The notes under the pieces are model-generated. The model did no database searches. It had not been told where the DNA came from and worked only from the letters and a program-made list of their open reading frames with translations. A stretch of 64,000 nt of DNA from Nostoc sp. S4 (lineage in GTDB: Bacteria; Cyanobacteriota; Cyanobacteriia; Cyanobacteriales; Nostocaceae): the NCBI GenBank assembly GCA_029379225.1, contig JAQYWR010000011.1, forward strand, positions 1-64,000, written 5' to 3'. The first letter of the stretch is position 1. The number at the start of each line of letters is the position of its first letter. The position numbers and the translations under genes are program-made. Shown here one piece after another: positions 1 to 64,000 of this stretch.

Positions 1-354
1 GTGGATGAAGCGATCGCACTCTACAATCAGTCTTTGGAAATAAATGAACGCATTGGTAATGTCCAAGCCAAAGCGGCGACGTTGCACCAACTGGCTATTC
101 TCTACGCCAACAAAGGGAATGTGGATGAAGCGATCGCGCTTTTCAATCAGTCTTTGGAAATAAATCAACGCATTGGTAATGTCCGAGATAAAGCAATGAC
201 TCTGTGGTGGTTAGGAGATTTAGCAGAACAGCAGGGTGAATACACTAAAGCGATATCCTATTTGCAACCAGCTTTAGAGATTTTGCAGCGATTGAAGTCA
301 CCGGATGCTGAAAGTGTGAGTGCAAGTCTTGATAGGGTAATGCGTAATTCGTAA
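1..354 (+). CDS. Tetratricopeptide-repeat protein, C-terminal part only
   Basis: The frame is open from the first base, so the true start lies outside the window and the GTG at position 1 is not a safe start. The 117 visible residues hold TPR units of 40 residues (EAIALYNQSLEI and EAIALFNQSLEI), followed by a diverged unit (KAISYLQPALEIL). The first two units are almost identical at DNA level, forming a 120-bp tandem repeat, which suggests recent internal duplication. TPR arrays are protein-protein interaction scaffolds; in cyanobacteria such arrays are often the C-terminal part of NB-ARC or CHAT proteins. Which one applies here cannot be told from this fragment. Confidence 0.8.
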   Translation: MDEAIALYNQSLEINERIGNVQAKAATLHQLAILYANKGNVDEAIALFNQSLEINQRIGNVRDKAMTLWWLGDLAEQQGEYTKAISYLQPALEILQRLKSPDAESVSASLDRVMRNS

Positions 355-395
355 TACTTCGGCTACGCTCAGTACAAGTTCGTAATTACTGAAAA

Positions 396-430
396 GCTTT
401 TGTCTCACGCAGAGGCGCAGAGAAGAAGGC
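396..430. repeat. Dispersed short repeat (tctcacgcagaggcgcagag type)
   Basis: A short repeat of the form ctcacgcagaggcgcagag. Related copies lie near 29680-29702, in reverse orientation near 11855-11877, and in reverse orientation near 63925-63957. It is intergenic and non-coding; no function can be assigned. Confidence 0.6.
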
Positions 431-481
431 GAGAGTGTGATTTAAGTAAATGAAAATACTATGATGAGTGTTTTATACTCG

Positions 482-702
482 CGGATGAGTCTTTGATATT
501 CGTGAATGAGTATTTGAACTGGATTCATCCACCTCTGAACTCCGTTAACGAGTATTTGAACTGGATTCATCCACCTTTGAACTCCGTTAACGAGTATTTG
601 AACTGGATTCATCCACCTGTGAACTCCGTTAACGAGTATTTGAACTGGATTCATCCACCTCTGAACTCCGTTAACGAGTCTTTGATATTTGTGGACGAGT
701 TT
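482..702. repeat. 42-bp tandem repeat array with a 21-bp substructure
   Basis: About four and a half copies of a 42-bp unit. Each unit is two related 21-mers: one reads like aacgagtatttgaactggatt, the other like catccacctytgaactccgtt, and both share the core tttgaact/ytgaact. Because 42 is divisible by three and the unit lacks stops, both strands give long repetitive open frames (VNEYLNWIHPPLNS on the + strand). I regard these as by-products of the repeat. A degenerate array with the same 21-bp pitch lies at about 11700-11842. There are no unique spacers, so it is not CRISPR. Confidence 0.9.
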
Positions 703-838
703 TTAGGGATTTTTAAGTAATAAAATATCCTAATATTTCTTGTAGGATAGGCGTCTCGCCCGTCATGGAAACTGGACGCTCATGTTGCCCATCTCACAAG
801 ATTAGATGATTTATATGTTGGAGTTTCTTTGGAGAAAA

Positions 839-1579
839 TCAGGTGAGAGAATCAGGATCTATGCCGAGCGATCTTAATCTTTCTGCTAATAATTCAGCAC
901 GTCGTTTTGCTTGTTGTGCCTCTTGTTTAGCTTGTTGTGCTTCTTGTTTAGCTTCCTGGGTTTCTTGTTGAGCAAGTTTTTTGTCTTCTTCTGGTGTTAA
1001 AAACCGTTGTCTTTGTTGATTGTACCAATACATCCACTCGCGTGGTATGCCTAGATAAGTTCCTCGTTCAATGCCAATTCCTAAACCTATTTCTGGCAAC
1101 CAAACTGGATTCCCATCATGTAATTTATAAACATTGTTAACTAATTTGTAAACTTCTAAATGTGGCTTGCGGCGACGAAATGGGTTGTAAACTACATAAT
1201 ACAAAATTCCCAATCTTGCATACTCTGCTTTTTTGGTCGAATACTCACCGCGATATGTCTGAGATACTACTTCCAGCGCTAATATCGGTAATTTCTTCTC
1301 TTCCCAAAGCACATAACTAGGGCGGAGGTTTTCATCATAAAATCGCTCTACCCCCAAACTCAAAAACCCATCTGGGATTATTGCTGGTAAATCTGGGTCA
1401 TAATAAATCCCCATATCTACGCCAAAAAACCAATCCATCCGCTCTGGCCAAACCATTGCGAGTATTGCTTTGAGTAAACCTGGAATTAAATCTTGTAATT
1501 CATTATCCACTGGGGTGTCATCAGAATCTGGCAGTTCCTCAGATGAGGGCAAACAAGCTAATGGATTGTACTCTAGCAT
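839..1579 (-). CDS. Uma2-family (DUF820) putative restriction-endonuclease-fold protein with C-terminal coiled coil
   Basis: 246 residues. The core shows the Uma2 pattern of the PD-(D/E)XK fold: PDGFLSLG (Asp of the active site) followed by LALEVVSQ (Glu) and then the KKAEYARLGILYYVVYNP segment. These proteins are present in many copies in cyanobacteria and are annotated as putative endonucleases; their biological role is not established. The C-terminal 60 residues are a Gln/Ala/Lys-rich coiled coil with near-perfect heptads (QEAQQAKQEAQQAK), followed by LRSLGIDPDSL, a common ending in this family. It stands alone between a repeat array and nrdJ, and the ATG start fits family length. Confidence 0.85.
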   Translation of the reverse strand: MLEYNPLACLPSSEELPDSDDTPVDNELQDLIPGLLKAILAMVWPERMDWFFGVDMGIYYDPDLPAIIPDGFLSLGVERFYDENLRPSYVLWEEKKLPILALEVVSQTYRGEYSTKKAEYARLGILYYVVYNPFRRRKPHLEVYKLVNNVYKLHDGNPVWLPEIGLGIGIERGTYLGIPREWMYWYNQQRQRFLTPEEDKKLAQQETQEAKQEAQQAKQEAQQAKRRAELLAERLRSLGIDPDSLT

Positions 1580-1920
1580 GATGGATTTACCGTTCCTCAG
1601 TCATTAGTACATCTTTATTTTATAAATGAATCTTGATAGCAATTTAAATGAAAAAATCAGGAGCTACGCCGAGCGATCGCAAGCTTGTATAAGTGACAAT
1701 CAGCCTCAAGATAGAGAGAAAATTTACTTATAATATATTCGTGATAATTAAAACTTGGTAGACCTCCTCCACTTAGGAGTGGTGAATATTATATATCATG
1801 AAGTTCTGTTGCAAATAGCACGGGATAGCACTAGCGTAAAGTGGACAATTTGACAATCTTTAATCCTAAATCTACTTGGCGTATAGTCATAATCTGTTCG
1901 CACGCAACAAGACTTGACTT
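1580..1920. other. Intergenic region upstream of nrdJ
   Basis: 341 bases between the divergent Uma2 gene and nrdJ. It contains a short GC-rich hairpin near 1763-1782 (ctcc-actta-ggag). I looked for a cobalamin riboswitch because nrdJ uses B12, but saw no convincing B12 box. No gene is supported here; an open frame that overlaps the nrdJ start in another frame looks like noise. Confidence 0.5.
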
Positions 1921-3147
1921 ATGGTTCAAAAGCTCGAAACAAAACGCCAGAGCAGAGGGTTTCCAGAGACTGCTCCCGCTGCTAATCCTGTATTTTTTAG
2001 AACCTATAGCCGCCGTACTAAGGCAGGGTTGAGAGAAACATGGGATGAGGTATGCGATCGCACTTTACAAGGCTTAATCGAGTTGGGGAAACTCGCAAGA
2101 GAAGAAGTTGCCATACTAGAACGGATGCAGCGCAGCTTGAAAGCTATGCCTAGTGGCCGCTGGTTATGGGTTGGCGGTACAGATTGGATAACCAAACCAA
2201 AGAATTTTTCCGGGGGTTATAATTGCACTTCCACCAATTTAGAAGACTGGAGTGCTTTCGGATTGATGATGGATCTGGCAATGATGGGCTGTGGTACTGG
2301 AGCCATCCTAGAACCACAATATATTAACCAGTTGCCACCCATCCGTAATCACTTGAACGTCACTGTAGAAGGTGAAATTGGTAGTACTGTTAAAGTTGAG
2401 CGTCGTGAATATACTCAAACACATATAGAAGGTAACAAGGTTACTATCCAGGTTGGAGATAGCCGTGAAGGCTGGGTTGAATCATATCAAACCCTGTTAG
2501 AACTCTCCACTAATGAACGTTTTTCCGGAGATATTGAAGTATTAGTTGATATTAGCGATGTTCGCAAAGCTGGAGAAACTCTTAACGGCTTTGGCGGAGT
2601 TGCTAATCCTGTAAAATTGCCAGGACTTTATCAAGGTTGTGCATCCATCCTGAATAAAGCTAAAGGGCGACAATTAAATTCAGTTGAATGTTGTTTATTA
2701 ATCGACCAAGCGGCTGTGACAATTGTTGCTGGCAATATTAGAAGAAGTGCGGGGATGCGTCAGTTTGATTCTGGCGATAGCTCGGCAGCAACAGCCAAAG
2801 ATAACTTATGGCAACAAGATGCAGAAGGCAACTGGCGAATCGATCCAGAGCGTGATGCTTTGAGAATGGCCAACCATACCAGAGTTTTCCACCGCAAGCC
2901 AACATTAGAAGAATGTATTGATGCTGTCCGTAAACAATATTACAGTGGCGAAGGCGCGATTCAATGGGCTGGTGAAGCAGTAGCGAGAGCGAACATAGAT
3001 TTGTTGCCAACACAAGCTTTAAAAATTGATTTTTTGAAAGCTTATGAACAAGGAACAGCAAAACAATGGTTTCAAGAACGCTATCCTCAGCTTGATGCTA
3101 ATGAGCTAGAACATCGTTTGGCTCGCTATGGGCTAAATCCGTGTGGT
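1921..3147 (+). CDS. nrdJ: Adenosylcobalamin-dependent (class II) ribonucleotide reductase, exon 1
   Basis: First 409 residues of a class II ribonucleotide reductase, which reduces ribonucleotides to deoxyribonucleotides with an adenosylcobalamin radical. The ATG gives MVQKLETKRQSRGFPETAPA, the usual start of cyanobacterial homologues. GGYNCTSTNLEDW carries one of the paired redox cysteines, and the exon stops after NPCG of the NPCGE motif that holds the thiyl-radical cysteine. The apparent stop just after (aat tga) lies inside a group I intron. Joined to exon 2 (3434-4507) the protein is 766 residues, normal for the family. It stands alone, with no NrdR or NrdA/B neighbour. Without the intron model it would be misread as a truncated gene. 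Confidence 0.95.
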
Positions 3148-3433
3148 AATTGATTTTGCCTCACGTTAAAAACCTCGCAAAAACGGGGAAAGCTGAGATG
3201 CTAATCCCGTGGTAATCAAAGGAAGTAAAAAGCCTTTGACACCGTACAGCGTAGAGAGTGAAACTAGATTACCTTAGTTGGTAGCTAGAATATAATCTCT
3301 CCAAGAGTGCGGGGGCAGATGTGAAAAGCAGTTTTACGAGATCAAGTCACAGATGCAAAATGTACGCGGAGCTACTGCAAATTATTAAGCAGTAGAACTA
3401 GGGGATAAAAAGCCTTTAGGGTAACAAACAAAG
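3148..3433 (+). ncRNA. Group I self-splicing intron in nrdJ, 286 nt, no ORF
   Basis: Removing these bases joins NPCG to EIIGSNFHCNLSEV in frame. Structural marks are visible. P1 pairs exon gtgtggt (3141-3147) with gcctcac, placing a U.G wobble at the 5' splice site. The last intron base is G3433. P4 pairs acggg with cccgt, P5 is agc/gct, and the Q-like strand is aatcccgtggtaa. A P6 extension is tcaaagg/cctttga. The P7 strands are agagag (in cagcgtagagag) and ctctcc, enclosing P8 ctagattacc/ggtagctag. A ctactgc/gcagtag hairpin lies toward the 3' end. Group I introns in bacterial RNR genes are known; this one encodes no endonuclease. Confidence 0.9.
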
Positions 3434-4507
3434 GAAATCATCGGCTCTAATTTTCACTGTAATTTGTCTGAGGTTCACCTCAATCAAATTGACCCATATA
3501 ACTACAAAGAACAAGAGGAGGCTTTCACCGCTGGGGCGCTATCTGTAGCCGCACTTTTAAATCATAAATTCCTAGAACCACGCTATCAATACAGTCGTGA
3601 AATAGACCCAATTGTTGGAGTTTCTTTTACAGGTTTATTTGATTTCTTTGTCCATGCCTTTGGTGTTGATTGGCTGCGGTGGTGGTCAGAAGGAAGACCT
3701 GCAACTCCCCAAGGATTGGCTTTTAAGCACAAGGAAGAGAAATATTTAAGTTTTTGGAAAGATACCGTGCATCGAGTTGTTTGGGATTATTGCGATCGCC
3801 ACGATCTCAAACGTCCAAATCGCTGCACCACAGTTCAACCGAGCGGTACTAAGGCTTTATTAACTAATGCGAGTTCGGGATGGCATCCCCCCAAAGCCCA
3901 AAGATTTATTCGCCGCATCACCTTCGGCAAAAATGACCCCGTAGCTTTAGCCTGTATTGACTATGGTTACAATGTCATTCCTTCGCAATCAGACAAAGAC
4001 GAACAAGGCAATTTACTTAACGATCCCTTCGATCCACGCGTCACTGAATGGCTAGTAGAAATCCCCGTTTCTGTACCTTGGGCTGATTTACCTGGGGCTG
4101 ATAAAATCGATATTTCCAAGTTTTCAGTCCTAGCCCAATTCGATTTTGTCCTCCAGGTTCAGCGTTCCTATGTGACTCACAACACATCAGCTACTTTAGA
4201 ACTCCGCTCTGAGGAAGTCGAAAGTCTTGCAGAGCGCATCTACCAAAGCATCCAGAACGACGAAGGATACATTTCCGCAGCCCTTTTAGCTCGCTTTGAC
4301 GATTTGCAATCATTCCCACGTTTACCATTTGAACCAATAGATAAAGCAACCTGCGATCGCTTAACTCAAGAAGTAAAAGCACGGCGCAAAACAGATGATT
4401 TTTGTGGAGTCCTAAGCCGCTACGATTTAGGAGAAATGATAGAGGCTGGCCCTAGTGGTTGTGACTCTGATAAGTGTATGTTTCCCGACCGGGAACCAAG
4501 CTCATAA
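3434..4507 (+). CDS. nrdJ: Adenosylcobalamin-dependent (class II) ribonucleotide reductase, exon 2
   Basis: The remaining 357 residues. Reading starts at GAA of the NPCGE motif and continues EIIGSNFHCNLSEVHLNQ. Features are the HNTSATLELR segment late in the barrel and a C-terminal tail GPSGCDSDKCMFPD. The CxxxxC pair in that tail is the redox-active pair expected to re-reduce the active site. An isolated ORF caller would start this piece at TTG 3464, losing the first ten codons; that start is an artefact of the intron. The gene ends at TAA 4507, just before a repeat-rich spacer. Confidence 0.95.
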   Translation, partial: EIIGSNFHCNLSEVHLNQIDPYNYKEQEEAFTAGALSVAALLNHKFLEPRYQYSREIDPIVGVSFTGLFDFFVHAFGVDWLRWWSEGRPATPQGLAFKHKEEKYLSFWKDTVHRVVWDYCDRHDLKRPNRCTTVQPSGTKALLTNASSGWHPPKAQRFIRRITFGKNDPVALACIDYGYNVIPSQSDKDEQGNLLNDPFDPRVTEWLVEIPVSVPWADLPGADKIDISKFSVLAQFDFVLQVQRSYVTHNTSATLELRSEEVESLAERIYQSIQNDEGYISAALLARFDDLQSFPRLPFEPIDKATCDRLTQEVKARRKTDDFCGVLSRYDLGEMIEAGPSGCDSDKCMFPDREPSS

Positions 4508-4665
4508 GGGGAGTAGGGAGTGGGGAATTGGGAGATGAGGGGATGACGAAGATGAGGGAGTGTGGGGAGTATGGGGAGAGAGGGGGAAAGATTTCTTCCC
4601 CATCCTCCCACACCTCCCACCCCTCCCACACTTCCTGTTCGCCCAATGCCCCATTCCCTGACACG
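4508..4665. repeat. Heptanucleotide-type G-rich/C-rich inverted repeat block
   Basis: A run of gggagta/ggggaat/ggagatg-like heptads (about 4508-4590), followed by the complementary C-rich run cccatcctcccacacctccc (about 4599-4632). Together they could fold into a long hairpin at the end of the nrdJ transcript. Similar heptads occur at 49447-49570, 52690-52920 and 60685-60905. Short tandemly repeated repetitive sequences of this kind are typical of Nostoc and Anabaena intergenic DNA. Confidence 0.75.
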
Positions 4666-4718
4666 TTACGATTAATTAACAAGTAATAATTTTTGAGCGC
4701 AAAATCAGGAGACTTTTA

Positions 4719-4937
4719 ATGTTCATTGATGAATTGTCACCTATATTCAGAGAACTTACCCAGCACCCAGTGTCATTTCTTGGTGGGTTATTCTCAGGTG
4801 TGCTTCGACTTAATCTTGCAGACGATCCCGTTAAAAGCTGGCTAGATCGACAAATCTACCCAAATAGTTACACTTCCAACACAACGGAGGCAAATAACGG
4901 TAAAGCAACTGGCCCTCAGCGGATATCGATTGACTAA
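4719..4937 (+). CDS. Small hypothetical protein (72 aa)
   Basis: A 72-residue protein starting at ATG with a well placed ribosome binding site (aggag, nine bases upstream). The N-terminal half has alternating hydrophobic stretches (HPVSFLGGLFSGVLRLNL) that could be one amphipathic or membrane-associated helix. The rest is polar and probably disordered. I do not recognise a family. Support comes from the RBS, protein-like composition and position in an otherwise gene-free stretch between nrdJ and the RRM gene. Confidence 0.65.
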   Translation: MFIDELSPIFRELTQHPVSFLGGLFSGVLRLNLADDPVKSWLDRQIYPNSYTSNTTEANNGKATGPQRISID

Positions 4938-5290
4938 ATTATTGGGTAATTGCAAATTCAGTTAATCATTTCACCAAACCGAACTATCTCACCCCATCTG
5001 TCAGTATCCTTTTGTTTCTTTACCTACAGGGTAATCAAGGACTGTGAGGGGGTGAGAAATATTGATTTTATGTAATAAGAGTTTGTAAAATCTCGTACTT
5101 TGAAAAACGTCACAATCAGTTATTATATGAGCGTATGCGTAAGTTCAGCCAATCCTACCTGATTTACTGCTCCCCTCAAACATTCGCCAAACCACAGGTG
5201 AATCAGAGAGGAATATGCAATATTTGCAATTTTGTTAAATCTGTTTTCAGCTGAACTAATCGCTTTTTGTTGAAAATTACCCAATCTCAC
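4938..5290. promoter_or_regulatory. Long leader/intergenic region before the RRM gene
   Basis: 353 bases without a supported gene. Cyanobacterial RRM genes commonly have long 5' untranslated leaders and are cold-regulated, so much of this may be leader RNA; that is inference from the family. I saw no strong hairpin with a U-run and no recognisable riboswitch. Confidence 0.35.
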
Positions 5291-5575
5291 ATGACTATTT
5301 ACGTTGGAAATCTCTCCTACCGCGCTACTGAAGCAGACTTAAGAGCAGTGTTTGCAGACTACGGCGAGGTCAAAAGAGTTGTCTTGCCTACTGACCGTGA
5401 AACAGGACGACTGCGGGGCTTTGCCTTTGTTGATATGAATGAAGATGCTCAAGAAGACGCAGCCATCACCGAATTAGATGGTGCAGAATGGATGGGTCGT
5501 CAACTGAGAGTTAACAAAGCCAAACCACGAGAGGATAACCCACGAGGTAACTGGTCGAAAAAACAAGATTATTAA
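5291..5575 (+). CDS. Cyanobacterial RRM-type RNA-binding protein (Rbp)
   Basis: 94 residues with one RNA recognition motif. RNP2 is IYVGNL near residue 3 and RNP1 is RGFAFVDM near residue 42, followed by a short basic C-terminus. Cyanobacterial Rbp proteins bind single-stranded RNA and are often induced by cold; some localise mRNAs to the thylakoid. I chose ATG 5291 (MTIYVGNLSYRAT) because it matches the family start exactly; the upstream in-frame TTG at 5267 would add eight unrelated residues. It has no glycine-rich tail, so it is the short type. Confidence 0.93.
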   Translation: MTIYVGNLSYRATEADLRAVFADYGEVKRVVLPTDRETGRLRGFAFVDMNEDAQEDAAITELDGAEWMGRQLRVNKAKPREDNPRGNWSKKQDY

Positions 5576-5776
5576 TTAAAAACGAGTTTTTAGTGTAGCA
5601 AATTATTTCCTAGTCAGGCAAGACAAAGTGGCTGAAATTGACTAGAAGCAATTAGGCAACAAATAACTTGATAGAACTACGCCTGACTAGTTGTAGTTGC
5701 GATCGCTTAAATAAATATCACGATTAGTCGGTTCTTCTCCAGCAAAAGATACTATAGCCACCTTGGACATGGAAAC

Positions 5777-6958
5777 ATGGAATCCCTAACCTCTCGTATG
5801 CAGGCGATACAGTCGCCGATTATTCCTGTGGTTGGGGAACTGATTAAAAATTCTCCTGGAACAATCTCTTTAGGACAAGGTGTTGTTTATTATAGCCCCC
5901 CGCCGGAAACAATAGAGTTTTTGCCAAAATTTCTTGCCGAACCTGCTAATCATCTATATAAATCAGTTGAAGGAATTCCGCTGTTACTTACAGCACTTGC
6001 AGGAAAATTGCAAGTTTTCAATGGTATTGAAATCAATCAGGAAAACTGCATCGTCGTGACAGCGGGGAGCAATATGGGATTCATGAATGCCATTCTTGCA
6101 ATCACCAACCCAGGCGATGAAATTATTTTAAATACACCTTACTATTTCAACCACGAAATGGCGATCGCAATGGCTGGTTGTCGTCCGGTATTAGTGGAAA
6201 CGGATGAAAATTACCAATTGCGAACAGAAGCGATTTCTCAAGCAATTACTCCCAAAACCCGTGCTATAGTAACTATTTCACCGAATAATCCCACTGGGGT
6301 TGTCTATAGTGAAGCGACATTGCGCCAGGTAAATGAAATCTGTAGAACTCGCAGCATTTATCACATTAGTGATGAAGCCTATGAATACTTCACTTATGAC
6401 GGAGTAAAACATATTTCACCTGCTGCATCTGCTAATAGTAGCAAGTACACTATTTCTCTCTATAGCCTTTCCAAAGCCTACGGTTTTGCAAGTTGGCGCA
6501 TTGGCTACATGGTAATTCCCAAACACTTACTTGTTGCTGTCAAAAAAGTCCAGGATACAATTTTAATTTGTCCGCCAGTAATTTCCCAATATGCAGCCTT
6601 AGGAGCATTGCAAGCAAAACAAGAGTATTTCAAGGAAAGTATTGGAGCGATCGCCCAAGTAAGACAAGTAGTCTTAGACTCGCTGAAGCGTCTCCAAGGT
6701 TTATGTACTGTTACACCCGCCAATGGCGCTTTCTATTTTTTCTTGAAAGTTCATACCCAAATCGATGCTTTTGAATTAGTTAAAAGACTCATTCAAGAAT
6801 ATAAAGTAGCAGTTATTCCAGGTACAACCTTTGGCATAGATAATGGTTGCTATATACGCGTTGCTTATGGGGCGCTGCAACAAGAGACCGCAAAAGAAGG
6901 TATAGAAAGATTAGTGGCAGGTTTGCAAAATATAGTTAGCTTGGAGAGACGCAATTAA
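5777..6958 (+). CDS. PLP-dependent class I/II aminotransferase
   Basis: 393 residues with the fold-type I aminotransferase layout. There is an N-terminal substrate loop (ISLGQGV), a cofactor-binding GSNMGFMNAI segment, SPNNPTGVVYS with the cofactor-contacting Asn, DEAYEYFTYDG with the Asp that contacts the pyridine nitrogen, and SLSKAYGFASWRIGY with the Schiff-base Lys near residue 232. A conserved Arg (YIRVAYGA) near the C-terminus should bind the substrate carboxylate. Substrate cannot be called; it could be an aspartate/aromatic or kynurenine-type enzyme. It is followed by a YjbQ protein and a Rieske oxygenase on the same strand. Confidence 0.9.
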   Translation: MESLTSRMQAIQSPIIPVVGELIKNSPGTISLGQGVVYYSPPPETIEFLPKFLAEPANHLYKSVEGIPLLLTALAGKLQVFNGIEINQENCIVVTAGSNMGFMNAILAITNPGDEIILNTPYYFNHEMAIAMAGCRPVLVETDENYQLRTEAISQAITPKTRAIVTISPNNPTGVVYSEATLRQVNEICRTRSIYHISDEAYEYFTYDGVKHISPAASANSSKYTISLYSLSKAYGFASWRIGYMVIPKHLLVAVKKVQDTILICPPVISQYAALGALQAKQEYFKESIGAIAQVRQVVLDSLKRLQGLCTVTPANGAFYFFLKVHTQIDAFELVKRLIQEYKVAVIPGTTFGIDNGCYIRVAYGALQQETAKEGIERLVAGLQNIVSLERRN

Positions 6959-7048
6959 CCCAAGTCTTTCCAGGAATTAATATTAAATTTTTCCGGGCAT
7001 TACGCTGTGTTAGCATACTTTTTATGAAATTAAAAATCCAATTAAGAG

Positions 7049-7486
7049 ATGCCAATTATTCATAAATTAATTGAAATTGAAACTGAACCAAAAATTAATA
7101 TTCATAATCTAACGCCACAAATCAAAGATTTTATTGCTTCAACATCAATTAAGAATGGACAAATTTTAATATTCTCTCGACACACTACAACAGCTTTAGC
7201 TATCAACGAAAATGAAGTTAGATTGTTAGAAGATATAAAAGTATTTTTGCAAAAATTAGCACCAGAATCAGACAGCTATTTGCATAATGACTTGCATTTA
7301 AGAGATGTTCCAGAAGATGAACCGATTAATGCTCACTCTCACCTAATGGCAATGATGCTCACCACTAGTGAGATAATTCCGATTGTCGATGGGAAATTAG
7401 CTTTGGGAACCTGGCAATCTGTGTTGTTTTTTGAGTTGGATGGGCCGCGTAAAAGAACAGTATTTCTCCAAATTTCTGGTGAATAA
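7049..7486 (+). CDS. YjbQ/UPF0047 family protein
   Basis: 145 residues, the usual length of this single-domain family. Recognisable blocks are SRHTTTALAINENE, the acidic DVPEDEPINAHSHL block with metal-binding histidines, and the C-terminal LGTWQSVLFFELDGPRKR signature. Members can show weak thiamine-phosphate synthase activity when overproduced, but their normal role is unclear. It sits 90 bases after the aminotransferase gene and may share its transcript. Confidence 0.9.
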   Translation: MPIIHKLIEIETEPKINIHNLTPQIKDFIASTSIKNGQILIFSRHTTTALAINENEVRLLEDIKVFLQKLAPESDSYLHNDLHLRDVPEDEPINAHSHLMAMMLTTSEIIPIVDGKLALGTWQSVLFFELDGPRKRTVFLQISGE

Positions 7487-7639
7487 TCCAACTTGATACC
7501 TAGAATGCTCGCAGAGGAACTCAAATTTGAGAAAATTAGGAATATGCCTAAAAATTGAGCGTCCCAATTTTGGATTTGAGATTTTGGAGTCTGTTATAGT
7601 CATCTCCGACATCCTATTTATCTAAATTTGATATTAATT

Positions 7640-8689
7640 ATGAAAAATAACGATAACTTTTTCTTGCGTAATATTTGGTACTATGCTCTGCCTAGCAATC
7701 AGATAAAGCCAGGGATGATGGTAAGCCGGATCTTCTTGGGAGAACCGATACTTTTAATTCGCGATCGCGATGGTAAAGTGTCTGCAATGACCGATATTTG
7801 TCCGCATCGAGCTGTGCCCTTGAGTTGTGGGCGATTCGATGGGCAGGAAGTGGAATGCTGCTACCACGGTTGGCGGTTTAACTCTGGTGGGCGCTGTACT
7901 GCGATCCCGTCTCTTGTGGAAGAACAGCAAATGGATTTGAGTCGCTTTGACGTACAGTCCTATGCAGTCCGGGAAATGCAAGGGAATATTTGGATATATA
8001 TGCCGGATTGCGATCGCCCCCAGCCTCCAGAAATGGACATTCCGGTAATTCCAGGATTCGATGAGCAACCGCCCCAGTTTGTAGAAGTGATGCGCTTCCC
8101 CTGTTTTATCGATCATGCAGTGGTGGGTTTGATGGACCCCGCTCATTCACCTTATGTTCATCAATCCTGGTGGTGGCGAAATCAGCAACTGCATGAAGAA
8201 GTGAAGCAATTTGATGCTTCATCCTATGGTTTCACAATACCGCGACACCGATTGCCAGCGAATGGGGGTCGATTATATTGGCTGATTGGCGGTGGTGTAC
8301 CAGAAATAGAGATTTCTTTTCGCTTACCTGGAGTCAGAGTGGAAGAAAGCACAATTGGCAAGCATCGAGTCGTTAATTTAACCACAGTTACACCTATTTC
8401 AGACACAGAAACAGAGGTAACTTTTTCCCTTTACTCGACACTTCGTTGGGTGGGATTTTTCGAGCCATTGCTGCATGTTTTGGCGCGGACTTTTCTGGGA
8501 CAAGACCGAGCGGTGGTGGAAAAGCAGCAAATTGGACTCAAATATAATCCGGTGCTGCGACTAATTAAAGACTCAGATATGCAGGCGCAGTGGTATTACC
8601 AGTTGAAGCGGGAATATGCCCGATCTTTTGCAGAAGGACGGGAATTTGTCAACCCTGTTAAGAGTCAGATACTTCGTTGGCGTGCCTGA
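7640..8689 (+). CDS. Rieske [2Fe-2S] aromatic-ring-hydroxylating oxygenase, alpha-subunit type
   Basis: About 349 residues. The Rieske centre is CPHRAVPLSCG ... CCYHGW (C-x-H and C-x2-H) near residues 50-75. The mononuclear iron site follows as DHAVVGLMDPAHSPYVH, giving the expected Asp/His/His set. The family covers vanillate demethylase-like and chlorophyll-catabolism-type oxygenases, which need a separate reductase; none is adjacent. I prefer ATG 7640 (MKNNDNFFLRNIWYYA) over the TTG twelve bases earlier, because FFLRNIWYYA is the typical beginning. Substrate unknown. A remnant of another Rieske protein lies at 31305-31415. Confidence 0.9.
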   Translation: MKNNDNFFLRNIWYYALPSNQIKPGMMVSRIFLGEPILLIRDRDGKVSAMTDICPHRAVPLSCGRFDGQEVECCYHGWRFNSGGRCTAIPSLVEEQQMDLSRFDVQSYAVREMQGNIWIYMPDCDRPQPPEMDIPVIPGFDEQPPQFVEVMRFPCFIDHAVVGLMDPAHSPYVHQSWWWRNQQLHEEVKQFDASSYGFTIPRHRLPANGGRLYWLIGGGVPEIEISFRLPGVRVEESTIGKHRVVNLTTVTPISDTETEVTFSLYSTLRWVGFFEPLLHVLARTFLGQDRAVVEKQQIGLKYNPVLRLIKDSDMQAQWYYQLKREYARSFAEGREFVNPVKSQILRWRA

Positions 8690-8696
8690 TTAGCGA

Positions 8697-9374
8697 TTAA
8701 TCTAAGCTAAATTCTGCAAATTCTATTTGCCCAAATAGCATATTTCGGTCTACCGCTGACAAGATTTTATTAGCAGCACGTTCGCTATTTAAACAGCGAC
8801 AAACCAACTGCGCTACATCTTGGCGATTGATGCTACCAATAACGTGCGGATCTTCAGTTAAAACGCCATTCCCTGTTGCTGGTTCTGACTTAAGTCCACC
8901 AGGACGAACGATGGTGTAGGTGAGTCCGCTGGCAATTAAGTATTGTTCAGCCTTGTTTTTCTCGGCTAAAACTGGCCCTAGTGTTGCTAAAACTTGAGGG
9001 GATAAAGCGCTTACACTATTGCCAGCACCAATGGAAGACACAAGAATAAACTTTTGGACTCCAGCTTTCACTGCAACGTCAATCAGATTTTTATTACCGG
9101 GGTAGTCTGGTTTTTCTGCATCTGCTGGTAAACCGCCAATTGTACTGATAACAGTGTCGATAGGTTCCTCTGGTTGGATTGCACGTTCTAGATCCTCAAT
9201 ATTTAAGGCATCTCCCTGAACTACTTGAATACCAATTTTTTCCAATTCACTAGCAACTGTTAGTGTTCTCAAGAGTGCTTTTACCTTTAGCTGTTGCGCC
9301 CTCAAATATTGAGCAATTTCTCGACCGACGCCGCGACTCGCGCCAGCCAGAAAAATGTTAGATGCACTTGTCAT
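8697..9374 (-). CDS. NAD(P)-binding atypical SDR (NmrA/YwnB-like) protein
   Basis: 225 residues, convergent with the Rieske gene and only seven bases from it. The N-terminus has a Rossmann glycine motif (IFLAGASRGVG) close to residue 8, followed by RAQQLKVKALLRT. Further marks are a VVQGDALN segment typical of nucleotide-sugar or flavin-reductase-like atypical SDRs, FILVSSIGAG, and TIVRPGGLKSEP. The classical YxxxK catalytic pair is absent, as in the NmrA-like subgroup. In cyanobacteria, relatives include regulatory or assembly proteins; the substrate here is unknown. Confidence 0.88.
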   Translation of the reverse strand: MTSASNIFLAGASRGVGREIAQYLRAQQLKVKALLRTLTVASELEKIGIQVVQGDALNIEDLERAIQPEEPIDTVISTIGGLPADAEKPDYPGNKNLIDVAVKAGVQKFILVSSIGAGNSVSALSPQVLATLGPVLAEKNKAEQYLIASGLTYTIVRPGGLKSEPATGNGVLTEDPHVIGSINRQDVAQLVCRCLNSERAANKILSAVDRNMLFGQIEFAEFSLD

Positions 9375-9759
9375 AGTCAGCTTAACTATTTATATTCAAA
9401 GGATTTTATCAAAATATTGGCAGTAATTAATAATTGTTTGAGTATTTGTCTCGATTTCAGCACTAAAGTGCTGACTACGAACTTTTTAACCTGGGTCGAT
9501 TGGGCTTGGTTGACTACTAGAACTGTTTCCCTAGAGACAGTATCTTGTTTTCTATCTCGGTTAGAATTAATTGAAATTATCTAAATTCTATGTAGCTCAA
9601 CTACATCTGTTTATGAAATGTCTAAGTGCTATCCAGATACTTGTACTTGTGTTTTATTAGACTACTAAAGTTACGGGATTTTTAATTAACTAAAAATTAT
9701 AAACTTGAGTAATTCCATTGGTATAGCTTACCTTAGGTATGCAATAGTACGCCCCTCTA
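9375..9759. other. Intergenic region
   Basis: 385 bases between the divergent SDR and WD40 genes, presumably carrying both promoters. An open frame that runs in from the SDR gene has no protein-like features. I see no hairpin or repeat worth listing. Confidence 0.5.
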
Positions 9760-11526
9760 ATGCAGATGGATTGGATTAGCTTACTCAAAGCTCAACAAAC
9801 TGATTTCCTCGAACGTGTGAAAAAACCCAAAACTTACGACTTGTCTTTGCTCGAAAGTCAAGTCAAAGGTTGTCACACAGAAATTATGGCATTTTGGGGT
9901 GAGCCATTGGCAAAACTCCTGGAACTTTGTCGTCAACAGGCAGAGGTTCTTGCCAAAAATCCGCCGCCTATGCCGCCTGAATATCCTGAGCCTCCAGATT
10001 GGATGATCCCTTTTCCCATATATTTCCAGCAGCAAGCCCAAGATTATCTTTTACGGGAGAAAATTGTCGATCGCGTAATCGCTGAACGTCTGAGTAAGTT
10101 AGTTAAAAAAATTCCCCAAGACACTTTACAAAACATCACTTTAGATGATGAAGGAAATTTATGCGGTCAAAGCAAATTTACTTATGTACTTAAAGATAAT
10201 CCTCACCTGAGCGTTCAAGTTTACGTTGCTGATGGCGAAAGTTTTAATGGTATTAAAAAAGACAAAATTAAATGGTCGGTAACTCAAGAAGATTTGAGAA
10301 ATCACCAAGTATTAATTTTTTTGTGTTTGTTTTATCCAAACACAGGTAAATTAGGTTACGAAAGACAAAGTATAATAACTGGATTTTTACCTACAAATCA
10401 ACTGGAATTTCCGGAACCAAAACTTTATATCACTCCAAGTAATTTGTTATATGCGGGGGGATTGAGTTGGTATTTAGAATCACTTATTGGCAAAAAAGAT
10501 ACATCAGCAGTAATTAATCAAAGGACGATAGAGACAATACAAACTCTACCACCAGAGCATTCTCTGAAAAAGGTAGTAGGTGACTGGGAATGCTGGCAGA
10601 CTTTAAAAGGGCACACCAGAGGAATTAATTGCTTGGCTTTTAGTTCCAGGTGTAATAACGGCAAAACCTTACCTATATTGGCAAGTGGTAGTCGGGGAGA
10701 AACAAAGCTTTGGGATTTAAGCAAAGGTGAATTAATAGATACATTATCAGAGTATCCTTGGGTGATATCTGGGCTAGTGGATGAAGTGAATTCCCTAGCT
10801 TTTAGTTCAGATGGACAGACTTTAGTGAGTTGCGGTGCAGACTCGACAATTAAAATTTGGCACGTCGGCGCTCTAGACTTAATAGATATCCTGCACAAAC
10901 ATCATGGGGTAGTGCGCTGTGCTGCGTTCACTCCAGATGGCAGAATGTTAGCAACTGGCGGAGATGATAGAAAAATTCTGTTTTGGGATTTGATTGAGCG
11001 TCAGGTAGCGATCGCCCTTTCTTTAGATGATACAGCCGCTCATTCTTTGGTTTTGAGTCCAGACGGGCAAACTGTGGTCACAGGTAGCTATCGCAAAATC
11101 AAAGTTTGGCAGATTTCATCCGACATGGGAATCCTCAGTTTAAAAGATACACAACCGCTGCATACCCTGATGGGCCATTCTCACATCGTTGGTTCCTTGG
11201 CGATCGGTACAAATGGTAAACTGCTGGTGAGTGGTAGCTGGGATCAAACGATTAAAGTTTGGCAACTGGAGACTGGGGAATTACTCCATACCCTTAAAGG
11301 ACATAAAGATAGAGTGTATGCCATCGCTTTGAGTCCTGATGAACAAATTATCGCCAGTGGTAGTGCCGATCGAACCATCAAACTATGGCATCTGCAAACT
11401 GGAGAATTGCTGGGTACGTTTACAGGTCATGGGAATATAGTTACAGCATTAGCCTTTACAGCTTCCGGTGAGATGTTAGTTAGCGGAAGTTTAGATAAGA
11501 CAATTAAAATTTGGCAACGGAGTTAA
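9760..11526 (+). CDS. WD40 beta-propeller protein with an unassigned N-terminal region
   Basis: 588 residues. Residues 1-280 form an unassigned alpha/beta region beginning MQMDWISLLKAQQ. From about 282 to the end there are seven WD40 units, enough for one closed propeller. Typical ends are IKIWHVG, ILFWDLI, IKVWQIS, IKVWQLE, IKLWHLQ and IKIWQRS, and several units carry the LKGH/SGSWDQT pattern. The last three repeats are the best conserved. In cyanobacteria such proteins are interaction platforms, often linked to kinases or peptidases; none is fused here. Start at ATG 9760; a second Met two codons on is equally possible. Confidence 0.88.
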   Translation: MQMDWISLLKAQQTDFLERVKKPKTYDLSLLESQVKGCHTEIMAFWGEPLAKLLELCRQQAEVLAKNPPPMPPEYPEPPDWMIPFPIYFQQQAQDYLLREKIVDRVIAERLSKLVKKIPQDTLQNITLDDEGNLCGQSKFTYVLKDNPHLSVQVYVADGESFNGIKKDKIKWSVTQEDLRNHQVLIFLCLFYPNTGKLGYERQSIITGFLPTNQLEFPEPKLYITPSNLLYAGGLSWYLESLIGKKDTSAVINQRTIETIQTLPPEHSLKKVVGDWECWQTLKGHTRGINCLAFSSRCNNGKTLPILASGSRGETKLWDLSKGELIDTLSEYPWVISGLVDEVNSLAFSSDGQTLVSCGADSTIKIWHVGALDLIDILHKHHGVVRCAAFTPDGRMLATGGDDRKILFWDLIERQVAIALSLDDTAAHSLVLSPDGQTVVTGSYRKIKVWQISSDMGILSLKDTQPLHTLMGHSHIVGSLAIGTNGKLLVSGSWDQTIKVWQLETGELLHTLKGHKDRVYAIALSPDEQIIASGSADRTIKLWHLQTGELLGTFTGHGNIVTALAFTASGEMLVSGSLDKTIKIWQRS

Positions 11527-11542
11527 TGGTAATTCCTAATAT

Positions 11543-11597
11543 TAGGAGGAGGCAGAAGGCAGGGGGCAGAAGGCAGGGGGCAGGAGGCAGGAGGTAA
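11543..11597. repeat. Heptanucleotide repeat (ggcagaa/ggcaggg)
   Basis: About seven heptads of ggcagaa, ggcaggg and ggcagga type, directly after the WD40 gene. The complementary form (gcctcct/gccctct) occurs at about 27731-27770. This is STRR-type intergenic sequence. Confidence 0.8.
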
Positions 11598-11699
11598 AAC
11601 TATTACTATTCCTAGCTTTCACGCTTGTCATTATGTCTTAATCTATGTGACTACGGCTACACTCGTCAAAGCCGAGAAGCAAGCTAGGTAATTCGTAAT

Positions 11700-11842
11700 T
11701 GTGGAGTCTTTGAGACTCGTGGATGAAGCTAAGAAGTTTATTAATGAGTGTTTGAACTCCTTTAATGAGTATTTGAGCTTCATTAATGAGCCTTTGAACT
11801 AGATGAATCCACCTTTGATACTCATTAATCAGTTTTTGATAA
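11700..11842. repeat. Degenerate 21-bp tandem repeat, related to the array at 482-702
   Basis: About six degenerate 21-mers of the form (t)taatgagtRtttgaactcc. They share the core tttgaact and the segment gatgaatccacctttga with the array at 482-702. It is followed at 11855-11877 by ctctacgcctctgcgtaaaa, the reverse of the dispersed repeat at 396-430. The two loci therefore carry the same compound repeat in different arrangement. Confidence 0.8.
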
Positions 11843-11877
11843 TATTCTCTACGTCTCTACGCCTCTGCGTAAAACTT

Positions 11878-12288
11878 AACACTGTACTAACAGCGTTTAC
11901 AAGTAGCAAGTGAAGTTATATACAATAACTTATTAGTCACCTACACTCAATGATACCGATTTAGAACTGACAGTTATAGCCGTAGTCGTATAGGTGAGGA
12001 TACGATCGCAAGCGTGAATGCTACGAACAGTAATAGTTTTACCTTCTGCCTCCTGCTATCGACAAGTTTTTAGCTGGTTGACTATGAATTAAGTAATATA
12101 GCGGCTCTCAATTAAGTCCAATATCGACCTAACACTCAACCCGAACCCTTGTAGCGTTGAGAAGTAAGCCTCAAAGCCTCTTTTTTTTAGAAGAGAAGAA
12201 CGGAAGTGAGGTTAAAGTCTATTGTATACGAACAACAAGCGTTATACAGGTGCATTTTTTCCAAATCGGTGCTAAGGGAGAATAGTCT
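11878..12288. other. Intergenic region upstream of the NACHT gene
   Basis: 411 bases before the NACHT gene (its start is preceded by aaggga, nine bases upstream). It contains a short A/T hairpin near 12177-12195 (cctctttttttttagaagag). Nothing else can be supported. Confidence 0.4.
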
Positions 12289-15200
12289 ATGGCGATGACG
12301 CAGCAGTGGAAGTTTTTGCGAAACATTCAGGAGTTAAACTGGGGACAAGGTGTAGAGGTAACAAAGACTGGAGCCGAAGCTGCTAAAGCCGTGCTTGATT
12401 TAGCAAAAGCAATTAAGGAACAAAAACCCAATGTTCCAAACTTCAAACCTTACATAGAACAGATTTCCTCGCTCTTAGATGTATTTAATTCTCCTCTTGG
12501 TCAAATTACCAAGGAAGTGATTCCCTTTGCACCCATCGCTATTAGTATATTAAAGTTCATTGTTGATGCAACCCATAAACAGCCAAGTTTAGAAAACTGT
12601 GTCTTCCTAGTTAGCCAGGCTGCTTACATAGATAGTTTTCAGGACATTCTCAAACAAAATTCCAAATTACTCCTAAAAATCGATCCAAACCTGCCAGCTT
12701 CTCATGCTTTAGCATTGCAGATTCAGAAATTAAGCGAGCAAGAGTTTAATCGGCGGGAAGTGAAAAGAGCAATTCTCTGTTTCCACGAATCTCAACTAGC
12801 AGAATCATTTAATCAGATTTTACAGCAACGCTTACAAGAAGCCGGGTTAACCGAGATACAAGCAAAGACCTTCACTCAACGGGTAGCGTGTCACACCGAT
12901 GAAAAAATGCAAGACGCATTAATAGAAGTTACAGATAAAATAGACAAACTTTGGAGATGGTACAGCGTTGGCGGAAAAGAGAAACTAGAGAAAAATCTAG
13001 ATATTGAAGATTATTTGGAACAGGTAATTAAACCAAAGCCAGAAGAAAAGATTTTTGATGAAAGCAATATTACCTTTCGGGATTTGTATGTACCGTTGCA
13101 AGTCAAAGAACTCGATGCCGAAGACGATACAAATGTTGAATTGGAAGCGTGGGTTAAGACAATACTCAATGATCCAGACCCGAAACACAAACAAGTTTTG
13201 TTTATTCAAGGCGAAGCCGGACGGGGGAAAAGTGTCTTTTGTCGGATGTTTGCCGATTGGGTGCGGCGAGAATTACATCCCACTTTTACCCCAATTCTGA
13301 TTCGGTTGCGAGATTTGCGAGTACTAAAAGATAGCTTGACTGATACTCTAGAAAACTATTTACAACACCTTGATTTTGTCACCAGTGATTCAGGCTGGCT
13401 GACCGATAAAAATACTCGCTTTTTATTTTTACTCGATGGATTTGACGAGTTGTTGCTGGAAGGACGAGCAAGTGGCGGCTTGAAAGAATTTTTAGAACAG
13501 GTGGAACAGTTTCAAAAAGGCTACCTTTGTCATCATCAGTTTTTGATTACCGGTCGTCCCCTAGCGCTGCAAGGAAATGAGCGCTTTCTTTCACAAACCA
13601 AAAGCCTCAAGCGCGTCGAACTTCAGCCAATGGATGACTCAATTCGGCATCAATGGCTGGAGAAATGGTCAATTGCGGCTCAAATTCACAAGAGTGAGTT
13701 TGAAAAATTTTTGCACGCTTGCCCCGAGCAAGTCAAAAATAAACTAGCACGAGAACCTTTACTACTCTATTTACTGGCGCGGATGCACCGAGACAACCGT
13801 CTCAACGTCCAAATGTTTGCAGGCGCAGAGGGTATTAAAGCAAAAATCCGTATCTATGACCAATCCGTGAAGTGGGTACTAGAAAAACAGCATGACAGTG
13901 AAAATCAGAATGATAACTCCCGCTTGACTGGATTGGAGAGCGAAGATTTGCGGCAATTTCTCACTGAAGCCGCTTTGTGTGTAGTGCAGTCTAGGAATGA
14001 ATCTGCCAGAGTCACGATGTTAGAAGCACGCCTCAAAGACAGCAACAACCCAGCTGTCAAGTTAATTCAACAAGCCAGACAGGAGAATCACTTCTACAAA
14101 CATCAACAAGATAAGCAACTCAATAATTTGTTGACGGCACTTTATATTAAACCAGCTTCAGGCGATAAAGGCGGCTCTGTTGAATTTATCCATAAGAGTT
14201 TTAGCGAGTTTTTATTCGCACAACGGATACTAGAAAGCTTTGTAGATTGGACAACCAAGGTAAGCAAGCGTCAGCGCGAAGAAGACTTTGTGACCACAGT
14301 CCTAATGGATAAGCAGATTTACGATTTATTAGGATATGGGAATTTAACCCGTGAGATTGTGGAATATTTGATGGGGTTGTTGGCTGAGAGTTCAGAATTT
14401 CACGACGTGGAACGCTTGTGTCAACTGTTCCAAAGATTGGAGCATTTCTACTTTCGTTGGTGCAATGGGGAATTTATTGATGCAGACGATATAAATCTGC
14501 CTCAGATGAAGAAAAAACAATTGCGCGAGCAAGTACCAGAGCGAGAAAATCACTTGGGATTACGACAAGTGGATGTGTGTACAGGGTTAAATGTGATGAT
14601 TTTGCTGCTAGAGTTGCATCGCTATGCCCAAACAGAAAACAACCTCAAAGACAAAATTAGTTTTCATCCCTGCGGTAAACATAATACTCCTCAATTTGAC
14701 TCAGAATGCTTGCTTGGTATTATTGGCTATAGTCACTGCCTGGGTTTATTTGCCTTTAATGACAGTTTAAGATTATTTTTCAGCAGTGCCGACTTCAGTA
14801 ATGCCTACCTAAACCGTGCTGACCTCAGCTTTGCCAATCTCAGGGATGCTAATCTCAGGGATACCAACCTTAGCCGTGCCAACCTCAGCTTTGCCAACCT
14901 CAGCCGTGCTAATCTCAGGGATGCTAACTTTATCAGTGCTAACCTTAGCAGCGTTAACCTCAGCAGTGCCAGCCTCAGCAATGCCAACTTCAGCAATGCC
15001 AACCTCAGTGATGCCAATCTCAGAGATGCTAACTTTAGCGGTGGTAACCTCAGCGAGGCCAACCTCAGCAATGCCAATCTCAGCCGTGCTAATCTCAGCC
15101 GTACCAACCTCAGCAGTGCCAACCTCAGCCGCGCTAATCTTAGGGATACCAACTTTAGAGGCGCCAACTTCAGCCGTGCCAACCTCAGGAGTGTTAATCT

Positions 15201-15879
15201 CACAAGTGCTAACCTCAGAGGTGCCGACCTCAGAGGTACTAACCTCAGAGATGCCGACCTCAGAGGTGCTGACCTCAGAGGTGCCGACCTCAGAGATGCC
15301 GACCTCAGCGGTGCTAATTTTATCTGTGCCAACCTCAGCAGTGCCAACCTGAAAATAGTTGCCTGGAAAAGTGACACTAAATGGCTCAATGCTAAAGGGC
15401 TACATAAAGCAGTAGCTATATCTCCAAAGTTAACCCAAGACTCAGCTTTTGCGGCTGCGTTTGCTTTGAGTCAGGGCATAAGTTGGGTGGAAGAAGGCAA
15501 AATAAAAGAGGCACAGGAAGCTTTCAAGCAAGCCCAACAGTTTGACGAAAGTTTGAGAAATTCTGCTGAATTTTGGCATAGTATCTGCTGGGTTGGCTGT
15601 CTACACGGCTATGCTAAAGCTGTTCTCCGCTTCGGTGAAAAAGCTGTTTCTTTAAATTCTGACAATAAACGCTATCAAGATAGTCGGGGGCTGGCTAGAT
15701 TACTAATAGGCGACTTAGTAGGTGCATTAGAAGACTTTCAAGCTGCTGTAGACAGTAGCGCACTTGATTACTCTGATTGCGTCAAGCAGCGACGGCTACG
15801 TTGGATAGAAGCACTCAACTCAGGAAACAATCCCCTGACGCTAGAAGAATTGGAGGAACTACGGCAGGTTGAGAGTTAG
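12289..15879 (+). CDS. NACHT NTPase with C-terminal pentapeptide repeats (NLR-like STAND protein)
   Basis: 1196 residues. Residues 1-270 are an alpha-helical region I do not recognise. A NACHT/STAND NTPase follows: Walker A GEAGRGKS near 308-315 and Walker B LFLLDGFDEL near 380, with the extra acidic residues typical of NACHT. A helical region runs to about 820. Residues 830-1022 are pentapeptide repeats (A(N/D)LxxANL), forming a right-handed beta-helix; the last 130 residues look TPR-like. STAND ATPases are signalling switches, and bacterial NACHT proteins include phage-defence proteins. The likely logic is N-terminal effector, central switch and C-terminal sensor; no defence assay is implied. 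A separate Uma2 gene follows 60 bases later. Confidence 0.9.
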   Translation: MAMTQQWKFLRNIQELNWGQGVEVTKTGAEAAKAVLDLAKAIKEQKPNVPNFKPYIEQISSLLDVFNSPLGQITKEVIPFAPIAISILKFIVDATHKQPSLENCVFLVSQAAYIDSFQDILKQNSKLLLKIDPNLPASHALALQIQKLSEQEFNRREVKRAILCFHESQLAESFNQILQQRLQEAGLTEIQAKTFTQRVACHTDEKMQDALIEVTDKIDKLWRWYSVGGKEKLEKNLDIEDYLEQVIKPKPEEKIFDESNITFRDLYVPLQVKELDAEDDTNVELEAWVKTILNDPDPKHKQVLFIQGEAGRGKSVFCRMFADWVRRELHPTFTPILIRLRDLRVLKDSLTDTLENYLQHLDFVTSDSGWLTDKNTRFLFLLDGFDELLLEGRASGGLKEFLEQVEQFQKGYLCHHQFLITGRPLALQGNERFLSQTKSLKRVELQPMDDSIRHQWLEKWSIAAQIHKSEFEKFLHACPEQVKNKLAREPLLLYLLARMHRDNRLNVQMFAGAEGIKAKIRIYDQSVKWVLEKQHDSENQNDNSRLTGLESEDLRQFLTEAALCVVQSRNESARVTMLEARLKDSNNPAVKLIQQARQENHFYKHQQDKQLNNLLTALYIKPASGDKGGSVEFIHKSFSEFLFAQRILESFVDWTTKVSKRQREEDFVTTVLMDKQIYDLLGYGNLTREIVEYLMGLLAESSEFHDVERLCQLFQRLEHFYFRWCNGEFIDADDINLPQMKKKQLREQVPERENHLGLRQVDVCTGLNVMILLLELHRYAQTENNLKDKISFHPCGKHNTPQFDSECLLGIIGYSHCLGLFAFNDSLRLFFSSADFSNAYLNRADLSFANLRDANLRDTNLSRANLSFANLSRANLRDANFISANLSSVNLSSASLSNANFSNANLSDANLRDANFSGGNLSEANLSNANLSRANLSRTNLSSANLSRANLRDTNFRGANFSRANLRSVNLTSANLRGADLRGTNLRDADLRGADLRGADLRDADLSGANFICANLSSANLKIVAWKSDTKWLNAKGLHKAVAISPKLTQDSAFAAAFALSQGISWVEEGKIKEAQEAFKQAQQFDESLRNSAEFWHSICWVGCLHGYAKAVLRFGEKAVSLNSDNKRYQDSRGLARLLIGDLVGALEDFQAAVDSSALDYSDCVKQRRLRWIEALNSGNNPLTLEELEELRQVES

Positions 15880-15940
15880 GGTGTAGTCTGACGCTTGGCT
15901 AACGCGGATCGTAAAACCATCTCCTGTATTTTATTTAATT

Positions 15941-16501
15941 ATGACGATCGCAACTCAACCCCAACTAACTTTAGAAGAGTTCCTCAAACTGCCGGAAACT
16001 AAACCAGCATCAGACTTTATCAACGGGGAAATCATTCAAAAACCAATGCCTCAAGGGGAACATAGCTTACTCCAAACTACTCTTTGCCAAACAATTAACG
16101 GCATAGCTAGAAGCCAAAAAATTGCTTACGCTTTCTCAGAACTGCGCTGCACTTTTGGCGGCGCTTCTATCGTCCCTGATGTATCTGTGTTTCGCTGGGA
16201 CAGAATTCCTAAAACTCCATCCGGCAGAATTATTAATCGCTTTGAAATTCATCCCGACTGGGCAATTGAGATTCTCTCCCCAGACCAAAGGCTAAAAAAA
16301 GTGTTGAGTAAATTATTGCATTGTTCGCGTAATGGTACTGAAGTTGGCTGGTTAATTAATCCAGAAGATGAAAGTGTGCTGGGAGTGTTTCCCGAACAAC
16401 GAGTGGAATTATACGAAGGTGCTGACAAATTACTTATTCTTGAGGGAATCGAATTAGAACTGACTGTAGAACAAATTTTTGGTTGGTTAAATTTGAGTTG
16501 A
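15941..16501 (+). CDS. Uma2-family (DUF820) putative endonuclease-fold protein
   Basis: 186 residues, standard family length. It starts MTIATQPQLTLEEFLKLPET, a classical Uma2 N-terminus. The active-site pattern is present: GEIIQKPMP, then VPDVSVFRWDR (Asp), then PDWAIEILSPDQ (Glu), and later VGWLINPEDESVLGVF. Unlike the protein at 839-1579 it has no coiled-coil tail. It is probably cotranscribed with the NACHT gene 60 bases upstream, but the two need not act together, as Uma2 genes are scattered widely in cyanobacteria. Confidence 0.9.
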   Translation: MTIATQPQLTLEEFLKLPETKPASDFINGEIIQKPMPQGEHSLLQTTLCQTINGIARSQKIAYAFSELRCTFGGASIVPDVSVFRWDRIPKTPSGRIINRFEIHPDWAIEILSPDQRLKKVLSKLLHCSRNGTEVGWLINPEDESVLGVFPEQRVELYEGADKLLILEGIELELTVEQIFGWLNLS

Positions 16502-16566
16502 GCTAAAGAGAAAATTTTAAATCTACCTCCACACGCTTAGTGTTAGTGCCAAAAACCTTAAACTAC

Positions 16567-16661
16567 GTAGGTTGGGTTGAGAAACAAAACCCAACATTTA
16601 GGGGGTTTTGTTGGGTTTTATTTCGTACCCATACGGGGAAGCAAGCTACAACTCAACCTAC
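16567..16661. repeat. Small inverted-repeat element (MITE-like)
   Basis: About 95 bases bounded by gtaggttgggttgag at the left and ctcaacctac at the right, in inverted orientation. Inside is a second inverted pair, aaacccaac and gttgggttt. Short elements with gtaggttgggtt ends are common in cyanobacterial genomes. It encodes nothing and lies between the Uma2 gene and a small secreted protein gene. I did not see a target-site duplication with certainty. Confidence 0.65.
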
Positions 16662-16777
16662 AATTATCTAAAGATATACACAATAAAATTCTTGTTGATT
16701 TAACCAAAGATAGAGTCAATTAAAGCAACTTGCCTAGAAAATAAAGATAAGCAATATATAAATAATTTTGATAAAAA

Positions 16778-17131
16778 ATGAATACTAAAATTATTGCTTT
16801 CTTGGGAATTACGGCGGTCTTTGCCTGCTTAGGAAGCCGAGTCTATGCACAGTCATCAGCATCAAACTCAAATCCAGAGCAATACACAAGAACTGGAGAT
16901 TCTCTAGTTGGAATTAATAATAGAACAGCCAAAGATGACTTTACAAGCTTTTTTGAGCAAACTAATTCATCAACAATTTCCAACAATAATCAAACAAACA
17001 AAAAAACTCCAACTCAAATACGCTTCAACGAATCACTATCACAGCCAGATACTTCGATTTTCCTAGAACCGGCTCAATCTGGGAATGGCAACGATGGATT
17101 ACAAATACAGTTAGATATACGCAAAGAATGA
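16778..17131 (+). CDS. Small secreted hypothetical protein
   Basis: 117 residues. The first 24 form a clear Sec signal peptide (MNTKIIAFLGITAVFACLG, cleavage expected after SRVYA). The mature part is Ser/Asn/Thr/Gln-rich, low in hydrophobics and probably disordered, with no cysteine and no recognised domain. It lies between a MITE-like repeat and the left end of the integrative element. Its promoter region is A/T-rich. Confidence 0.65.
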   Translation: MNTKIIAFLGITAVFACLGSRVYAQSSASNSNPEQYTRTGDSLVGINNRTAKDDFTSFFEQTNSSTISNNNQTNKKTPTQIRFNESLSQPDTSIFLEPAQSGNGNDGLQIQLDIRKE

Positions 17132-17290
17132 TCGGGTATAAAGATTGATACTTTAGCTTGAGTGTATGTGTCCGACGAGCGATTTATTTTACTGCTGGCT
17201 CAAATACTTAGGAATGTGGTTTAATTAATCTGCGTTCCCTAGTAAATACTTGTGCAATAATTTTGCAGTAAAATTAGTCGTCTAGATACA

Positions 17291-17340
17291 GGAGGGCTTT
17301 TTGCGATGACTCGTGTCATCATAGTGCGCCACGGTTGTTA
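17291..17340 (+). pseudogene. Original 5' end of the histidine phosphatase gene, cut off by integration
   Basis: A ribosome binding site (ggaggg, 17291-17296) and ATG at 17306 encode MTRVIIVRHG, then TGT and a TAG stop at the junction. These ten codons match the start of a histidine phosphatase (RHG motif), and their last seven match the phosphatase gene at 24812-24832. This is the native start region, now separated from the rest of its gene by the 7.5-kb element. Confidence 0.9.
17315..17335. repeat. Left attachment site core (attL), 21-bp direct repeat
   Basis: The left copy of the 21-bp repeat beginning gtcatcatagtgcgcc. It is identical to 24812-24832 and encodes VIIVRHG. The flanking bases differ (gt before and tg after here; aa before and ca after at the right copy), which defines the limits of identity. 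Confidence 0.9.
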
Positions 17341-17388
17341 GATATAATGCTTATATACTCAGTTGCTTGAAAACTGATATCCACATTT

Positions 17389-17408
17389 TGAGCATTAAGT
17401 GAGCATTA
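17389..17408 (+). promoter_or_regulatory. Putative integrase arm-type sites, left (two TGAGCATTA, 11 bp apart)
   Basis: Two identical 9-mers TGAGCATTA at 17389-17397 and 17400-17408. The same motif with one or two changes occurs in pairs, again exactly 11 bp apart, near the right end. The left pair overlaps the integrase start, so integrase binding could also repress its own gene; this is inference. Confidence 0.75.
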
Positions 17409-18817
17409 TGGTAAACAGCAGTAAAACCCCTACCGGAAAGGCTAAGAAAGGTCAGGTAACAGTACGTCCAGACGGAACAAGTATTAAAGCCTGCTTCCCC
17501 AGAAGTTACTTTGCTGATGGTAAACAGGTAAAACTAGGAACTGGTATTAATCCAGATGACTGGAAGGCTACGGCATCAAAGCTAGAGCGTAGGCTACAGC
17601 TAGAACTGGAAGAAGGAAAGCTCGACGATGGTCATGGACACTTCAACCTGGGGCGTTATCAAGAAATTCTTGAGGAATATGGATTAAGGGCAAAGCTGAG
17701 ATTAGTGAAGAGTGCTGAAACTTCAGATGACCAGCTACCACCTAAACCTGAAATGTCCTTAATGGAAGTGTGGGGGATGTATTGTGAGTACAGAAAAAAT
17801 GATTTAAGGGAAAGTGTTTACGAAGGTAAATATCAAGGAAGATACAGGAATTTTATTGAATCAGCAATTGAAGCTACCAAGTCAGAAGACCCGTTAAAAA
17901 TCAGAAATTGGTTGACCGAGAATAGAAGCTTGAAAACAGTTAAACTTGTACTTTCTAATTTAGAGAAAGCTTATCAACTAGGGATGAAGCAAAAGCTTTT
18001 ATCGCATAATCCTTTTGAGGGTATGGCTGAGGAGATTGTTAATAAAGGTGCTAAAGGTAAAACTCAGGATGAAGTAGATATAGAAAATGATGATGATGTA
18101 CTAGATAGAGGGAAGGCTTACACATGGGATGAAGCGCAAATAATACTTGAGTATGTGCAAGAAAAATACCCTCACTGGTACAACTATTTAAAGTTTAAAT
18201 TCCTTACTGGATGTAGAACAGGTGAAGGAATAGCTTTGATGTGGTGTGATGTTGAATGGGATAAAGAACGGGTTTTAATTCGCAGAACTTATGACCGGAT
18301 AACCAAAAAGTTCTATCCTTTGAAAAATGACAATACATACAAAGGTGAATTAATCCGGAAGTTCCCTATACCTAAAAACGGTGAATTGTGGAATCTTTTA
18401 AAAACAATTCCTCAAGGCAAAGATAACGAAATAGTATTTAAGTCTAAATTAGGAAAAATAATTGATGACACAAATTTTAGTCAAGCATGGCGCGGGAGAA
18501 AGAATTTTAACCGCAAGGGAATAATTACCCAATTAGTAGAAGCAGAAAGGTTAAATAAGTATCTATCACCCTATAACACACGACACACATTCATCACTCA
18601 TGCAATTTTTGATTTAGGAATTGATGAGAAAGTAGTAGCTAAATGGTGTGGACATACTATTGATGTAAGCAATAAACATTATCAGGATATAGCTATTTTT
18701 GCTGAAAGAATTAATCCTGAGATACCACAGCAACAATCAGAACTTGACTTATTAAAGGAACAGTTACGACAACAGCAAGAGTTAATCAATAAACTACTTC
18801 AGGATAAGGATAAATAA
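17408..18817 (+). CDS. Tyrosine recombinase (phage-type integrase)
   Basis: 469 residues from ATG 17408; GTG 17399 is an alternative three codons earlier. An N-terminal arm-binding-like domain (VTVRPDGTSIKACFP ... LGTGINPDDW) is followed by a SAM-like core-binding domain around residues 115-215 and a catalytic domain. Catalytic residues: Arg in LTGCRTGEGIALMW (about 268), His and Arg in TRHTFITH (about 390), His in WCGHTID (about 415), and nucleophile Tyr in NKHYQDI (about 424). It should catalyse integration and excision at the 21-bp repeat. A short Gln-rich tail ends the protein, and a terminator follows. No excisionase is recognised. Confidence 0.95.
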   Translation: MVNSSKTPTGKAKKGQVTVRPDGTSIKACFPRSYFADGKQVKLGTGINPDDWKATASKLERRLQLELEEGKLDDGHGHFNLGRYQEILEEYGLRAKLRLVKSAETSDDQLPPKPEMSLMEVWGMYCEYRKNDLRESVYEGKYQGRYRNFIESAIEATKSEDPLKIRNWLTENRSLKTVKLVLSNLEKAYQLGMKQKLLSHNPFEGMAEEIVNKGAKGKTQDEVDIENDDDVLDRGKAYTWDEAQIILEYVQEKYPHWYNYLKFKFLTGCRTGEGIALMWCDVEWDKERVLIRRTYDRITKKFYPLKNDNTYKGELIRKFPIPKNGELWNLLKTIPQGKDNEIVFKSKLGKIIDDTNFSQAWRGRKNFNRKGIITQLVEAERLNKYLSPYNTRHTFITHAIFDLGIDEKVVAKWCGHTIDVSNKHYQDIAIFAERINPEIPQQQSELDLLKEQLRQQQELINKLLQDKDK

Positions 18818-18861
18818 ACCCTTCTCACCCATAGTCCTCTAAGTATTACCTAAGAACTAAT

Positions 18862-18900
18862 AAACCCTCTAAGAATCAATATCCTGGAGGGTTATTTTTG
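18862..18900 (+). terminator. Intrinsic terminator after the integrase gene
   Basis: Stem aaccctc (18863-18869) and gagggtt (18887-18893), followed by attttt. It lies 45 bases after the integrase stop. Confidence 0.75.
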
Positions 18901-18923
18901 TTACCTTACTATTAGTTATGCAA

Positions 18924-19217
18924 TCAATCCCATACAGGTGTTTGCAAACCAATAAAATACACCAACTGTTTAAAATCACAGGGCATAGGAGGGATGACTA
19001 TGGCTGTAGGATATTCCCTTCTAATTAGCGGATAATATTCCTTCTCTACATCTACACTGTAGCCATCGTAATGACCGTAAATGCAATGAAGTATTGCATA
19101 AGCCATATCATGGTCAGTGCATAGGTAATAGATATTAAAACGAGGTCTTCCTATGCCCGTAGGTATGGTTACTCGCCATAAATCATACCTTGGTTCTGCA
19201 ACTAAAGATTGAGTCAT
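18924..19217 (-). CDS. Hypothetical protein of the integrative element (97 aa)
   Basis: 97 residues starting MTQSLVAEPRYDLWRVTIP, rich in Tyr, Pro and Ile, with a central YYLCTDHDMAYAILHCIYGHYDG segment. There is no membrane segment and no family that I recognise. It lies 36 bases downstream of the gene at 19254-19631 on the same strand, so the two are probably cotranscribed. It converges with the integrase gene and has its own stop inside the spacer. Confidence 0.65.
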   Translation of the reverse strand: MTQSLVAEPRYDLWRVTIPTGIGRPRFNIYYLCTDHDMAYAILHCIYGHYDGYSVDVEKEYYPLIRREYPTAIVIPPMPCDFKQLVYFIGLQTPVWD

Positions 19218-19253
19218 GATGTTTTCCCAGTCGTCTAAATATTTCCTGCCTGA

Positions 19254-19631
19254 TTACCTAGCGAGTAACGCCATTATTTCTTCAAGCTTCATTTTCACCA
19301 TATACCAGGCTAATAACCTCTCTTGCTCGTATCTGTCAGGGTGGCTCATCCTCCTGCCTTCCAGAGAGAATTTGATTAGCGCTGCTTGTTCGTCTGTGGG
19401 TGAATTCATTTCACTTATTGCTGACTCTATTACTTGAATAGTGGCAAGTGAGGGTATTCTCAGTCCGCGCCCCTCATTCATGTGTTTAATAGCTATTATC
19501 CCAAAGGACATTAGAGCGGTAATGTAACTTGATTTGTACGCTGGACTTCCCACGGGACGAACACCGTATCGACGGCATAAGTCGCGCAATTCGGGTACAG
19601 TCTTTATTTCGAGTTCTGAACGTGTAAACAT
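19254..19631 (-). CDS. Hypothetical protein with SAP/Rho-N-like N-terminal helix pair
   Basis: About 125 residues. The N-terminus (FTRSELEIKTVPELRDLC ... GVRPVG ... KSSYITALMSF) has the helix-turn-helix spacing of SAP or Rho-N-type small DNA/RNA-binding domains (leucine, turn with Gly, Lys, then I-x-x-L). The remainder is helical (ERLLAWYMVKMKLEEIMALL). I chose ATG 19631; TTG 19649 would add six residues. Function unknown; nucleic-acid binding is inference from the pattern. Confidence 0.7.
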   Translation of the reverse strand: MFTRSELEIKTVPELRDLCRRYGVRPVGSPAYKSSYITALMSFGIIAIKHMNEGRGLRIPSLATIQVIESAISEMNSPTDEQAALIKFSLEGRRMSHPDRYEQERLLAWYMVKMKLEEIMALLAR

Positions 19632-19756
19632 GGAATTACCATTTTTCAAAGTGGTATCAGTGGTGTACTAGTTTTCCAGTCCAAGGAACACCACTGATTA
19701 AAAACTCTATTGTTTTGCTAGCAAGTGAATCAAGCCTTATTTATATTTCTACACAA

Positions 19757-19945
19757 ATGCCTAACCCGAAGGGAAACCCAGATAATTTAAAGCCAATTAA
19801 ATCTGATAGAGAAGAACCACTGACCGAGCAAGTTAACCTGAGAGTTACTAAAACTATGAAGGAGGAACTATCTACAAAAAATGACCCACCGGAATTTTGC
19901 CGTCGTGCTATCCAGGAAGCGCTAGATAAGGATAAAGGGAAGTGA
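19757..19945 (+). CDS. Small ribbon-helix-helix (CopG/Arc-like) DNA-binding protein
   Basis: 62 residues. After a polar N-terminal arm comes the order strand-helix-helix: EQVNLRVT, KTMKEELSTK, then PPEFCRRAIQEALDK. That is the layout of ribbon-helix-helix repressors, which insert a two-stranded sheet into the major groove and bind short repeated half-sites. I chose ATG 19757; an in-frame TTG at 19715 would add 14 residues of unrelated sequence. It is followed by the element's noncoding control region, whose TGTCA arrays are plausible binding sites for it (inference). Confidence 0.7.
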   Translation: MPNPKGNPDNLKPIKSDREEPLTEQVNLRVTKTMKEELSTKNDPPEFCRRAIQEALDKDKGK

Positions 19946-20072
19946 TTGTCAGGTTCACTCTGTAACTGACGTAGATGCGATGTTAGCAGACAAGAGATTA
20001 TGAGGCTTACAGGGTGATACTACCCGTTAAACGACTTGCCACAAGGGTAAGGCAACAGAAAGAATTTTTCAT

Positions 20073-20086
20073 ACAGGTTAACCTGT
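20073..20086. promoter_or_regulatory. Perfect palindrome, candidate operator
   Basis: ACAGGTTAACCTGT, a perfect 14-bp palindrome 128 bases downstream of the ribbon-helix-helix gene. Candidate binding site for a dimeric regulator; no partner identified. Confidence 0.55.
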
Positions 20087-20209
20087 CAGAATAATATTTT
20101 GTCCTAGACAGCGCTTGCAGCGGTTCACATGGTCAATAAAAAGTGGGCGTTTTGAAAACTTGCCCCGTAAATCGCCCTGAAGCCATCTGATTTTAGAATT
20201 TTCGTATGT

Positions 20210-20255
20210 AGGAAGGTAAACTATCTAGCTATGCCTTCCTGACCATCGTAGATAG
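20210..20255 (+). ncRNA. Possible H-type RNA pseudoknot
   Basis: Stem 1 pairs AGGAAGG (20210-20216) with CCTTCCT (20234-20240). Stem 2 pairs CTATCTA (20221-20227, inside the loop of stem 1) with TAGATAG (20249-20255). The loops are 4, 6 and 8 bases, compatible with a real pseudoknot. Both stems are seven perfect pairs. Strand of transcription is not known, and the complementary strand would pair equally. Confidence 0.5.
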
Positions 20256-20359
20256 CCTTTAGGGAATGTCTTAGTAAACTCATAGGTAGAGTTATTTTTT
20301 TTACGGCACAATACCCTAAGCTAAAAAAGCACTGTCCCGTGGTATTGTTTTGCGTAGAA

Positions 20360-20504
20360 CATACCTTATGTTTTTAAAGTGTCATCCTGAGATGTTATCC
20401 TGAGATGTCATTTAAAATGTCACCCTAGCAAAATATCTATACGACATATTTTAATGACATCTCAGGATGACACTTAGATATGTCACTTTCCACATAAGGG
20501 TATG
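20360..20504. repeat. TGTCA/TGACA array A, iteron-like, 12-13 bp pitch
   Basis: Pentamers start at 20380 (TGTCA), 20393 (TGTTA), 20406 (TGTCA), 20418 (TGTCA), 20442 (CGACA), 20455 (TGACA), 20468 (TGACA) and 20481 (TGTCA). Steps are 13, 13, 12, 24, 13, 13 and 13. The left four are direct and the next three inverted, so the array is near-symmetric about 20432. It is flanked by inverted repeats CATACCTTATG (20360-20370) and CATAAGGGTATG (20493-20504). A 19-bp perfect inverted repeat lies at 20377-20395 and 20457-20475. Confidence 0.85.
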
Positions 20505-20520
20505 ACTACGCCATAAAGAA

Positions 20521-20552
20521 AGCCTAGCAATAATATGCTAGGCATAAGTATT
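20521..20552 (-). terminator. Intrinsic terminator for the minus-strand operon
   Basis: Perfect 8-bp stem gcctagca/tgctaggc (20522-20529 and 20536-20543), followed on the minus strand by tttcttt. It lies about 80 bases after the stop of the gene at 20622-21350. Confidence 0.7.
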
Positions 20553-20562
20553 GATTGGATTT

Positions 20563-20598
20563 AGCATCCCTTTAGTGATTGCAGTCGCTAAGGGGATA
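20563..20598 (-). terminator. Second hairpin after the minus-strand operon
   Basis: Stem catcccttta/taaggggat with a loop of about 15 bases, just downstream of the operon on the minus strand. It probably acts with the neighbouring hairpin as a double terminator; no strong U-run. Confidence 0.45.
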
Positions 20599-20621
20599 TT
20601 TTGCTAGCCGTCAATAAATGG

Positions 20622-21350
20622 CTACAGAGTATTTTTTTCTTTGTGTGCATCTTTCAACGCCCTATGAATACGTTCGTCTACACCGCCTTTACGGTATCGA
20701 GAGAAATGTTTCTTCACTTTCGCTACTAGTAGTAATTCGTCAGAGTCCTCAATATAGTTCAATCCCACATCTCTGTTACCCTGTATCACTTCTAATTCCT
20801 TCAGTTCTTTTGCAGTTTTGTGTACTGCTGCTAACGTCAACTTATTGTGAGTAGATGCACAACTGAATCCGTAAGTTTTACAGGCATACTCAAAATTAGT
20901 GTGCTGTTCCCTGAGATACTTTCGTCGTGCTTCCCACCGTTCTCTATTTGCGGTAGTTTGTTGCTCATACTGTTGTTCCGTCTTGGACGCACCGAATGTA
21001 TTATCGCAACGACGGTGCAACGTCTCTTGCATACACGCTGCTACTAACGCTTGTGCTTTGGTATTAGCCTTATATGCTTGACTCAACCAGAAACTTGAAG
21101 CAACTTCGATAGATAGGATATTAGCTGGCTTGTTACTACCTTCTACAGCCGTTTCTGAAAATTCGGAACCATTTCCAGGTAAGGCTTTGACCACTTTGGT
21201 ACGCAGAAAATTGAAAATACAAGAACTTGACACATTTACAGCATCGGCTACTTGAGACTGACTCATCACATACTCACCATCTGGCATTTGAAATACTTCT
21301 ACTTCGATACCCGCGACTTGAATTGACGCACGTTTAGCTTTAATTGTCAT
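20622..21350 (-). CDS. Putative phage-antirepressor-like DNA-binding protein of the element
   Basis: 242 residues. The N-terminal region contains a helix-turn-helix-like stretch (EYVMSQSQVADAVNVSSSCI) and then FNFLRTK, resembling the start of phage regulatory and antirepressor proteins. A helical segment follows (SFWLSQAYKANTKAQALVAACMQETL with a related internal pattern) and a basic C-terminus with coiled-coil character. I do not recognise a named domain. Its start is two bases after the stop of the upstream gene, so translation is probably coupled. Likely regulator; confidence in that role is moderate. Confidence 0.65.
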   Translation of the reverse strand: MTIKAKRASIQVAGIEVEVFQMPDGEYVMSQSQVADAVNVSSSCIFNFLRTKVVKALPGNGSEFSETAVEGSNKPANILSIEVASSFWLSQAYKANTKAQALVAACMQETLHRRCDNTFGASKTEQQYEQQTTANRERWEARRKYLREQHTNFEYACKTYGFSCASTHNKLTLAAVHKTAKELKELEVIQGNRDVGLNYIEDSDELLLVAKVKKHFSRYRKGGVDERIHRALKDAHKEKNTL

Positions 21351-21352
21351 AA

Positions 21353-21664
21353 TTAACCCTCCCGAATATTTTCTTGGTTGTCGGCGTAAATTTTGGTAGC
21401 ATCAATCCCTAATCTGTCTAGGAAGAATCTAAGCGTTGAGACTAACTTGCGTGCTTGCTCATAACGTGGTGAAGTACTCTTTTCCTCACAAGTCTTTTCC
21501 CACATCTCAACCTCCTTCTCTAGGTCAATTAAGAGTTGATAGATGTCGTCTAACTTGTTAGCGATAGAGATTGGGACATATTTCTGCATTACCTCACCAG
21601 CGTATTTTTTCTTCCTACCTGAACCTGGTTTTCTCGTGCCACTACTTGGAACACCTCTAGGCAT
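21353..21664 (-). CDS. Small basic hypothetical protein of the element
   Basis: About 103 residues from ATG 21664 (MPRGVPSSGTRKPGSGRKKKY). The first 20 residues are Gly/Arg/Lys-rich like an AT-hook or nucleic-acid-binding tail. The rest is helical (NKLDDIYQLLIDLEKEVEMW) and could form a coiled coil. An upstream in-frame start would add only six residues. The ending GEVMQKYVPISIANKLD block resembles small proteins beside phage regulators, but no family is certain. Its stop is coupled to the next gene. Confidence 0.65.
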   Translation of the reverse strand: MPRGVPSSGTRKPGSGRKKKYAGEVMQKYVPISIANKLDDIYQLLIDLEKEVEMWEKTCEEKSTSPRYEQARKLVSTLRFFLDRLGIDATKIYADNQENIREG

Positions 21665-21693
21665 AGATAAAATCCTCATCATTTTAAAATTTA

Positions 21694-21987
21694 TTACATT
21701 TCCGCTAAAGGGCGGTCACTTATCATTACTTCTATTAGGTCGTAGCAGTCTTCACCACAGAAAGAAGGTGCTATTTTTCCTTTGTTCTTTGCAATGGTAT
21801 TAGAGGCGGTAAATTCCCAGTGACCGCCATTGTGGTCTATACGGTAAACTTGTTCTGTGATTATTCCACTAAAATGAAGCGTAAAATTTTCGGATTCCTG
21901 TATCCAATAAATACGTTGTCCTAACTTGTAGAGAGGCGCGGCAACTAATACAGTAGAAGGATGTACAGATAGTTGAATAGCTGACAT
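21694..21987 (-). CDS. Hypothetical protein of the element (97 aa)
   Basis: 97 residues starting MSAIQLSVHPSTVLVAAP. A central beta-rich segment (LYKLGQRIYWIQES ... FSGIITEQVYRID) suggests a small SH3-like barrel; this is a guess from strand pattern only. A strong ribosome binding site (taggagcg) lies nine bases before the ATG. It is 29 bases upstream of the next gene in the same direction. Family not recognised. Confidence 0.65.
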   Translation of the reverse strand: MSAIQLSVHPSTVLVAAPLYKLGQRIYWIQESENFTLHFSGIITEQVYRIDHNGGHWEFTASNTIAKNKGKIAPSFCGEDCYDLIEVMISDRPLAEM

Positions 21988-22100
21988 AATAATTACGCTC
22001 CTAGCGTAGTAATGGTACGTAAAAGAGAAGTCGTCATCGTCTGAGTTGTAACCTCATTCGGTGGCGCGTTTTATTGTGTGTATAAACGAGAGAAATTCAA

Positions 22101-22604
22101 TCAATAGTTGAACAAATGTCGGTCGGGGTCGTGACCACTGTCTAGACTATTCCGAACGGCATCAATCTGATTTTTCAGGGATTGATAAGCTTTATCCAGT
22201 TTATTGAACTGTTCAATCATTGTTTGTGGTGTTAGCTCATCCGTTAATCCAAATACAAGCCATCCCAAGTCACGAGACTTGCTAATCAATTCAAATGCAT
22301 CAGTCTGGATAACCTCTAGTTCGTAGTCATCATTTTTGAGCAACTCTTTGCTTATTTCAGTGGACACATCTTGTGCGGTATTACTAGCGCTTTTTAGCGA
22401 GTTGGCTATCACTAAAGCATATTCCCAGTAAGCCTTGCCGTTGTACCCCCTCAATGCTGTAGCTTTTACGAATGAGTTACCGTCAGACGGTAAGCGATTG
22501 AGTAATACGTTATTGCAGAATCCTTTAGTAAATTCTGTGTCTGACAATTCATTGAAGCCTAAAAGGGATTTTATCTGTATCTTGATTTCGTTGATAGTTG
22601 ACAT
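22101..22604 (-). CDS. Hypothetical protein of the element (167 aa), first gene of the minus-strand operon
   Basis: 167 residues starting MSTINEIKIQIKSLLGFNEL. Mostly alpha-helical, with a C-terminal helical segment (TMIEQFNKLDKAYQSLKNQI) and no membrane segments. No family recognised. It heads a run of four minus-strand genes. Its promoter region holds two copies of a 22-bp repeat (22693-22745), likely operators for this operon. Confidence 0.65.
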   Translation of the reverse strand: MSTINEIKIQIKSLLGFNELSDTEFTKGFCNNVLLNRLPSDGNSFVKATALRGYNGKAYWEYALVIANSLKSASNTAQDVSTEISKELLKNDDYELEVIQTDAFELISKSRDLGWLVFGLTDELTPQTMIEQFNKLDKAYQSLKNQIDAVRNSLDSGHDPDRHLFNY

Positions 22605-22692
22605 GAACCTAGATCGAGTGTGTGTGTACTAGGCATCAACAGCGCTATGGAATCGATTAATCTCTGAATCCCTTGCTGTTGTTTGCTTATAT

Positions 22693-22745
22693 TATTTATA
22701 ACAGATAAATAAAAAACGTCAACTATTTATAACAGATAAATAAAA
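22693..22745. repeat. Two 22-bp direct repeats, candidate operators
   Basis: Two identical 22-bp copies starting tatttataacagataaat, at 22693-22714 and 22724-22745, 31 bp apart (about three helical turns). Each copy contains an imperfect palindrome (ttatttat/ataaataa). They lie 90-140 bases upstream of the minus-strand operon start, which suits a repressor binding to the same face of the helix. Confidence 0.75.
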
Positions 22746-22939
22746 CAATAAGCTACAACATATACTGTGACTGTGTTTCAAGGTAAGACTTGGTTTATAT
22801 TCTCAATAAGAGCTTGTAGGTATGTTTTTTAGTTATGTTTTTAAGACTTTTTGTAAGCTGCAATCCTTAGCGCATAAGGTCATTCTCAATAATTTGCAAC
22901 AGACATTTTGGCGATACTGGGCACACTTATGTTTTGAAG

Positions 22940-22982
22940 TGACATATTTAGGTGTCATTTTTAATGACATTTTTAGATGTCA
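22940..22982. repeat. TGTCA/TGACA array B, 12-13 bp pitch
   Basis: Four pentamers: TGACA 22940, TGTCA 22953, TGACA 22965, TGTCA 22978. Steps are 13, 12 and 13, with orientation alternating. It lies about 107-149 bases upstream of the gene at 23089 and has the same pitch as arrays A and C. Confidence 0.85.
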
Positions 22983-23088
22983 CCTGGAAACAATACACGG
23001 GACGCCCGCCAGTTGAACTTTTCACGTTCAAGCGTAAAAAGTCAGCACCCTCAAATGACCTAACAATACACACAAGGATTGAATAAAA

Positions 23089-23742
23089 ATGAGTAGATAT
23101 CACGACGCAAGAGCAGAAGCAATATTGCATCAACTAGATACAATCTGGAAAGAATTTAGGTCAAACCCAATTACTGTAAAAGCTACGCATCAAGGAATTC
23201 ATGGAACGCTGCCTTGGGATGAGGCAAAAATGTTGAGCGATCGCTGGGAAGAATTAGCTGACAACTTTCAACACAAAAGAGACGTTATCCTAGAATCTCA
23301 ATTAAAGCAAGATATTAGCGGTATTGAATGGATCGCAAGCTCGTACGGTAATATAAGCATTGAGTTACCAAGAATACACGAACAACTGAAAGCGATCGCG
23401 ACAGACAAACAAATTCTTACGCAATCTAAATCTTCAGCACTGAATTTTCTTACTCACTGGCATCAAGCTTTCAAAGTATGGCAATACCTTGAAAGAGATT
23501 GGAAGCAAGTACAATGGAATGATTTTTGTATTGAATGCTCAAATCGAGAATGGCTTGAGATATGGGTTGATGATTTTATTTACAACGTTACTGAGTTAGA
23601 TGGAACAATAACAGAATATCCTGTTTTCGCTATCAACGCTTGCTGCTATTGGGGAGATCCAATAGAGGCAAATAAAACAGAATTCTTTCCAAGATCGGGT
23701 TTAACAAGCTTTCAATTTAACAACTCTATTCCTATTCTCTAA
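23089..23742 (+). CDS. Hypothetical protein of the element (217 aa)
   Basis: 217 residues starting MSRYHDARAEAILHQLDTIW. The N-terminal half is helical and polar; the C-terminal half is rich in Trp and aromatic residues (WLEIWVDDFIYNV, INACCYWGDPIE). No family is recognised, and there are no membrane segments. It contains HIP1-like gcgatcgc sites, unlike most of the element, so it may have resided in cyanobacteria for a long time. It is 75 bases upstream of the BRO gene and may be cotranscribed with it. Confidence 0.65.
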   Translation: MSRYHDARAEAILHQLDTIWKEFRSNPITVKATHQGIHGTLPWDEAKMLSDRWEELADNFQHKRDVILESQLKQDISGIEWIASSYGNISIELPRIHEQLKAIATDKQILTQSKSSALNFLTHWHQAFKVWQYLERDWKQVQWNDFCIECSNREWLEIWVDDFIYNVTELDGTITEYPVFAINACCYWGDPIEANKTEFFPRSGLTSFQFNNSIPIL

Positions 23743-23817
23743 CTAAGTAATCACAATGCCACAGTAGCAGGTTTTGACATTTTTTTAATATATACATAAA
23801 CCTGAGAAGAACAACAA

Positions 23818-24417
23818 ATGAGTAACTTATCCGTCTTTAACTTCGAGTCACACGAAATACGCTTTGTAGGCACAGCAGATAAACCTTGGTGGGTGGGTGC
23901 TGATATTTGTAGAGGGTTAGAACTGTCTAATCCGTCTATGGCAATTAGTAAGCTTGATGACGACGAAAAAACACATGACATCAGCATTCCTGATGTCACC
24001 GGAAAATTCAGCGGTAGTAGGGTACAAAAAGTTTGGTGTGTTAATGAGTCAGGCGTATACTCGCTTATTTTCCTTAGTCGCAAACCGCAAGCAAAGCGCT
24101 TCAAGAAGTGGCTTACATCGGAAATCCTTCCATCCATCCGCAAAACTGGAAGCTATGCCAGCGCAAATTGCCAACACACCACCACTGTTCACGCACTTGC
24201 TGAACTACAAGACGCTGAGACTAAAACGCGTAATAACATTGCCAGACTTGAGCGTGAATTGAAGTCAGAGCAAGTAAAACTGCAAGACATACAGAAACAG
24301 CAATTGGTGGTAGCGAAAGCTTTTAATGATGCTAATCCTGGCATGGTGCAACAGGCAATTGCTGTGGCAAGGATACTCGATAAGGCTAAGGCAAACAACA
24401 AGTATCTTTCTGTGTAG
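23818..24417 (+). CDS. BRO-family (Bro-N domain) phage antirepressor-type protein
   Basis: 199 residues. Residues 1-115 match the Bro-N pattern: FNFESHEIRFVG, WWVGADICRGL, ISKLDDDEK, VNESGVYSLIFLSRKPQAK and FKKWLTSEILPSIRKTGSY. Such domains occur in phage antirepressors and in baculovirus BRO proteins; they bind DNA or repressors. The C-terminal 75 residues are a coiled coil (NNIARLERELKSEQVKL) rather than the usual KilAC/ANT domain. ATG 23818 is the clear start. It ends exactly where TGTCA array C begins. Confidence 0.92.
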   Translation: MSNLSVFNFESHEIRFVGTADKPWWVGADICRGLELSNPSMAISKLDDDEKTHDISIPDVTGKFSGSRVQKVWCVNESGVYSLIFLSRKPQAKRFKKWLTSEILPSIRKTGSYASANCQHTTTVHALAELQDAETKTRNNIARLERELKSEQVKLQDIQKQQLVVAKAFNDANPGMVQQAIAVARILDKAKANNKYLSV

Positions 24418-24473
24418 TGACATTCTAGAGTGACATGTTTTAGTGTCACTTTTAGTGTCACCTGAAAATGTCA
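24418..24473. repeat. TGTCA/TGACA array C, 12-13 bp pitch
   Basis: Five pentamers: TGACA 24418, TGACA 24431, TGTCA 24444, TGTCA 24456, TGTCA 24469. Steps are 13, 13, 12 and 13. The first overlaps the end of the BRO gene stop. It has the same pitch as arrays A and B. Confidence 0.85.
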
Positions 24474-24669
24474 TTCAGTTTTTAAGGTAGGCTACTTTCG
24501 ATTACCCTTACCCTGCCTAAAACGAAAATTGAATTTCTTTAGTTCTTATGCAAAAAATTGAGTGCAATTTTCAAAACGGCTATTGTCTACCGTAGTTGGT
24601 GAGGTTTGTTAAGTACCAGTGAGAGAATTATGGGAATATAGGATAGGGAGGAATTTACGCTCTCACTGT

Positions 24670-24766
24670 TGAGCATCAATTGAGCATCAGTGCTAAGTAT
24701 AAAAATATACCAGTTATTTATGCTCAAATACAGAGAATCAGGTAAATGAGCATTGTATGAGCATAA
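24670..24766 (+). promoter_or_regulatory. Putative integrase arm-type sites, right (two pairs plus one inverted)
   Basis: TGAGCATCA at 24670-24678 and 24681-24689, then TGAGCATTG at 24747-24755 and TGAGCATAA at 24758-24766. Both pairs have exactly 11-bp spacing, like the left pair at 17389-17408. An inverted copy (TTATGCTCA) lies at 24718-24726. The arrangement resembles the P-arm sites of phage integrases. Confidence 0.75.
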
Positions 24767-24790
24767 ATCGGAAGATGAGGGCTGAAAGTA

Positions 24791-26152
24791 TTGAATAATA
24801 AAGGTTTAAAAGTCATCATAGTGCGCCACGGTCAAAGCGGTTATAACACCGAGCGGCGTATTCAAGGGCGCACTGATGCGTCAAAATTAACCGATAAAGG
24901 TCGTAACGATGCGACTAAACTAGGCAAAGCCCTCAGTAATATTTTATTTGATGCTATTTACAGCAGTCCGTTGCAACGAGCCAAACACACAGCTGATATT
25001 ATCCACAGTGAGTTAGCTTCTCATATCGAACAGTCGGCCGTTGTGCAAGTTTCTGATTTGCTGCTAGAAATTGACCTGCCTTTATGGGAAGGAATGCTTA
25101 CAGCCCAAGTCAAGCAGGAATTAGCCGAAGACTACCGTACTTGGCACAAACGTCCCCACGAACTGCGGATGCTGCTCAATGATGAAAACGGTACAAGAGA
25201 ACATTTTCCGGTTCTGGCTTTATACGAACAAGCGCGGCAGTTTTGGCAAGAAATTTTGTCCCAGCACCAAGGCCAAACCATTCTAATTGTCGGACATAAC
25301 GGTATTAATCGCGCTCTCATCAGTACAGCATTAGAAATTCCCCCAAGTCGTTACCATTCAATACAGCAATCTAACTGTGGTATTAGCGTACTCAATTTTG
25401 CTGGAGGATTGGGGGAACCAGTGCAGCTAGAGTCTTTGAACCAGACACAACACAGCGGAGAAACTCTACCGTCATTGAGACCAGAACATCAAGGAGTAAG
25501 ATTACTGCTAGTGCGTCATGGGGAAACAGAGTGGAATCGCCAAACTAGATTTCAAGGGCAAATTGATGTTCCCCTCAACGACAACGGTAGACAGCAGTCG
25601 CAAAAAGCAAGCGAATTTTTGCAAAAAGTAGCGATCGATTATGCTGTAAGTAGCCCAATGCTACGTCCTAAAGAAACAGCAGAAATTATCTTAAAACAGC
25701 ATCCAAGTGTAAAGTTGGAATTACAAAATGGTTTAAGAGAAATCAGCCACGGACTTTGGGAAGGAAAATTAGAAACAGAAATAGAGCAAGAATTTTCAGG
25801 AGAGTTACATCGCTGGCGGTTAGTCCCAGCTGAAGTCCAAATGCCTGAAGGAGAAAATTTGCAACAGGTATGGGAACGTAGCGTTGCAGCTTGGGAATCA
25901 ATTGTGCAAACAGCATTAACTAATCAACTCAAAACCGTCTTAGTAGTAGCCCACGATGCTACGAATAAAACTTTACTTTGTCACATTCTTGGTTTATCGC
26001 TAGAAAATTTCTGGAATTTTCGTCAGGGAAATGGCGCTGTTAGTGTTATCGATTATCCTTTTGGACTAGATGCACCAGTACTACAAGCAATGAACATCAC
26101 CACTCACCTGGGTGGAGGCGTATTAGATAAAACAGCAGCCGGGGCGTTGTAG
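24791..26152 (+). CDS. Two-domain histidine phosphatase (phosphoglycerate-mutase-like)
   Basis: 453 residues with two complete histidine phosphatase domains: RHGQSGYNTERRIQGRTD near residue 12 and RHGETEWNRQTRFQGQ near residue 241. Each has its own second His (VGHNGINRAL, VAHDATNKTL) and SSPLQRA/SSPMLRP block, so both look catalytic. Cyanobacterial relatives include phosphoglycerate-mutase-like and phosphoserine-phosphatase-type enzymes; the substrate is not certain. The first seven codons (TTG AAT AAT AAA GGT TTA AAA) come from the integrative element and replace the native MTR start left at 17306. A usable RBS (gagg, 24777-24780) precedes this TTG, so expression now depends on element DNA. 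Confidence 0.9.
   Translation: MNNKGLKVIIVRHGQSGYNTERRIQGRTDASKLTDKGRNDATKLGKALSNILFDAIYSSPLQRAKHTADIIHSELASHIEQSAVVQVSDLLLEIDLPLWEGMLTAQVKQELAEDYRTWHKRPHELRMLLNDENGTREHFPVLALYEQARQFWQEILSQHQGQTILIVGHNGINRALISTALEIPPSRYHSIQQSNCGISVLNFAGGLGEPVQLESLNQTQHSGETLPSLRPEHQGVRLLLVRHGETEWNRQTRFQGQIDVPLNDNGRQQSQKASEFLQKVAIDYAVSSPMLRPKETAEIILKQHPSVKLELQNGLREISHGLWEGKLETEIEQEFSGELHRWRLVPAEVQMPEGENLQQVWERSVAAWESIVQTALTNQLKTVLVVAHDATNKTLLCHILGLSLENFWNFRQGNGAVSVIDYPFGLDAPVLQAMNITTHLGGGVLDKTAAGAL
24812..24832. repeat. Right attachment site core (attR), 21-bp direct repeat
   Basis: The right copy of the 21-bp repeat, inside the phosphatase gene and encoding VIIVRHG. Recombination with 17315-17335 would remove 7497 bp and restore MTRVIIVRHGQSGYN. 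Confidence 0.9.
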
Positions 26153-26159
26153 GAGTACT

Positions 26160-26275
26160 AAGTGCTGATTGCTGAGTTAATAGTTAGGAGTAAGGAATAA
26201 AGTTAAGAGTGATGAGCAAACAGCAAATAACTTATAACTCATAACTCCTAACTCGTAACTCATAATTCAAAACTT
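26160..26275. repeat. Heptanucleotide repeat (taactca type)
   Basis: A run of heptads such as ttaagag, taactca, taactcc and taactcg between the phosphatase and dihydroorotase-like genes. A similar C-rich variant lies near 32310-32345. STRR-type intergenic DNA. Confidence 0.7.
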
Positions 26276-26277
26276 TT

Positions 26278-27591
26278 ATGACTGAACTGCTGCAACAAGT
26301 ACGGCTAATTGACCCAGTTTCCCAAACCGATGAACTATTTGATGTACTAATTGCTGATGGTTATATCCAAGCAGTCGCTTCTTGCATTTCCGATATCAGT
26401 TCTGATACTCAAATCAGAGATTGTCGGGGATTAGTTCTTGGTTCTGGCTTAGTGGATTTATACAGCCACTCCGGCGAACCGGGGTTTGAAGAACGGGAAA
26501 CTCTTGTATCTCTGTTGCAAGCTGCTGCTGTCGGCGGCTTTACTAGAGTTAGTATATTACCCGATACATCCCCAGCTATTGATAACCCCGCACTTGTGGC
26601 GCAGTTACAGCAGATGAGGGCAGAGGGGCACAGGAGGAGAGGGGCAGATGAGAGTTTGCATTCTCATTCTCTCCGGCTCCCCGGCTCCCCGGCTCCCCAG
26701 CTTCATATCTGGGGTGCTATCACCTTGGATATTGCTGGGAAGCAAATGACGGAATTGGCAGATTTAGCGTTGGCTGGAGTTGTTGGTTTTACAGATGGTA
26801 GACCTTTGGAAAATTTAGCACTGGTACAGCGGGTGTTAGAGTATCTTCAGCCGTTGGGTAAACCAGTTGCATTTTGGCCTTGCGATCGCCAATTAGCTGC
26901 AAATGGTGTAATTAGAGAAGGTGCCCAAGCACTGCGTTTAGGTTTACCGCCACTACCCGCCAGCGCCGAAACAACTGCGATCGCTGCAATGCTTGAATTA
27001 GTTGCAGCCATAGGCACGCCAGTACATATCATGCGCGTCTCCACAGCCCGCAGCGTGGAATTAATCGCAAGAGCTAAAACTGCTGGTTTACCCATCACCG
27101 CTAGCACTACTTGGATGCATCTTTTACTCGACACCAAAGCAGTTAAGAGCTATAATACTAGCCTGCATTTAGACCCGCCTTTAGGCAATGCCAGTGATGT
27201 AATGGCGTTGCGTGCGGGAGTACGTGGGGGGGTTATAGATGCGATTGCGATCGACCACGCACCTTATACCTACGAAGAAAAAGTCCAGGCTTTTGCCGAA
27301 GCGCCAGCCGGAGCAATTGGTTTTGAGTTAGCATTACCTTTGCTATGGCAATATCTTGTGGAAACTGGGGAATTTACAGCTTTAGAATTATGGCGTGCGT
27401 TGAGCAGTAATCCAGCAAAGTGTTTGGGGCAGAAACTCAGTGCGATTACCGCCGAGCAAAAGGCTGAACTAACTTTATTTGACCCTCAGCAAACCTGGAA
27501 AGTTGAAAGGAAAAATCTGCATACACTTTCACAAAATACACCCTGGTTAGGGGAAGAATTACAGGGTTGTGTTGTGCAAACTTGGTGTTAG
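26278..27591 (+). CDS. pyrC: Dihydroorotase-like protein (PyrC family) with lost metal ligands
   Basis: 437 residues with the class I dihydroorotase fold and flanking motifs (GLVDLYSHSGEPGFEERETL, DGVIDAIAIDHAPYTYEEK type blocks). However, ligands of the active family are missing: the HxH motif is Y62-S-H64 with Arg replaced by Gly; the usual HAED is PCDR near 201-204; the usual CHVST is MRVST near 251-256. Only the late Asp (IDHAP) is intact. This fits an inactive dihydroorotase-like partner of aspartate carbamoyltransferase, known in Pseudomonas, more than an enzyme. Residues about 111-141 are translated heptad repeat (26609-26700), inserted in frame. Cyanobacterial homologues are commonly annotated as dihydroorotase. 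Confidence 0.85.
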   Translation: MTELLQQVRLIDPVSQTDELFDVLIADGYIQAVASCISDISSDTQIRDCRGLVLGSGLVDLYSHSGEPGFEERETLVSLLQAAAVGGFTRVSILPDTSPAIDNPALVAQLQQMRAEGHRRRGADESLHSHSLRLPGSPAPQLHIWGAITLDIAGKQMTELADLALAGVVGFTDGRPLENLALVQRVLEYLQPLGKPVAFWPCDRQLAANGVIREGAQALRLGLPPLPASAETTAIAAMLELVAAIGTPVHIMRVSTARSVELIARAKTAGLPITASTTWMHLLLDTKAVKSYNTSLHLDPPLGNASDVMALRAGVRGGVIDAIAIDHAPYTYEEKVQAFAEAPAGAIGFELALPLLWQYLVETGEFTALELWRALSSNPAKCLGQKLSAITAEQKAELTLFDPQQTWKVERKNLHTLSQNTPWLGEELQGCVVQTWC

Positions 27592-28257
27592 TTGTGTTCC
27601 CAAGAGTTAATAACTACGTTAATTTTTTATTTGAAAGTGTATCTTAATTAAAAATTATTAATTAGTAGTATAGCAATCGAATTAAAGGTTAGGACATCTT
27701 GAAAGCCTAGATGTTAGGAATAGTAATGTTTTACCTCCTGCCCTCTGCCTCCTGGCTTCTGCCTCCTGCTATATATGAGTCGCCCGCGCATTCTTCAACC
27801 CGGTGAAAGTTATATAACAGGGGACTAGGGACTGGAGACTAGCTGAAAAGTCTTTTGGGGTCTAGATTTTATCATCTGTGGATGTCCTAATCACCAAAGC
27901 TTTTGCTATACATTTATTAATTATTTTCAATTACCCTATGCTCCAACGGATATTTTAGCAAAATTGAAATGTAGTTACGAACGTGCATTATTGCAACTAC
28001 CAAGATATTCAAGCTTGAAATATTATTAAGTCAGCGGTAGCATATTCGGCTTTTTACTAAAAATCCTCTTTATCATTAAGGTGATAAAAACAAGATACAC
28101 TTAATTAAATGTAAGTTCGATAAACCTCTCCCTCAGTCTGTCTTTTGCTTTGTAGGAGAGATAGGAGCAACAAAAATTAGGTATCTCAAGCCTCTCACCA
28201 TGTCTGTTAGAGGTTTGGAGGGAGGTTAAATTAAAGTGAAGTTTTAGGTGTAACTAG
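27592..28257. other. Intergenic region with heptad repeats and a possible gene remnant
   Basis: 666 bases. Heptads gcctcct/gccctct lie at 27731-27770. Directly after, atgagtcgcccgcgcattct at 27775 begins a short open stretch MSRPRILQPGESYI that breaks off in repeat DNA. It looks like the N-terminus of a lost gene (low confidence). A ggggactagggactgg repeat follows. The rest is A/T-rich with no supported gene. Confidence 0.45.
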
Positions 28258-29664
28258 ATGGACAAAAGTTTGAAAAGTAAGCTGCCACTTCTGCTGACAT
28301 TCTGCTTATTTACTAACTTTTTACCTGCCTCTGATTCACTTTTATGTTCAGCTTTTGCCTTAGAAAAATATTATAAAGTAGCTAGATATGACACAGATGG
28401 ACGCACAGGAAGCAATGGGCGTTCGGGTAGAAATGGTTCTAGTGGTGAAAATCAGAACATTTTTGTCGATGGTTCACCTATAAATCTTGACCTATCGGGG
28501 AAAGGTGGAGAAGATGGGGAAGATGGAGAACGGGGTTATCGGCCTAACTGTGGTAACCAACCTGATAAAGTCAGCCACGATCTAAATGCACCAAATGGTG
28601 GTAATGGTGGTAGCGGTGGCAGAGGAGGAGATGGGGGTAATGGTGGTTCAATAACAGTTTACTACACGAATTTAGCAGACTTGCGAAATATTTTTGTTCG
28701 GACTATTGGCGGCGAAGGCGGACGTGGTGGTAGAGGCGGAAATGGTACGTCCGGTTGTAAGTGTCAAAGACGAAAATGGGAAGTACAAACTTGTGAAGGA
28801 ACTCCCGCTACTCCTAACTACAAGTGTACTAATAAGGTTTACCGATGTAGCGATGGTAATCATGGGGGAGATGGTAGTGATGGTAGAGATGGTAGCAAAG
28901 GAAGCTTAGGAAATTTGAGTATTGTTAAGAGCGAGGAACCTTTGGCTGATGATAACCCAACTATGAACTTGACAATTTCAGAACTGACAAAACCATTTAA
29001 TCTCTCAAAAAACAAGTGGAATCTTCGCCAGGGAGCAATTTATTTACTTGCACCTGGTTCGGCGATCGCTGATAATTATCGAGAGTTTGAACAGCGTTTA
29101 GAAGAGGCTTTTCAAATAGTTTGGCAAGAAACAGAATCCATTACCAGTTTTGCTAATCAAGCTATCACACTAAATTTAACTGACAGCAAACAAGTAAAAG
29201 TGACTTTTTCTGAGGACTTATGGATTGATGGTAGCAGCAAAAGTGAGGCTAACTTGACAACTTTTACTATTAACCATGCCATTCTCAAAAAAGATGTCAC
29301 TCGGTTAGCTGTGGCAGAATTTGCCGATACAGGACAAAACTTGAATTTAAAAATAGTTGATTTGGCAGCAAAATCTGATGCCATTAATACTCAGTTTCGC
29401 CTCAAATTCCGTGCCCAAGATAGCTTGTATGGTTTTTCTGGCTATAAAACTGAATACGAAGGGGATATTCCCAATGAATTTGTGACTCGTGATTACAACC
29501 GTTTTACTCTAGCTTTGGGTAAGCTAAAAATTCCTAATGAAGCTTTACGTCCTGGTGTGAATGTTGAAATTGAAGTGGTAGTGACTCGTTCTTTGGGAGA
29601 ACGTTCTGCTAAGCAAACTATTCGCTGGCAAGGTGTAGTTCGTAAGCCTAGAAGAGAGATTTAA
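28258..29664 (+). CDS. Secreted collagen-like Gly-rich protein
   Basis: 468 residues. The first 35 residues form a signal peptide (KLPLLLTFCLFTNFLPAS, cleavage near SAFA-LEK). Residues 45-235 are Gly-rich with collagen-like G-x-y runs (GRTGSNGRSGRNGSSG, GKGGEDGEDGERG, GGNGGSGGRGGDGGNGG). They are interrupted by a cysteine-containing loop (CKCQRRKWEVQTCEG ... CSDG) that could be disulfide-bonded. Residues 240-468 are a beta-rich domain that I do not recognise. Gly-rich repeats of this kind occur in cyanobacterial surface and sheath proteins, so an extracellular structural role is likely. It is convergent with the kinase gene downstream. Confidence 0.75.
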   Translation: MDKSLKSKLPLLLTFCLFTNFLPASDSLLCSAFALEKYYKVARYDTDGRTGSNGRSGRNGSSGENQNIFVDGSPINLDLSGKGGEDGEDGERGYRPNCGNQPDKVSHDLNAPNGGNGGSGGRGGDGGNGGSITVYYTNLADLRNIFVRTIGGEGGRGGRGGNGTSGCKCQRRKWEVQTCEGTPATPNYKCTNKVYRCSDGNHGGDGSDGRDGSKGSLGNLSIVKSEEPLADDNPTMNLTISELTKPFNLSKNKWNLRQGAIYLLAPGSAIADNYREFEQRLEEAFQIVWQETESITSFANQAITLNLTDSKQVKVTFSEDLWIDGSSKSEANLTTFTINHAILKKDVTRLAVAEFADTGQNLNLKIVDLAAKSDAINTQFRLKFRAQDSLYGFSGYKTEYEGDIPNEFVTRDYNRFTLALGKLKIPNEALRPGVNVEIEVVVTRSLGERSAKQTIRWQGVVRKPRREI

Positions 29665-29722
29665 TGATTAAAGGGATTAATTCTCACGCAGAGGCGCGAA
29701 GAGTTTTTCAGAGTTTTTTTGA

Positions 29723-30859
29723 TTAGGGATTGTTATTACCGAGATATTTAGCTTTTAGTTCTTCTAATTCTCGGTCTATTTGACTTTTACTAGAAGGTTG
29801 AGGTGTTGAACTCGGTGGTTGGATTTTATTTGGTTGAGGTTTATTACTACTTAAAAATTGGGTTTTCATTTGCTCTAATTCTAAATCAATTTGACTAGGA
29901 GATTGGGTGACTAAAGGAAGTGTAGAATTAGGCGTAGATTGAGGAACAGGTTTTGCTGTATTCGCTGGTGTAGCTGGTTGTGAATATTGATTTAAGTCTT
30001 TTAAAACATCATCTACTGTTTGATAACGCCGCATTGGAATGCTTTCTAACATCTTGTTGAGAATGAGACTTAATGCTTTACTAACAGGAATTTTTAAGTA
30101 TTTTTGCCAAATCCAAGTATCGTTATTGGTATCATAGGAATCGAAAGGCGATCGCCTGGTTAATAAGTTAATACAAGTAGCACCCAAACTATAAATATCG
30201 CTGGCAAAAATAGCCCTACCTCGCATTTGTTCGGGGGCGACATATTCGGGACTACCAATACTAGTACCAGTTCTATTTAAAGCAGTGCCAGTAGCAGATT
30301 TAGAAGCACCAAAATCTACTAAAACTAATTTGCCATCACCGCCACGTAAAATAATATTTTCCGGCTTAATATCGCGGTGAATCACTTGTCTGGCGTGACA
30401 AAATTGCAATACCGGTAATAAATCATTGAGTAATTGCCAGATTTGTGCTTCACTAAAAGCACCTTTATGTGCTAGTTCCTGAGCTAAATTTTGCCCATCA
30501 ATAAATTCTTGTACAAGATATTGGCGGTCTTCCTGGGTAAAATATGCCAATAGTTCCGGAATTTGGGGATGCTTGCCCAATTCATCCAACTGTACGGCTT
30601 CTTGGTTGAATAACTCCACAGCTTTTTGTACGGTATTAGTGCCTTGGGCTTGGGGATAAAATTGTTTAATTACACAGCGCGGTTTTGATGGTTTATCTTC
30701 ATCCACAGCTAAAAAAGTTCTGCCAAAACCACCTTGACCTATGGGTTTAATAGCACGGTATCGCTGTTTGAGAAGTAACTTAGAACCGCAAGTCAAGCAA
30801 AAATTGACATTACTAGAATTTTCAGGCTTCGGACAACGGGGATTAAGGCAATAACTCAT
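29723..30859 (-). CDS. Serine/threonine protein kinase with N-terminal zinc ribbon
   Basis: 378 residues. A short four-cysteine ribbon (YCLNPRCPKPEN ... FCLTCGSKLL) opens the protein, typical of cyanobacterial STPKs. The kinase domain spans about 34-285: Gly-rich loop IGQGGFGRTF, VIKQFYP (Lys), catalytic HRDIKPEN, DFGASK, and the activation segment GTSIGSPEYVAPEQ. The C-terminal 80 residues are Pro/Ser/Gln-rich with two copies of an S-Q-I-D-x-E-L-E motif (SQIDLELEQMK, SQIDRELEELK), probably short coiled coils. There is no transmembrane helix, so it should be cytosolic. Substrate unknown. Confidence 0.93.
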   Translation of the reverse strand: MSYCLNPRCPKPENSSNVNFCLTCGSKLLLKQRYRAIKPIGQGGFGRTFLAVDEDKPSKPRCVIKQFYPQAQGTNTVQKAVELFNQEAVQLDELGKHPQIPELLAYFTQEDRQYLVQEFIDGQNLAQELAHKGAFSEAQIWQLLNDLLPVLQFCHARQVIHRDIKPENIILRGGDGKLVLVDFGASKSATGTALNRTGTSIGSPEYVAPEQMRGRAIFASDIYSLGATCINLLTRRSPFDSYDTNNDTWIWQKYLKIPVSKALSLILNKMLESIPMRRYQTVDDVLKDLNQYSQPATPANTAKPVPQSTPNSTLPLVTQSPSQIDLELEQMKTQFLSSNKPQPNKIQPPSSTPQPSSKSQIDRELEELKAKYLGNNNP

Positions 30860-30924
30860 GGAGGATGGCGCCCAGAATCGTTCTTACTTATCTTTATTTT
30901 CCACTGTCCTTAAGAAAAGAGCAT

Positions 30925-31265
30925 TTATATTCGCCAATTATCCAGCTTCAAGTTGTAGCCTAATGCTTGAATCCGCTGATAATAGGATAAATTACCACTG
31001 ACTAAAGTTAAGTTTTGTTGGATTGCAATGGCAGCAATAATAGCATTAGCAAGTTATATTGGTTGTCCTGTGCGTTCCAAATCTGCATAAATACGTCCCG
31101 CCAACTCAGCATCACTGAGTTCAAGTGTTAATACTTCAGCAACCGCAATTTGGTTAAAAAACTGTTGAATTTTATCTTCTCGGCCAAGCTTATGCTAGCC
31201 TTTAACAATCTCTAAGACTGTAATAGTGCAGATAGTATACTGACCAAAAACGGCTAGATAAGCAA
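30925..31265 (-). pseudogene. Degraded PIN-domain (VapC-like) toxin gene
   Basis: Reading the minus strand gives a PIN-domain C-terminal half: TICTITVLEIVKG, stop, HKLGREDKIQQFFNQI, then VLTLELSDAELAGRIYADL, GQPI, stop, LANAIIAAIAIQQNLTLVSG, and NLKLDNW before a natural stop. Two in-frame stop codons (TAG replacing a probable TGG, and TAA) interrupt it. PIN toxins are RNases of VapBC modules. The N-terminus and antitoxin are missing or unrecognisable, and the upstream side runs into another gene remnant. Confidence 0.7.
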
Positions 31266-31304
31266 TTGCTCTAGATAGAACACGCTGGTCTCTACGCTTG
31301 AGAC

Positions 31305-31415
31305 TCTCACAAAGAGTTTAACTTGGCGGTGGGGGCAACGGTCTTCTAAGGCGTGGACTTGCCCTTGACTGTCACGGTAGAGTGCGATCGCCTGCTTCCA
31401 AAGTATCACATTCAC
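31305..31415 (-). pseudogene. Remnant of a Rieske oxygenase gene
   Basis: On the minus strand, WKQAIALYRDSQGQVHAL followed by EDRCPHRQVKL matches the first half of a Rieske centre (CPHR) in aromatic-ring-hydroxylating oxygenases. Both sides are lost. It joins directly onto the PIN remnant, indicating past deletion. It is a different protein from the intact Rieske oxygenase at 7640-8689. Confidence 0.6.
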
Positions 31416-31757
31416 AAGCTTATTTATTACCTCTGTAATACGTGCAACTACATATCAGTGATTGGTTTAAATACCCTACTGACGGACATCACTATTTTGC
31501 ATAGTTTCAAACGATGAAATTAATAGGTTTGCACATTCTTTTCGACATTAGACTAAAATGTGCTACACCCCTTCCTGAATTCAGATGTAGTTACAAGCAT
31601 GGAACTAAAGTAATATTTTTGACTGCATTTATTTAGAAGCAAATGACTTGTATGACAGATGGCCAGATTATCAGCTCAAAAAGCTCAAACTAACTGTGTT
31701 GACAAGCTATAAAGTATGTGTAGATAAAACAGCTAGTAAATTGAGAAAAAAATCTGT
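31416..31757. other. Intergenic region upstream of the YbjN gene
   Basis: 342 bases, A/T-rich, with no supported gene. It presumably contains the promoter for the gene at 31758. I see no convincing remnant or structure. Confidence 0.4.
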
Positions 31758-32237
31758 ATGACAAGCTACCAAGAAACCCCAACTAGTGACGAATCCATTA
31801 ATGAGTTAATCGCCGAGACGACAGGTATCAACCATCTGGAGGTAATTGAAAATGTCATCGACAGCCTAGAACAAGATGACAGTGCAATGGTTAACCACAC
31901 GCCAGAGGGTGGTTCTCTGTGGAAGTTTAAATACGGGAGTGTGGAAGTATTTGTCCAACTCACTGGGAAAACCGATGAAGACACGATAACGGTTTGGTCT
32001 GCGGTGCTAGATTTACCTGCCAAAGATGAACCTAAGTTAATGCGGCATCTTTTAGAATTAAACTGCTCTAGTACTTTTGAGGCGCGTTTCGGTATTATTG
32101 AAAATCGGGTAGTTGTGATATCTACACGCACTTTAGCGGAGTTATCTCCAGGCGAAGTCTCTCGGCTAATAACTATTGTGGCAACGATCGCTGATAACAA
32201 CGATGAAGCTTTACAATCTGAATTTGGCGCAGCTTAA
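31758..32237 (+). CDS. YbjN-domain protein (type III secretion chaperone-like fold)
   Basis: 159 residues. The central block (SLWKFKYGSVEVFVQLTGK ... DTITVWSAVLDLPAKDE) is followed by LMRHLLELNCSSTFEARFGI and VVVISTRTLAELSPGEVSRL. This order of strands and helices, with the L-N-x(n)-A-x-F segment, is typical of YbjN proteins. Cyanobacterial members are common and their role is unclear; the fold resembles chaperones for secreted proteins. It stands alone between gene remnants. Confidence 0.85.
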   Translation: MTSYQETPTSDESINELIAETTGINHLEVIENVIDSLEQDDSAMVNHTPEGGSLWKFKYGSVEVFVQLTGKTDEDTITVWSAVLDLPAKDEPKLMRHLLELNCSSTFEARFGIIENRVVVISTRTLAELSPGEVSRLITIVATIADNNDEALQSEFGAA

Positions 32238-32349
32238 TCGTTTTGGTTTAGTTATGAGTTACCGTTCGCCTTTGGCGTTTCCCCTTAGGATAAGTTCAGG
32301 TTGGTCTAAGCCGCAACTCCTAACTCCCAACTCTTAACTTTTGAACTCT

Positions 32350-32517
32350 AAACTGTGGCGACTAATTCCTTTGCTAGAAGCGGCTGGCATTTAACCGCTG
32401 GTTGCAACAACAGCACCAGCATCCTCCAACTCTGCGCTTTTATACTTGGTCGCCACCTGCCACTTCTGTTGGCTATCATCAACGTCAGTATCCTGAATAT
32501 TGGCAACATCTGACCGA
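32350..32517 (+). pseudogene. Remnant of a lipoate/octanoate protein ligase-type gene (N-terminal end)
   Basis: LWRLIPLLEAAG in one frame is followed, after a small deletion and frame change, by FNRWLQQQHQHPPTLRFYTW and SPPATSVGYHQRQYPEYWQHL. That is the N-terminal pattern of the biotin/lipoate A/B protein ligase family (RFYTW-x-PPA-S-GYHQ). It stops where the flanking gene region begins. No intact rest of the gene is present. Confidence 0.7.
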
Positions 32518-32547
32518 ATAATTCGTAATCACGCTCTAAAGTAACTG

Positions 32548-32928
32548 TTAGCAAATCTTAACTGATTGAATAGTACTCATTAACTCTTCAAGGGTATATG
32601 GGTTAGTTATATAAGCATCAGCACCTTGCTTTTTTGCCCACAGCCTATGAATTGCTTGATTTTTACTGCTACAAATTACAATAGGTATTTCTTGATTAGT
32701 TGGATTTGTTTTTAAGAAGCGACATAATTCAAATCCACTCATCCCAGGCATGACTACATCAGTAACAATCGCATCCGGCTTTTGTTCTAAAACTATTTCT
32801 AGAGCTTCTTTAGCACTAGTTGCTCTGATGATATTGTAACCTTTATCTCTCAAATAATAACTAATTAATTCTAATTCCTGTCGAGAATCTCCTATAACCA
32901 GAATAGTAGCTACCCAGGTAATACTCAA
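32548..32928 (-). CDS. Single-domain response regulator (PilH/CheY-like), partly degenerate
   Basis: 126 residues, a stand-alone receiver domain. The phospho-acceptor Asp is present (IVTDVVMPGMSGFELC, near residue 57) and so is the Ser/Thr position (VICSSK). The N-terminal acidic pair is altered (LVIGDS instead of VDDS), and the conserved Lys before the Pro is Asn (YITNPYTLEEL instead of YITKPYTLEEL). It may therefore phosphorylate poorly or signal constitutively; this is inference. It is 57 bases downstream of the PatA-like gene, the pilG-pilH order of cyanobacterial taxis operons, but no CheW, receptor or CheA gene follows. Confidence 0.88.
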   Translation of the reverse strand: MSITWVATILVIGDSRQELELISYYLRDKGYNIIRATSAKEALEIVLEQKPDAIVTDVVMPGMSGFELCRFLKTNPTNQEIPIVICSSKNQAIHRLWAKKQGADAYITNPYTLEELMSTIQSVKIC

Positions 32929-32985
32929 CCTTCAATCTCCAAAACAATATGTTAGTTAAGTGTAGTTATTTTCTATATAAAAAAT

Positions 32986-34092
32986 TTAAACAATATGCTT
33001 AAATATTACTTTTAGTAAATCTCCTTGGTTAAAAGGTTTGGTTAAATAGCCTGATGCCCCGACTATTTTAGCTTTAGCTTTATCTAATAACCCTGATTTT
33101 GCCGACACCATAATCACAGGCGTATTTTTAAAATATGAGTGTTTACGCAGCAAAGAGCAGAGTTCGTATCCATCTAAATTAGGCATGGAAATATCCAAGA
33201 AAATTATGTCGGGTTTTGTGGAGATAATCTGCATTAAAGCTTTGAAAGAATCGGTGACTCCGATAACAGAAAAGGTTTGCTCATCTAAATAACTTTTAAT
33301 AGTATTTAATACCATAGGACTATCATCAATACAGAAGATTGTATAGACTTTTTTGTTAGTCTGGGGTTGTACAACTTGCTGACTTGTCCTATCAGTAGTA
33401 TTGATAATGTATGTCGCTGGTTTATTGCCGTTGTATGGTCTAGGTAACCTGTGTGGAGCTTTGAGTTGAGGTTGCGGCTGATTTTTGAATAAAAATTGTG
33501 AGGGTTGCACTGGCGATGGTGATGTTTGCTGACTAGCAGCTATCCTTACGGGAAAATGCTCTGCGCCACTTCTAGGTGTTAGACATCGTTCAACTAATAA
33601 ACGAAGATTCAGATGACAAAACTTTGGCATATCATCCAAAAAGCCTTCGGGAATAAATTCATAACTTCCCTGCTCTAAGTTCAGAAACGACTCCAAAACT
33701 TCTAGTGCTAACTCTTCTATCAAAATCGCTGCTTGAGACGGACTGATATATTTCTGATTTACTAACCAGCAAATAGCTAGATAATCCGGATTCGGTATTG
33801 ATTGATTCTCAATCCCAGTTTCAAATATTGCCCGCAGCTGTTCGTGGATTCCACGAGGGAGAGTAGAAATTTGCTGGCTCAGGCGTTGCAAATTTCTGTA
33901 AAGTGGCTCAAACATTTTCTCTGAGTAGCAAGCATAAATCAGTTTACCCTCGTCTACATATATTGACCAAGAACCAGAGGTGCTAAATACTTGCAAACAA
34001 CCAGTAACGGACTTACTTGTGATTTTTTTTAATAGAGATAGAGGCTGGAGTTTTTGGAAAAATCTGTATCTACTAATCGGAAGTGTCTTCAT
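32986..34092 (-). CDS. PatA/PilG-like response regulator (N-terminal PATAN region, C-terminal receiver)
   Basis: 368 residues. The N-terminal region (LQPLSLLKKITSKSVTGCLQ ... WSIYVDEGKLIYACYSEK) is the PATAN/DUF4388-type domain found in PatA-like regulators. A Pro/Gln-rich linker (about 195-245) leads to a receiver domain: IFCIDDSPMVL, phospho-acceptor in IIFLDISMPNLDGYELC (near residue 297), VSAKSG and YLTKPFN, so all key residues are present. Relatives act in motility (PilG, PixG, TaxP1) and in heterocyst patterning (PatA). Its partner downstream is PilH-like, suggesting taxis or pilus control. Which sub-family it belongs to cannot be fixed by eye. Confidence 0.88.
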   Translation of the reverse strand: MKTLPISRYRFFQKLQPLSLLKKITSKSVTGCLQVFSTSGSWSIYVDEGKLIYACYSEKMFEPLYRNLQRLSQQISTLPRGIHEQLRAIFETGIENQSIPNPDYLAICWLVNQKYISPSQAAILIEELALEVLESFLNLEQGSYEFIPEGFLDDMPKFCHLNLRLLVERCLTPRSGAEHFPVRIAASQQTSPSPVQPSQFLFKNQPQPQLKAPHRLPRPYNGNKPATYIINTTDRTSQQVVQPQTNKKVYTIFCIDDSPMVLNTIKSYLDEQTFSVIGVTDSFKALMQIISTKPDIIFLDISMPNLDGYELCSLLRKHSYFKNTPVIMVSAKSGLLDKAKAKIVGASGYLTKPFNQGDLLKVIFKHIV

Positions 34093-35417
34093 TGGGATGG
34101 TTCTGGAATAAAATTAATATTTGCAAGCGAAATTAGTGAATTTCCTTTTGGGAATTCACAGCGGCATTAATTAGAAGCACTATTCAGATAAATATAGCGG
34201 TCACATTTTAGTTAGTACAGAGATTCCACACCCCCCAACTGGTAATTCTCAAATCTCTGCTAAGCTATAATGCACGAATACAACTAAAATCAATCGATGT
34301 CGATGCTATTACCCAATAGCAAAATTACCCGACTATTGTCAGGAAATAGTATTTCAAAAACCAGATTGACTTTCTGTATCTTTCGCTAATTTAGCCAATC
34401 TAACAGTAACTCAAGTGCGACGTACAGACCATTGGCTCTCGCCCATCAGTCGCAAAAGTATCACTGTTACCCGTATTTTACAGCCAAAATTACAAGTAAT
34501 CACTAATGAAAAAAGAACCTGAACAACTTGTGTGCAGTCACTTTTCTTGGTAGTTTATTCTTGAGATAAACTTGCTTCAAGAGAAGTGTTTTTTTTAACT
34601 CAGCATTAAAGCCGTTCGATGTCTTACTTAAATTTGCGATTGTAGAACTTCTGTGCGTAGGGAACAACAAGGGTCAGTGGCGACCAAAAATGAGTTAGCT
34701 GATGATTGACGCCATGACGGTGTGTAGTGAGATGCACAGGCGACTGACTCAGCACAAGGGAATCTCTTCATAATTACTGGAAACGGGTTCTAGTGTTGCG
34801 TGGGGATAAATAGTCACCCTAGATAATTTTGAGCGAAATTCTCGAATTTTAGTACAATACCTGAAAAATAGCAATTTTTAGCTAGATGGTAGATTGCAAG
34901 TAATGTAGTCACTAAAATTCAGGTTACTATAATTTTCTAAGAAAAATAGCAGAAATATATAAACTTGATGAGAAATAAGTAAAGAAAATATGAAAATTAA
35001 TTAATAGCCTCTTCCAAACAATTTTCATAAATTTTATTTGTGTGGATGTCCGGAAAGGCTGAAACTGCATAGTAAATGTTAATTTGTATCGAATATTTTA
35101 GGAATCATAATTCAGAATTTGTATTATTGAATTCTACTTATAAAATACTCAATAATTAAAAATCTTAGGTTTAAAATGTCACAAATATACAGCCGATTTT
35201 AAGAAGCGTGAAGTATACAAACTAAATTTAATATCAAGCTATGCGCCCCTACCGTGGATCTGATTCAAATGAAAATCGCTATATGTTGTAAATAAAAAAT
35301 TCAATGTCTATGAATTTGACTATCCAAAGTATATGTAGCAAAAAGACGCAAAGAAACTCTTTACGTCTTTAATGTGAGATTTAAAAGTGGACATCCTCGT
35401 CCTTTTACTTAATCAAC
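34093..35417. other. Long intergenic region, possible decayed sequence
   Basis: 1325 bases without a supported gene. A protein-like stretch at about 34390-34515 on the plus strand (LTVTQVRRTDHWLSPIS) and one at about 34630-34760 on the minus strand (VLSQSPVHLTTHRHGVN) look like gene remnants but match no family I can name. A hairpin tcttgag/ttcaaga near 34560-34583 is followed by tttttttt and could terminate a plus-strand transcript. The rest is A/T-rich. Confidence 0.45.
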
Positions 35418-35909
35418 CTAAACTTGCTCCTGCCAGTACCAAGTTAAAAGTATGCCACCTACCATCAGCTTAATTAGTTCTAGTAGCCAATAACCACCGT
35501 GTAGTAAATTCATTGTTGATGGAATAGCAGCAACAGCTTCAAATAGGTTGAGTTGAATTCCGATCGCGCACATTTGCGGAGTCAAGAAATAGGTGTCAAG
35601 CAGAGCTATACTCAGCAGGATCGCAGATAGAACAATACTGCCAATACCCCTTTGAAATTGGGTTTTACTCAAAACCAACGCTCCCGTTAGTACTAGAGCA
35701 GCAGATAATAATTCCATACGATTAAAGTTCCAAAAAATCGTATAGCCTGCTGTAGTAAAACCACTTCCGTTCATCATTCCAGAAAGATAAAGACTAGGCA
35801 TAATTACCCAATCTAAAAGTAGACTTGCACTGAGCCAAAAGCCCAAAGTCAAGATGATAGCGGTTTGCCAAATTGGCCGTCTGAATGCAACCTTAGAAAT
35901 AGCAGTCAT
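35418..35909 (-). CDS. Four-helix integral membrane hypothetical protein
   Basis: About 163 residues with four hydrophobic segments: WQTAIILTLGFWLSASLLLD, LLSAALVLTGALVLS, IVLSAILLSIALLDTYFL and LIKLMVGGILLTWYW. The layout and the LGFWLSASLLLDWVIMPSLY opening recall small DUF4149-like membrane proteins of cyanobacteria. I chose ATG 35909 (preceded by aagg, 11 bases upstream) over an in-frame TTG at 35951. Function unknown. It stands alone. Confidence 0.75.
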   Translation of the reverse strand: MTAISKVAFRRPIWQTAIILTLGFWLSASLLLDWVIMPSLYLSGMMNGSGFTTAGYTIFWNFNRMELLSAALVLTGALVLSKTQFQRGIGSIVLSAILLSIALLDTYFLTPQMCAIGIQLNLFEAVAAIPSTMNLLHGGYWLLELIKLMVGGILLTWYWQEQV

Positions 35910-36129
35910 AGAATAATTGCCTTGTGTTGTATTCTTAGTTTCTAACTTCAACAGTTAGTTTGACAACAAATATCAATTAACCTTTACATTAGTCGCCAAG
36001 GTTGCCAATATAAAGGGCGATCGCGTCTTAAGTCTTTGGTAAATCCCAAGTTTGTTAAAACAGAATTAAGAAATATTAAAAAGCTTCAAAAGTAATTTAA
36101 ATAGACCTGAGTTGTTAGAAACACTGAAG

Positions 36130-38715
36130 TTATTTTTCCTGAAATGTCCAGACTCCTTCATCCCAATCTGACTCTGTTGGGGGTGCTTGTAACCAATGCT
36201 GACAACGCAACAGATGTAACATCGCAGCTTTGTCTTGGTTGTCAGCTGCTAAAACCAAGGCAAATTCAGCTCTAGCACGATTAAAGTCGCGTTTGAGGTA
36301 ATATTCGCGTCCTTTATAATAATGCTCAATTACTTGTAGTTTTTCGCTACTAATGGGATTGGAACGCAAACCGACCAATTCATATATGGATACTGGCTCA
36401 TTTCTGCCTTTGACGCGAATGTAATCTAGTTCTCTAGCCCAAATATTTTCTTGACATGGTTTAAAAGTGTTATGGCTAATAATGATATCGCAACCATACT
36501 GTTTACTAACGCTTTCTAGACGAGAACCGAGATTAACACCATCGCCAATAGCTGTAAATTCCATCCGCTTACTAGAGCCGATATTTCCACTAATCACCGT
36601 ATCGGAATTAATGCCAATGCCAATGTTGATTCTCGGTTTATTAAGTGCATAGCGGCGTTGATTAAAATCGTATAAGCGTTGGCGCATTTCTAAAGATGTT
36701 TGCACTGCCATCCAAGCGTGTTCTTCTAAAGGTAAAGGAGAACCAAACACAGCCATAATGGCATCGCCGATGTATTTGTCCAGAGTGCCTTTATGTTTAA
36801 AAACTGCCTCCACCATTGATTCAAAATATTCATTGAGCATACTCACCACTTCTTCTGCTTCCAGGTTTTCCGTCAAAGTGGTGTAGCCGCGAATATCTGA
36901 AAATAAAATTGAAACTTCTTTGCGATCGCCTCCTAGTTTAGCGTCATCCAACTTCAGTAATTCTTCTGCCAATTCCTGGGTCATGTAGCGGTACATTGTA
37001 CTTTTGAGCCGCTTTTCATCACTGATATCTTCCATCACCACCAGCGCTCCCCGGACTTGCTCGTGGTCGCTGACATCAGCAATGGTATTAATCGATAAAT
37101 TAATACTATGCTGTTCTATACCAGCACTTAGAAGAGTGCGATCCGGGTAATACTGCTGGCGACGTTTGGAGTCGGTTCCATGTAAAGCATCCTGACACCA
37201 CTTGCTAAAGTCGCTTTCTTTAATGGCGATGACATCCTCAACTAATTTACCTTCTAAACGGTCTTCTGCTTCCAGCCCCAGCAAACGTTTAGCGCTTTCA
37301 TTGGCGGCGATAATTAACCCAGATTTATCAGTAGAAACTACTCCATTGGAGAGACTGCGGAGAATGTCTCGTTGCATTTGTTCTTGTTGCTTGACTGTAG
37401 CAAACAATTGAGCATTATGTAGGGCTACTCCCGCTTGAATATTAAAAGCTTCCATAAACTCTTCATCATTGCGGTCAAAACTAGCTTGGAAGCATTCGGG
37501 AGCTTTCGGCCAAGAAGCAGGGTCGTAAGCCAGCAAATCCTCAGATTTCTTTTTATTGACTAACTGAGTAACACCGATTAATTCTTGGTCGGCGTTAAAT
37601 ACTGGCATACAAAGTAAACTACAGGTGCGATAGCCATTTTGCTGGTCGAGTTGTTTGGCTGTTTCTGAGTCGGGGTGGTTGTATAAATCAAAGGGAATAT
37701 TTAGCTTCTTGCCGGATGCGGCCACTATCCCCGCAAAGCCTTTACCAATGGGGACGCGTAACTCCTTAGTCGAACCATCATCTTGAGTAATTTTCGTCCA
37801 CAATTGATGACGATCGCGGTCTATTAACCATAGTGTACTGCGATCGGCATTCATCAGTTCCTTGGCTTCATCCATCACCCGCTTGAGGGTGTCTTCTAAA
37901 TCGAGACTGCTTTGAGAAAGCGACTTAATTGCTTTCATCAATGCCGCCACTGCTCTTTGTTTTTGAGTAGCTACATAAAAAGAGCGCGATGATTCTAAAA
38001 TCAGTCGAATTGAAGGGGCAAATTCTTGAAATAATTGTTCGTCAGCACAGATAAAACCGTTGGTATCAATGCGCTCTGCCAGTGGAGCATGAGAATTATT
38101 CTCAGATTTTAATTTATTCAGTAATTGTACTACTGCGACTAATTGCCCGTGTTCGTTTAACAGTGGCAAAGCCAGCATCGTGTAAGTGCGATAGCCAGTT
38201 CTTTTTTCTTGTTCTTGGGCAAAATGCGATCGCGGGTCGTTATAAAAATCAAAGGGAATATTGATCACTTGCTTAAAAGTAGCGACCTCACCAGCGATAC
38301 CTTTATCAGCGGGGATGCGAATTTCTAAAGAGCGATCGCCTGCCCCCTCAGCTACAATTGACCAGAGTTCTTGTTTTTCTTCATCCAATAAAAATATCGT
38401 CGTTCGGTCTGCCCCCAGTAATTCCCCGGTTTTTAAGGTAATCGAATGCAACATTTCTTGCAAGATAGTTTCAAACCCGTGAGAATCGAGCATTGATAGG
38501 GTTTGATGGACAATCTGTAATTTTTGCTCGACATCCTTAACAACCTGTTTAAAAGTATCTTGAGTCAAGGGAGCAAGAAACGTAGAAAAAGTTCCTTGTC
38601 TTGTAGCAAGAGCGCCCACAGGAGCAGAATTCGCTTGTAATTCTCGGTTTTCTTGGTTGTGAACACCAATAATCACATCGGCGGTCTCCCCACAACTTCC
38701 TTGATACACTGACAT
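36130..38715 (-). CDS. Class III adenylate cyclase, GAF-GAF-PAS-cyclase-TPR (CyaB1/CyaB2 type)
   Basis: 861 residues. The order is a short N-terminus, GAF-A (about 75-240), GAF-B (about 265-445), PAS (about 455-575), cyclase homology domain (about 595-775) and a C-terminal TPR-like segment (EYYLKRDFNRARAEFALVL). Both metal aspartates are visible (ILFSDIRGYTTL, YIGDAIMAVFGSP), as is KRMEFTAIGDGVNLGSRLE with the adenine-contacting Lys. GAF domains of this family bind cAMP and activate the enzyme. Length and architecture match Anabaena CyaB1 and CyaB2 (about 860 residues), but I cannot say which it is. The product cAMP could act through CNB proteins such as that at 54644-55078. Confidence 0.93.
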   Translation of the reverse strand: MSVYQGSCGETADVIIGVHNQENRELQANSAPVGALATRQGTFSTFLAPLTQDTFKQVVKDVEQKLQIVHQTLSMLDSHGFETILQEMLHSITLKTGELLGADRTTIFLLDEEKQELWSIVAEGAGDRSLEIRIPADKGIAGEVATFKQVINIPFDFYNDPRSHFAQEQEKRTGYRTYTMLALPLLNEHGQLVAVVQLLNKLKSENNSHAPLAERIDTNGFICADEQLFQEFAPSIRLILESSRSFYVATQKQRAVAALMKAIKSLSQSSLDLEDTLKRVMDEAKELMNADRSTLWLIDRDRHQLWTKITQDDGSTKELRVPIGKGFAGIVAASGKKLNIPFDLYNHPDSETAKQLDQQNGYRTCSLLCMPVFNADQELIGVTQLVNKKKSEDLLAYDPASWPKAPECFQASFDRNDEEFMEAFNIQAGVALHNAQLFATVKQQEQMQRDILRSLSNGVVSTDKSGLIIAANESAKRLLGLEAEDRLEGKLVEDVIAIKESDFSKWCQDALHGTDSKRRQQYYPDRTLLSAGIEQHSINLSINTIADVSDHEQVRGALVVMEDISDEKRLKSTMYRYMTQELAEELLKLDDAKLGGDRKEVSILFSDIRGYTTLTENLEAEEVVSMLNEYFESMVEAVFKHKGTLDKYIGDAIMAVFGSPLPLEEHAWMAVQTSLEMRQRLYDFNQRRYALNKPRINIGIGINSDTVISGNIGSSKRMEFTAIGDGVNLGSRLESVSKQYGCDIIISHNTFKPCQENIWARELDYIRVKGRNEPVSIYELVGLRSNPISSEKLQVIEHYYKGREYYLKRDFNRARAEFALVLAADNQDKAAMLHLLRCQHWLQAPPTESDWDEGVWTFQEK

Positions 38716-39512
38716 AACTAGTATTAGATATAGCAGGTTGAGATGTTAGATTTAACAGTGCAATTAATTTTATCTAATAGGTGTTAAAAGCAACATTTGA
38801 TATTATCCATAGTTTAATCGCTTGTTCAGTCAGCGTCATCCTGTGAAGTTGCGGTTAATCAGGTAAGGAGTCCCTGCAAGACCTGGAATATCAGGAATCA
38901 TTGATGAGGTGCTAGTAATTAGCGATCGCCAAAGTGCCTCAACGGTGACATCACCCCCCCTAACAGTACGTTCACCAGCAAAGGAAACTTCAGCACAAAC
39001 GATTTTGACGCGTGCATCGTCCAATTCCAAAAATCGTATTCAAAAATACAGTTTTTTAAGCAACAATCAGATTTATAGTTATCAATCACAGAGTGATACC
39101 TTTGGTGCGCTTCTGCGCGAACGCTAACGCAGAACTTTTTAGTCTACTGACAGTAATTTTTTATTTATCGCTGTACCAAATTAATCTTATTGAGGGTGTG
39201 AAGCTTGAACTCTCTAGCGTTAAGCTTAGAAGCGGCACAGGGAACTTAGCAGGCAGTATCAACACAAATTGTTGCCCTACTAAAGTGGGTAAGGCTTAAT
39301 TTGATGACACGAATTTGTCTCAATGCCATTTAATTTGTCACTGTATAACAGGAAAAAAGCTTGCAATGGGTAAACCACTTAAAGATAAAGCTGCCTTGGT
39401 GAGTCTGGCAGTCTAAAGCACCCACCAATTAATTAAACCCTTGCCATAACTACAGTCGATCCCCGATCGAGGTCGGACACTTCCAACCAATTTACACCAA
39501 CCGATTTACACT
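38716..39512. other. Intergenic region between the cyclase and aldo/keto reductase genes
   Basis: 797 bases. It contains the short minus-strand frame at 38836-39030, listed separately. The remainder has only short frames without RBS. A cttctgcgcgaacgctaacgcag repeat-like segment at about 39111-39131 is of a type dispersed in Nostoc genomes. Confidence 0.4.
38836..39030 (-). CDS. Short hypothetical protein or gene fragment (64 aa)
   Basis: Starts MELDDARVKIVCAEVSFAGE and continues RTVRGGDVTVEALWRSLITS. Composition is protein-like, with regular hydrophobic spacing and an HIP1 site in frame. It ends NRNFTG. No RBS is evident and no family is recognised; it could be the remaining end of a larger gene. 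Confidence 0.35.
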   Translation of the reverse strand: MELDDARVKIVCAEVSFAGERTVRGGDVTVEALWRSLITSTSSMIPDIPGLAGTPYLINRNFTG

Positions 39513-40370
39513 ATGTCTGAACTTAATGCTAGTGCTTCTGGACAATTTAGTTTCTCAGATCGTTCAGTGACGCGGCTGGGCTTTGGCTCCATGCAGCTTA
39601 CGGGCAAAGGGGTGTGGGGTGAACCCAAAAACCGGGAGGAGGCGTTACAAGTATTGAAACGCTTGCCCGATCTGGGAGTCAATTTCATCGACACTGCGGA
39701 TAGCTATGGACCCTACGTTGCTGAGGAACTGATCGCACAGGCGCTATATCCCTATGACGGCATATTTATCGCTACCAAGGGTGGGCTAGTTCGTACGGGT
39801 CCGAATGAGTGGCCGCCAGTAGGTCGTCCCGAATATCTACGCCAGTGTGTACTCATGAGCCTGCGCCGCCTGAAAGTGGAGCAGCTAGACCTATGGCAAC
39901 TGCACCGTATCGATCCTAAGGTGCCTCAAGACGAGCAATTTGGTGCGATCGCCGATTTTCTTAAAGAGGGGCTGATTGCGCGGGCTGGGCTGAGTCAAGT
40001 CTCGGTGGAGCAGATCGAGGCTGCACGGAAGGTATTCCCTGTGACCACGGTGCAGAACCGCTACAACCTTGTAGATAGGGCTGATGAGGCGGTACTCGAC
40101 TACTGCACGCATGAGGGTATCGGCTTTATCCCCTGGTTTCCGTTAGCCTCCGGCGACCTCGCCCAGTCAGGCGGACCGGTAGACACGATCGCTAAGGCAC
40201 ACAGCGCATCACCCGGACAAGTGGCGCTGGCTTGGGTGCTGAAGCGAAGTCCTAATATGCTGCCGATTCCAGGAACAAGTCAAGTTGCTCACCTGGAAGA
40301 CAACATCGCTGCCGCGCAGCTTCATCTGTCAGACGATGAGTTTGAGCAACTTAATAAAGCCGCTGCATGA
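39513..40370 (+). CDS. Aldo/keto reductase
   Basis: 285 residues. An NADPH-dependent carbonyl reductase of the (beta/alpha)8 family with the catalytic tetrad in place: Asp and Tyr in [11 protein letters not shown], Lys in IATKGG, and His in LWQLHRIDP. Cofactor-binding signatures [11 protein letters not shown] and IPGTSQ close the barrel. Third-position GC is visibly higher than in neighbours (ctgcgccgcctgaaagtggagcag), and there are few A/T-rich codons. This suggests transfer from a higher-GC donor. It stands alone. Physiological substrate unknown. Confidence 0.92.
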
Positions 40371-40488
40371 GCCAAGCGATCGCTACTTTATATCTAATCT
40401 TTTACAGGGCGCAAAATCACTGCTAACGGTGTAAAACCAGTTGGTGCATATCAATGGCAATTTTTTCAATTTTTTGGAGGAGAGGAAA

Positions 40489-40857
40489 ATGAAGAAGTTC
40501 AGCTGCTTCATTATTGTCGGGGCAGTATTATCGATTAGTGCGCCGGCCTTTGCTGAAAGTCGTGCGGTTAATATCAGTATTGGCAGTATTGGTGGTTCCT
40601 TAGATAATGCCGCTTTGCAAACAATTCGCCAAGTTATCGGGTTTGCAGTTGGCACTAGCACCGTCGATAAATTCATTGTATATAGTCCCAGGGCCGGATC
40701 TATTCCTATCGAAGGAGGTTTATCTGCTTGTGCCGAAGCTGGCTTTGGTACAAGCAATACAACATTTAATGCTTTTATCCAGCAGTTGCGTTCAATTAAT
40801 CCCAAACCAGGGACTTTCTACAATCTAGAACTTACTGCAAGCTGCAAACAGAAATAA
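40489..40857 (+). CDS. Small secreted hypothetical protein
   Basis: 122 residues from ATG 40489, preceded by a strong RBS (ggaggaga). Signal peptide: MKKFSCFIIVGAVLSISAP with cleavage after AFA. The mature part (ESRAVNISIGSIGGSLDNAALQT ...) is a compact beta-rich domain with two cysteines (SACAEAGFG, TASCKQK) that could form a disulfide. An open frame upstream to 40441 lacks its own start signal. Family unknown; probably periplasmic or extracellular. Confidence 0.8.
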   Translation: MKKFSCFIIVGAVLSISAPAFAESRAVNISIGSIGGSLDNAALQTIRQVIGFAVGTSTVDKFIVYSPRAGSIPIEGGLSACAEAGFGTSNTTFNAFIQQLRSINPKPGTFYNLELTASCKQK

Positions 40858-41079
40858 TACCAATTTTAAAAAAGAATGCGACAGATACATATCTCTAAAA
40901 CCTTGTTCTGTCTGCATTCTTAATACGTGAATTTTGTAAGCGCAGCGTTAGCGAGTCCGCCTACTCTTACAGAGAAGCAAGCTACGCGCAGCGTCTCGTA
41001 GAGAGTGTCATTTTGAATTTTGAATTGGTATTACTTCTGCTGTAGTGGCACTTATTGGAGTACTAGAAGTTTTACTAAT
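40858..41079. other. Intergenic region with dispersed repeat
   Basis: Contains a segment at 40940-41005 of agcgttagcgagtccgcc and agcaagctacgcgcagcg type, an imperfect inverted repeat seen widely in Nostoc-type genomes. No gene. Confidence 0.45.
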
Positions 41080-41122
41080 TTAAATAATTAAAGCTCCCAA
41101 ATTCTAACTGACTTTGGGAGCT
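41080..41122 (-). terminator. Intrinsic terminator downstream of the 6S RNA gene
   Basis: 10-bp perfect stem agctcccaaa/tttgggagct (41092-41101 and 41113-41122), followed on the minus strand by ttaattattt. Confidence 0.8.
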
Positions 41123-41129
41123 AAGAATT

Positions 41130-41316
41130 TTGAGTTCACCGCGACGCCGTTTTACCTAAGTTTATGACCTGGTTAAACCAGGTGGGAATCTAAATTTCTC
41201 GTTTAAAGTTTCCGGGTACATGCCCGGTCTACTGCCACGAGAACTGGTTGACTCCCTTTTCTTTAAAGGCATAGATCAAAAAACTTGATGGCAGTCACCA
41301 ACGTCGTAGTGCAACT
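41130..41316 (-). ncRNA. ssrS: 6S RNA (6Sa type)
   Basis: About 186 nt downstream of a TATAAT box, ending before a terminator. The two ends form a long closing stem: CACUACGACGUUG at the 5' end pairs with CGGCGUCGCGGUG at the 3' end, with one mismatch. An upper stem (gttctcgt/acgagaa) and apical hairpin (ccgggta/tacccgg) enclose a large open bubble, the form that mimics an open promoter. Bacterial 6S RNA binds and sequesters RNA polymerase holoenzyme. In cyanobacteria the gene lies beside purK, as here. Exact ends are approximate. Confidence 0.85.
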
Positions 41317-41321
41317 AACTC

Positions 41322-41327
41322 ATTATA
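41322..41327 (-). promoter_or_regulatory. -10 box of the 6S RNA promoter
   Basis: TATAAT on the minus strand, about seven bases upstream of the expected RNA start. A -35 box is not clear. Confidence 0.7.
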
Positions 41328-41333
41328 GCTTTC

Positions 41334-41358
41334 AAAAAGATGTTGTGTGTTCAACATC
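41334..41358 (-). terminator. Intrinsic terminator of purK
   Basis: Stem gatgttg/caacatc (41339-41345 and 41352-41358) followed on the minus strand by cttttt. It separates purK from the 6S RNA promoter. Confidence 0.75.
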
Positions 41359-41375
41359 AAAAGTTTCTGATAAAT

Positions 41376-42527
41376 TTAGCTGGGATACCAGATGGATTCT
41401 ATGGTTTGGGCAATAGCGATCGCCTGCTGTCGATTTTGATTATCGAGCAAAACGGTGACATGTCCCAACTTGCGCCCAGGACGCGATTGAGTTTTCCCGT
41501 ACCAGTGGACGTGCGCCTGGGGAATCCTTATTATTTGTTGACGCTGGCTTCGGTAATCGCTGTCAGAATTTTCATACCCCAATAGATTTACCATCACAGC
41601 ACCAGCACACTGTAAATCAGGATTTCCCAACGGTAAACCACAAACTGCCCTCAGCTGTTGCTCAAACTGAGAAGTTTCACAGGCGTCAAGGGAAAAATGC
41701 CCAGAATTGTGGGTACGAGGAGCAATTTCATTTACTAGCACTTTGCCATCAGCTCTCAGAAATAGCTCAATCCCAAAAATTCCCACTGCTTGGAGGTTAT
41801 TTAATAAAGTATGGGCGATCGCTTTTATTTCTGCGACTTGATTGGGCGTAATTTCGGCTGGCGCAATTACCCGCCGACACACTTGCTGTTCTTGTTGAGT
41901 TTCTACCACTGGATAGGTGACAATTTCTCCCTCTAGAGAACGAGTTGCGATAACTGCTAATTCTCTTTCAAAAGGTACAAATTCCTCTAATAAAAAAAGA
42001 GATTTATTTGAATTTTTTATCAGATCACAATTTAATTTTTCTTGTAAATTAGTGAAATCCTGAATTATAAAAGTACCCTGACCATCATAACCGTGGCGTC
42101 GGGATTTGAGAACTACTGGAAAACCTAGATATTCTATTTTAGATTTGAGATTTTCTACCTCGTCGAGGGCGAAAAATTGCGGAACTGGCAAGCCTAAATT
42201 GCTTAAATAGCAACGTTGGTGATATTTATCTAAAAGAGGAGTTAATACTTTTAATCTTGGGCGAAAACAAACGCCTTGCTCTGTTAAAACAGATAAAGCA
42301 TTTAAGTTAACAAATTCGTTTTCAAAGGTGATGACATCGCATTTTTTCGCTAATATTTCTGTAGCACTGGCATCATCTACCGGAGCGAAAACAATTTCCT
42401 GAGCAATTGACACTGCCGGGTCGTTTTCACTAGGAGTTTGTACTACTAATTCTACTTCTAGCTTCCTTGCTGCATCTGCCATCATCCAGGCAAGTTGTCC
42501 GCCACCAATTATACCTACACGTTTCAT
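41376..42527 (-). CDS. purK: N5-carboxyaminoimidazole ribonucleotide synthase
   Basis: 383 residues. An ATP-grasp enzyme that carboxylates aminoimidazole ribonucleotide in purine synthesis; PurE acts next. The N-terminus KRVGIIGGGQLAWMMADAA is the classical PurK start. ATP-grasp marks follow: FPVVLKSRRHGYDGQGTF, FLLEEFVPFERELAVIATR, and NEIAPRTHNSGHFSLDAC. Start at ATG 42527, which overlaps the stop of the upstream pentapeptide gene (taatg); an ATG two codons earlier is possible. Translational coupling is likely. purE is not in the window. 6S RNA lies immediately downstream. Confidence 0.95.
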   Translation of the reverse strand: MKRVGIIGGGQLAWMMADAARKLEVELVVQTPSENDPAVSIAQEIVFAPVDDASATEILAKKCDVITFENEFVNLNALSVLTEQGVCFRPRLKVLTPLLDKYHQRCYLSNLGLPVPQFFALDEVENLKSKIEYLGFPVVLKSRRHGYDGQGTFIIQDFTNLQEKLNCDLIKNSNKSLFLLEEFVPFERELAVIATRSLEGEIVTYPVVETQQEQQVCRRVIAPAEITPNQVAEIKAIAHTLLNNLQAVGIFGIELFLRADGKVLVNEIAPRTHNSGHFSLDACETSQFEQQLRAVCGLPLGNPDLQCAGAVMVNLLGYENSDSDYRSQRQQIIRIPQAHVHWYGKTQSRPGRKLGHVTVLLDNQNRQQAIAIAQTIESIWYPS

Positions 42528-43048
42528 TAACATCCCAGAGAATCACGAGTTTGCACGCCTGTTTTAGAATTCACACCGTCGGCTTTGACACACAGTTCTT
42601 TGATTTGCGCTTTATCCAAAATTGCATCTGTAAAATCTGCACCGTCTATATTCACATCATTAAAGATGGCGCGGAGCAAAAGGGTTTCTTTAAGAACTGC
42701 ATCGCTCAAATCTGCCTTAGTCAAGTTTACCTGATCGACCATTGCATTCGTTAAATCGGCTCCGTGGAGATTTGCTTGTGTCATCACCGAAGCACTCAAT
42801 ACTGCTCCCCGCAAGTCAGCGTTGGTAAAATTAACCAATTCCATATTGGCGTTAGAAAACTCCGCAGCTTGTAAACTTTGACCAGAAAAATCACGTCTTG
42901 ACAACTCTGCATTACTAAATGACAGTGGATGAGTCCAGTCTACTGCCAGTGCAGGATGAGCCACGCACCAGATAATAATCCCCATAAGTAACGCCAATCC
43001 TTGCCGCCAAAACATATCGAAAGCCAATTTGGTGTATAATCGCTGCAT
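42527..43048 (-). CDS. Lumenal/periplasmic pentapeptide-repeat protein
   Basis: 173 residues. The signal peptide is MFWRQGLALLMGIIIWCVA with cleavage after ALA. The mature part is about 22 pentapeptide units (FSNAELSRRDFSGQSLQ, ANLHGADLTNAMVDQ), ending with a C-x(n)-C tail (ELCVKADGVN ... DSLGC). This layout resembles thylakoid-lumen pentapeptide proteins. It overlaps purK by one base, so both are probably in one operon, without obvious functional link. Confidence 0.88.
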   Translation of the reverse strand: MQRLYTKLAFDMFWRQGLALLMGIIIWCVAHPALAVDWTHPLSFSNAELSRRDFSGQSLQAAEFSNANMELVNFTNADLRGAVLSASVMTQANLHGADLTNAMVDQVNLTKADLSDAVLKETLLLRAIFNDVNIDGADFTDAILDKAQIKELCVKADGVNSKTGVQTRDSLGC

Positions 43049-43788
43049 TGTAAGCTTCCCACATTGTAATTGAAACTAACAGCTCTGCTGCCATTGGGGA
43101 ATCTATATCCCTGCTTAATATTTTGTAACGTAAAAGGCATTGCTTCTGACGTTGAGCAAAATTATTTCTGCGATCGACACAAAGCAGCTATTACTTGGGG
43201 ATAGTATGGGGGCGATGTCTACGACGGGCTACGCTTATGCAACATCACAACAAGTAATTCGGCAAAATTAGATACACAAAAGCAATATAGCTCTTGACTA
43301 TTTCCTAGAGCCTTACTTTATATCTAATTAACTTTGCTGTAACTAATTCTCAACATAATTATTACCAAAGACAGATATAAATGATTGTCTACTCTCAAGG
43401 AATGATTTCGTCAAACAAAATGATGTCTACAACGGGCTACGCTTACTACCATTGATTTATTTACAATTCTTGATTTTAAAATTTTATTTTTAGGATATAT
43501 TGTTTAACTCAATAGTAGGATTAACCAAGTTGATTTACATTTCTTTACTTTCAATTTGTTACGTAAAGTTTGTTGTCTTTTGAAATAAACAGATTCTCTC
43601 GACTGTTAGTCTTTAATTAAGTAAAGCAATGATTGAGCTTAATTATCATTGATATCAACTGCTTAACAAAGCTTATAAGTTGCATAAGTAGCATTGATTT
43701 TATACTGAAATTAGTTAGTTTTTCAGCAATCTCCGAGAGATTATCTTTACCAACTAGACAAATTTCCTCAACTCAGCTCCTAAACCCG
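43049..43788. other. Intergenic region with a dispersed 24-bp repeat
   Basis: 740 bases. Two near-identical 24-bp copies of gatgtctacRacgggctacg(ctta) lie at 43214-43237 and 43422-43445. The rest is A/T-rich. An open frame from 43633 joins the real gene at 43789 but its first 52 residues lack RBS and protein-like pattern. Confidence 0.55.
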
Positions 43789-44112
43789 ATGATTAATCAT
43801 TACTCGCTTCAATGGATTGAGACATGGTGCCAAGAAAATGGCTGGACAGATTTATTTGTTGAGCGGCGTAACAACTACTGGGCTTTTCCTCCGGGTGGCG
43901 TAATGCCAGAACCAATTCCTGTTCACGTTCTCAGATTGATTAAAGCTGAAAAAGGATTAACTTTTGAAGAACGATTGTGGTCTACTTCAGCAGTAATTGG
44001 TACAATCTTCGCTATTCTTTTAACCTTTTGGTTGCAGTCTCCAATGCCATTAGTTTTGGCTTTCGCTTTTAACGCAGTTACGGTGGCTCAATTGGAACTT
44101 GAGGATGCCTAA
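43789..44112 (+). CDS. Small membrane hypothetical protein, cyanobacterial
   Basis: 107 residues from ATG 43789 (MINHYSLQWIETWCQENGW). The soluble half contains YWAFPPGGVMPEPIPV; the C-terminal half has two adjacent hydrophobic segments (SAVIGTIFAILLTFWLQ and PLVLAFAFNAVTVAQL). I take 43789 rather than 43633 because the protein-like pattern begins there. Function unknown. A strong terminator follows. Confidence 0.75.
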   Translation: MINHYSLQWIETWCQENGWTDLFVERRNNYWAFPPGGVMPEPIPVHVLRLIKAEKGLTFEERLWSTSAVIGTIFAILLTFWLQSPMPLVLAFAFNAVTVAQLELEDA

Positions 44113-44137
44113 ATTTTTAATTTTGGGCTTTAATATT

Positions 44138-44176
44138 AAAACTGCTCTTGTTTGGTTTCAGTAAGAGCAGTTTTTA
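44138..44176 (+). terminator. Strong intrinsic terminator
   Basis: 11-bp stem aaactgctctt/aagagcagttt (from 44139), followed by tttaat. It ends the gene at 43789-44112. Confidence 0.85.
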
Positions 44177-44204
44177 ATTTAATAATCTGCAAACTGCTTT
44201 GGGT

Positions 44205-44465
44205 GCATTAGCACATTTGGAATACGATTTATTTAGAAAATACAGAAGTACTTGAACCTGTTTTTGACCAAAATCATCCAATTCTCTCTACTAGTGATAT
44301 GCGCTTAAGGTCATTACACCCACAAAAACGCCGCTAAAAGTGTATTTTTATAACAGTGGATTCAAGCAGTTAATCAGCATGGTGGCCTTGGTTTTTGGCA
44401 ACGAGATATATCTAGAAATCCGGCTGACGTTAAGATGATTTTAGATACGGCGGTTTCTCTATCAA
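44205..44465 (+). pseudogene. Remnant of a type III restriction enzyme (helicase/Res subunit) gene
   Basis: YLENTEVLEPVFDQNHPIL and STSDMRLRSLHP, then after a stop and frame change VNQHGGLGFWQRDISRNPADVKMIL. These match C-terminal blocks of type III R-subunit/DEAD-box proteins (STSDMRTW; W-x-A-V-N-x-x-G-G-F-G). The middle and N-terminus are gone. A relic of a defence system beside a tRNA. Confidence 0.65.
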
Positions 44466-44561
44466 AATCAAGCTCGCTCTTATTACTATATTTTTAGTAA
44501 CTTTGTATTACGTGCAGACTGAGTTACTCTTAAATGAAGAGGGACAAATGAGCTTTTTTTA

Positions 44562-45026
44562 ATGACAGTTACTCCTACTTCAGGTACACCAGATGCACCT
44601 AGTTCTCTAGCCATTAAAGTATTTATCCCTGCTAGAACTGATTCCCCACTCGATTTAGATTACTTCATTTTTACTGACACAGTAGATAAGAAATGTCACC
44701 TAGAATGGAGAGCGCCTACTTCTAGTAGGTCAGGTGGTCTAATCACAAGCTACTTAATAGAAAGCAGCGCTAATGGCTCTACTGGGTGGTCTACTGTAAG
44801 AAATACAGGTAGTACAAGTACTTTTGCTTACAATATTTCTAAAGCTACAGGAACAGTATACTTTAGAGTCAGTGCTATAAATGCTTCAGGAATTGGTACA
44901 CCCTCTAATGTTTTAAAGTTGCACTATCTACTTCAACTTGTGAAGGTACTATGGTATGTCAAAATGGAGTGTGGACATTCTTCACCAATCCTAGAGCAGT
45001 TTGCTATAGAGGTAATACTTATATAG
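44562..45026 (+). CDS. Fibronectin type III part of an FN3/BNR protein (first frame)
   Basis: Residues 1-119 in this frame form a fibronectin type III domain (HLEWRAPTSSRSGGLITSY, YFRVSAINASGIGTPSNVL). The frame then runs into meaningless sequence and stops at 45026. The continuation lies in the -1 frame: switching at T TTA AAG (44912-44918) gives SNVLK-VALSTSTCEGTMVCQNG. I see no signal peptide. Codons are A/T-rich with few HIP1 sites, so it may be acquired. Whether the shift is programmed or a mutation is open. Confidence 0.75.
   Translation: MTVTPTSGTPDAPSSLAIKVFIPARTDSPLDLDYFIFTDTVDKKCHLEWRAPTSSRSGGLITSYLIESSANGSTGWSTVRNTGSTSTFAYNISKATGTVYFRVSAINASGIGTPSNVLKLHYLLQLVKVLWYVKMECGHSSPILEQFAIEVILI
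44912..44918 (+). other. Slippery heptamer T TTA AAG at the frame change
   Basis: In the first frame the codons are GTT TTA AAG, giving the X XXY YYZ pattern used in -1 ribosomal frameshifting. After a one-base slip the next codon is GTT, and the second frame stays open to 46405. No clear downstream pseudoknot was found by eye. Confidence 0.6.
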
Positions 45027-46405
45027 GGTGGGTTAGTAATGCAGGTATTGTTGGCATTACGAAAGTAAACAACACCACTAAAGAAGCTACTCATTTTGAA
45101 TTAGAAGATGTATCAACTTATGTTATTCAAAATGGTGGAGCAGAGATAGATGACCACGATAACGCAGCAGTTTTTATCAGACAAGATGGTAGGATTACCT
45201 GTTATTATGGCGCTCATAATGACCCAGGTGGGGTTAGGTCAAGAACTACTATCTATCCAGAGGACATTACTGAATGGTCTCCCGCAATTGTAGATAGCCC
45301 AGCTAATGCTACATCCTCTCCTAATGTTAATTTACCAACCTGCTACAGTAATCCCAGATTATTAGAAGATGCTGAAATGATGCTTTATCATTTCAGAACA
45401 GGTTCCCCTCCTGCTGCCCCTCATGCTATTCTCTTCGCAAATACACAGAATACTCTAAATTCTACAGCTTTCTATACTGATGGTTTACCTTTAATTCAAA
45501 GTACCGTTGCTCCTTGGAAAACTCAACGCCCTTATGTACAATCTGTAGTTAATGGTAGAAATCGTGTAGATTTCTGCTTCACTGATGGACATCCAGGTGA
45601 CTCAAATACAAAAGAAAATGGAAATGGTACTAGCTTATATCACTTCTATGTAGAGTGGGATAAAGCAGCTAATAAAGCTAGGTATTATACATCTGCTGGT
45701 GTAGAAATGGTTAATCCAGAAGCTATAGGAGTACAAGCTCCTAGCTTACCTATACGCCCTAAACATTCTGGCGGTTCTGACCCTACTATGATTTGGAATG
45801 GGGTTAATGTTAGGTCTTGGGGGTGGGATATTGTAATAGGTTTTGACAAGCGCCCATGTGTACTATTTACAACTTATGATGATGGAGCAGGTAGCTTTGG
45901 TTTTTCAAATCAGCGCTATATGTTCTCCAGATGGGATGGAACAGCATGGACTAATCCAGTAGATATAACAGGTGCTAATGTTGTACCTTCTGCTCAAACC
46001 CTTGTTAGAGAGGTAGCAGTTTCTGCTCCTGGAATGGGTACTTGTGGGGTTAATGGGTTTACTTTAGATGAGCCTTGTTATACAGGTGGCTGTTGTTTTG
46101 ATGCCAATAATCCTAATATTGTTTATTTAGTTAATACAGTAATTCAGACTCCTTCTAATAATTCTAAGCCTTCTTTTGCTGACCCAATTGGGTTACGAGA
46201 ATTGCAAGAATGGCAAACTAATGATGGTGGATTAACTTGGGCAAAAGTCAGGGATATTACTACTAATTCCTTGCCTAATATCGTCAATGGTCGCCCTTAC
46301 AGTCCTAAAAATCATGATGGAAAAATTGCAGTAGTTTGGTGGAGAGGCCCTTACTCTGGATGGGTAAGAACTTTTAATACTAATCTTTGGTGTGCCCCTG
46401 CTTGA
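44951..46405 (+). CDS. BNR-repeat (sialidase/polysaccharide-lyase-like propeller) part of the FN3/BNR protein
   Basis: 484 residues in the second frame from the first ATG; joined by -1 shift to the FN3 domain the protein would be about 614 residues. It has beta-propeller features: DDHDNAAVFIRQDGRITCYYG (the DDH motif of BNR_4-type proteins), TDGHPGD, and DGGLTWAKVRD (an Asp-box). Relatives include polysaccharide lyases and sialidase-like proteins. With FN3 this suggests carbohydrate binding or cleavage, perhaps on a phage tail or cell surface. Codon use is A/T-rich. Enzymatic activity is not established. Confidence 0.75.
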   Translation: MVCQNGVWTFFTNPRAVCYRGNTYIGWVSNAGIVGITKVNNTTKEATHFELEDVSTYVIQNGGAEIDDHDNAAVFIRQDGRITCYYGAHNDPGGVRSRTTIYPEDITEWSPAIVDSPANATSSPNVNLPTCYSNPRLLEDAEMMLYHFRTGSPPAAPHAILFANTQNTLNSTAFYTDGLPLIQSTVAPWKTQRPYVQSVVNGRNRVDFCFTDGHPGDSNTKENGNGTSLYHFYVEWDKAANKARYYTSAGVEMVNPEAIGVQAPSLPIRPKHSGGSDPTMIWNGVNVRSWGWDIVIGFDKRPCVLFTTYDDGAGSFGFSNQRYMFSRWDGTAWTNPVDITGANVVPSAQTLVREVAVSAPGMGTCGVNGFTLDEPCYTGGCCFDANNPNIVYLVNTVIQTPSNNSKPSFADPIGLRELQEWQTNDGGLTWAKVRDITTNSLPNIVNGRPYSPKNHDGKIAVVWWRGPYSGWVRTFNTNLWCAPA

Positions 46406-46492
46406 GAAAGCCTAACTACTCTAATGGTCTTGCCCCTCTAAGTTTAAAAGACTGAAGTTATTAAACGGAATTCTTTATTGTGCTTATCTAAA

Positions 46493-46564
46493 TGGGCGAT
46501 ACTGGATTTGAACCAGTGACCCCATCCGTGTGAAGGATGTGCGCTACCCCTGTGCTAATCGCCC
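46493..46564 (-). tRNA. trnV-CAC: tRNA-Val(CAC)
   Basis: 72-nt cloverleaf on the minus strand. Acceptor gggcgat pairs with atcgccc, D arm gcac/gcgc-like, anticodon stem catcc/ggatg with loop ttcacac (anticodon CAC), and T arm actgg/ccagt with loop ttcaaat. CCA is not encoded in full. Its 3' end faces the FN3/BNR and restriction-remnant region, a common site for integration. Confidence 0.95.
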
Positions 46565-46835
46565 AAGATTTATAGTTATATCATAGATTTGACAAATTAT
46601 AACTTGGAGTTTTTAGTTATAAGAGAATAATTTATCAAATTAGATTGCGATCGCTCCCTCCCAACACTCCAATATCAGCCATTGCTCTGGGCACGAAAGT
46701 CATCGAAGATTCATTTCTTTAGATAAACTAAAGTCGCATCTAAGTTCTCAAATTACCTTTCTAAGATAGAAACAGCGACCATAAAGTTGCGACATCTAAC
46801 CCAACTAACAGCTAGTGGCTACGGAGAACACAAAA

Positions 46836-47885
46836 ATGACTCAAGCGCCAGAATCTTTAGATTTGTCTGTTAATGACGCTACAGACAGAGCTTTAGATCG
46901 TGATTGTACAACTTTATCCCGTCACGTCTTACAACAACTTCAAAGTTTTTCAGCAGATGCACAAGATTTGAGTGCGCTGATGAATCGTATCGCCTTGGCT
47001 GGCAAATTGATTGCTCGTCGCATGAGTCGGGCTGGCTTAATGGAAGGCGTTCTCGGATTTACTGGAGAAGTAAATGTGCAAGGAGAATCCGTCAAAAAGA
47101 TGGATGTTTACGCTAACGATGTGTTTATCTCAGTATTTAAGCAAAGCGGCTTAGTTTGTCGCCTAGCTTCTGAGGAAATGGAAAAACCCTACTACATCCC
47201 AGAAAATTGCCCCATCGGGCGCTACACTCTCCTATATGACCCAATTGATGGTTCATCTAACACTGATATCAATCTCAGCTTAGGTTCGATTTTCGCCATT
47301 CGCCAACAACAAGGAACTGATAGCGATCGCCTTGCAACTGACCTGTTAAGCAACGGACGTAAGCAAATTGCTGCTGGATACATCTTATATGGGCCTAGTA
47401 CAATGCTGGTCTATACTATAGGTAAGGGCGTTCATTCTTTTGTCCTCGACCCTAGCTTAGGTGAATTTATCCTCACAGAAGAAAATATCCGCATTCCTAA
47501 CCACGGCGCTGTTTACAGCGTGAATGAGGGTAATTTCTGGCAGTGGGAAGAATCAATTCGAGAATACATCCGCTACGTTCATCGCACAGAAGGCTATACC
47601 GCTCGATATAGCGGGGCAATGGTAAGCGATATCCATAGAATTTTAGTTCAAGGCGGCGTATTTCTCTACCCAGGCACAATTCAAAAACCAGAAGGGAAAT
47701 TGCGTTTGCTTTATGAAACCGCTCCTTTAGCCTTTTTGATTGAACAAGCAGGCGGTCGTGCCACTACAGGACTAGTAGATATCTTAGATGTAGTGCCGAA
47801 AAAACTCCATCAGCGCACACCTTTAATTATTGGTAGTAAAGAAGATGTAGCAAAAGTAGAGTCTTTTATTCAAAATGGTCACTAG
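46836..47885 (+). CDS. fbp: Fructose-1,6-bisphosphatase, class I
   Basis: 349 residues. Removes the 1-phosphate from fructose-1,6-bisphosphate in gluconeogenesis and the Calvin cycle. Metal and substrate residues are visible: [11 protein letters not shown] (Glu), [11 protein letters not shown] (the class I signature with the Asp pair), and the late [20 protein letters not shown] block. I chose ATG 46836 ([14 protein letters not shown]); GTG 46815 would add seven residues. It heads the fbp-tal-zwf-opcA cluster known in Nostoc, which feeds the oxidative pentose phosphate route in the dark and in heterocysts. Confidence 0.95.
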
Positions 47886-48300
47886 ATAAGGATGACAAAG
47901 ATATCCTACTAGATGCGCCAAGTACAATATTGCCAAAATAAATCTCTGCTCTAAAATAAGCAAAAAGCTTACGGAATAAGACTTGTTTGTTTTGCTTTTT
48001 AAGTTTTTACTTTTGCTTTCTTGTACTAGCCTATGCCATTAATTAAAAGTTAATCATGGTGATTTACGATTAGGAATGCACAATAGCAGTTCTTAAAATT
48101 AATTAAAGATTATTTCAGCAGGTCGATGCGATAAGTGATTGGTAACGGCAAAATTCAAAAGTCACCATCAAAAATCTACTCAACAGTCAGCAGTACCCAA
48201 CACCTAATAACGAAAAGATGTTAACTGATAGCCGTTTGAGAATTTGATGGATGCCAACTTCACTAAAAAACATCATACAGGAGTGAAATAAACCAGAGTT
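47886..48300. other. Intergenic region between fbp and tal
   Basis: 415 bases, A/T-rich, with no gene or obvious hairpin. In Nostoc, internal promoters have been reported within this cluster, so one may lie here; I cannot place it. A good RBS (aggag) precedes tal. Confidence 0.4.
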
Positions 48301-49446
48301 ATGGCAACCAATCATCTACTAGAAATTAAGCAATACGGTCAAAGTATCTGGATGGATAATTTGAGCCGCGACATTATTCAATCAGGCGAACTTCAAGACT
48401 TGGTTGAAAATCAAGGAATTGTTGGGATTACTTCTAACCCAACGATTTTTGAAAAAGCGATCGCTGGTAACGTCATTTATGATGCGGATATAGAAGCTGG
48501 AGTTCGGGCTGGCTTACCAACGTACAAAATTTACGAATCGCTGATTTTTGCAGATATTCGTAGTGCCTGTGATACCTTACGCCCTGTTTATGAAAGCTCG
48601 AATCACCTAGATGGTTATGTGAGTATCGAAGTACCACCGACCATTGCCGACGATACCGAAGCAACAATAGCCGAAGCCAAACGCTATTTCCAAGAAGTTG
48701 ACCGGGAAAATTTGATGATTAAAATTCCTGGCACTGAGGCTGGTTTACCAGCAGTAGAACAGGCGATCGCCGACGGCATTAATGTTAATATTACCCTGCT
48801 GTTTTCGGTGGAAAGCTACGTAAACACAGCTTGGACTTATATTCGTGGTTTAGAAAAACGGGTAAGCGAAGGTAAAGACATAAGCAAAATTGCTTCAGTC
48901 GCCAGCTTCTTCCTCAGTCGGATTGATAACAACATTGACGCCAAAATAGATGCTAAGTTGAAAAAAGGTGTTGATGATATTGCCGTAGAAGCGAAGCTCT
49001 CAGCTATCAAAGGAAAAGTAGCGATCGCTAACGCCAAGATTGCCTACCAAGAATACAAGAAAATCATCGAAAGCGATCGTTGGCAAGCCTTGGCAGCAAA
49101 AGGGGCGAAAGTACAACGACTCCTGTGGGCTAGTACCAGCACTAAAAACCCTAGCTACAGCGACGTGATGTATATCGATGAGTTGATTGGCAAAGATACC
49201 GTCAACACCGTACCACCAGCCACCATCAAAGCTTGTGCCGATCATTGTAACGTCGGCGATCGTTTAGAAACAGGTGTAGAAGAAGCTTATAAGCTGATCG
49301 AAAACCTCAAAGATCCCGACATCAACATCGATATCAATGCTGTCATGGATGAACTCTTAGTTGAAGGTATTGACAAGTTCATCCAGCCGTTCCAGTCCTT
49401 GATGAACTCTTTAGAAGAAAAGATCAAGGTATTGTCGCCAGTGTAG
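48301..49446 (+). CDS. tal: Transaldolase
   Basis: 381 residues, the longer cyanobacterial/actinobacterial type. It moves a dihydroxyacetone unit between sugar phosphates through a Schiff-base Lys. Key motifs: SIWMDNLSRDII, GITSNPTIFEKAI, NLMIKIPGTEAG with the catalytic Lys, and QRLLWASTSTKNP. It lies between fbp and zwf and probably belongs to the same transcription unit. Confidence 0.95.
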   Translation: MATNHLLEIKQYGQSIWMDNLSRDIIQSGELQDLVENQGIVGITSNPTIFEKAIAGNVIYDADIEAGVRAGLPTYKIYESLIFADIRSACDTLRPVYESSNHLDGYVSIEVPPTIADDTEATIAEAKRYFQEVDRENLMIKIPGTEAGLPAVEQAIADGINVNITLLFSVESYVNTAWTYIRGLEKRVSEGKDISKIASVASFFLSRIDNNIDAKIDAKLKKGVDDIAVEAKLSAIKGKVAIANAKIAYQEYKKIIESDRWQALAAKGAKVQRLLWASTSTKNPSYSDVMYIDELIGKDTVNTVPPATIKACADHCNVGDRLETGVEEAYKLIENLKDPDINIDINAVMDELLVEGIDKFIQPFQSLMNSLEEKIKVLSPV

Positions 49447-49604
49447 GGGCTGGGGAGAGGGGACTAGGGAGTAGGGACTGGTGACTGGGGACTAGGGAAT
49501 AAGATTAAATACTATTTTCTAATACCCAATCCCCAATACCCAATCCCCACTACCCAATCCCCATTACCCAATCCAAAATCCAAAATCTAAAATCTAAAAT
49601 TCCT
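49447..49604. repeat. Heptanucleotide repeats between tal and zwf
   Basis: Heptads of ggggact/agggact type (about 49449-49495), then C-rich cccaatc/cccatta heptads (about 49523-49572), then aaaatctaaaatcta. The first two are largely complementary and could form a hairpin. Confidence 0.8.
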
Positions 49605-51134
49605 ATGGTCAGTCTGCTAGAAAATCCTTTGCGCGTTGGTCTCCAACAACAAGGGATGCCTGAACCCCAAATTATAGTTATCTTTGGCGCTTCCGGTGAC
49701 CTTACCTGGCGCAAACTAGTACCAGCACTTTACAAGTTGCGACGAGAACGGCGCATTCCACCTGAAATTACCATCGTCGGCGTGGCACGTCGAGAGTGGA
49801 GCCACGAATACTTCCGCGAACAGATGCAAAAAGGCATGGAGGAGGCACATCCCGATGTCGATTTGGGGGAACTCTGGCAAGATTTTTCTCAAGGTCTGTT
49901 CTACTGTCCTGGTGATATAGACAAGCCCGAAAGTTACCAAAAACTGAAAACCTTATTAACTGAATTAGACGAAAAGCGGGGCACGCGAGGCAATCGGATG
50001 TTTTACCTCTCCGTTGCCCCAGCATTTTTTCCGGAAGCAATTAAGCAGCTAGGAAGCGCTGGGATGCTAGAAGATCCCTACAAACATCGGCTGGTAATTG
50101 AAAAACCCTTTGGTCGTGACTTGGCTTCTGCCCAGAGTCTTAACCAAGTGGTACAGAAATTTTGTAAAGAAAACCAAGTCTATCGTATTGACCACTACTT
50201 GGGTAAAGAAACAGTCCAGAATTTGCTAGTATTTCGCTTTGCCAATGCAATTTTTGAACCGTTGTGGAATCGTCAATTTGTTGACCACGTACAAATTACT
50301 GTGGCAGAAACCGTGGGCGTGGAAGACCGGGCTGGTTACTATGAAAGCGCCGGCGCACTACGAGATATGTTGCAAAACCATTTAATGCAACTTTACTGCC
50401 TGACAGCGATGGAAGCACCCAACTCAATGGATGCTGACAGCATCCGTACTGAAAAAGTCAAGGCACTCCAAGCTACCCGTTTAGCTGATGTTCACAATCT
50501 CTCGCGTTCGGCAGTGCGCGGTCAATATAGTGCAGGCTGGATGAAAGGTCAACCAGTACCAGGGTATCGAGAAGAACCAGGTGTTGCTCCCCAATCCGCA
50601 ACACCCACCTATGTAGCGATGAAGTTTATAGTTGATAATTGGCGCTGGCAAGGTGTTCCCTTCTACCTGCGTACTGGTAAGCGGATGCCGAAAAAAGTCA
50701 GTGAGATTTCCATCCACTTCCGCGAGGTTCCTTCTCGGATGTTTCAATCCGCCGCGCAACAGAGAAATGCCAATATTTTGGCAATGCGGATTCAGCCGAA
50801 TGAAGGAATTTCCCTGCGCTTTGATGTGAAAATGCCAGGGTCGGAATTCCGCACCCGTTCCGTTGACATGGACTTTAGTTACGGCTCCTTTGGTATCCAA
50901 GCCACTTCCGATGCCTACGATCGCCTTTTCCTTGATTGTATGATGGGCGATCAAACACTATTTACCCGTGCTGACGAAGTAGAAGCAGCTTGGCAAGTAG
51001 TAACTCCAGCCCTTTCGGTTTGGGATACACCCACAGACCCAACCTCCATTCCCCAGTACGAAGCTGGTACTTGGGAACCAGCAGAAGCAGAATTATTAAT
51101 TAATCAGGATGGCCGTCGCTGGCGCAGACTGTAA
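49605..51134 (+). CDS. zwf: Glucose-6-phosphate 1-dehydrogenase
   Basis: 509 residues, full length. It oxidises glucose-6-phosphate with NADP+, the entry of the oxidative pentose phosphate pathway and the main reductant source in heterocysts. Motifs: nucleotide-binding [18 protein letters not shown], substrate and catalytic [13 protein letters not shown] (Lys and His), [14 protein letters not shown], and the [16 protein letters not shown] ending. Its activity depends on OpcA, encoded 103 bases downstream. Confidence 0.97.
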
Positions 51135-51237
<103 letters not shown>

Positions 51238-52602
51238 ATGACTCCCCAAGCTTCTACAATTTTTTCACTCCAGACACCTAAAGATATTTCGCTTACAGAA
51301 ATAGAAGCGGAATTGCATCAAATCTGGCAAAGTTATGGCATTACCGGCGAGGATGGTGGGCTTCCTGCTGCTACTCGCGCCACGACATTTACTTTAGTAG
51401 TTTACGAACCAGAAGAAACCCAATATCTTTTGGCTACTTTAGGATTTTACAATGGCCCGTTGGACGGAATTTTAGGGCCTCAGATGGAAGCTGCCCTACG
51501 GCAAGTACAGAGAAAATATGCACTGCCAGAAACTGGAAGCGCAACACCTGAAACTCTAGCTATATTACGGGAAGAATTCACCAAACGTCAGGGAAATGCG
51601 GCTAACGGAGATAATAGTTCTTCCTATAGCTTAAATGCTCCAAGTCCCAGGATCGCCGATGAAATTGCTCTGCGTAACCCCTGCCGGATTATTGCCCTGT
51701 TTCCCATTGCTGGAGAAGATGAAGGGGTCAAGGCTCAAGTTTCTGCTTATTGCCCCATCCAAAAGCAATCCTCAAGTACACTCATCTGCTGCGAATATAT
51801 AACTCTCAGCGGTACTGCTGCCGCTTTGGAACGCATAGGCGGGATGATTCCAGCATTGTTGATTGGTGGCTTACCCAAATTTCTTTGGTGGAAGGCAACA
51901 CCAGACCCCAACAACACTTTATTTAAGCGCCTGGCAGCAGTCTGCAATAATGTGATTGTGGATTCTTGCCGTTTTAATGAGCCAGAAAGTGATTTACTTC
52001 GCCTAGAAGAGTTGGTGGAAAGTGGTGTTCCCCTAGCTGACTTGAACTGGCGTCGTCTGTCGGCATGGCAGGAATTAACAGCTGAAGCCTACGACGCACC
52101 CCACCGTTGCGCTGCGCTCAAAGAAATTGACAGAGTAACAATTGACTATGAAAAAGGCAACCCAGCACAGGCATTGCTGTTTTTGGGCTGGCTGGCAAGT
52201 CGGATAGGATGGCTACCAGTTTCCTATCAAAAGGAAAGTGGAGATTACGATATTACTAAAATTGGCTTTGTTGCTCAAGATCAGCGACAAGTAGAAGCCG
52301 AGTTAGGCGGAGTTCCTGTTGCCGATATCGGTGAAATTATTGGTGACTTGATTGCTATCCGCTTGAGTTCCACAAATCCCCAAGCAGATTGTGGTACAGT
52401 CATCTGCTCAGAAACAGGTGGTTGTATGCGGATGGAAACACATGGTGGTGCCCAAGCCGCAGGTCTGTTTCAACAAGTGAGTTCACTTTCCGAACAAAAG
52501 GCGGAAGCATTGCTGAGTCAGCAGGTACAACGCTGGGGTCGGGAGTCACTTTTTGAAGAAAGTCTCGGAGTGATAACGAAAACTTTTAAGTTGAATAATT
52601 AA
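51238..52602 (+). CDS. opcA: OpcA, glucose-6-phosphate dehydrogenase assembly/activator protein
   Basis: 454 residues from ATG 51238 (MTPQASTIFSLQTPKDISL); TTG 51232 is less likely. OpcA activates and assembles G6PDH and relays redox control. The core blocks ADEIALRNPCRIIALFP, TLICCEYITLSGTAA and PALLIGGLPKFLWWKATP are present. Residues about 58-118 hold a peptidoglycan-binding-type repeat (LATLGFYNGPLDGILGPQME and LRQVQRKYALPETGSATP), inserted near the N-terminus. Such an insertion is known in related filamentous forms; its purpose is unclear. C-terminal cysteines (DCGTVICSETGGCMRME) may be redox-sensitive, by inference. Confidence 0.95.
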   Translation: MTPQASTIFSLQTPKDISLTEIEAELHQIWQSYGITGEDGGLPAATRATTFTLVVYEPEETQYLLATLGFYNGPLDGILGPQMEAALRQVQRKYALPETGSATPETLAILREEFTKRQGNAANGDNSSSYSLNAPSPRIADEIALRNPCRIIALFPIAGEDEGVKAQVSAYCPIQKQSSSTLICCEYITLSGTAAALERIGGMIPALLIGGLPKFLWWKATPDPNNTLFKRLAAVCNNVIVDSCRFNEPESDLLRLEELVESGVPLADLNWRRLSAWQELTAEAYDAPHRCAALKEIDRVTIDYEKGNPAQALLFLGWLASRIGWLPVSYQKESGDYDITKIGFVAQDQRQVEAELGGVPVADIGEIIGDLIAIRLSSTNPQADCGTVICSETGGCMRMETHGGAQAAGLFQQVSSLSEQKAEALLSQQVQRWGRESLFEESLGVITKTFKLNN

Positions 52603-53111
52603 TTCAGACTTAATTCTCCTACCCCCTTTTCTGATGTGGAAAGGGGGAATTTTTTCAAAATCAAATCTGATTTTTATAGGACAAAGCAATGAAGAAAGGG
52701 AAAGGGGGAAAGGGCAAAGGGGAAAGGGAACCAGTGACTTAAAAGCAGGGGTTTCAAATATGTACCGGAGCAACGGTAACGTCTCCAACTCCGCACTGAT
52801 TTTTATCGCACTACGTGTCTTAAAAATCTTCTTTTTTATTCTCCATATTTAAAAATAAGGGCTTTATACCTTTTGGCTAAAAGAACATTAGTGTATTGCC
52901 CTTTCCCCCTTTCCCCTTCTTGGTAATTTTAGGAAGTAACAAAAAATAAATTATTCCGAATTGATTTATACATTTGTAGGGGTACAAGTCGTTGCCCCCG
53001 TAAAATTGTATATTTTTTAACTGAAGTTCTTTAATCAAATAAATGATTCAAGATTTTTGTTTGAGTTTGATTTAATTTAAGACCACTAATATAGCTGACT
53101 ATTTATTATCC
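52603..53111. other. Intergenic region with repeats, opcA to cobyrinate synthase
   Basis: 509 bases. A short palindromic stretch follows opcA (cccccttttc/gaaaggggg, about 52621-52650, a possible terminator). G-rich heptads gaaaggg/gggaaag lie at 52692-52732 and C-rich ccctttccccct at 52899-52918. No gene is supported. Confidence 0.55.
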
Positions 53112-54539
53112 ATGTCTGTAATCATTGCTGGAGAACGTAGTGGGGTGGGCAAAACAACAGTTACGCTCGCCCTTTTAGCATCTTTATGTCGTCGCGATCG
53201 CCCCGTACAATCTTTCAAGGTCGGCCCAGATTACATCGACCCCATGTTTCATCAACATGTAACTAATCGTGCTTGTCGAAATTTAGATCCAGTACTAACT
53301 TCTGAAGCCTACGTGCAGCAATGTTTTGCCCGTCATAGTCAACTAAGTGAATATGCCCTAGTGGAAGGGGTGATGGGGCTATTTGATGGTATTTCGTCAT
53401 TGGTCATTAGTCATTTGTCATCTGTAAAAAACAGAGGACAAAGAACAAATGACAAAGGACAAATTACTGATTTTGCCAGTACAGCACACATCGCACGGTT
53501 GTTAGATTTACCTGTAGTGTTGGTGATTGATTGTAGCCGTTTGTCTGGCTCTGTGGCAGCGATCGCCCACGGCTACCAATCTTTCGATCCCCGTATTAAA
53601 ATGGCTGGTGTGGTACTCAATCGAGTGGGGAGCGATCGCCATCTCTCTCTGCTCAAAAACTCCCTAGAACCCCTACAATTACCGATTCTCGGTGTGCTGC
53701 GGCGTCAAGATAATATCTCAATTCCCGATCGCCATTTGGGTTTAATACCCACCGCCGAACTTCCCCAACTCGATGCTGTAATCAATTGCCTTGCCGATTT
53801 AGGAGATACCTGCTTCGATTGGCAGAGCCTATTACCCTTGTTAAAATCAAAACCTCTCTCTATCTCCCCATCTCCTCATCTCCCTACTCCCTACTCCCCA
53901 GTCCGAATTGCCATTGCTCGCGATCGCGCTTTTAATTTCTACTACCAAGACAATCTCGATTTGCTGCAACAACTTGGTGCAGAACTAGTTTACTGGAGTC
54001 CTCTAGTAGATGCTGAACTACCAAAAGATATCCAAGGGATGTATTTTGGCGGTGGTTTTCCAGAAGTTTTTGCTCAGCAATTAGCAGAAAATATCACCGC
54101 CCGTGATGCGGTGAAAATAGCAATTCTCAAAGGAATGCCCACAATTGCCGAATGTGGAGGATTAATGTATTTGTGCGAGCAAATTATCGATTTTGAAGGT
54201 AAATCTTGGTCGATGGTCGGAGTTTTACCAACGTCTGCTGTAATGGGTGGACGTTTAACTTTAGGATATCGTCGTGCTGTAGCTTTGCAAAATAATCTGT
54301 TAGTGAAGGCTGGTCAAACTATTTATGGACATGAGTTTCATCGTTCCCGTTTAATCTCAACTTCCAGTCAGCCTCTGTTTGAAACTTATCGCTATGATTG
54401 TGAGGAAAATCTGGGATGCGAGGGATGGGGTTTGCCTATGAATGTTTATGCTTCTTATGTTCATTTGCATTGGGGAGAAAGTGTAGAAATACCACAGCAC
54501 TTTATTAAGCAATGTAGAAGTTATAGCAGTCTTAGGTGA
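53112..54539 (+). CDS. cbiA: Cobyrinate a,c-diamide synthase
   Basis: 475 residues. It amidates the a and c side chains of cobyrinic acid using glutamine and ATP in B12 synthesis, which also serves the B12-dependent NrdJ. The P-loop is GERSGVGKTTVTLA, and VEGVMGLFDGIS and FKVGPDYIDP follow. The C-terminal glutamine amidotransferase has AECGGLMYLCE (Cys nucleophile) and GHEFHRSR. Two stretches are translated heptad repeats: residues about 94-120 (VISHLSSVKNRGQRTNDKGQ; DNA 53392-53472) and about 251-266 (LSISPSPHLPTPYSP; DNA 53863-53908). Both keep the frame and fall between domains or in loops, so function may survive. Named cobB in some genomes. Confidence 0.92.
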   Translation: MSVIIAGERSGVGKTTVTLALLASLCRRDRPVQSFKVGPDYIDPMFHQHVTNRACRNLDPVLTSEAYVQQCFARHSQLSEYALVEGVMGLFDGISSLVISHLSSVKNRGQRTNDKGQITDFASTAHIARLLDLPVVLVIDCSRLSGSVAAIAHGYQSFDPRIKMAGVVLNRVGSDRHLSLLKNSLEPLQLPILGVLRRQDNISIPDRHLGLIPTAELPQLDAVINCLADLGDTCFDWQSLLPLLKSKPLSISPSPHLPTPYSPVRIAIARDRAFNFYYQDNLDLLQQLGAELVYWSPLVDAELPKDIQGMYFGGGFPEVFAQQLAENITARDAVKIAILKGMPTIAECGGLMYLCEQIIDFEGKSWSMVGVLPTSAVMGGRLTLGYRRAVALQNNLLVKAGQTIYGHEFHRSRLISTSSQPLFETYRYDCEENLGCEGWGLPMNVYASYVHLHWGESVEIPQHFIKQCRSYSSLR

Positions 54540-54643
54540 ATTCTAAAATTATTACTTATTAAAAGTTTTTGTTATTTAAAAACTGTAATTCGTAATTTAT
54601 GGTACATATAAAAATTATTCAAATATTTCATATAATTAAATAA

Positions 54644-55078
54644 CTATGAAGCATTAACATCGACGTTTTCATTCAGCTTGCGAATTAACCGCGATAACTC
54701 ACGAATGATATTCACTGCAATATCTGGGGTTTCTTCTATGGCGTCATACAATTGCTCTTGGGTCAGTTCTAAAAATTCACAAGGTTCCAAAGTGGTTGCG
54801 GTGGCGGAACGAGGTTGAGTATCAAATACTGCCATTTCCCCAAAGTATTTTCCCTGTTCTACCTCTGCTAGCTTTTTATTGCCGATGTGAACTTTGACTC
54901 GGCCTGAGACGACAATGTAGAGCGATCGCCCTTCTTCTCCTTGCCTAAAAATCGTGTAATTAGCTGGAAACGATAGTTCGTTCATCACTGAAGTCAGCCG
55001 TACAATAAAATCATCCCGCAATTCCTTAAAAATCGGGACTCGCCGGACAAATAATAAACGGTCAACACTAGTTAGCAT
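54644..55078 (-). CDS. Cyclic-nucleotide-binding domain protein without output domain
   Basis: 144 residues, one CNB domain. The beta-roll pattern is clear: TIFRQGEEGRSLYIVVSGRV, GKYFGEMAVFDTQPRSATAT (the phosphate-binding cassette, with Glu and Arg), and a C-terminal helix IIRELSRLIRKLN. No HTH follows, so it is not a Crp regulator; it may be a stand-alone cAMP/cGMP sensor. A GAF-type adenylate cyclase is encoded at 36130-38715, but any link is inference. Confidence 0.9.
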   Translation of the reverse strand: MLTSVDRLLFVRRVPIFKELRDDFIVRLTSVMNELSFPANYTIFRQGEEGRSLYIVVSGRVKVHIGNKKLAEVEQGKYFGEMAVFDTQPRSATATTLEPCEFLELTQEQLYDAIEETPDIAVNIIRELSRLIRKLNENVDVNAS

Positions 55079-55707
55079 AATTACAAGTTCAAAAAATTAA
55101 ACGTCACTAATACCATGTAGGAGCGTACAACTTTATGCCCCTACCAATGCATTTGCAACCGGATTTACTGTAAAGTTGAGAGCGCGATTAGTTATATTAA
55201 CCGATGTCGATCGCTAGTTGCCAAGAAGATTTCAGACTTGAGTGACAGAAATTTACTTAGCATTTAACGAAATCCATCTTGAATTTAATTCATAATTATT
55301 AATCAAATTTTGAGTGTCTAAATTCTGGGTTGGCTGAGATTTGAATTTTGGAGTCAGGACTCACTACTGAGTAAGGTAAAACTATTAATCACTTTAATTT
55401 ATCATTTTAAAAAACAAGAGTATTTGCTCTTATTCGGTTGAAAGCCATAATATTGACACCATGAACTCCCAAGGTACCTTGCTGAGAAAGAAATCACCAA
55501 TTTAATGCGAATTTAATTGGAGGTGTAGTTTACTACCGTAAGCATCGCTCTCCAAAATTCTCAAAATTGGGGAATTGGCTAATGACTGGCGAACTTCGAT
55601 TAATTGTCGCTAGGCAAAACAGTCATAACATCCCCTGAACTGCCATCACATTGAGAAGCAGAGAAGGACTTCGAGCAAAGAGCATTGAATCATTGTGAGT
55701 AACGACC
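55079..55707. other. Intergenic region upstream of the CadD-like gene
   Basis: 629 bases between divergent genes. Weak hairpin aagag-tattt-gctctt near 55418-55436. I checked for a manganese or other metal riboswitch before the transporter and found no recognisable motif. No gene. Confidence 0.4.
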
Positions 55708-56376
55708 ATGAGTTGGCTAATTAGTACAGTAATTATTGGGATCTCTGTCGCTTTTGCAACTACCTTTGACGATAATTTATATTTGACGGCTTTTTTTGGA
55801 AAAGTCAATCGTTCCTTTCGTCCCAAGCATGTTGTTATCGGTGAATTTCTGGGATTTACTACATTAGTATGTGCTAGTCTCCCTGGTTTCTTCGGTGGTC
55901 TGGTTATTCCAAGTACTTGGCTTGGATTGCTAGGTTTGCTTCCCATCGCCATTGGTATCAGTAATTTCATCAGTCGAGAAGAACCAGAGACAGTGCAAGC
56001 TGTGTCAGTATTGACCTCTTCAAGCAAATCTGGGCGTCAGAAGAAATCACTATTAGCAATCATCCGCGATCCCCAAACTTATCGTGTTTCGGCTGTCACA
56101 ATTGCCAATGGGGGAAATAACATTGGGATCTATGTACCGTTGTTTGCTACTAGCAATCTTCCCAGTTTGAGTGTAATTGTGTGTGTTTGCTATTTCGCTA
56201 TTGGAGCCTGGTGCTTACTTTCTTACAACCTAACTCGTAATCCTCTGATGACTCCAGTTTTAACTCGCTACGGTAGAAAAATCTTCCCCTTTATCTTAAT
56301 TTACTTGGGACTCTCTATCTTGATTAAAAGTGAAACATATCGACTTTTACCCAGTTTGGCAATGCTTTCCCATTAG
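55708..56376 (+). CDS. CadD-family cadmium resistance transporter-like membrane protein
   Basis: 222 residues with six hydrophobic segments. It opens MSWLISTVIIGISVAFATTF and DDNLYLTAFFG, the start seen in CadD-like transporters. Further blocks are GEFLGFTTLVCASLPG, GLLGLLPIAIGI, VTIANGGNNIGIYVPLFA (conserved Gly-Gly-Asn-Asn) and FPFILIYLGLSILI. It should export or sequester a divalent cation, but substrate is not shown by sequence. Stand-alone, with no adjacent ArsR-type regulator. Confidence 0.87.
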   Translation: MSWLISTVIIGISVAFATTFDDNLYLTAFFGKVNRSFRPKHVVIGEFLGFTTLVCASLPGFFGGLVIPSTWLGLLGLLPIAIGISNFISREEPETVQAVSVLTSSSKSGRQKKSLLAIIRDPQTYRVSAVTIANGGNNIGIYVPLFATSNLPSLSVIVCVCYFAIGAWCLLSYNLTRNPLMTPVLTRYGRKIFPFILIYLGLSILIKSETYRLLPSLAMLSH

Positions 56377-56822
56377 GCATAAGGGACTTCCAATTAAAAA
56401 ATATTCCATCATTTTGAAGGCAGGGGAGCATACTTCGACTGCGCTCAGTAACTGGGGGGCAGGGGGAGAGAAAGTTGTTTTGATAGGCGTGAAATGGGAT
56501 AATTTATTTTCTGCAAGTCCATAACGCGATCGCCTCATGCTTTACTTCCTAGATTGGGATACTATATTTTTTGATTCGCCGCTATGCATCTGTGCAATTA
56601 GCTACTCAAAACTCTTGATGGGTATCATGTAGCTGATTTGCTCAAAAAATTAGCCTCTGGTTTCCCATCTGTAAAGATTTCTTCATCACCTGTATTTATA
56701 ATTTTGAATAAAAATAATATTTGCTGTTATCAATTAGCATATTTAAAGTGAAAATCAAGCACATTATTGGTAGCTCATACAAAAGTAAGTCCATCACTGC
56801 AAATGACGATACAGAGGAACTA
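56377..56822. other. Intergenic region
   Basis: 446 bases. It contains a short ggggggcagggggag stretch (about 56453-56468) of heptad type. The rest is A/T-rich without a supported gene. The open frame that starts at 56721 has no protein-like pattern before ATG 56823. Confidence 0.45.
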
Positions 56823-57512
56823 ATGAATAAACCAAATCTAAAAAAATTAACTCAGCGGATCTTAACTGCCGTATTTCTAGTACTTGTAGTAGCATTTTTA
56901 TTAGTTGACCAGCCCAGCGCTAAAGCTAAAACACTAACACCATCCATACCCAAACAATCCCAACCAGCTTTAGAACCAGCTCCAGTAATACCTCCAACTA
57001 AATCGCCAATCTTGGAACCAGCTCCAGTAATACCTCCAACTGGATCGCCAATTTTGGAACCAGCTCCAGTAATACCTCCAACTGTATTACCAGTAGAGTC
57101 TGTAGCAGCAAACATTAAACGTTTACTAACAACCAAAGAATGTGTCGGGTGCAATTTGACTGGGGCAGTTCTTAAGGATGCAAATCTGCAAGCGGCAAAC
57201 TTGGAAGGTGCAAACCTACAAAAAGCAGATTTTGAAAGGGCGAACTTACAGCAAACAAACTTACAACGAGCAAACTTACAAGGAGCAGATTTAGGCAAAG
57301 CAAACATCGCCGGAGCAAATTTGGCGGGAGCAAACCTGTTTGATGCAGACTTAGAGAAGGCTAACTTATTAGGAGCTAACCTCCAAGCGGCAAACTTGCA
57401 GGACGCAGACTTAGAAGACACAAATCTCACAAACGCAAATATGCAGGGAGTAAACCTGATGGGAGTTGATTTGGAAGACGCCATTAGACCGGAAGGATTC
57501 GTCGTTCAGTAA
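56823..57512 (+). CDS. Exported pentapeptide-repeat protein with Pro-rich tandem repeat
   Basis: 229 residues from ATG 56823 (RBS gagga, eight bases upstream). An N-terminal signal/anchor (ILTAVFLVLVVAFLLVDQPS) is followed by a Pro-rich segment with three near-identical 15-residue units (SPILEPAPVIPPTGS; DNA period 45 bp, 56966-57085). Then comes a C-V-G-C-N start (ECVGCNLTGAVLKDANL) and about 20 pentapeptide units to the end. That C-x-x-C before the repeats is typical of exported cyanobacterial pentapeptide proteins. It resembles the protein at 42527-43048 in layout. Likely lumenal or periplasmic; function unknown. Confidence 0.85.
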   Translation: MNKPNLKKLTQRILTAVFLVLVVAFLLVDQPSAKAKTLTPSIPKQSQPALEPAPVIPPTKSPILEPAPVIPPTGSPILEPAPVIPPTVLPVESVAANIKRLLTTKECVGCNLTGAVLKDANLQAANLEGANLQKADFERANLQQTNLQRANLQGADLGKANIAGANLAGANLFDADLEKANLLGANLQAANLQDADLEDTNLTNANMQGVNLMGVDLEDAIRPEGFVVQ

Positions 57513-57593
57513 CTAAAACTGCATAGCTACAACGCGAAATCAACGTGCTTGTGCTTTGATCGGCGAAATAACTCCACATAATCAAAGTATTGA

Positions 57594-57623
57594 CAATCCC
57601 ATTGGCTAAAGTCGGTGGGATTG
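57594..57623. terminator. Possible terminator hairpin after the pentapeptide gene
   Basis: 8-bp perfect stem caatccca/tgggattg with a 14-base loop. There is no clear U-run, so termination is uncertain. Confidence 0.4.
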
Positions 57624-57684
57624 TTGCTTCATAGTCTTTTGTGAGGACTAGAATTATGAAAAGTACTAGATTGGCTGCCTAGGA

Positions 57685-60684
57685 ATGTTCTGGAAATGGA
57701 GCTTTAGACTATTTATCGTATTCCTGGGGTTCTGGCTACTCCTGGATTTAGTTTCCCGCTTGGGAGCAGAAATTTTTTGGTTTCAGGAAGTCGGCTACCT
57801 GCGAGTATTTCTAGTCAGGCTAGTGACTCGTGGTATGTTGTGGGTAGTAGTAACTAGTGTTAGCGCTGCCTATCTACTGATAAACCTGGCTTTAGCACAA
57901 CGGCTGAAGTATCCCCGGTCTTTGAAGATTGAGGAAGTTAAACTAGAGAGTGAATTCAAAAACTTTCTCAGTCGTGATTATTCTAAACGCGAGCGAATCT
58001 TAACACCTGAGACGCAAGCCTTAAAACCATTAAAATTACCGTGGTTGTTGCCCCTAGCTTTGATATTCAGCTTGTTGATAGGGTTAATGTTGGCTCACTA
58101 CGGGCAAATTGCTGTTTCCTACTGGCATTCTCCAATTGATAACACTAGTTTACCAATTCCCGCCCTATTCCGACCAGAGAGAATCTGGCAACTCTTGAAC
58201 CAAATTGTCTCTCAAATTTGGTATCTCGGCTTAATTGTCGGAGGAGCGATCGCTATTTTAATTTATCCAGGATTTTTACTCACAGCGATCGCAGTTATCT
58301 TCAGTACCATTTTTGCGTCGATACTACTTCAAAACTGGGCAAAGGTACTTGAATATTTTCACCCTACTACTTTTAACAATACTGAGCCTTTATTTGGTCA
58401 AGATATCAGCTTCTACATATTTTCCTTACCGTTTTGGCAACTGGTGGAACTTTGGCTGATGGGATTATTTTTGTATGGCTCCCTCGCCGTCAGCCTAACT
58501 TATCTCCTGTCGGCTGAGAGTTTGAGTCAGGGGATTTTCCCTGGTTTTTCACCCCAGCAGCAGCGTCATTTATATGCTATGGGTGGCTTGTTGATGCTCT
58601 TGGTAGGTTTGAGTTATTGGCTGAGTCGCTATGAACTGGTTTATTCTACGCGTGGAGTCAGTTATGGTGCTAGCTATACCGATGTCACCGCCCAGTTGCC
58701 AGCATACACTTTCTTGTGCGTTGTGGCTCTTGGCATCGCCTTTTACTTACTTTGGCGAACCTTGTTCTGGAAAGCTAAATCTCAGTATCGCCGCTTGGTG
58801 ATTTACGGATTAGGCGTTTATCTAGTACTAGTTCCAGCCGCGGACGTTGTTCTGCCGACTGTGGTGCAATATTTAATTGTCCAACCGAATGAATTACAAA
58901 CAGAGCAACCCTACATTCAGCGTACTATTGCCTTGACTCGTCAAGCATTCGATTTAGAAGCGATCGATGCTAGAATCTTCAACCCCCAAGGAAGATTAAC
59001 TGAAGCTGATATTCAAAAAAATAACTTAACAATTCGCAATATCCGCCTTTGGGACGAGCGACCACTACTAGAAACCAACCGTCAGCTACAACAAATTCGA
59101 CCATACTATCGGTTTCCCGATGCCGATGTCGATCGCTATACTCTGAAAACAGAGGTTAGTTCAGACCGAGCATCTCTCCCCGCAGCGCCGAAACCGGAAT
59201 TAGTTGGAGTAGAACGGCGTCAGGTATTAATTGCTGCACGAGAATTAGACTACGGTGCCGTACCACAGCAGGCTCAAACCTGGGTTAACCGCCATCTAAT
59301 TTATACCCACGGTTTCGGGTTTACTGTTAGCCCAGTGAATACAGTAGCACCAGGTGGGCTACCAGAATATTTTGTCAAAGATATTAGCGGTAATAGAAGC
59401 GCCCTGACAACTTCCAGTCAAGGTATTCGTGAAAGTATTCCCATTGGCAAACCCCGGATTTATTACGGTGAAATCACTAATACTTATGTAATGACTGGTA
59501 CAAAAGTTAGAGAATTGGACTACCCCAGCGGTAGTGACAATGTTTACAACTCTTACGATGGACGGGGTGGGATTAAAATTGGTTCAGGATGGCGTCGCTG
59601 GCTATTTGCCATGTATTTGAAAGATTGGCAGATGGTCTTGACCCAGGACTTTTTACCAGATACAAAACTGCTATTGCGGCGAAATATCAAGCAAAGAATT
59701 CAAGCGATCGCACCTTTTTTACAATTTGACAGCGACCCTTATCTGGTGACTGCTGATGCAAATCCTCAAAATACCAATCCAGATTACCCAAATGGAAAAA
59801 ATTATCTTTACTGGATTGTGGATGCTTACACGACAAGCGATCGCTATCCTTACTCAGACACAAGTAGCGACGGAATTAATTATATCCGTAACTCTGTGAA
59901 AGTAGTGATTGATGCCTACCACGGCATCGTTAACTTTTATATTGCCGATCGCAGCGATCCAATTATTGCCACTTGGTCAAAGATATTTCCCAATACCTTC
60001 AAACCCCTCAGCGCCATGCCAGTTAACCTCCGCAATCATATCCGTTATCCTGAGGACTTCTTCAAAATTCAATCTCAGCGGTTGATGACCTACCACATGA
60101 CCGACCCCCAAGTATTTTACAACCGGGAAGACCTGTGGCAAATTCCTAACGAAATCTATGGCAGCGAACCCCGTCCAGTAGAGCCGTATTATTTGATTAC
60201 TGGTCTACCTACTGTAACCTTTGAAGAATTTATCCTGCTTTTGCCCTACACTCCCAAACAGCGGACTAATTTAATCGCTTGGTTAGCAGCGCGATCGGAT
60301 AGTGTTAATTACGGTAAGTTATTGTTATATATCTTTCCTAAAGAAAAACTAATCTTCGGCCCGGAACAAATTGAGGCACGGATTAACCAAGACCCAGTAA
60401 TTTCGCAGCAAATTTCCCTGTGGAATCGCCAAGGTTCGAGAGCCATTCAGGGAAATTTGCTAGTAATTCCCATTGAGCAATCGCTACTTTACGTCGAGCC
60501 AATTTATCTAGAAGCTACACAAAATAGCTTGCCAACTTTAGTGCGAGTAGTTGTGGCTTACGAAAACCGGATTGTGATGGCACAAACATTAGAACAAGCA
60601 TTACAAGCTATTTTTCAACCAGAAGTCACACCACCTGCTGCGATTATTCGTCCAGTTGAAGAAGGAACGCCGACAGGGCAGTGA
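57685..60684 (+). CDS. UPF0182 family large membrane protein
   Basis: 999 residues. The first third has seven or eight transmembrane segments ([71 protein letters not shown]). The remainder is a large extracytoplasmic domain with [19 protein letters not shown] and [20 protein letters not shown], hallmark blocks of UPF0182. Widespread in cyanobacteria and actinobacteria; role unknown. ATG 57685 fits the family N-terminus. It ends in an unstructured tail ([13 protein letters not shown]) close to a heptad repeat. Confidence 0.93.
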
Positions 60685-60916
60685 AGGGACTGGGGAGGAG
60701 GATGGAGAGATGGGGAGGTAGGGAGGTAGGGAGATGAGGGAGATGAGGGAGATGAGGGAGAAAGTAATTCGGCGTTATTGAATCAAGGGATGATTTAGCA
60801 ATTGATAAAAATTCTCTCCCTGCCCCCTGCCTAAATTCATCGCCCTGTTCTGCAAAACTAGTAATTCTCCTTTCCCCCATCCCCCATCTCCCTACCTCCC
60901 CATCCCCCTCACTAAA
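60685..60916. repeat. Heptanucleotide repeats, G-rich then C-rich
   Basis: ggggagg/tagggag/atgaggg heptads at about 60691-60760, and complementary ccccatc/tccctac heptads at about 60875-60908. They are convergent around a short A/T-rich centre and could pair at the ends of the two convergent genes. Confidence 0.8.
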
Positions 60917-61600
60917 TTACTGCTTGTACCAAGTTTTTCGCCATTGTTGCATTTGTTTAATTTCTGTATCTTGTGCTTTGATAATTTCTTGGGCTAATTG
61001 CTTGATTTCGGGGCGCTTAGACTTAGTTAAGGCATCTTGTGCCATTTTTACAGCACCTTCATGGTGAGGAATCATCGCATTGATAAAGCGCAAATCAAAT
61101 TTAGTATCAGCTGCACCTAAGTCTTGATTCATCATCATCGCTTTCATTTGGTCGGATGACATCTCCATAGTGTGACCCATTTGACTGTCATAAGCCATTG
61201 GTTTAGTTCCTGCACTCGGATACCAAGCTTGTCGCCACTGCTTCATTTGAGTAATTTCTTGATTTTGCGATTTGATGATATTGTCTGCTAGTTTTTTAAT
61301 TTCAGGACGTTTAGATTTTTGCTGTGCAACATTCGCCATTTCTAAAGCCCCTTGATGGTGTGGTGTCATTGCATCGATAAACCGTAAATCAAAATTAGCA
61401 TCGGCTGGGCCTAAATCCATTCCCATGCTGTGATTCATGTGATTGTCGCTAGCATTGGTAGCAGTTGCGTCTGGGGCTTGGGTTTGATTCTGAGAAGCAG
61501 CATTAGAACAGGCTGTGAGTAATCCACTTGTTGAAGCGATCGCCGCAATGGTTAATGCCAAAAAACCGTTCCTCAAAGATAGCAGTTGCATAAGTTTCAT
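60917..61600 (-). CDS. DUF305 lipoprotein with two DUF305 domains
   Basis: 227 residues. The signal peptide has a lipobox (SGLLTACSN), so Cys is probably lipidated. Two DUF305 units follow: FIDAMTPHHQGALEMANVA and FINAMIPHHEGAVKMAQDA, each ending in a helix with IIKSQNQEI / IIKAQDTEI and a W-R-x-x-W motif. The two halves are clearly an internal duplication. DUF305 proteins (ferritin-like, His/Met-rich) are often linked to copper or other metal stress. The linker is Met-rich (GHTMEMSSDQMKAMMMNQ). Outward-facing localisation is likely. Confidence 0.92.
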   Translation of the reverse strand: MKLMQLLSLRNGFLALTIAAIASTSGLLTACSNAASQNQTQAPDATATNASDNHMNHSMGMDLGPADANFDLRFIDAMTPHHQGALEMANVAQQKSKRPEIKKLADNIIKSQNQEITQMKQWRQAWYPSAGTKPMAYDSQMGHTMEMSSDQMKAMMMNQDLGAADTKFDLRFINAMIPHHEGAVKMAQDALTKSKRPEIKQLAQEIIKAQDTEIKQMQQWRKTWYKQ

Positions 61601-61679
61601 CCAACAGTTTCCTTCTTCTATATTTACTTGTTAACTGTACAGCCAAAAATGAAATGAGGATGAAATCTCAGAAACCCTT

Positions 61680-63875
61680 TTAATTTTCAATCAAAATTGC
61701 GTAAGCTTCATTAACTAAGTGCATTTTTTCTTGTGCTTGTTTTTGGAGTTCCGGCTTACCGACAAATAAATCTGGATGCCATTTTTTTACTAAAGTTCGA
61801 TAAGCTTGCTTTAGCTCAGTTAAAGAAGCATTGGGTTGTAATTCTAAAATGCTGTATGCGCGAGTAATTTTATCATTTTGTGCCTGGGTTTTGGGGGGAT
61901 TTGATGCTTGATTTTTTGGAGTTGTATTTTGCTGTTTGCTAGTTTGAGAACCTGGCGATTGCATTTCTACTTTCATTCGTGCTATTTCCTCATCAAGTTC
62001 CCAATTATAAAATTTCGCTTCTACTTCTTCTGGACGTGGAGAAGCAGAAGTTTTTGGTGGTGGAGAAACTTGCTGACGAGAAGACTCTGCTTTTGTCTGG
62101 GTATTTTTAGCAGTATTTTCCTTGGTTTGGGGAGAATCTTTAACTTTCTCTGGTTGTGGGGAATATCGATTATTGATAGTTTTAGATTTGGGAATTTGTT
62201 GATAAGGTTGATAACTTACAGGAATTTTTACCTTTTCTAACTCTTGTAGTAAATCATTAAAAGTATTTTGTAAATGTTCTAACTCTTCACGTTTATTAGT
62301 AATTTCTAACGGTTCTTGGCTGACTTCCAAGTAAATTACTTTTTCAGCTTTTTGCTCGTATGCAGCCAAAATTGCTAATCCTTGACTACTAAAACGAGAC
62401 AAATAATCTTCTGTTGCAGCTATACAAAGTTTAGCAACTTGCTGATGATAAGATTCATTGGCTGATTTTTCTTCTTGTTCTTGAATATTTTTATTTAATA
62501 AATAAGAAATACTACCAACGACAGCAGCACCCACAGGCCCCCCCAACAACCAACCAATACCACCACCAACTGCGATAGAACCAGGTTCACTCAAATCATT
62601 AATATTAGTTGGCTTGGGAGGTAATGTGATTTGGGGTTCGCTAGGAAAGGGAATGAATAAATCTTCTGGTCTTTCTGCTTGAAAAAAATCGTAAGCTTGA
62701 TCAAGCCATTTTCCTGTAGCTAGTTGTAGTTGATTCAGGTCTTTTTTAAGAGTGTTTTCCCAGGATTTAAAGTTATTTTCTGCGAGTGCAATTGCACCAT
62801 CAGCTTGATATTTTCTCAGCAGATTGGTTAAGGTTAACCAATCACGTAATTCAGAAATACTAGTAGCAAAGCCTTGTTTAATCAAATTAACAGCTTTTTC
62901 TTTGATTTCAATTTTGGTATTTTGTTTATCAACAAATGATTTTACTTCATTAGCGAGTGGGTCAATTTTTGCTTTTAATAATAGTTGAATTTGAATAGCG
63001 ATCGCCTCTACTCTTGGCAAACGTACAATACCACGATTTTGTTGTAAAATCCCTACAATATTTTGTAAAGCCGTTTCAAAAGCCACCAAACCGCTACTAT
63101 TAGCTTCTGCGACATCGGCTTTTAATCTAGCTCGTAAGGCAGGTAAAGCATCAACACGATATAAATTACTAAAACCTGGAGGTAATTCGGCTCGAAAACT
63201 TTCTGCAACAAACAGCAAGCGGTTTTGTACTTGTTTTTGTTCTTCAAGTTCGAGTAAATTCATAAAATTGGCAACAAAAATAACTGTTTTAATCCCTCGG
63301 TCTAATAGCCAATCTCGTAAATTTTCCCGTTCACCCAAAGTCATTAACTTGCGTGCATCCAATAATTGTATAACTAAATCTGCATTTAAAAGTTGTTCTC
63401 GTACTAAATTATCTTGTTCTTCTCTATCATTAGTTCCCGGTAAATCTATAAATTCTACACCCGTTTCCAAAAAAGGATGGGGACAAAAAACTTCTATAGA
63501 TGCTACATCTTTTCGCATCTGTCTATTACCATCCAAAATAGCAAATTGCTGTAAAACTTCCGTCCCACTGCGGTAGATTTCTGTACCATCTACCAATACA
63601 ATACGAGTCTGCACATCAGTACCATATTTAACAGTAATCGCCGCGCCTGTAGTAGGAATTAAATCAATCGGTAACGTGCGATTCCCCAATATAGCATTTA
63701 ATAAAGTAGATTTACCATGATTAAAAGGGCCAAATACTGCAATCCGAAAACTAGGATTAATTAAATAGTTGCAGATAGAAATTACATTTTGATGCAGTTG
63801 TGATTTCTGTTCTAGATTTAGTAATGCGGATGCTTTTTTTAGCCACTCTGCTACTCGTTCATACTCTAGTTGCAT
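61680..63875 (-). CDS. Dynamin-like GTPase fused to a C-terminal J domain
   Basis: 731 residues. The dynamin-type G domain is near the N-terminus: G1 FGPFNHGKSTLLNAIL (about 47-62), G3 EFIDLPGTNDRE (about 141-152), and IFVANFMNLLE. A helical stalk follows. Residues 430-460 are a Gly-rich hydrophobic segment (GGGIGWLLGGPVGAAVVGSI) like the membrane paddle of bacterial dynamins. A Pro/Gln/Ser-rich linker (about 550-650) leads to a J domain at about 667-731 with LVKKWHPDLF carrying the HPD motif that stimulates Hsp70. The fusion suggests membrane remodelling coupled to a DnaK chaperone. ATG 63875 is the clear start. Confidence 0.9.
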   Translation of the reverse strand: MQLEYERVAEWLKKASALLNLEQKSQLHQNVISICNYLINPSFRIAVFGPFNHGKSTLLNAILGNRTLPIDLIPTTGAAITVKYGTDVQTRIVLVDGTEIYRSGTEVLQQFAILDGNRQMRKDVASIEVFCPHPFLETGVEFIDLPGTNDREEQDNLVREQLLNADLVIQLLDARKLMTLGERENLRDWLLDRGIKTVIFVANFMNLLELEEQKQVQNRLLFVAESFRAELPPGFSNLYRVDALPALRARLKADVAEANSSGLVAFETALQNIVGILQQNRGIVRLPRVEAIAIQIQLLLKAKIDPLANEVKSFVDKQNTKIEIKEKAVNLIKQGFATSISELRDWLTLTNLLRKYQADGAIALAENNFKSWENTLKKDLNQLQLATGKWLDQAYDFFQAERPEDLFIPFPSEPQITLPPKPTNINDLSEPGSIAVGGGIGWLLGGPVGAAVVGSISYLLNKNIQEQEEKSANESYHQQVAKLCIAATEDYLSRFSSQGLAILAAYEQKAEKVIYLEVSQEPLEITNKREELEHLQNTFNDLLQELEKVKIPVSYQPYQQIPKSKTINNRYSPQPEKVKDSPQTKENTAKNTQTKAESSRQQVSPPPKTSASPRPEEVEAKFYNWELDEEIARMKVEMQSPGSQTSKQQNTTPKNQASNPPKTQAQNDKITRAYSILELQPNASLTELKQAYRTLVKKWHPDLFVGKPELQKQAQEKMHLVNEAYAILIEN

Positions 63876-64000
63876 ATTTTATAAATTCAGGTTTAATTTC
63901 AAAATGAATTTTTTACAAAATACTCTTCTCTGCGCTCTTTGCGCCTCTGCGTGAAATTATTTTATATTCATAACTTCAATAAGATAAATTGACAATATTA
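63876..64000. other. Upstream region with dispersed repeat, window end
   Basis: Contains ctctttgcgcctctgcgtga near 63937-63956, the reverse-orientation form of the dispersed repeat at 396-430. No gene is visible before the window ends. Confidence 0.5.

Follow-up and report, generated by a model that had tools for sequence, protein, structure and literature searches.

The 64-kb window, by which we mean the whole stretch of Nostoc DNA analysed here, contains three arrays of short TGWCA sites set at a pitch of 12–13 bp, and these arrays are real and exceed chance. A preliminary description had reported three TGTCA/TGACA arrays at this pitch, and a direct scan recovers their sites. Array A (20380–20485; arrays, flank motifs and the element are given without strand) holds six exact TGWCA sites, at 20380, 20406, 20418, 20455, 20468 and 20481, and two degenerate sites recognised by eye (TGTTA at 20393 and CGACA at 20442), making eight in total with steps of 13-13-12-(24)-13-13-13, where the step of 24 is the place of a missing site. 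Array B (22940–22982) lies between divergent genes and consists of four sites (TGACA at 22940, TGTCA at 22953, TGACA at 22965 and TGTCA at 22978; steps 13-12-13). Array C (24418–24473), directly 3' of the stop codon of a Bro-N gene, has five TGWCA sites starting at 24418, 24431, 24444, 24456 and 24469 (steps 13-13-12-13). The pentamer had been described as used in either orientation. A central A and a central T do both occur, but TGWCA is an odd palindrome and has no true orientation; since it is palindromic except for its central base, "either orientation" merely means a free central base pair.

No pair of TGWCA sites 12 or 13 apart occurs in the window outside 20300–24600. Runs of at least three sites number three in the window against two in total over 400 Markov shuffles, and runs of at least four sites number two against none in the same 400 shuffles. 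A sample of 312,200 bases drawn from 20 further contigs of this genome (119 contigs, 7.66 Mb) contained no TGWCA run of at least three sites. The chance frequency of such runs, which the preliminary description had left to be computed, is thus exceeded in the window by comparison with both the shuffles and the other contigs. Used as a DNA query against its own genome on both strands, array A matched itself alone.

The host element and its relatives

All three arrays lie in an integrative element of ~ 7.5 kb (17315–24832), delimited by an exact 21-bp direct repeat at both ends (17315–17335 and 24812–24832). It encodes a tyrosine recombinase (integrase) on the plus strand (17399–18817; Pfam Phage_integrase 5.6e-10, PHROG integrase 6.4e-33), a 62-aa protein of the "MPNPKG" family, also on the plus strand (19757–19945), and, on the minus strand, the 242-aa P242 (20622–21350) and the 109-aa P109 (21353–21682). 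P242 combines a Bro-N/KilA-N-like N-terminal part with a helical C-terminal part, whereas P109 displays a basic N-terminal arm followed by helices. The plus-strand gene preceding array C (23818–24417) encodes a Bro-N antirepressor-like protein (Pfam Bro-N 8.7e-25, 87.6 bits vs a curated cut-off of 25.6; PHROG anti-repressor Ant 1.2e-49). PADLOC returned nothing and searches of viral contigs and a phage collection gave no relatives; a plasmid search gave seven records partially matching P242.

Related elements of the Nostocaceae family carry arrays at the same 12–13 bp pitch, chiefly in gaps between genes that may be convergent, divergent or co-directional. The hosts are integrated elements, some of them phage-like and some small. 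Each site is a short palindrome with its centre 12 or 13 bp from the next, and an array usually comprises 3–6 sites. Within one element the arrays have a common core, whereas between elements the cores differ: TGWCA, TGSCA, CGWCG, GTGTTAC, GTAWTAC, TGYRCA, ACTTWAAGT and, more weakly, TTATTSRATAA. Even orthologous gaps of G105:C45, G015 and G116 hold arrays with different cores. In the G105 genome two elements differ in core, which makes it unlikely that a host protein reads the pair. The pitch is constant although the spacers are not, and it is the same in related elements, the point on which the preliminary description had let its reading stand or fall; this supports its general idea of a protein assembling along spaced sites.

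Its proposal that array A is an origin or partition site is not supported, as elements carry up to seven arrays (G187; three in the window element) in gaps of every orientation, and a Pfam scan of ten element proteins gave no ParA-like or replication protein above the cut-off. Unlike an iteron origin, in which one cluster of direct repeats lies beside a Rep gene, the element has several arrays of palindromic sites and no Rep among the ten scanned proteins.

To quantify these arrays, 22 element-bearing stretches (405,235 bases) and 44 controls (703,893 bases) were scanned with ORFs of at least 110 aa masked. The controls exclude three stretches that adjoin array elements (L081, L082 and L088), two of which, L082 and L088, contain arrays of G033 and G116. 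Outside ORFs, 36 arrays reached 48 bits in the element-bearing stretches vs 2 in the controls, and 58 vs 7 reached 44 bits. Five of the 22 stretches (G186, G015, G105C45, G021 and G166) have none at 48 bits by either count, and the single array of G094 at this score lies within an ORF. At 44 bits, 6 of 64 arrays overlap ORFs, two of the six being clearly chance repeats in genes. The 44-bit matches of G105C45 and G094 are chance repeats within genes, and the own arrays of both score lower.

Many arrays are flanked on both sides by an inward-pointing motif of the ATACCCTT type. Among 37 arrays from TG-, CG- and GT-core elements, 26 of the 74 flanks agree with ATACCCTT at 7 or 8 of 8 positions, where shuffling expects 0.9. 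Array A sits in a 676-base gap (19946–20621) with an inverted repeat on its flanks, both as previously described; sequence reading and flank statistics identify the repeat as the left inward motif CATACCTTATGT (20360–20371) and the right inward motif ACATAAGGGTATG (20492–20504). By sequence reading, array C has a right flank motif, AAGGTAGG, at 24484–24491.

A putative multi-site operator

We consider it an even call that the arrays are multi-site operators of a putative DNA-binding protein encoded by the element and serve a stoperator-like silencing. A symmetric dimer would occupy each palindromic site, and neighbouring dimers would line up into a short filament with the flank motif as its cap. 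Such a filament might block or silence transcription across gene boundaries. Several arrays lie directly 3' of a stop codon; others lie near gene starts or between convergent genes, and hence a block to elongation is just one reading. Silencing could be lifted by an antirepressor-type partner (Bro-N or AntA), as with phage stoperators, and proteins of these two types are present in many of the array elements. Of the 217 family genomes, 41 have the Bro-N gene, and arrays of at least 45 bits are present at 7 of 30 loci among the matches listed, so Bro-N alone is no marker of arrays.

In cluster A mycobacteriophages (L5, TipsytheTRex), stoperators are reported as many repressor sites in short intergenic spaces, with a site motif that varies between related phages (PMC9283540, PMC6550527). 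The arrays resemble them in that their sites are scattered over the short gaps between genes of a single phage-like element, with binding by an immunity repressor and arrest of elongation, as at stoperators, putative here, and in a motif that differs between related elements. A stoperator is a lone asymmetric site of 13 bp that a monomer binds, mostly in one orientation to transcription. The arrays, in contrast, comprise 3–6 palindromic sites at a fixed pitch; their flank motifs are inverted and the orientation of the gaps varies.

A broader reading, to which we lean somewhat less, is that Nostocales phages and their small relatives share an undescribed element-wide regulatory or immunity system. 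The fixed 12–13-bp protein array and its inverted flank caps would be its constant parts, and the palindromic core, exchanged in concert at the sites of an element, would provide an element-specific address code, through which small elements might share in the control of larger phages or evade it. No such array type was recognised in the literature covered, namely titles and abstract openings with most subscription journals outside coverage. If true, cyanobacterial mobile elements would own a stoperator-analogous multi-site switch made of palindrome arrays, in which a single scaffold supports about eight natural specificities. This would open a direct route to study the joint change of a repressor specificity and all its sites, as well as the means by which elements that share a genome stay free of cross-talk. 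It could also supply orthogonal operators for cyanobacterial genetics.

Candidate readers

Within the window element, the most likely reader of the arrays is P109, which we propose tentatively, from sequence comparison, as a candidate binder. Strong matches to P109 occur at 10 loci among the 217 genomes, and all ten have arrays. Across 10 proteins, its identity weakly tracks the core (103 of 2000 label shuffles), a suggestive association at the edge of chance. The array-bearing stretches of G033, G116a/b, G015, G105C45, G021, G094, G134, G161, G187b and G182 gave no P109, and that of G166 has just a distant relative; the cores of G182 and G186 are similar, yet only G186 has P109. As P109 was not found in so many array-bearing stretches, the elements do not all have one reader in common, and P109 as sole reader for every element is untenable. 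Its AF2 model is of low confidence (pLDDT 65.8) with no confident fold, and a search of solved structures gave no significant relative (sole match E 0.53).

It appears unlikely that the reader is instead P242, acting as a nucleoid-like protein that compacts or silences the element. Full-length P242 was found at 11 places in 9 of 217 genomes, eight of which places have intergenic arrays of at least 44 bits, and the other three (G105C45, G021 and G094) weaker arrays of 2–4 sites. An array lies downstream of the P242 gene in many elements, and a variable stretch at about residues 36–80 is visible by eye. At six of the ten strong P109 loci, however, arrays are present and P242 is absent from the stretch; five of these six genomes have no P242 match at 1e-25 among the matches listed, and the sixth (G041) has a short form on another contig. 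Moreover, core and P242 identity do not go together (1594 of 2000 label shuffles, 14 proteins), and a pair of G116 elements with 97.5% identity over 9.7 kb has unchanged arrays although the two P242 proteins share only 52% identity. The P242-free stretches and this pair weaken P242 as the only reader. Its fold is of a DNA-binding type, like DdrC of Deinococcus and phage Bro-N/KilA-N antirepressors, by weak structural matches (Foldseek, best PDB E 2.2e-3, TM 0.25–0.31; AF2 model with pLDDT 76.8 and pTM 0.56). No Pfam match was obtained, and in contrast to the likeness in fold with DdrC, for which we know of no operator arrays, the P242 sequence has no significant relative in the PDB (sole match E 0.49).

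Still more doubtful is a reading by ribbon-helix-helix (RHH) proteins, with different elements employing different RHH subfamilies. RHH dimers fit short palindromic sites, and the preliminary description had called the 62-aa protein an RHH protein and suggested it as the reader. This suggestion fails as a general one. The family is widespread (present in 95 of the 217 family genomes; the window's own genome has eight matches), arrays of at least 45 bits occur at 2 of its 30 best-scoring loci (~ 1.5 kb each side), and the protein was not found in the fetched array-bearing stretches of G187a, G105C7, G144 and G134. Copies elsewhere in the genomes of G187, G105 and G134 may supply it in trans. 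The 62-aa protein itself has no Pfam, PHROG or PDB match. RHH reading gains from the presence of its family in G105C45, G116a/b, G166 and G527, from an RHH_5-like protein in G033 (8.5e-4, below the Pfam cut-off) and from proteins that look RHH-like by eye in the array-bearing stretches of G182 and G187b. Against it, no RHH was noticed in the stretches of G105C7, G144, G530, G519, G186, G041 and G054, unless P109 is a divergent RHH.

The omega/ParB protein of pSM19035 is reported to be a small dimer that binds short repeats in both orientations and requires at least four sites (PMC9499535). The arrays share with its parS heptads the short repeats in both orientations, and differ from these contiguous 7-bp repeats in their 12–13 bp centre spacing with free spacers. 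Unlike pSM19035 with its ParA partner, the element has no ParA among ten proteins scanned with Pfam, and although an RHH-like 62-aa gene is present here, its family is not associated with arrays.

RNA-level and integrase alternatives

That the arrays act in RNA, by forming intergenic hairpins, is improbable. Some three-site arrays of the ACTT class in operon gaps are exact inverted repeats by eye (G015, G116 slots 1 and 2). In the TGWCA class, however, the mirror test is at chance: the central base is complementary in 25 of 47 mirror pairs. Nor do the two flanks of an array co-vary; over 44 arrays they are no more alike than flanks taken from different arrays of their element (p = 0.36). Rfam has nothing at gathering score in 17000–25200. 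The mirror and flank tests reject a hairpin for the TGWCA class; this rejection does not extend to the ACTT class.

Least probable are arm-type binding sites of the integrase: integrase and arrays co-occur in elements, with an array directly 3' of the integrase gene in several, but we reject the integrase as reader because similar integrases pair with different cores (four cores among the 70–80% identical integrases of G105C7, G144, G134 and G186, and ACTTWAAGT in the element of G116a, whose integrase is 73% identical to that of the window), integrase identity does not track the core (724 of 2000 label shuffles, 11 proteins), and as many as seven arrays in an element are distant from its ends. 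The right copy of the 21-bp repeat lies inside the 5' part of a gene that we take, from its sequence, to be phosphoglycerate-mutase-like, and a different element in G105:C45 (L038) adjoins the same gene.

Arrays and their element in the window

The three TGWCA arrays of the preliminary description are present in the window as it reported them. Array A (20380-20485) consists of six exact and two degenerate sites, while arrays B (22940-22982) and C (24418-24473) proceed in steps of 13-12-13 and 13-13-12-13 bp, respectively. Beyond 20300-24600, no TGWCA pairs at distance 12 or 13 occur in the window. Across 400 Markov shuffles of the window, runs of at least three sites appeared twice in total and runs of four never, versus three and two in the real window. 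Twenty other contigs of the source genome (7.66 Mb, 119 contigs), scanned over 312,200 bases in all, yielded no TGWCA run of three. The proposed use of the pentamer in either orientation amounts to a single site type with the central A/T free, since the two strands of TGWCA differ at that central position alone.

The arrays lie within 7.5 kb enclosed by two identical copies of a 21-bp repeat, which an exact repeat search placed at 17315 and 24812. This element encodes a tyrosine integrase, small proteins without assigned function, a 62-aa RHH-like protein (19757-19945, +), the 242-aa P242 (20622-21350, -), the 109-aa P109 (21353-21682, -) and a Bro-N antirepressor-like protein (23818-24417, +). 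The right repeat falls in the start of a gene taken to be phosphoglycerate-mutase-like; in family genome G105 (contig C45), a different array-bearing element adjoins the same gene. A 22-nt exact direct repeat with 31-nt spacing (22693-22745), upstream of the 22101-22604 gene, is possibly that gene's own operator. Outside the element, a 14-bp tandem repeat occurs in four copies (49523-49570).

Cores and pitch in related elements

Searches found relatives of the window element in Nostoc, Komarekiella, Desmonostoc and similar genera. Among 217 family genomes (G handles), full-length P242 relatives occupy 11 places in 9 genomes, along with shorter forms. The predicted conservation of pitch was borne out when related elements were searched for spaced palindromes: the 12-13-bp pitch recurs, with TGWCA or other cores. 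TGWCA arrays occur in the stretches around P242 relatives in G187, G105:C7 and G161. A search around P242 relatives for any palindromic core at this pitch gave ACGWCGT in G134, ATGSCAT in G144, the even-centred RTGYRCAY in G033, TACTTWAAGTA in G116 (two copies) and TACTTSRAGTA in G015, with weaker arrays of 2-4 sites in G105:C45, G021, G094 and G166.

P109 relatives occur in 11 of the 217 genomes, one of them weak. All ten strong loci, chosen by P109 itself and then checked for arrays, carry arrays, and P242 is absent from six of these stretches: TGWCA is found in G530, G519 and G527, GTGTTAC-type sites in G186, and GTAWTAC in G041 and G054. A 5532-base contig (L160, G009:C4) with a distant P109 relative, a 983-aa protein and GGTCA repeats spaced 13 bp may be a plasmid employing a P109-related protein. 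Bro-N relatives are present in 41 of 217 genomes, with arrays at 7 of 30 loci among the matches listed. This search added stretches in G182, whose core resembles that of G186, and a second region of G187 (G187b); neither P109 nor P242 was seen in these two stretches. On G187:C1, two regions ~130 kb apart (L225, L037) each contain TGWCA arrays and encode Bro-N, AntA-like and 89-aa proteins that are identical between the regions, which may represent a pair of related elements or a single one split by rearrangement.

Arrays were scored over four sites. The 22 stretches bearing elements (405,235 bases, the window counted by its 7.5 kb only) contain 64 arrays with a cut-off of 44 bits and 38 with one of 48 bits; outside ORFs of at least 110 aa the numbers are 58 and 36. 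The 44 control stretches (703,893 bases) contain 7 at 44 bits, 2 at 48 bits and none at 50 bits; the remainder of the window has none by this score. The controls omit L081, L082 and L088, which adjoin array elements; arrays belonging to the elements of G033 and G116 are present in L082 and L088. Control stretch L164 (G036:C251) may itself be a further array-bearing element, because a partial P242 match there is accompanied by nearby repeats of the AGTCCAACTA type with a pitch of 12 bp.

Protein sites or hairpins

The gaps holding arrays separate convergent, divergent and co-directional genes, and in G015 and G116 include operon gaps of 62-71 bp. Orthologous gaps in G105:C45, G015 and G116 are occupied by arrays with different cores, indicating that the sites within an element changed together. 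An inward ATACCCTT motif matches at least seven of eight letters in 26 of 74 flanks (0.9 expected), counted over 37 arrays, some with hand-set ends and with G116, G015, G033, G182 and G187b left out. Flanks are no more alike within an array (12.7/30 matches) than between arrays of an element (12.5/30; p = 0.36, 44 arrays), and central bases in the TGWCA class are mirror-complementary in 25 of 47 pairs, not beyond chance; both favour protein sites over hairpins. Several arrays of the ACTT class form perfect inverted repeats, so hairpin formation is possible for that class.

Comparison between elements gives good support to reading the arrays as multi-site, element-specific operators. The stoperators of cluster A mycobacteriophages are likewise dispersed sites with element-specific motifs (PMC9283540, PMC6550527), but are single, asymmetric and oriented, unlike these arrays. 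Omega/parS arrays share short repeats in both orientations and need four or more sites (PMC9499535), but are contiguous heptads with ParA. The mechanism favoured here, by inference, resembles that of stoperators: dimers of a predicted binder would assemble cooperatively on each array and block transcription where genes meet, and Bro-N/AntA proteins may serve as antirepressors.

Candidate array-binding proteins

For P109 a weak association with the core is seen (103 of 2000 shuffles, 10 proteins), with mean identity of 0.64 in 16 same-core pairs versus 0.57 in 29 others. Among element-belonging matches, only P109 and an integrase are common to G041, G054 and other elements; an integrase was not seen in the G519 stretch. 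The fold of P109 is poorly predicted, and the array-bearing G182 and G187b stretches, where P109 was not seen, count against it as a reader common to all elements. Array stretches without P109 include some with RHH-type proteins and, in G161, a KfrA-type protein. P242 (AF2 pLDDT 76.8) has weak matches to DdrC and KilA-N/Bro-N proteins; it does not track the core, and it differs between the G116 copies while their arrays are unchanged. The RHH-like protein, originally favoured, is not supported as a general reader, its family occurring in 95 of 217 genomes with arrays within ~1.5 kb at 2 of 30 loci among the matches listed. Two elements with different cores in G105 argue against a host protein. 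The integrase was rejected, the core not being coupled to it.

The G116 elements (L040, G116:C1 1049000-1068500; L042, G116:C1 6150000-6169500) are 97.5% identical over 9.7 kb; their P242 proteins share 52% identity and the gene DNA matches over 83 bases only, as if the gene had been exchanged. In proteins at L041:1434-2018 and L047:6644-7063, the 'SERYKYV..' motif known from the C-terminal part of P109 is joined to other N-terminal parts, as though the putative DNA-reading portion had been replaced.
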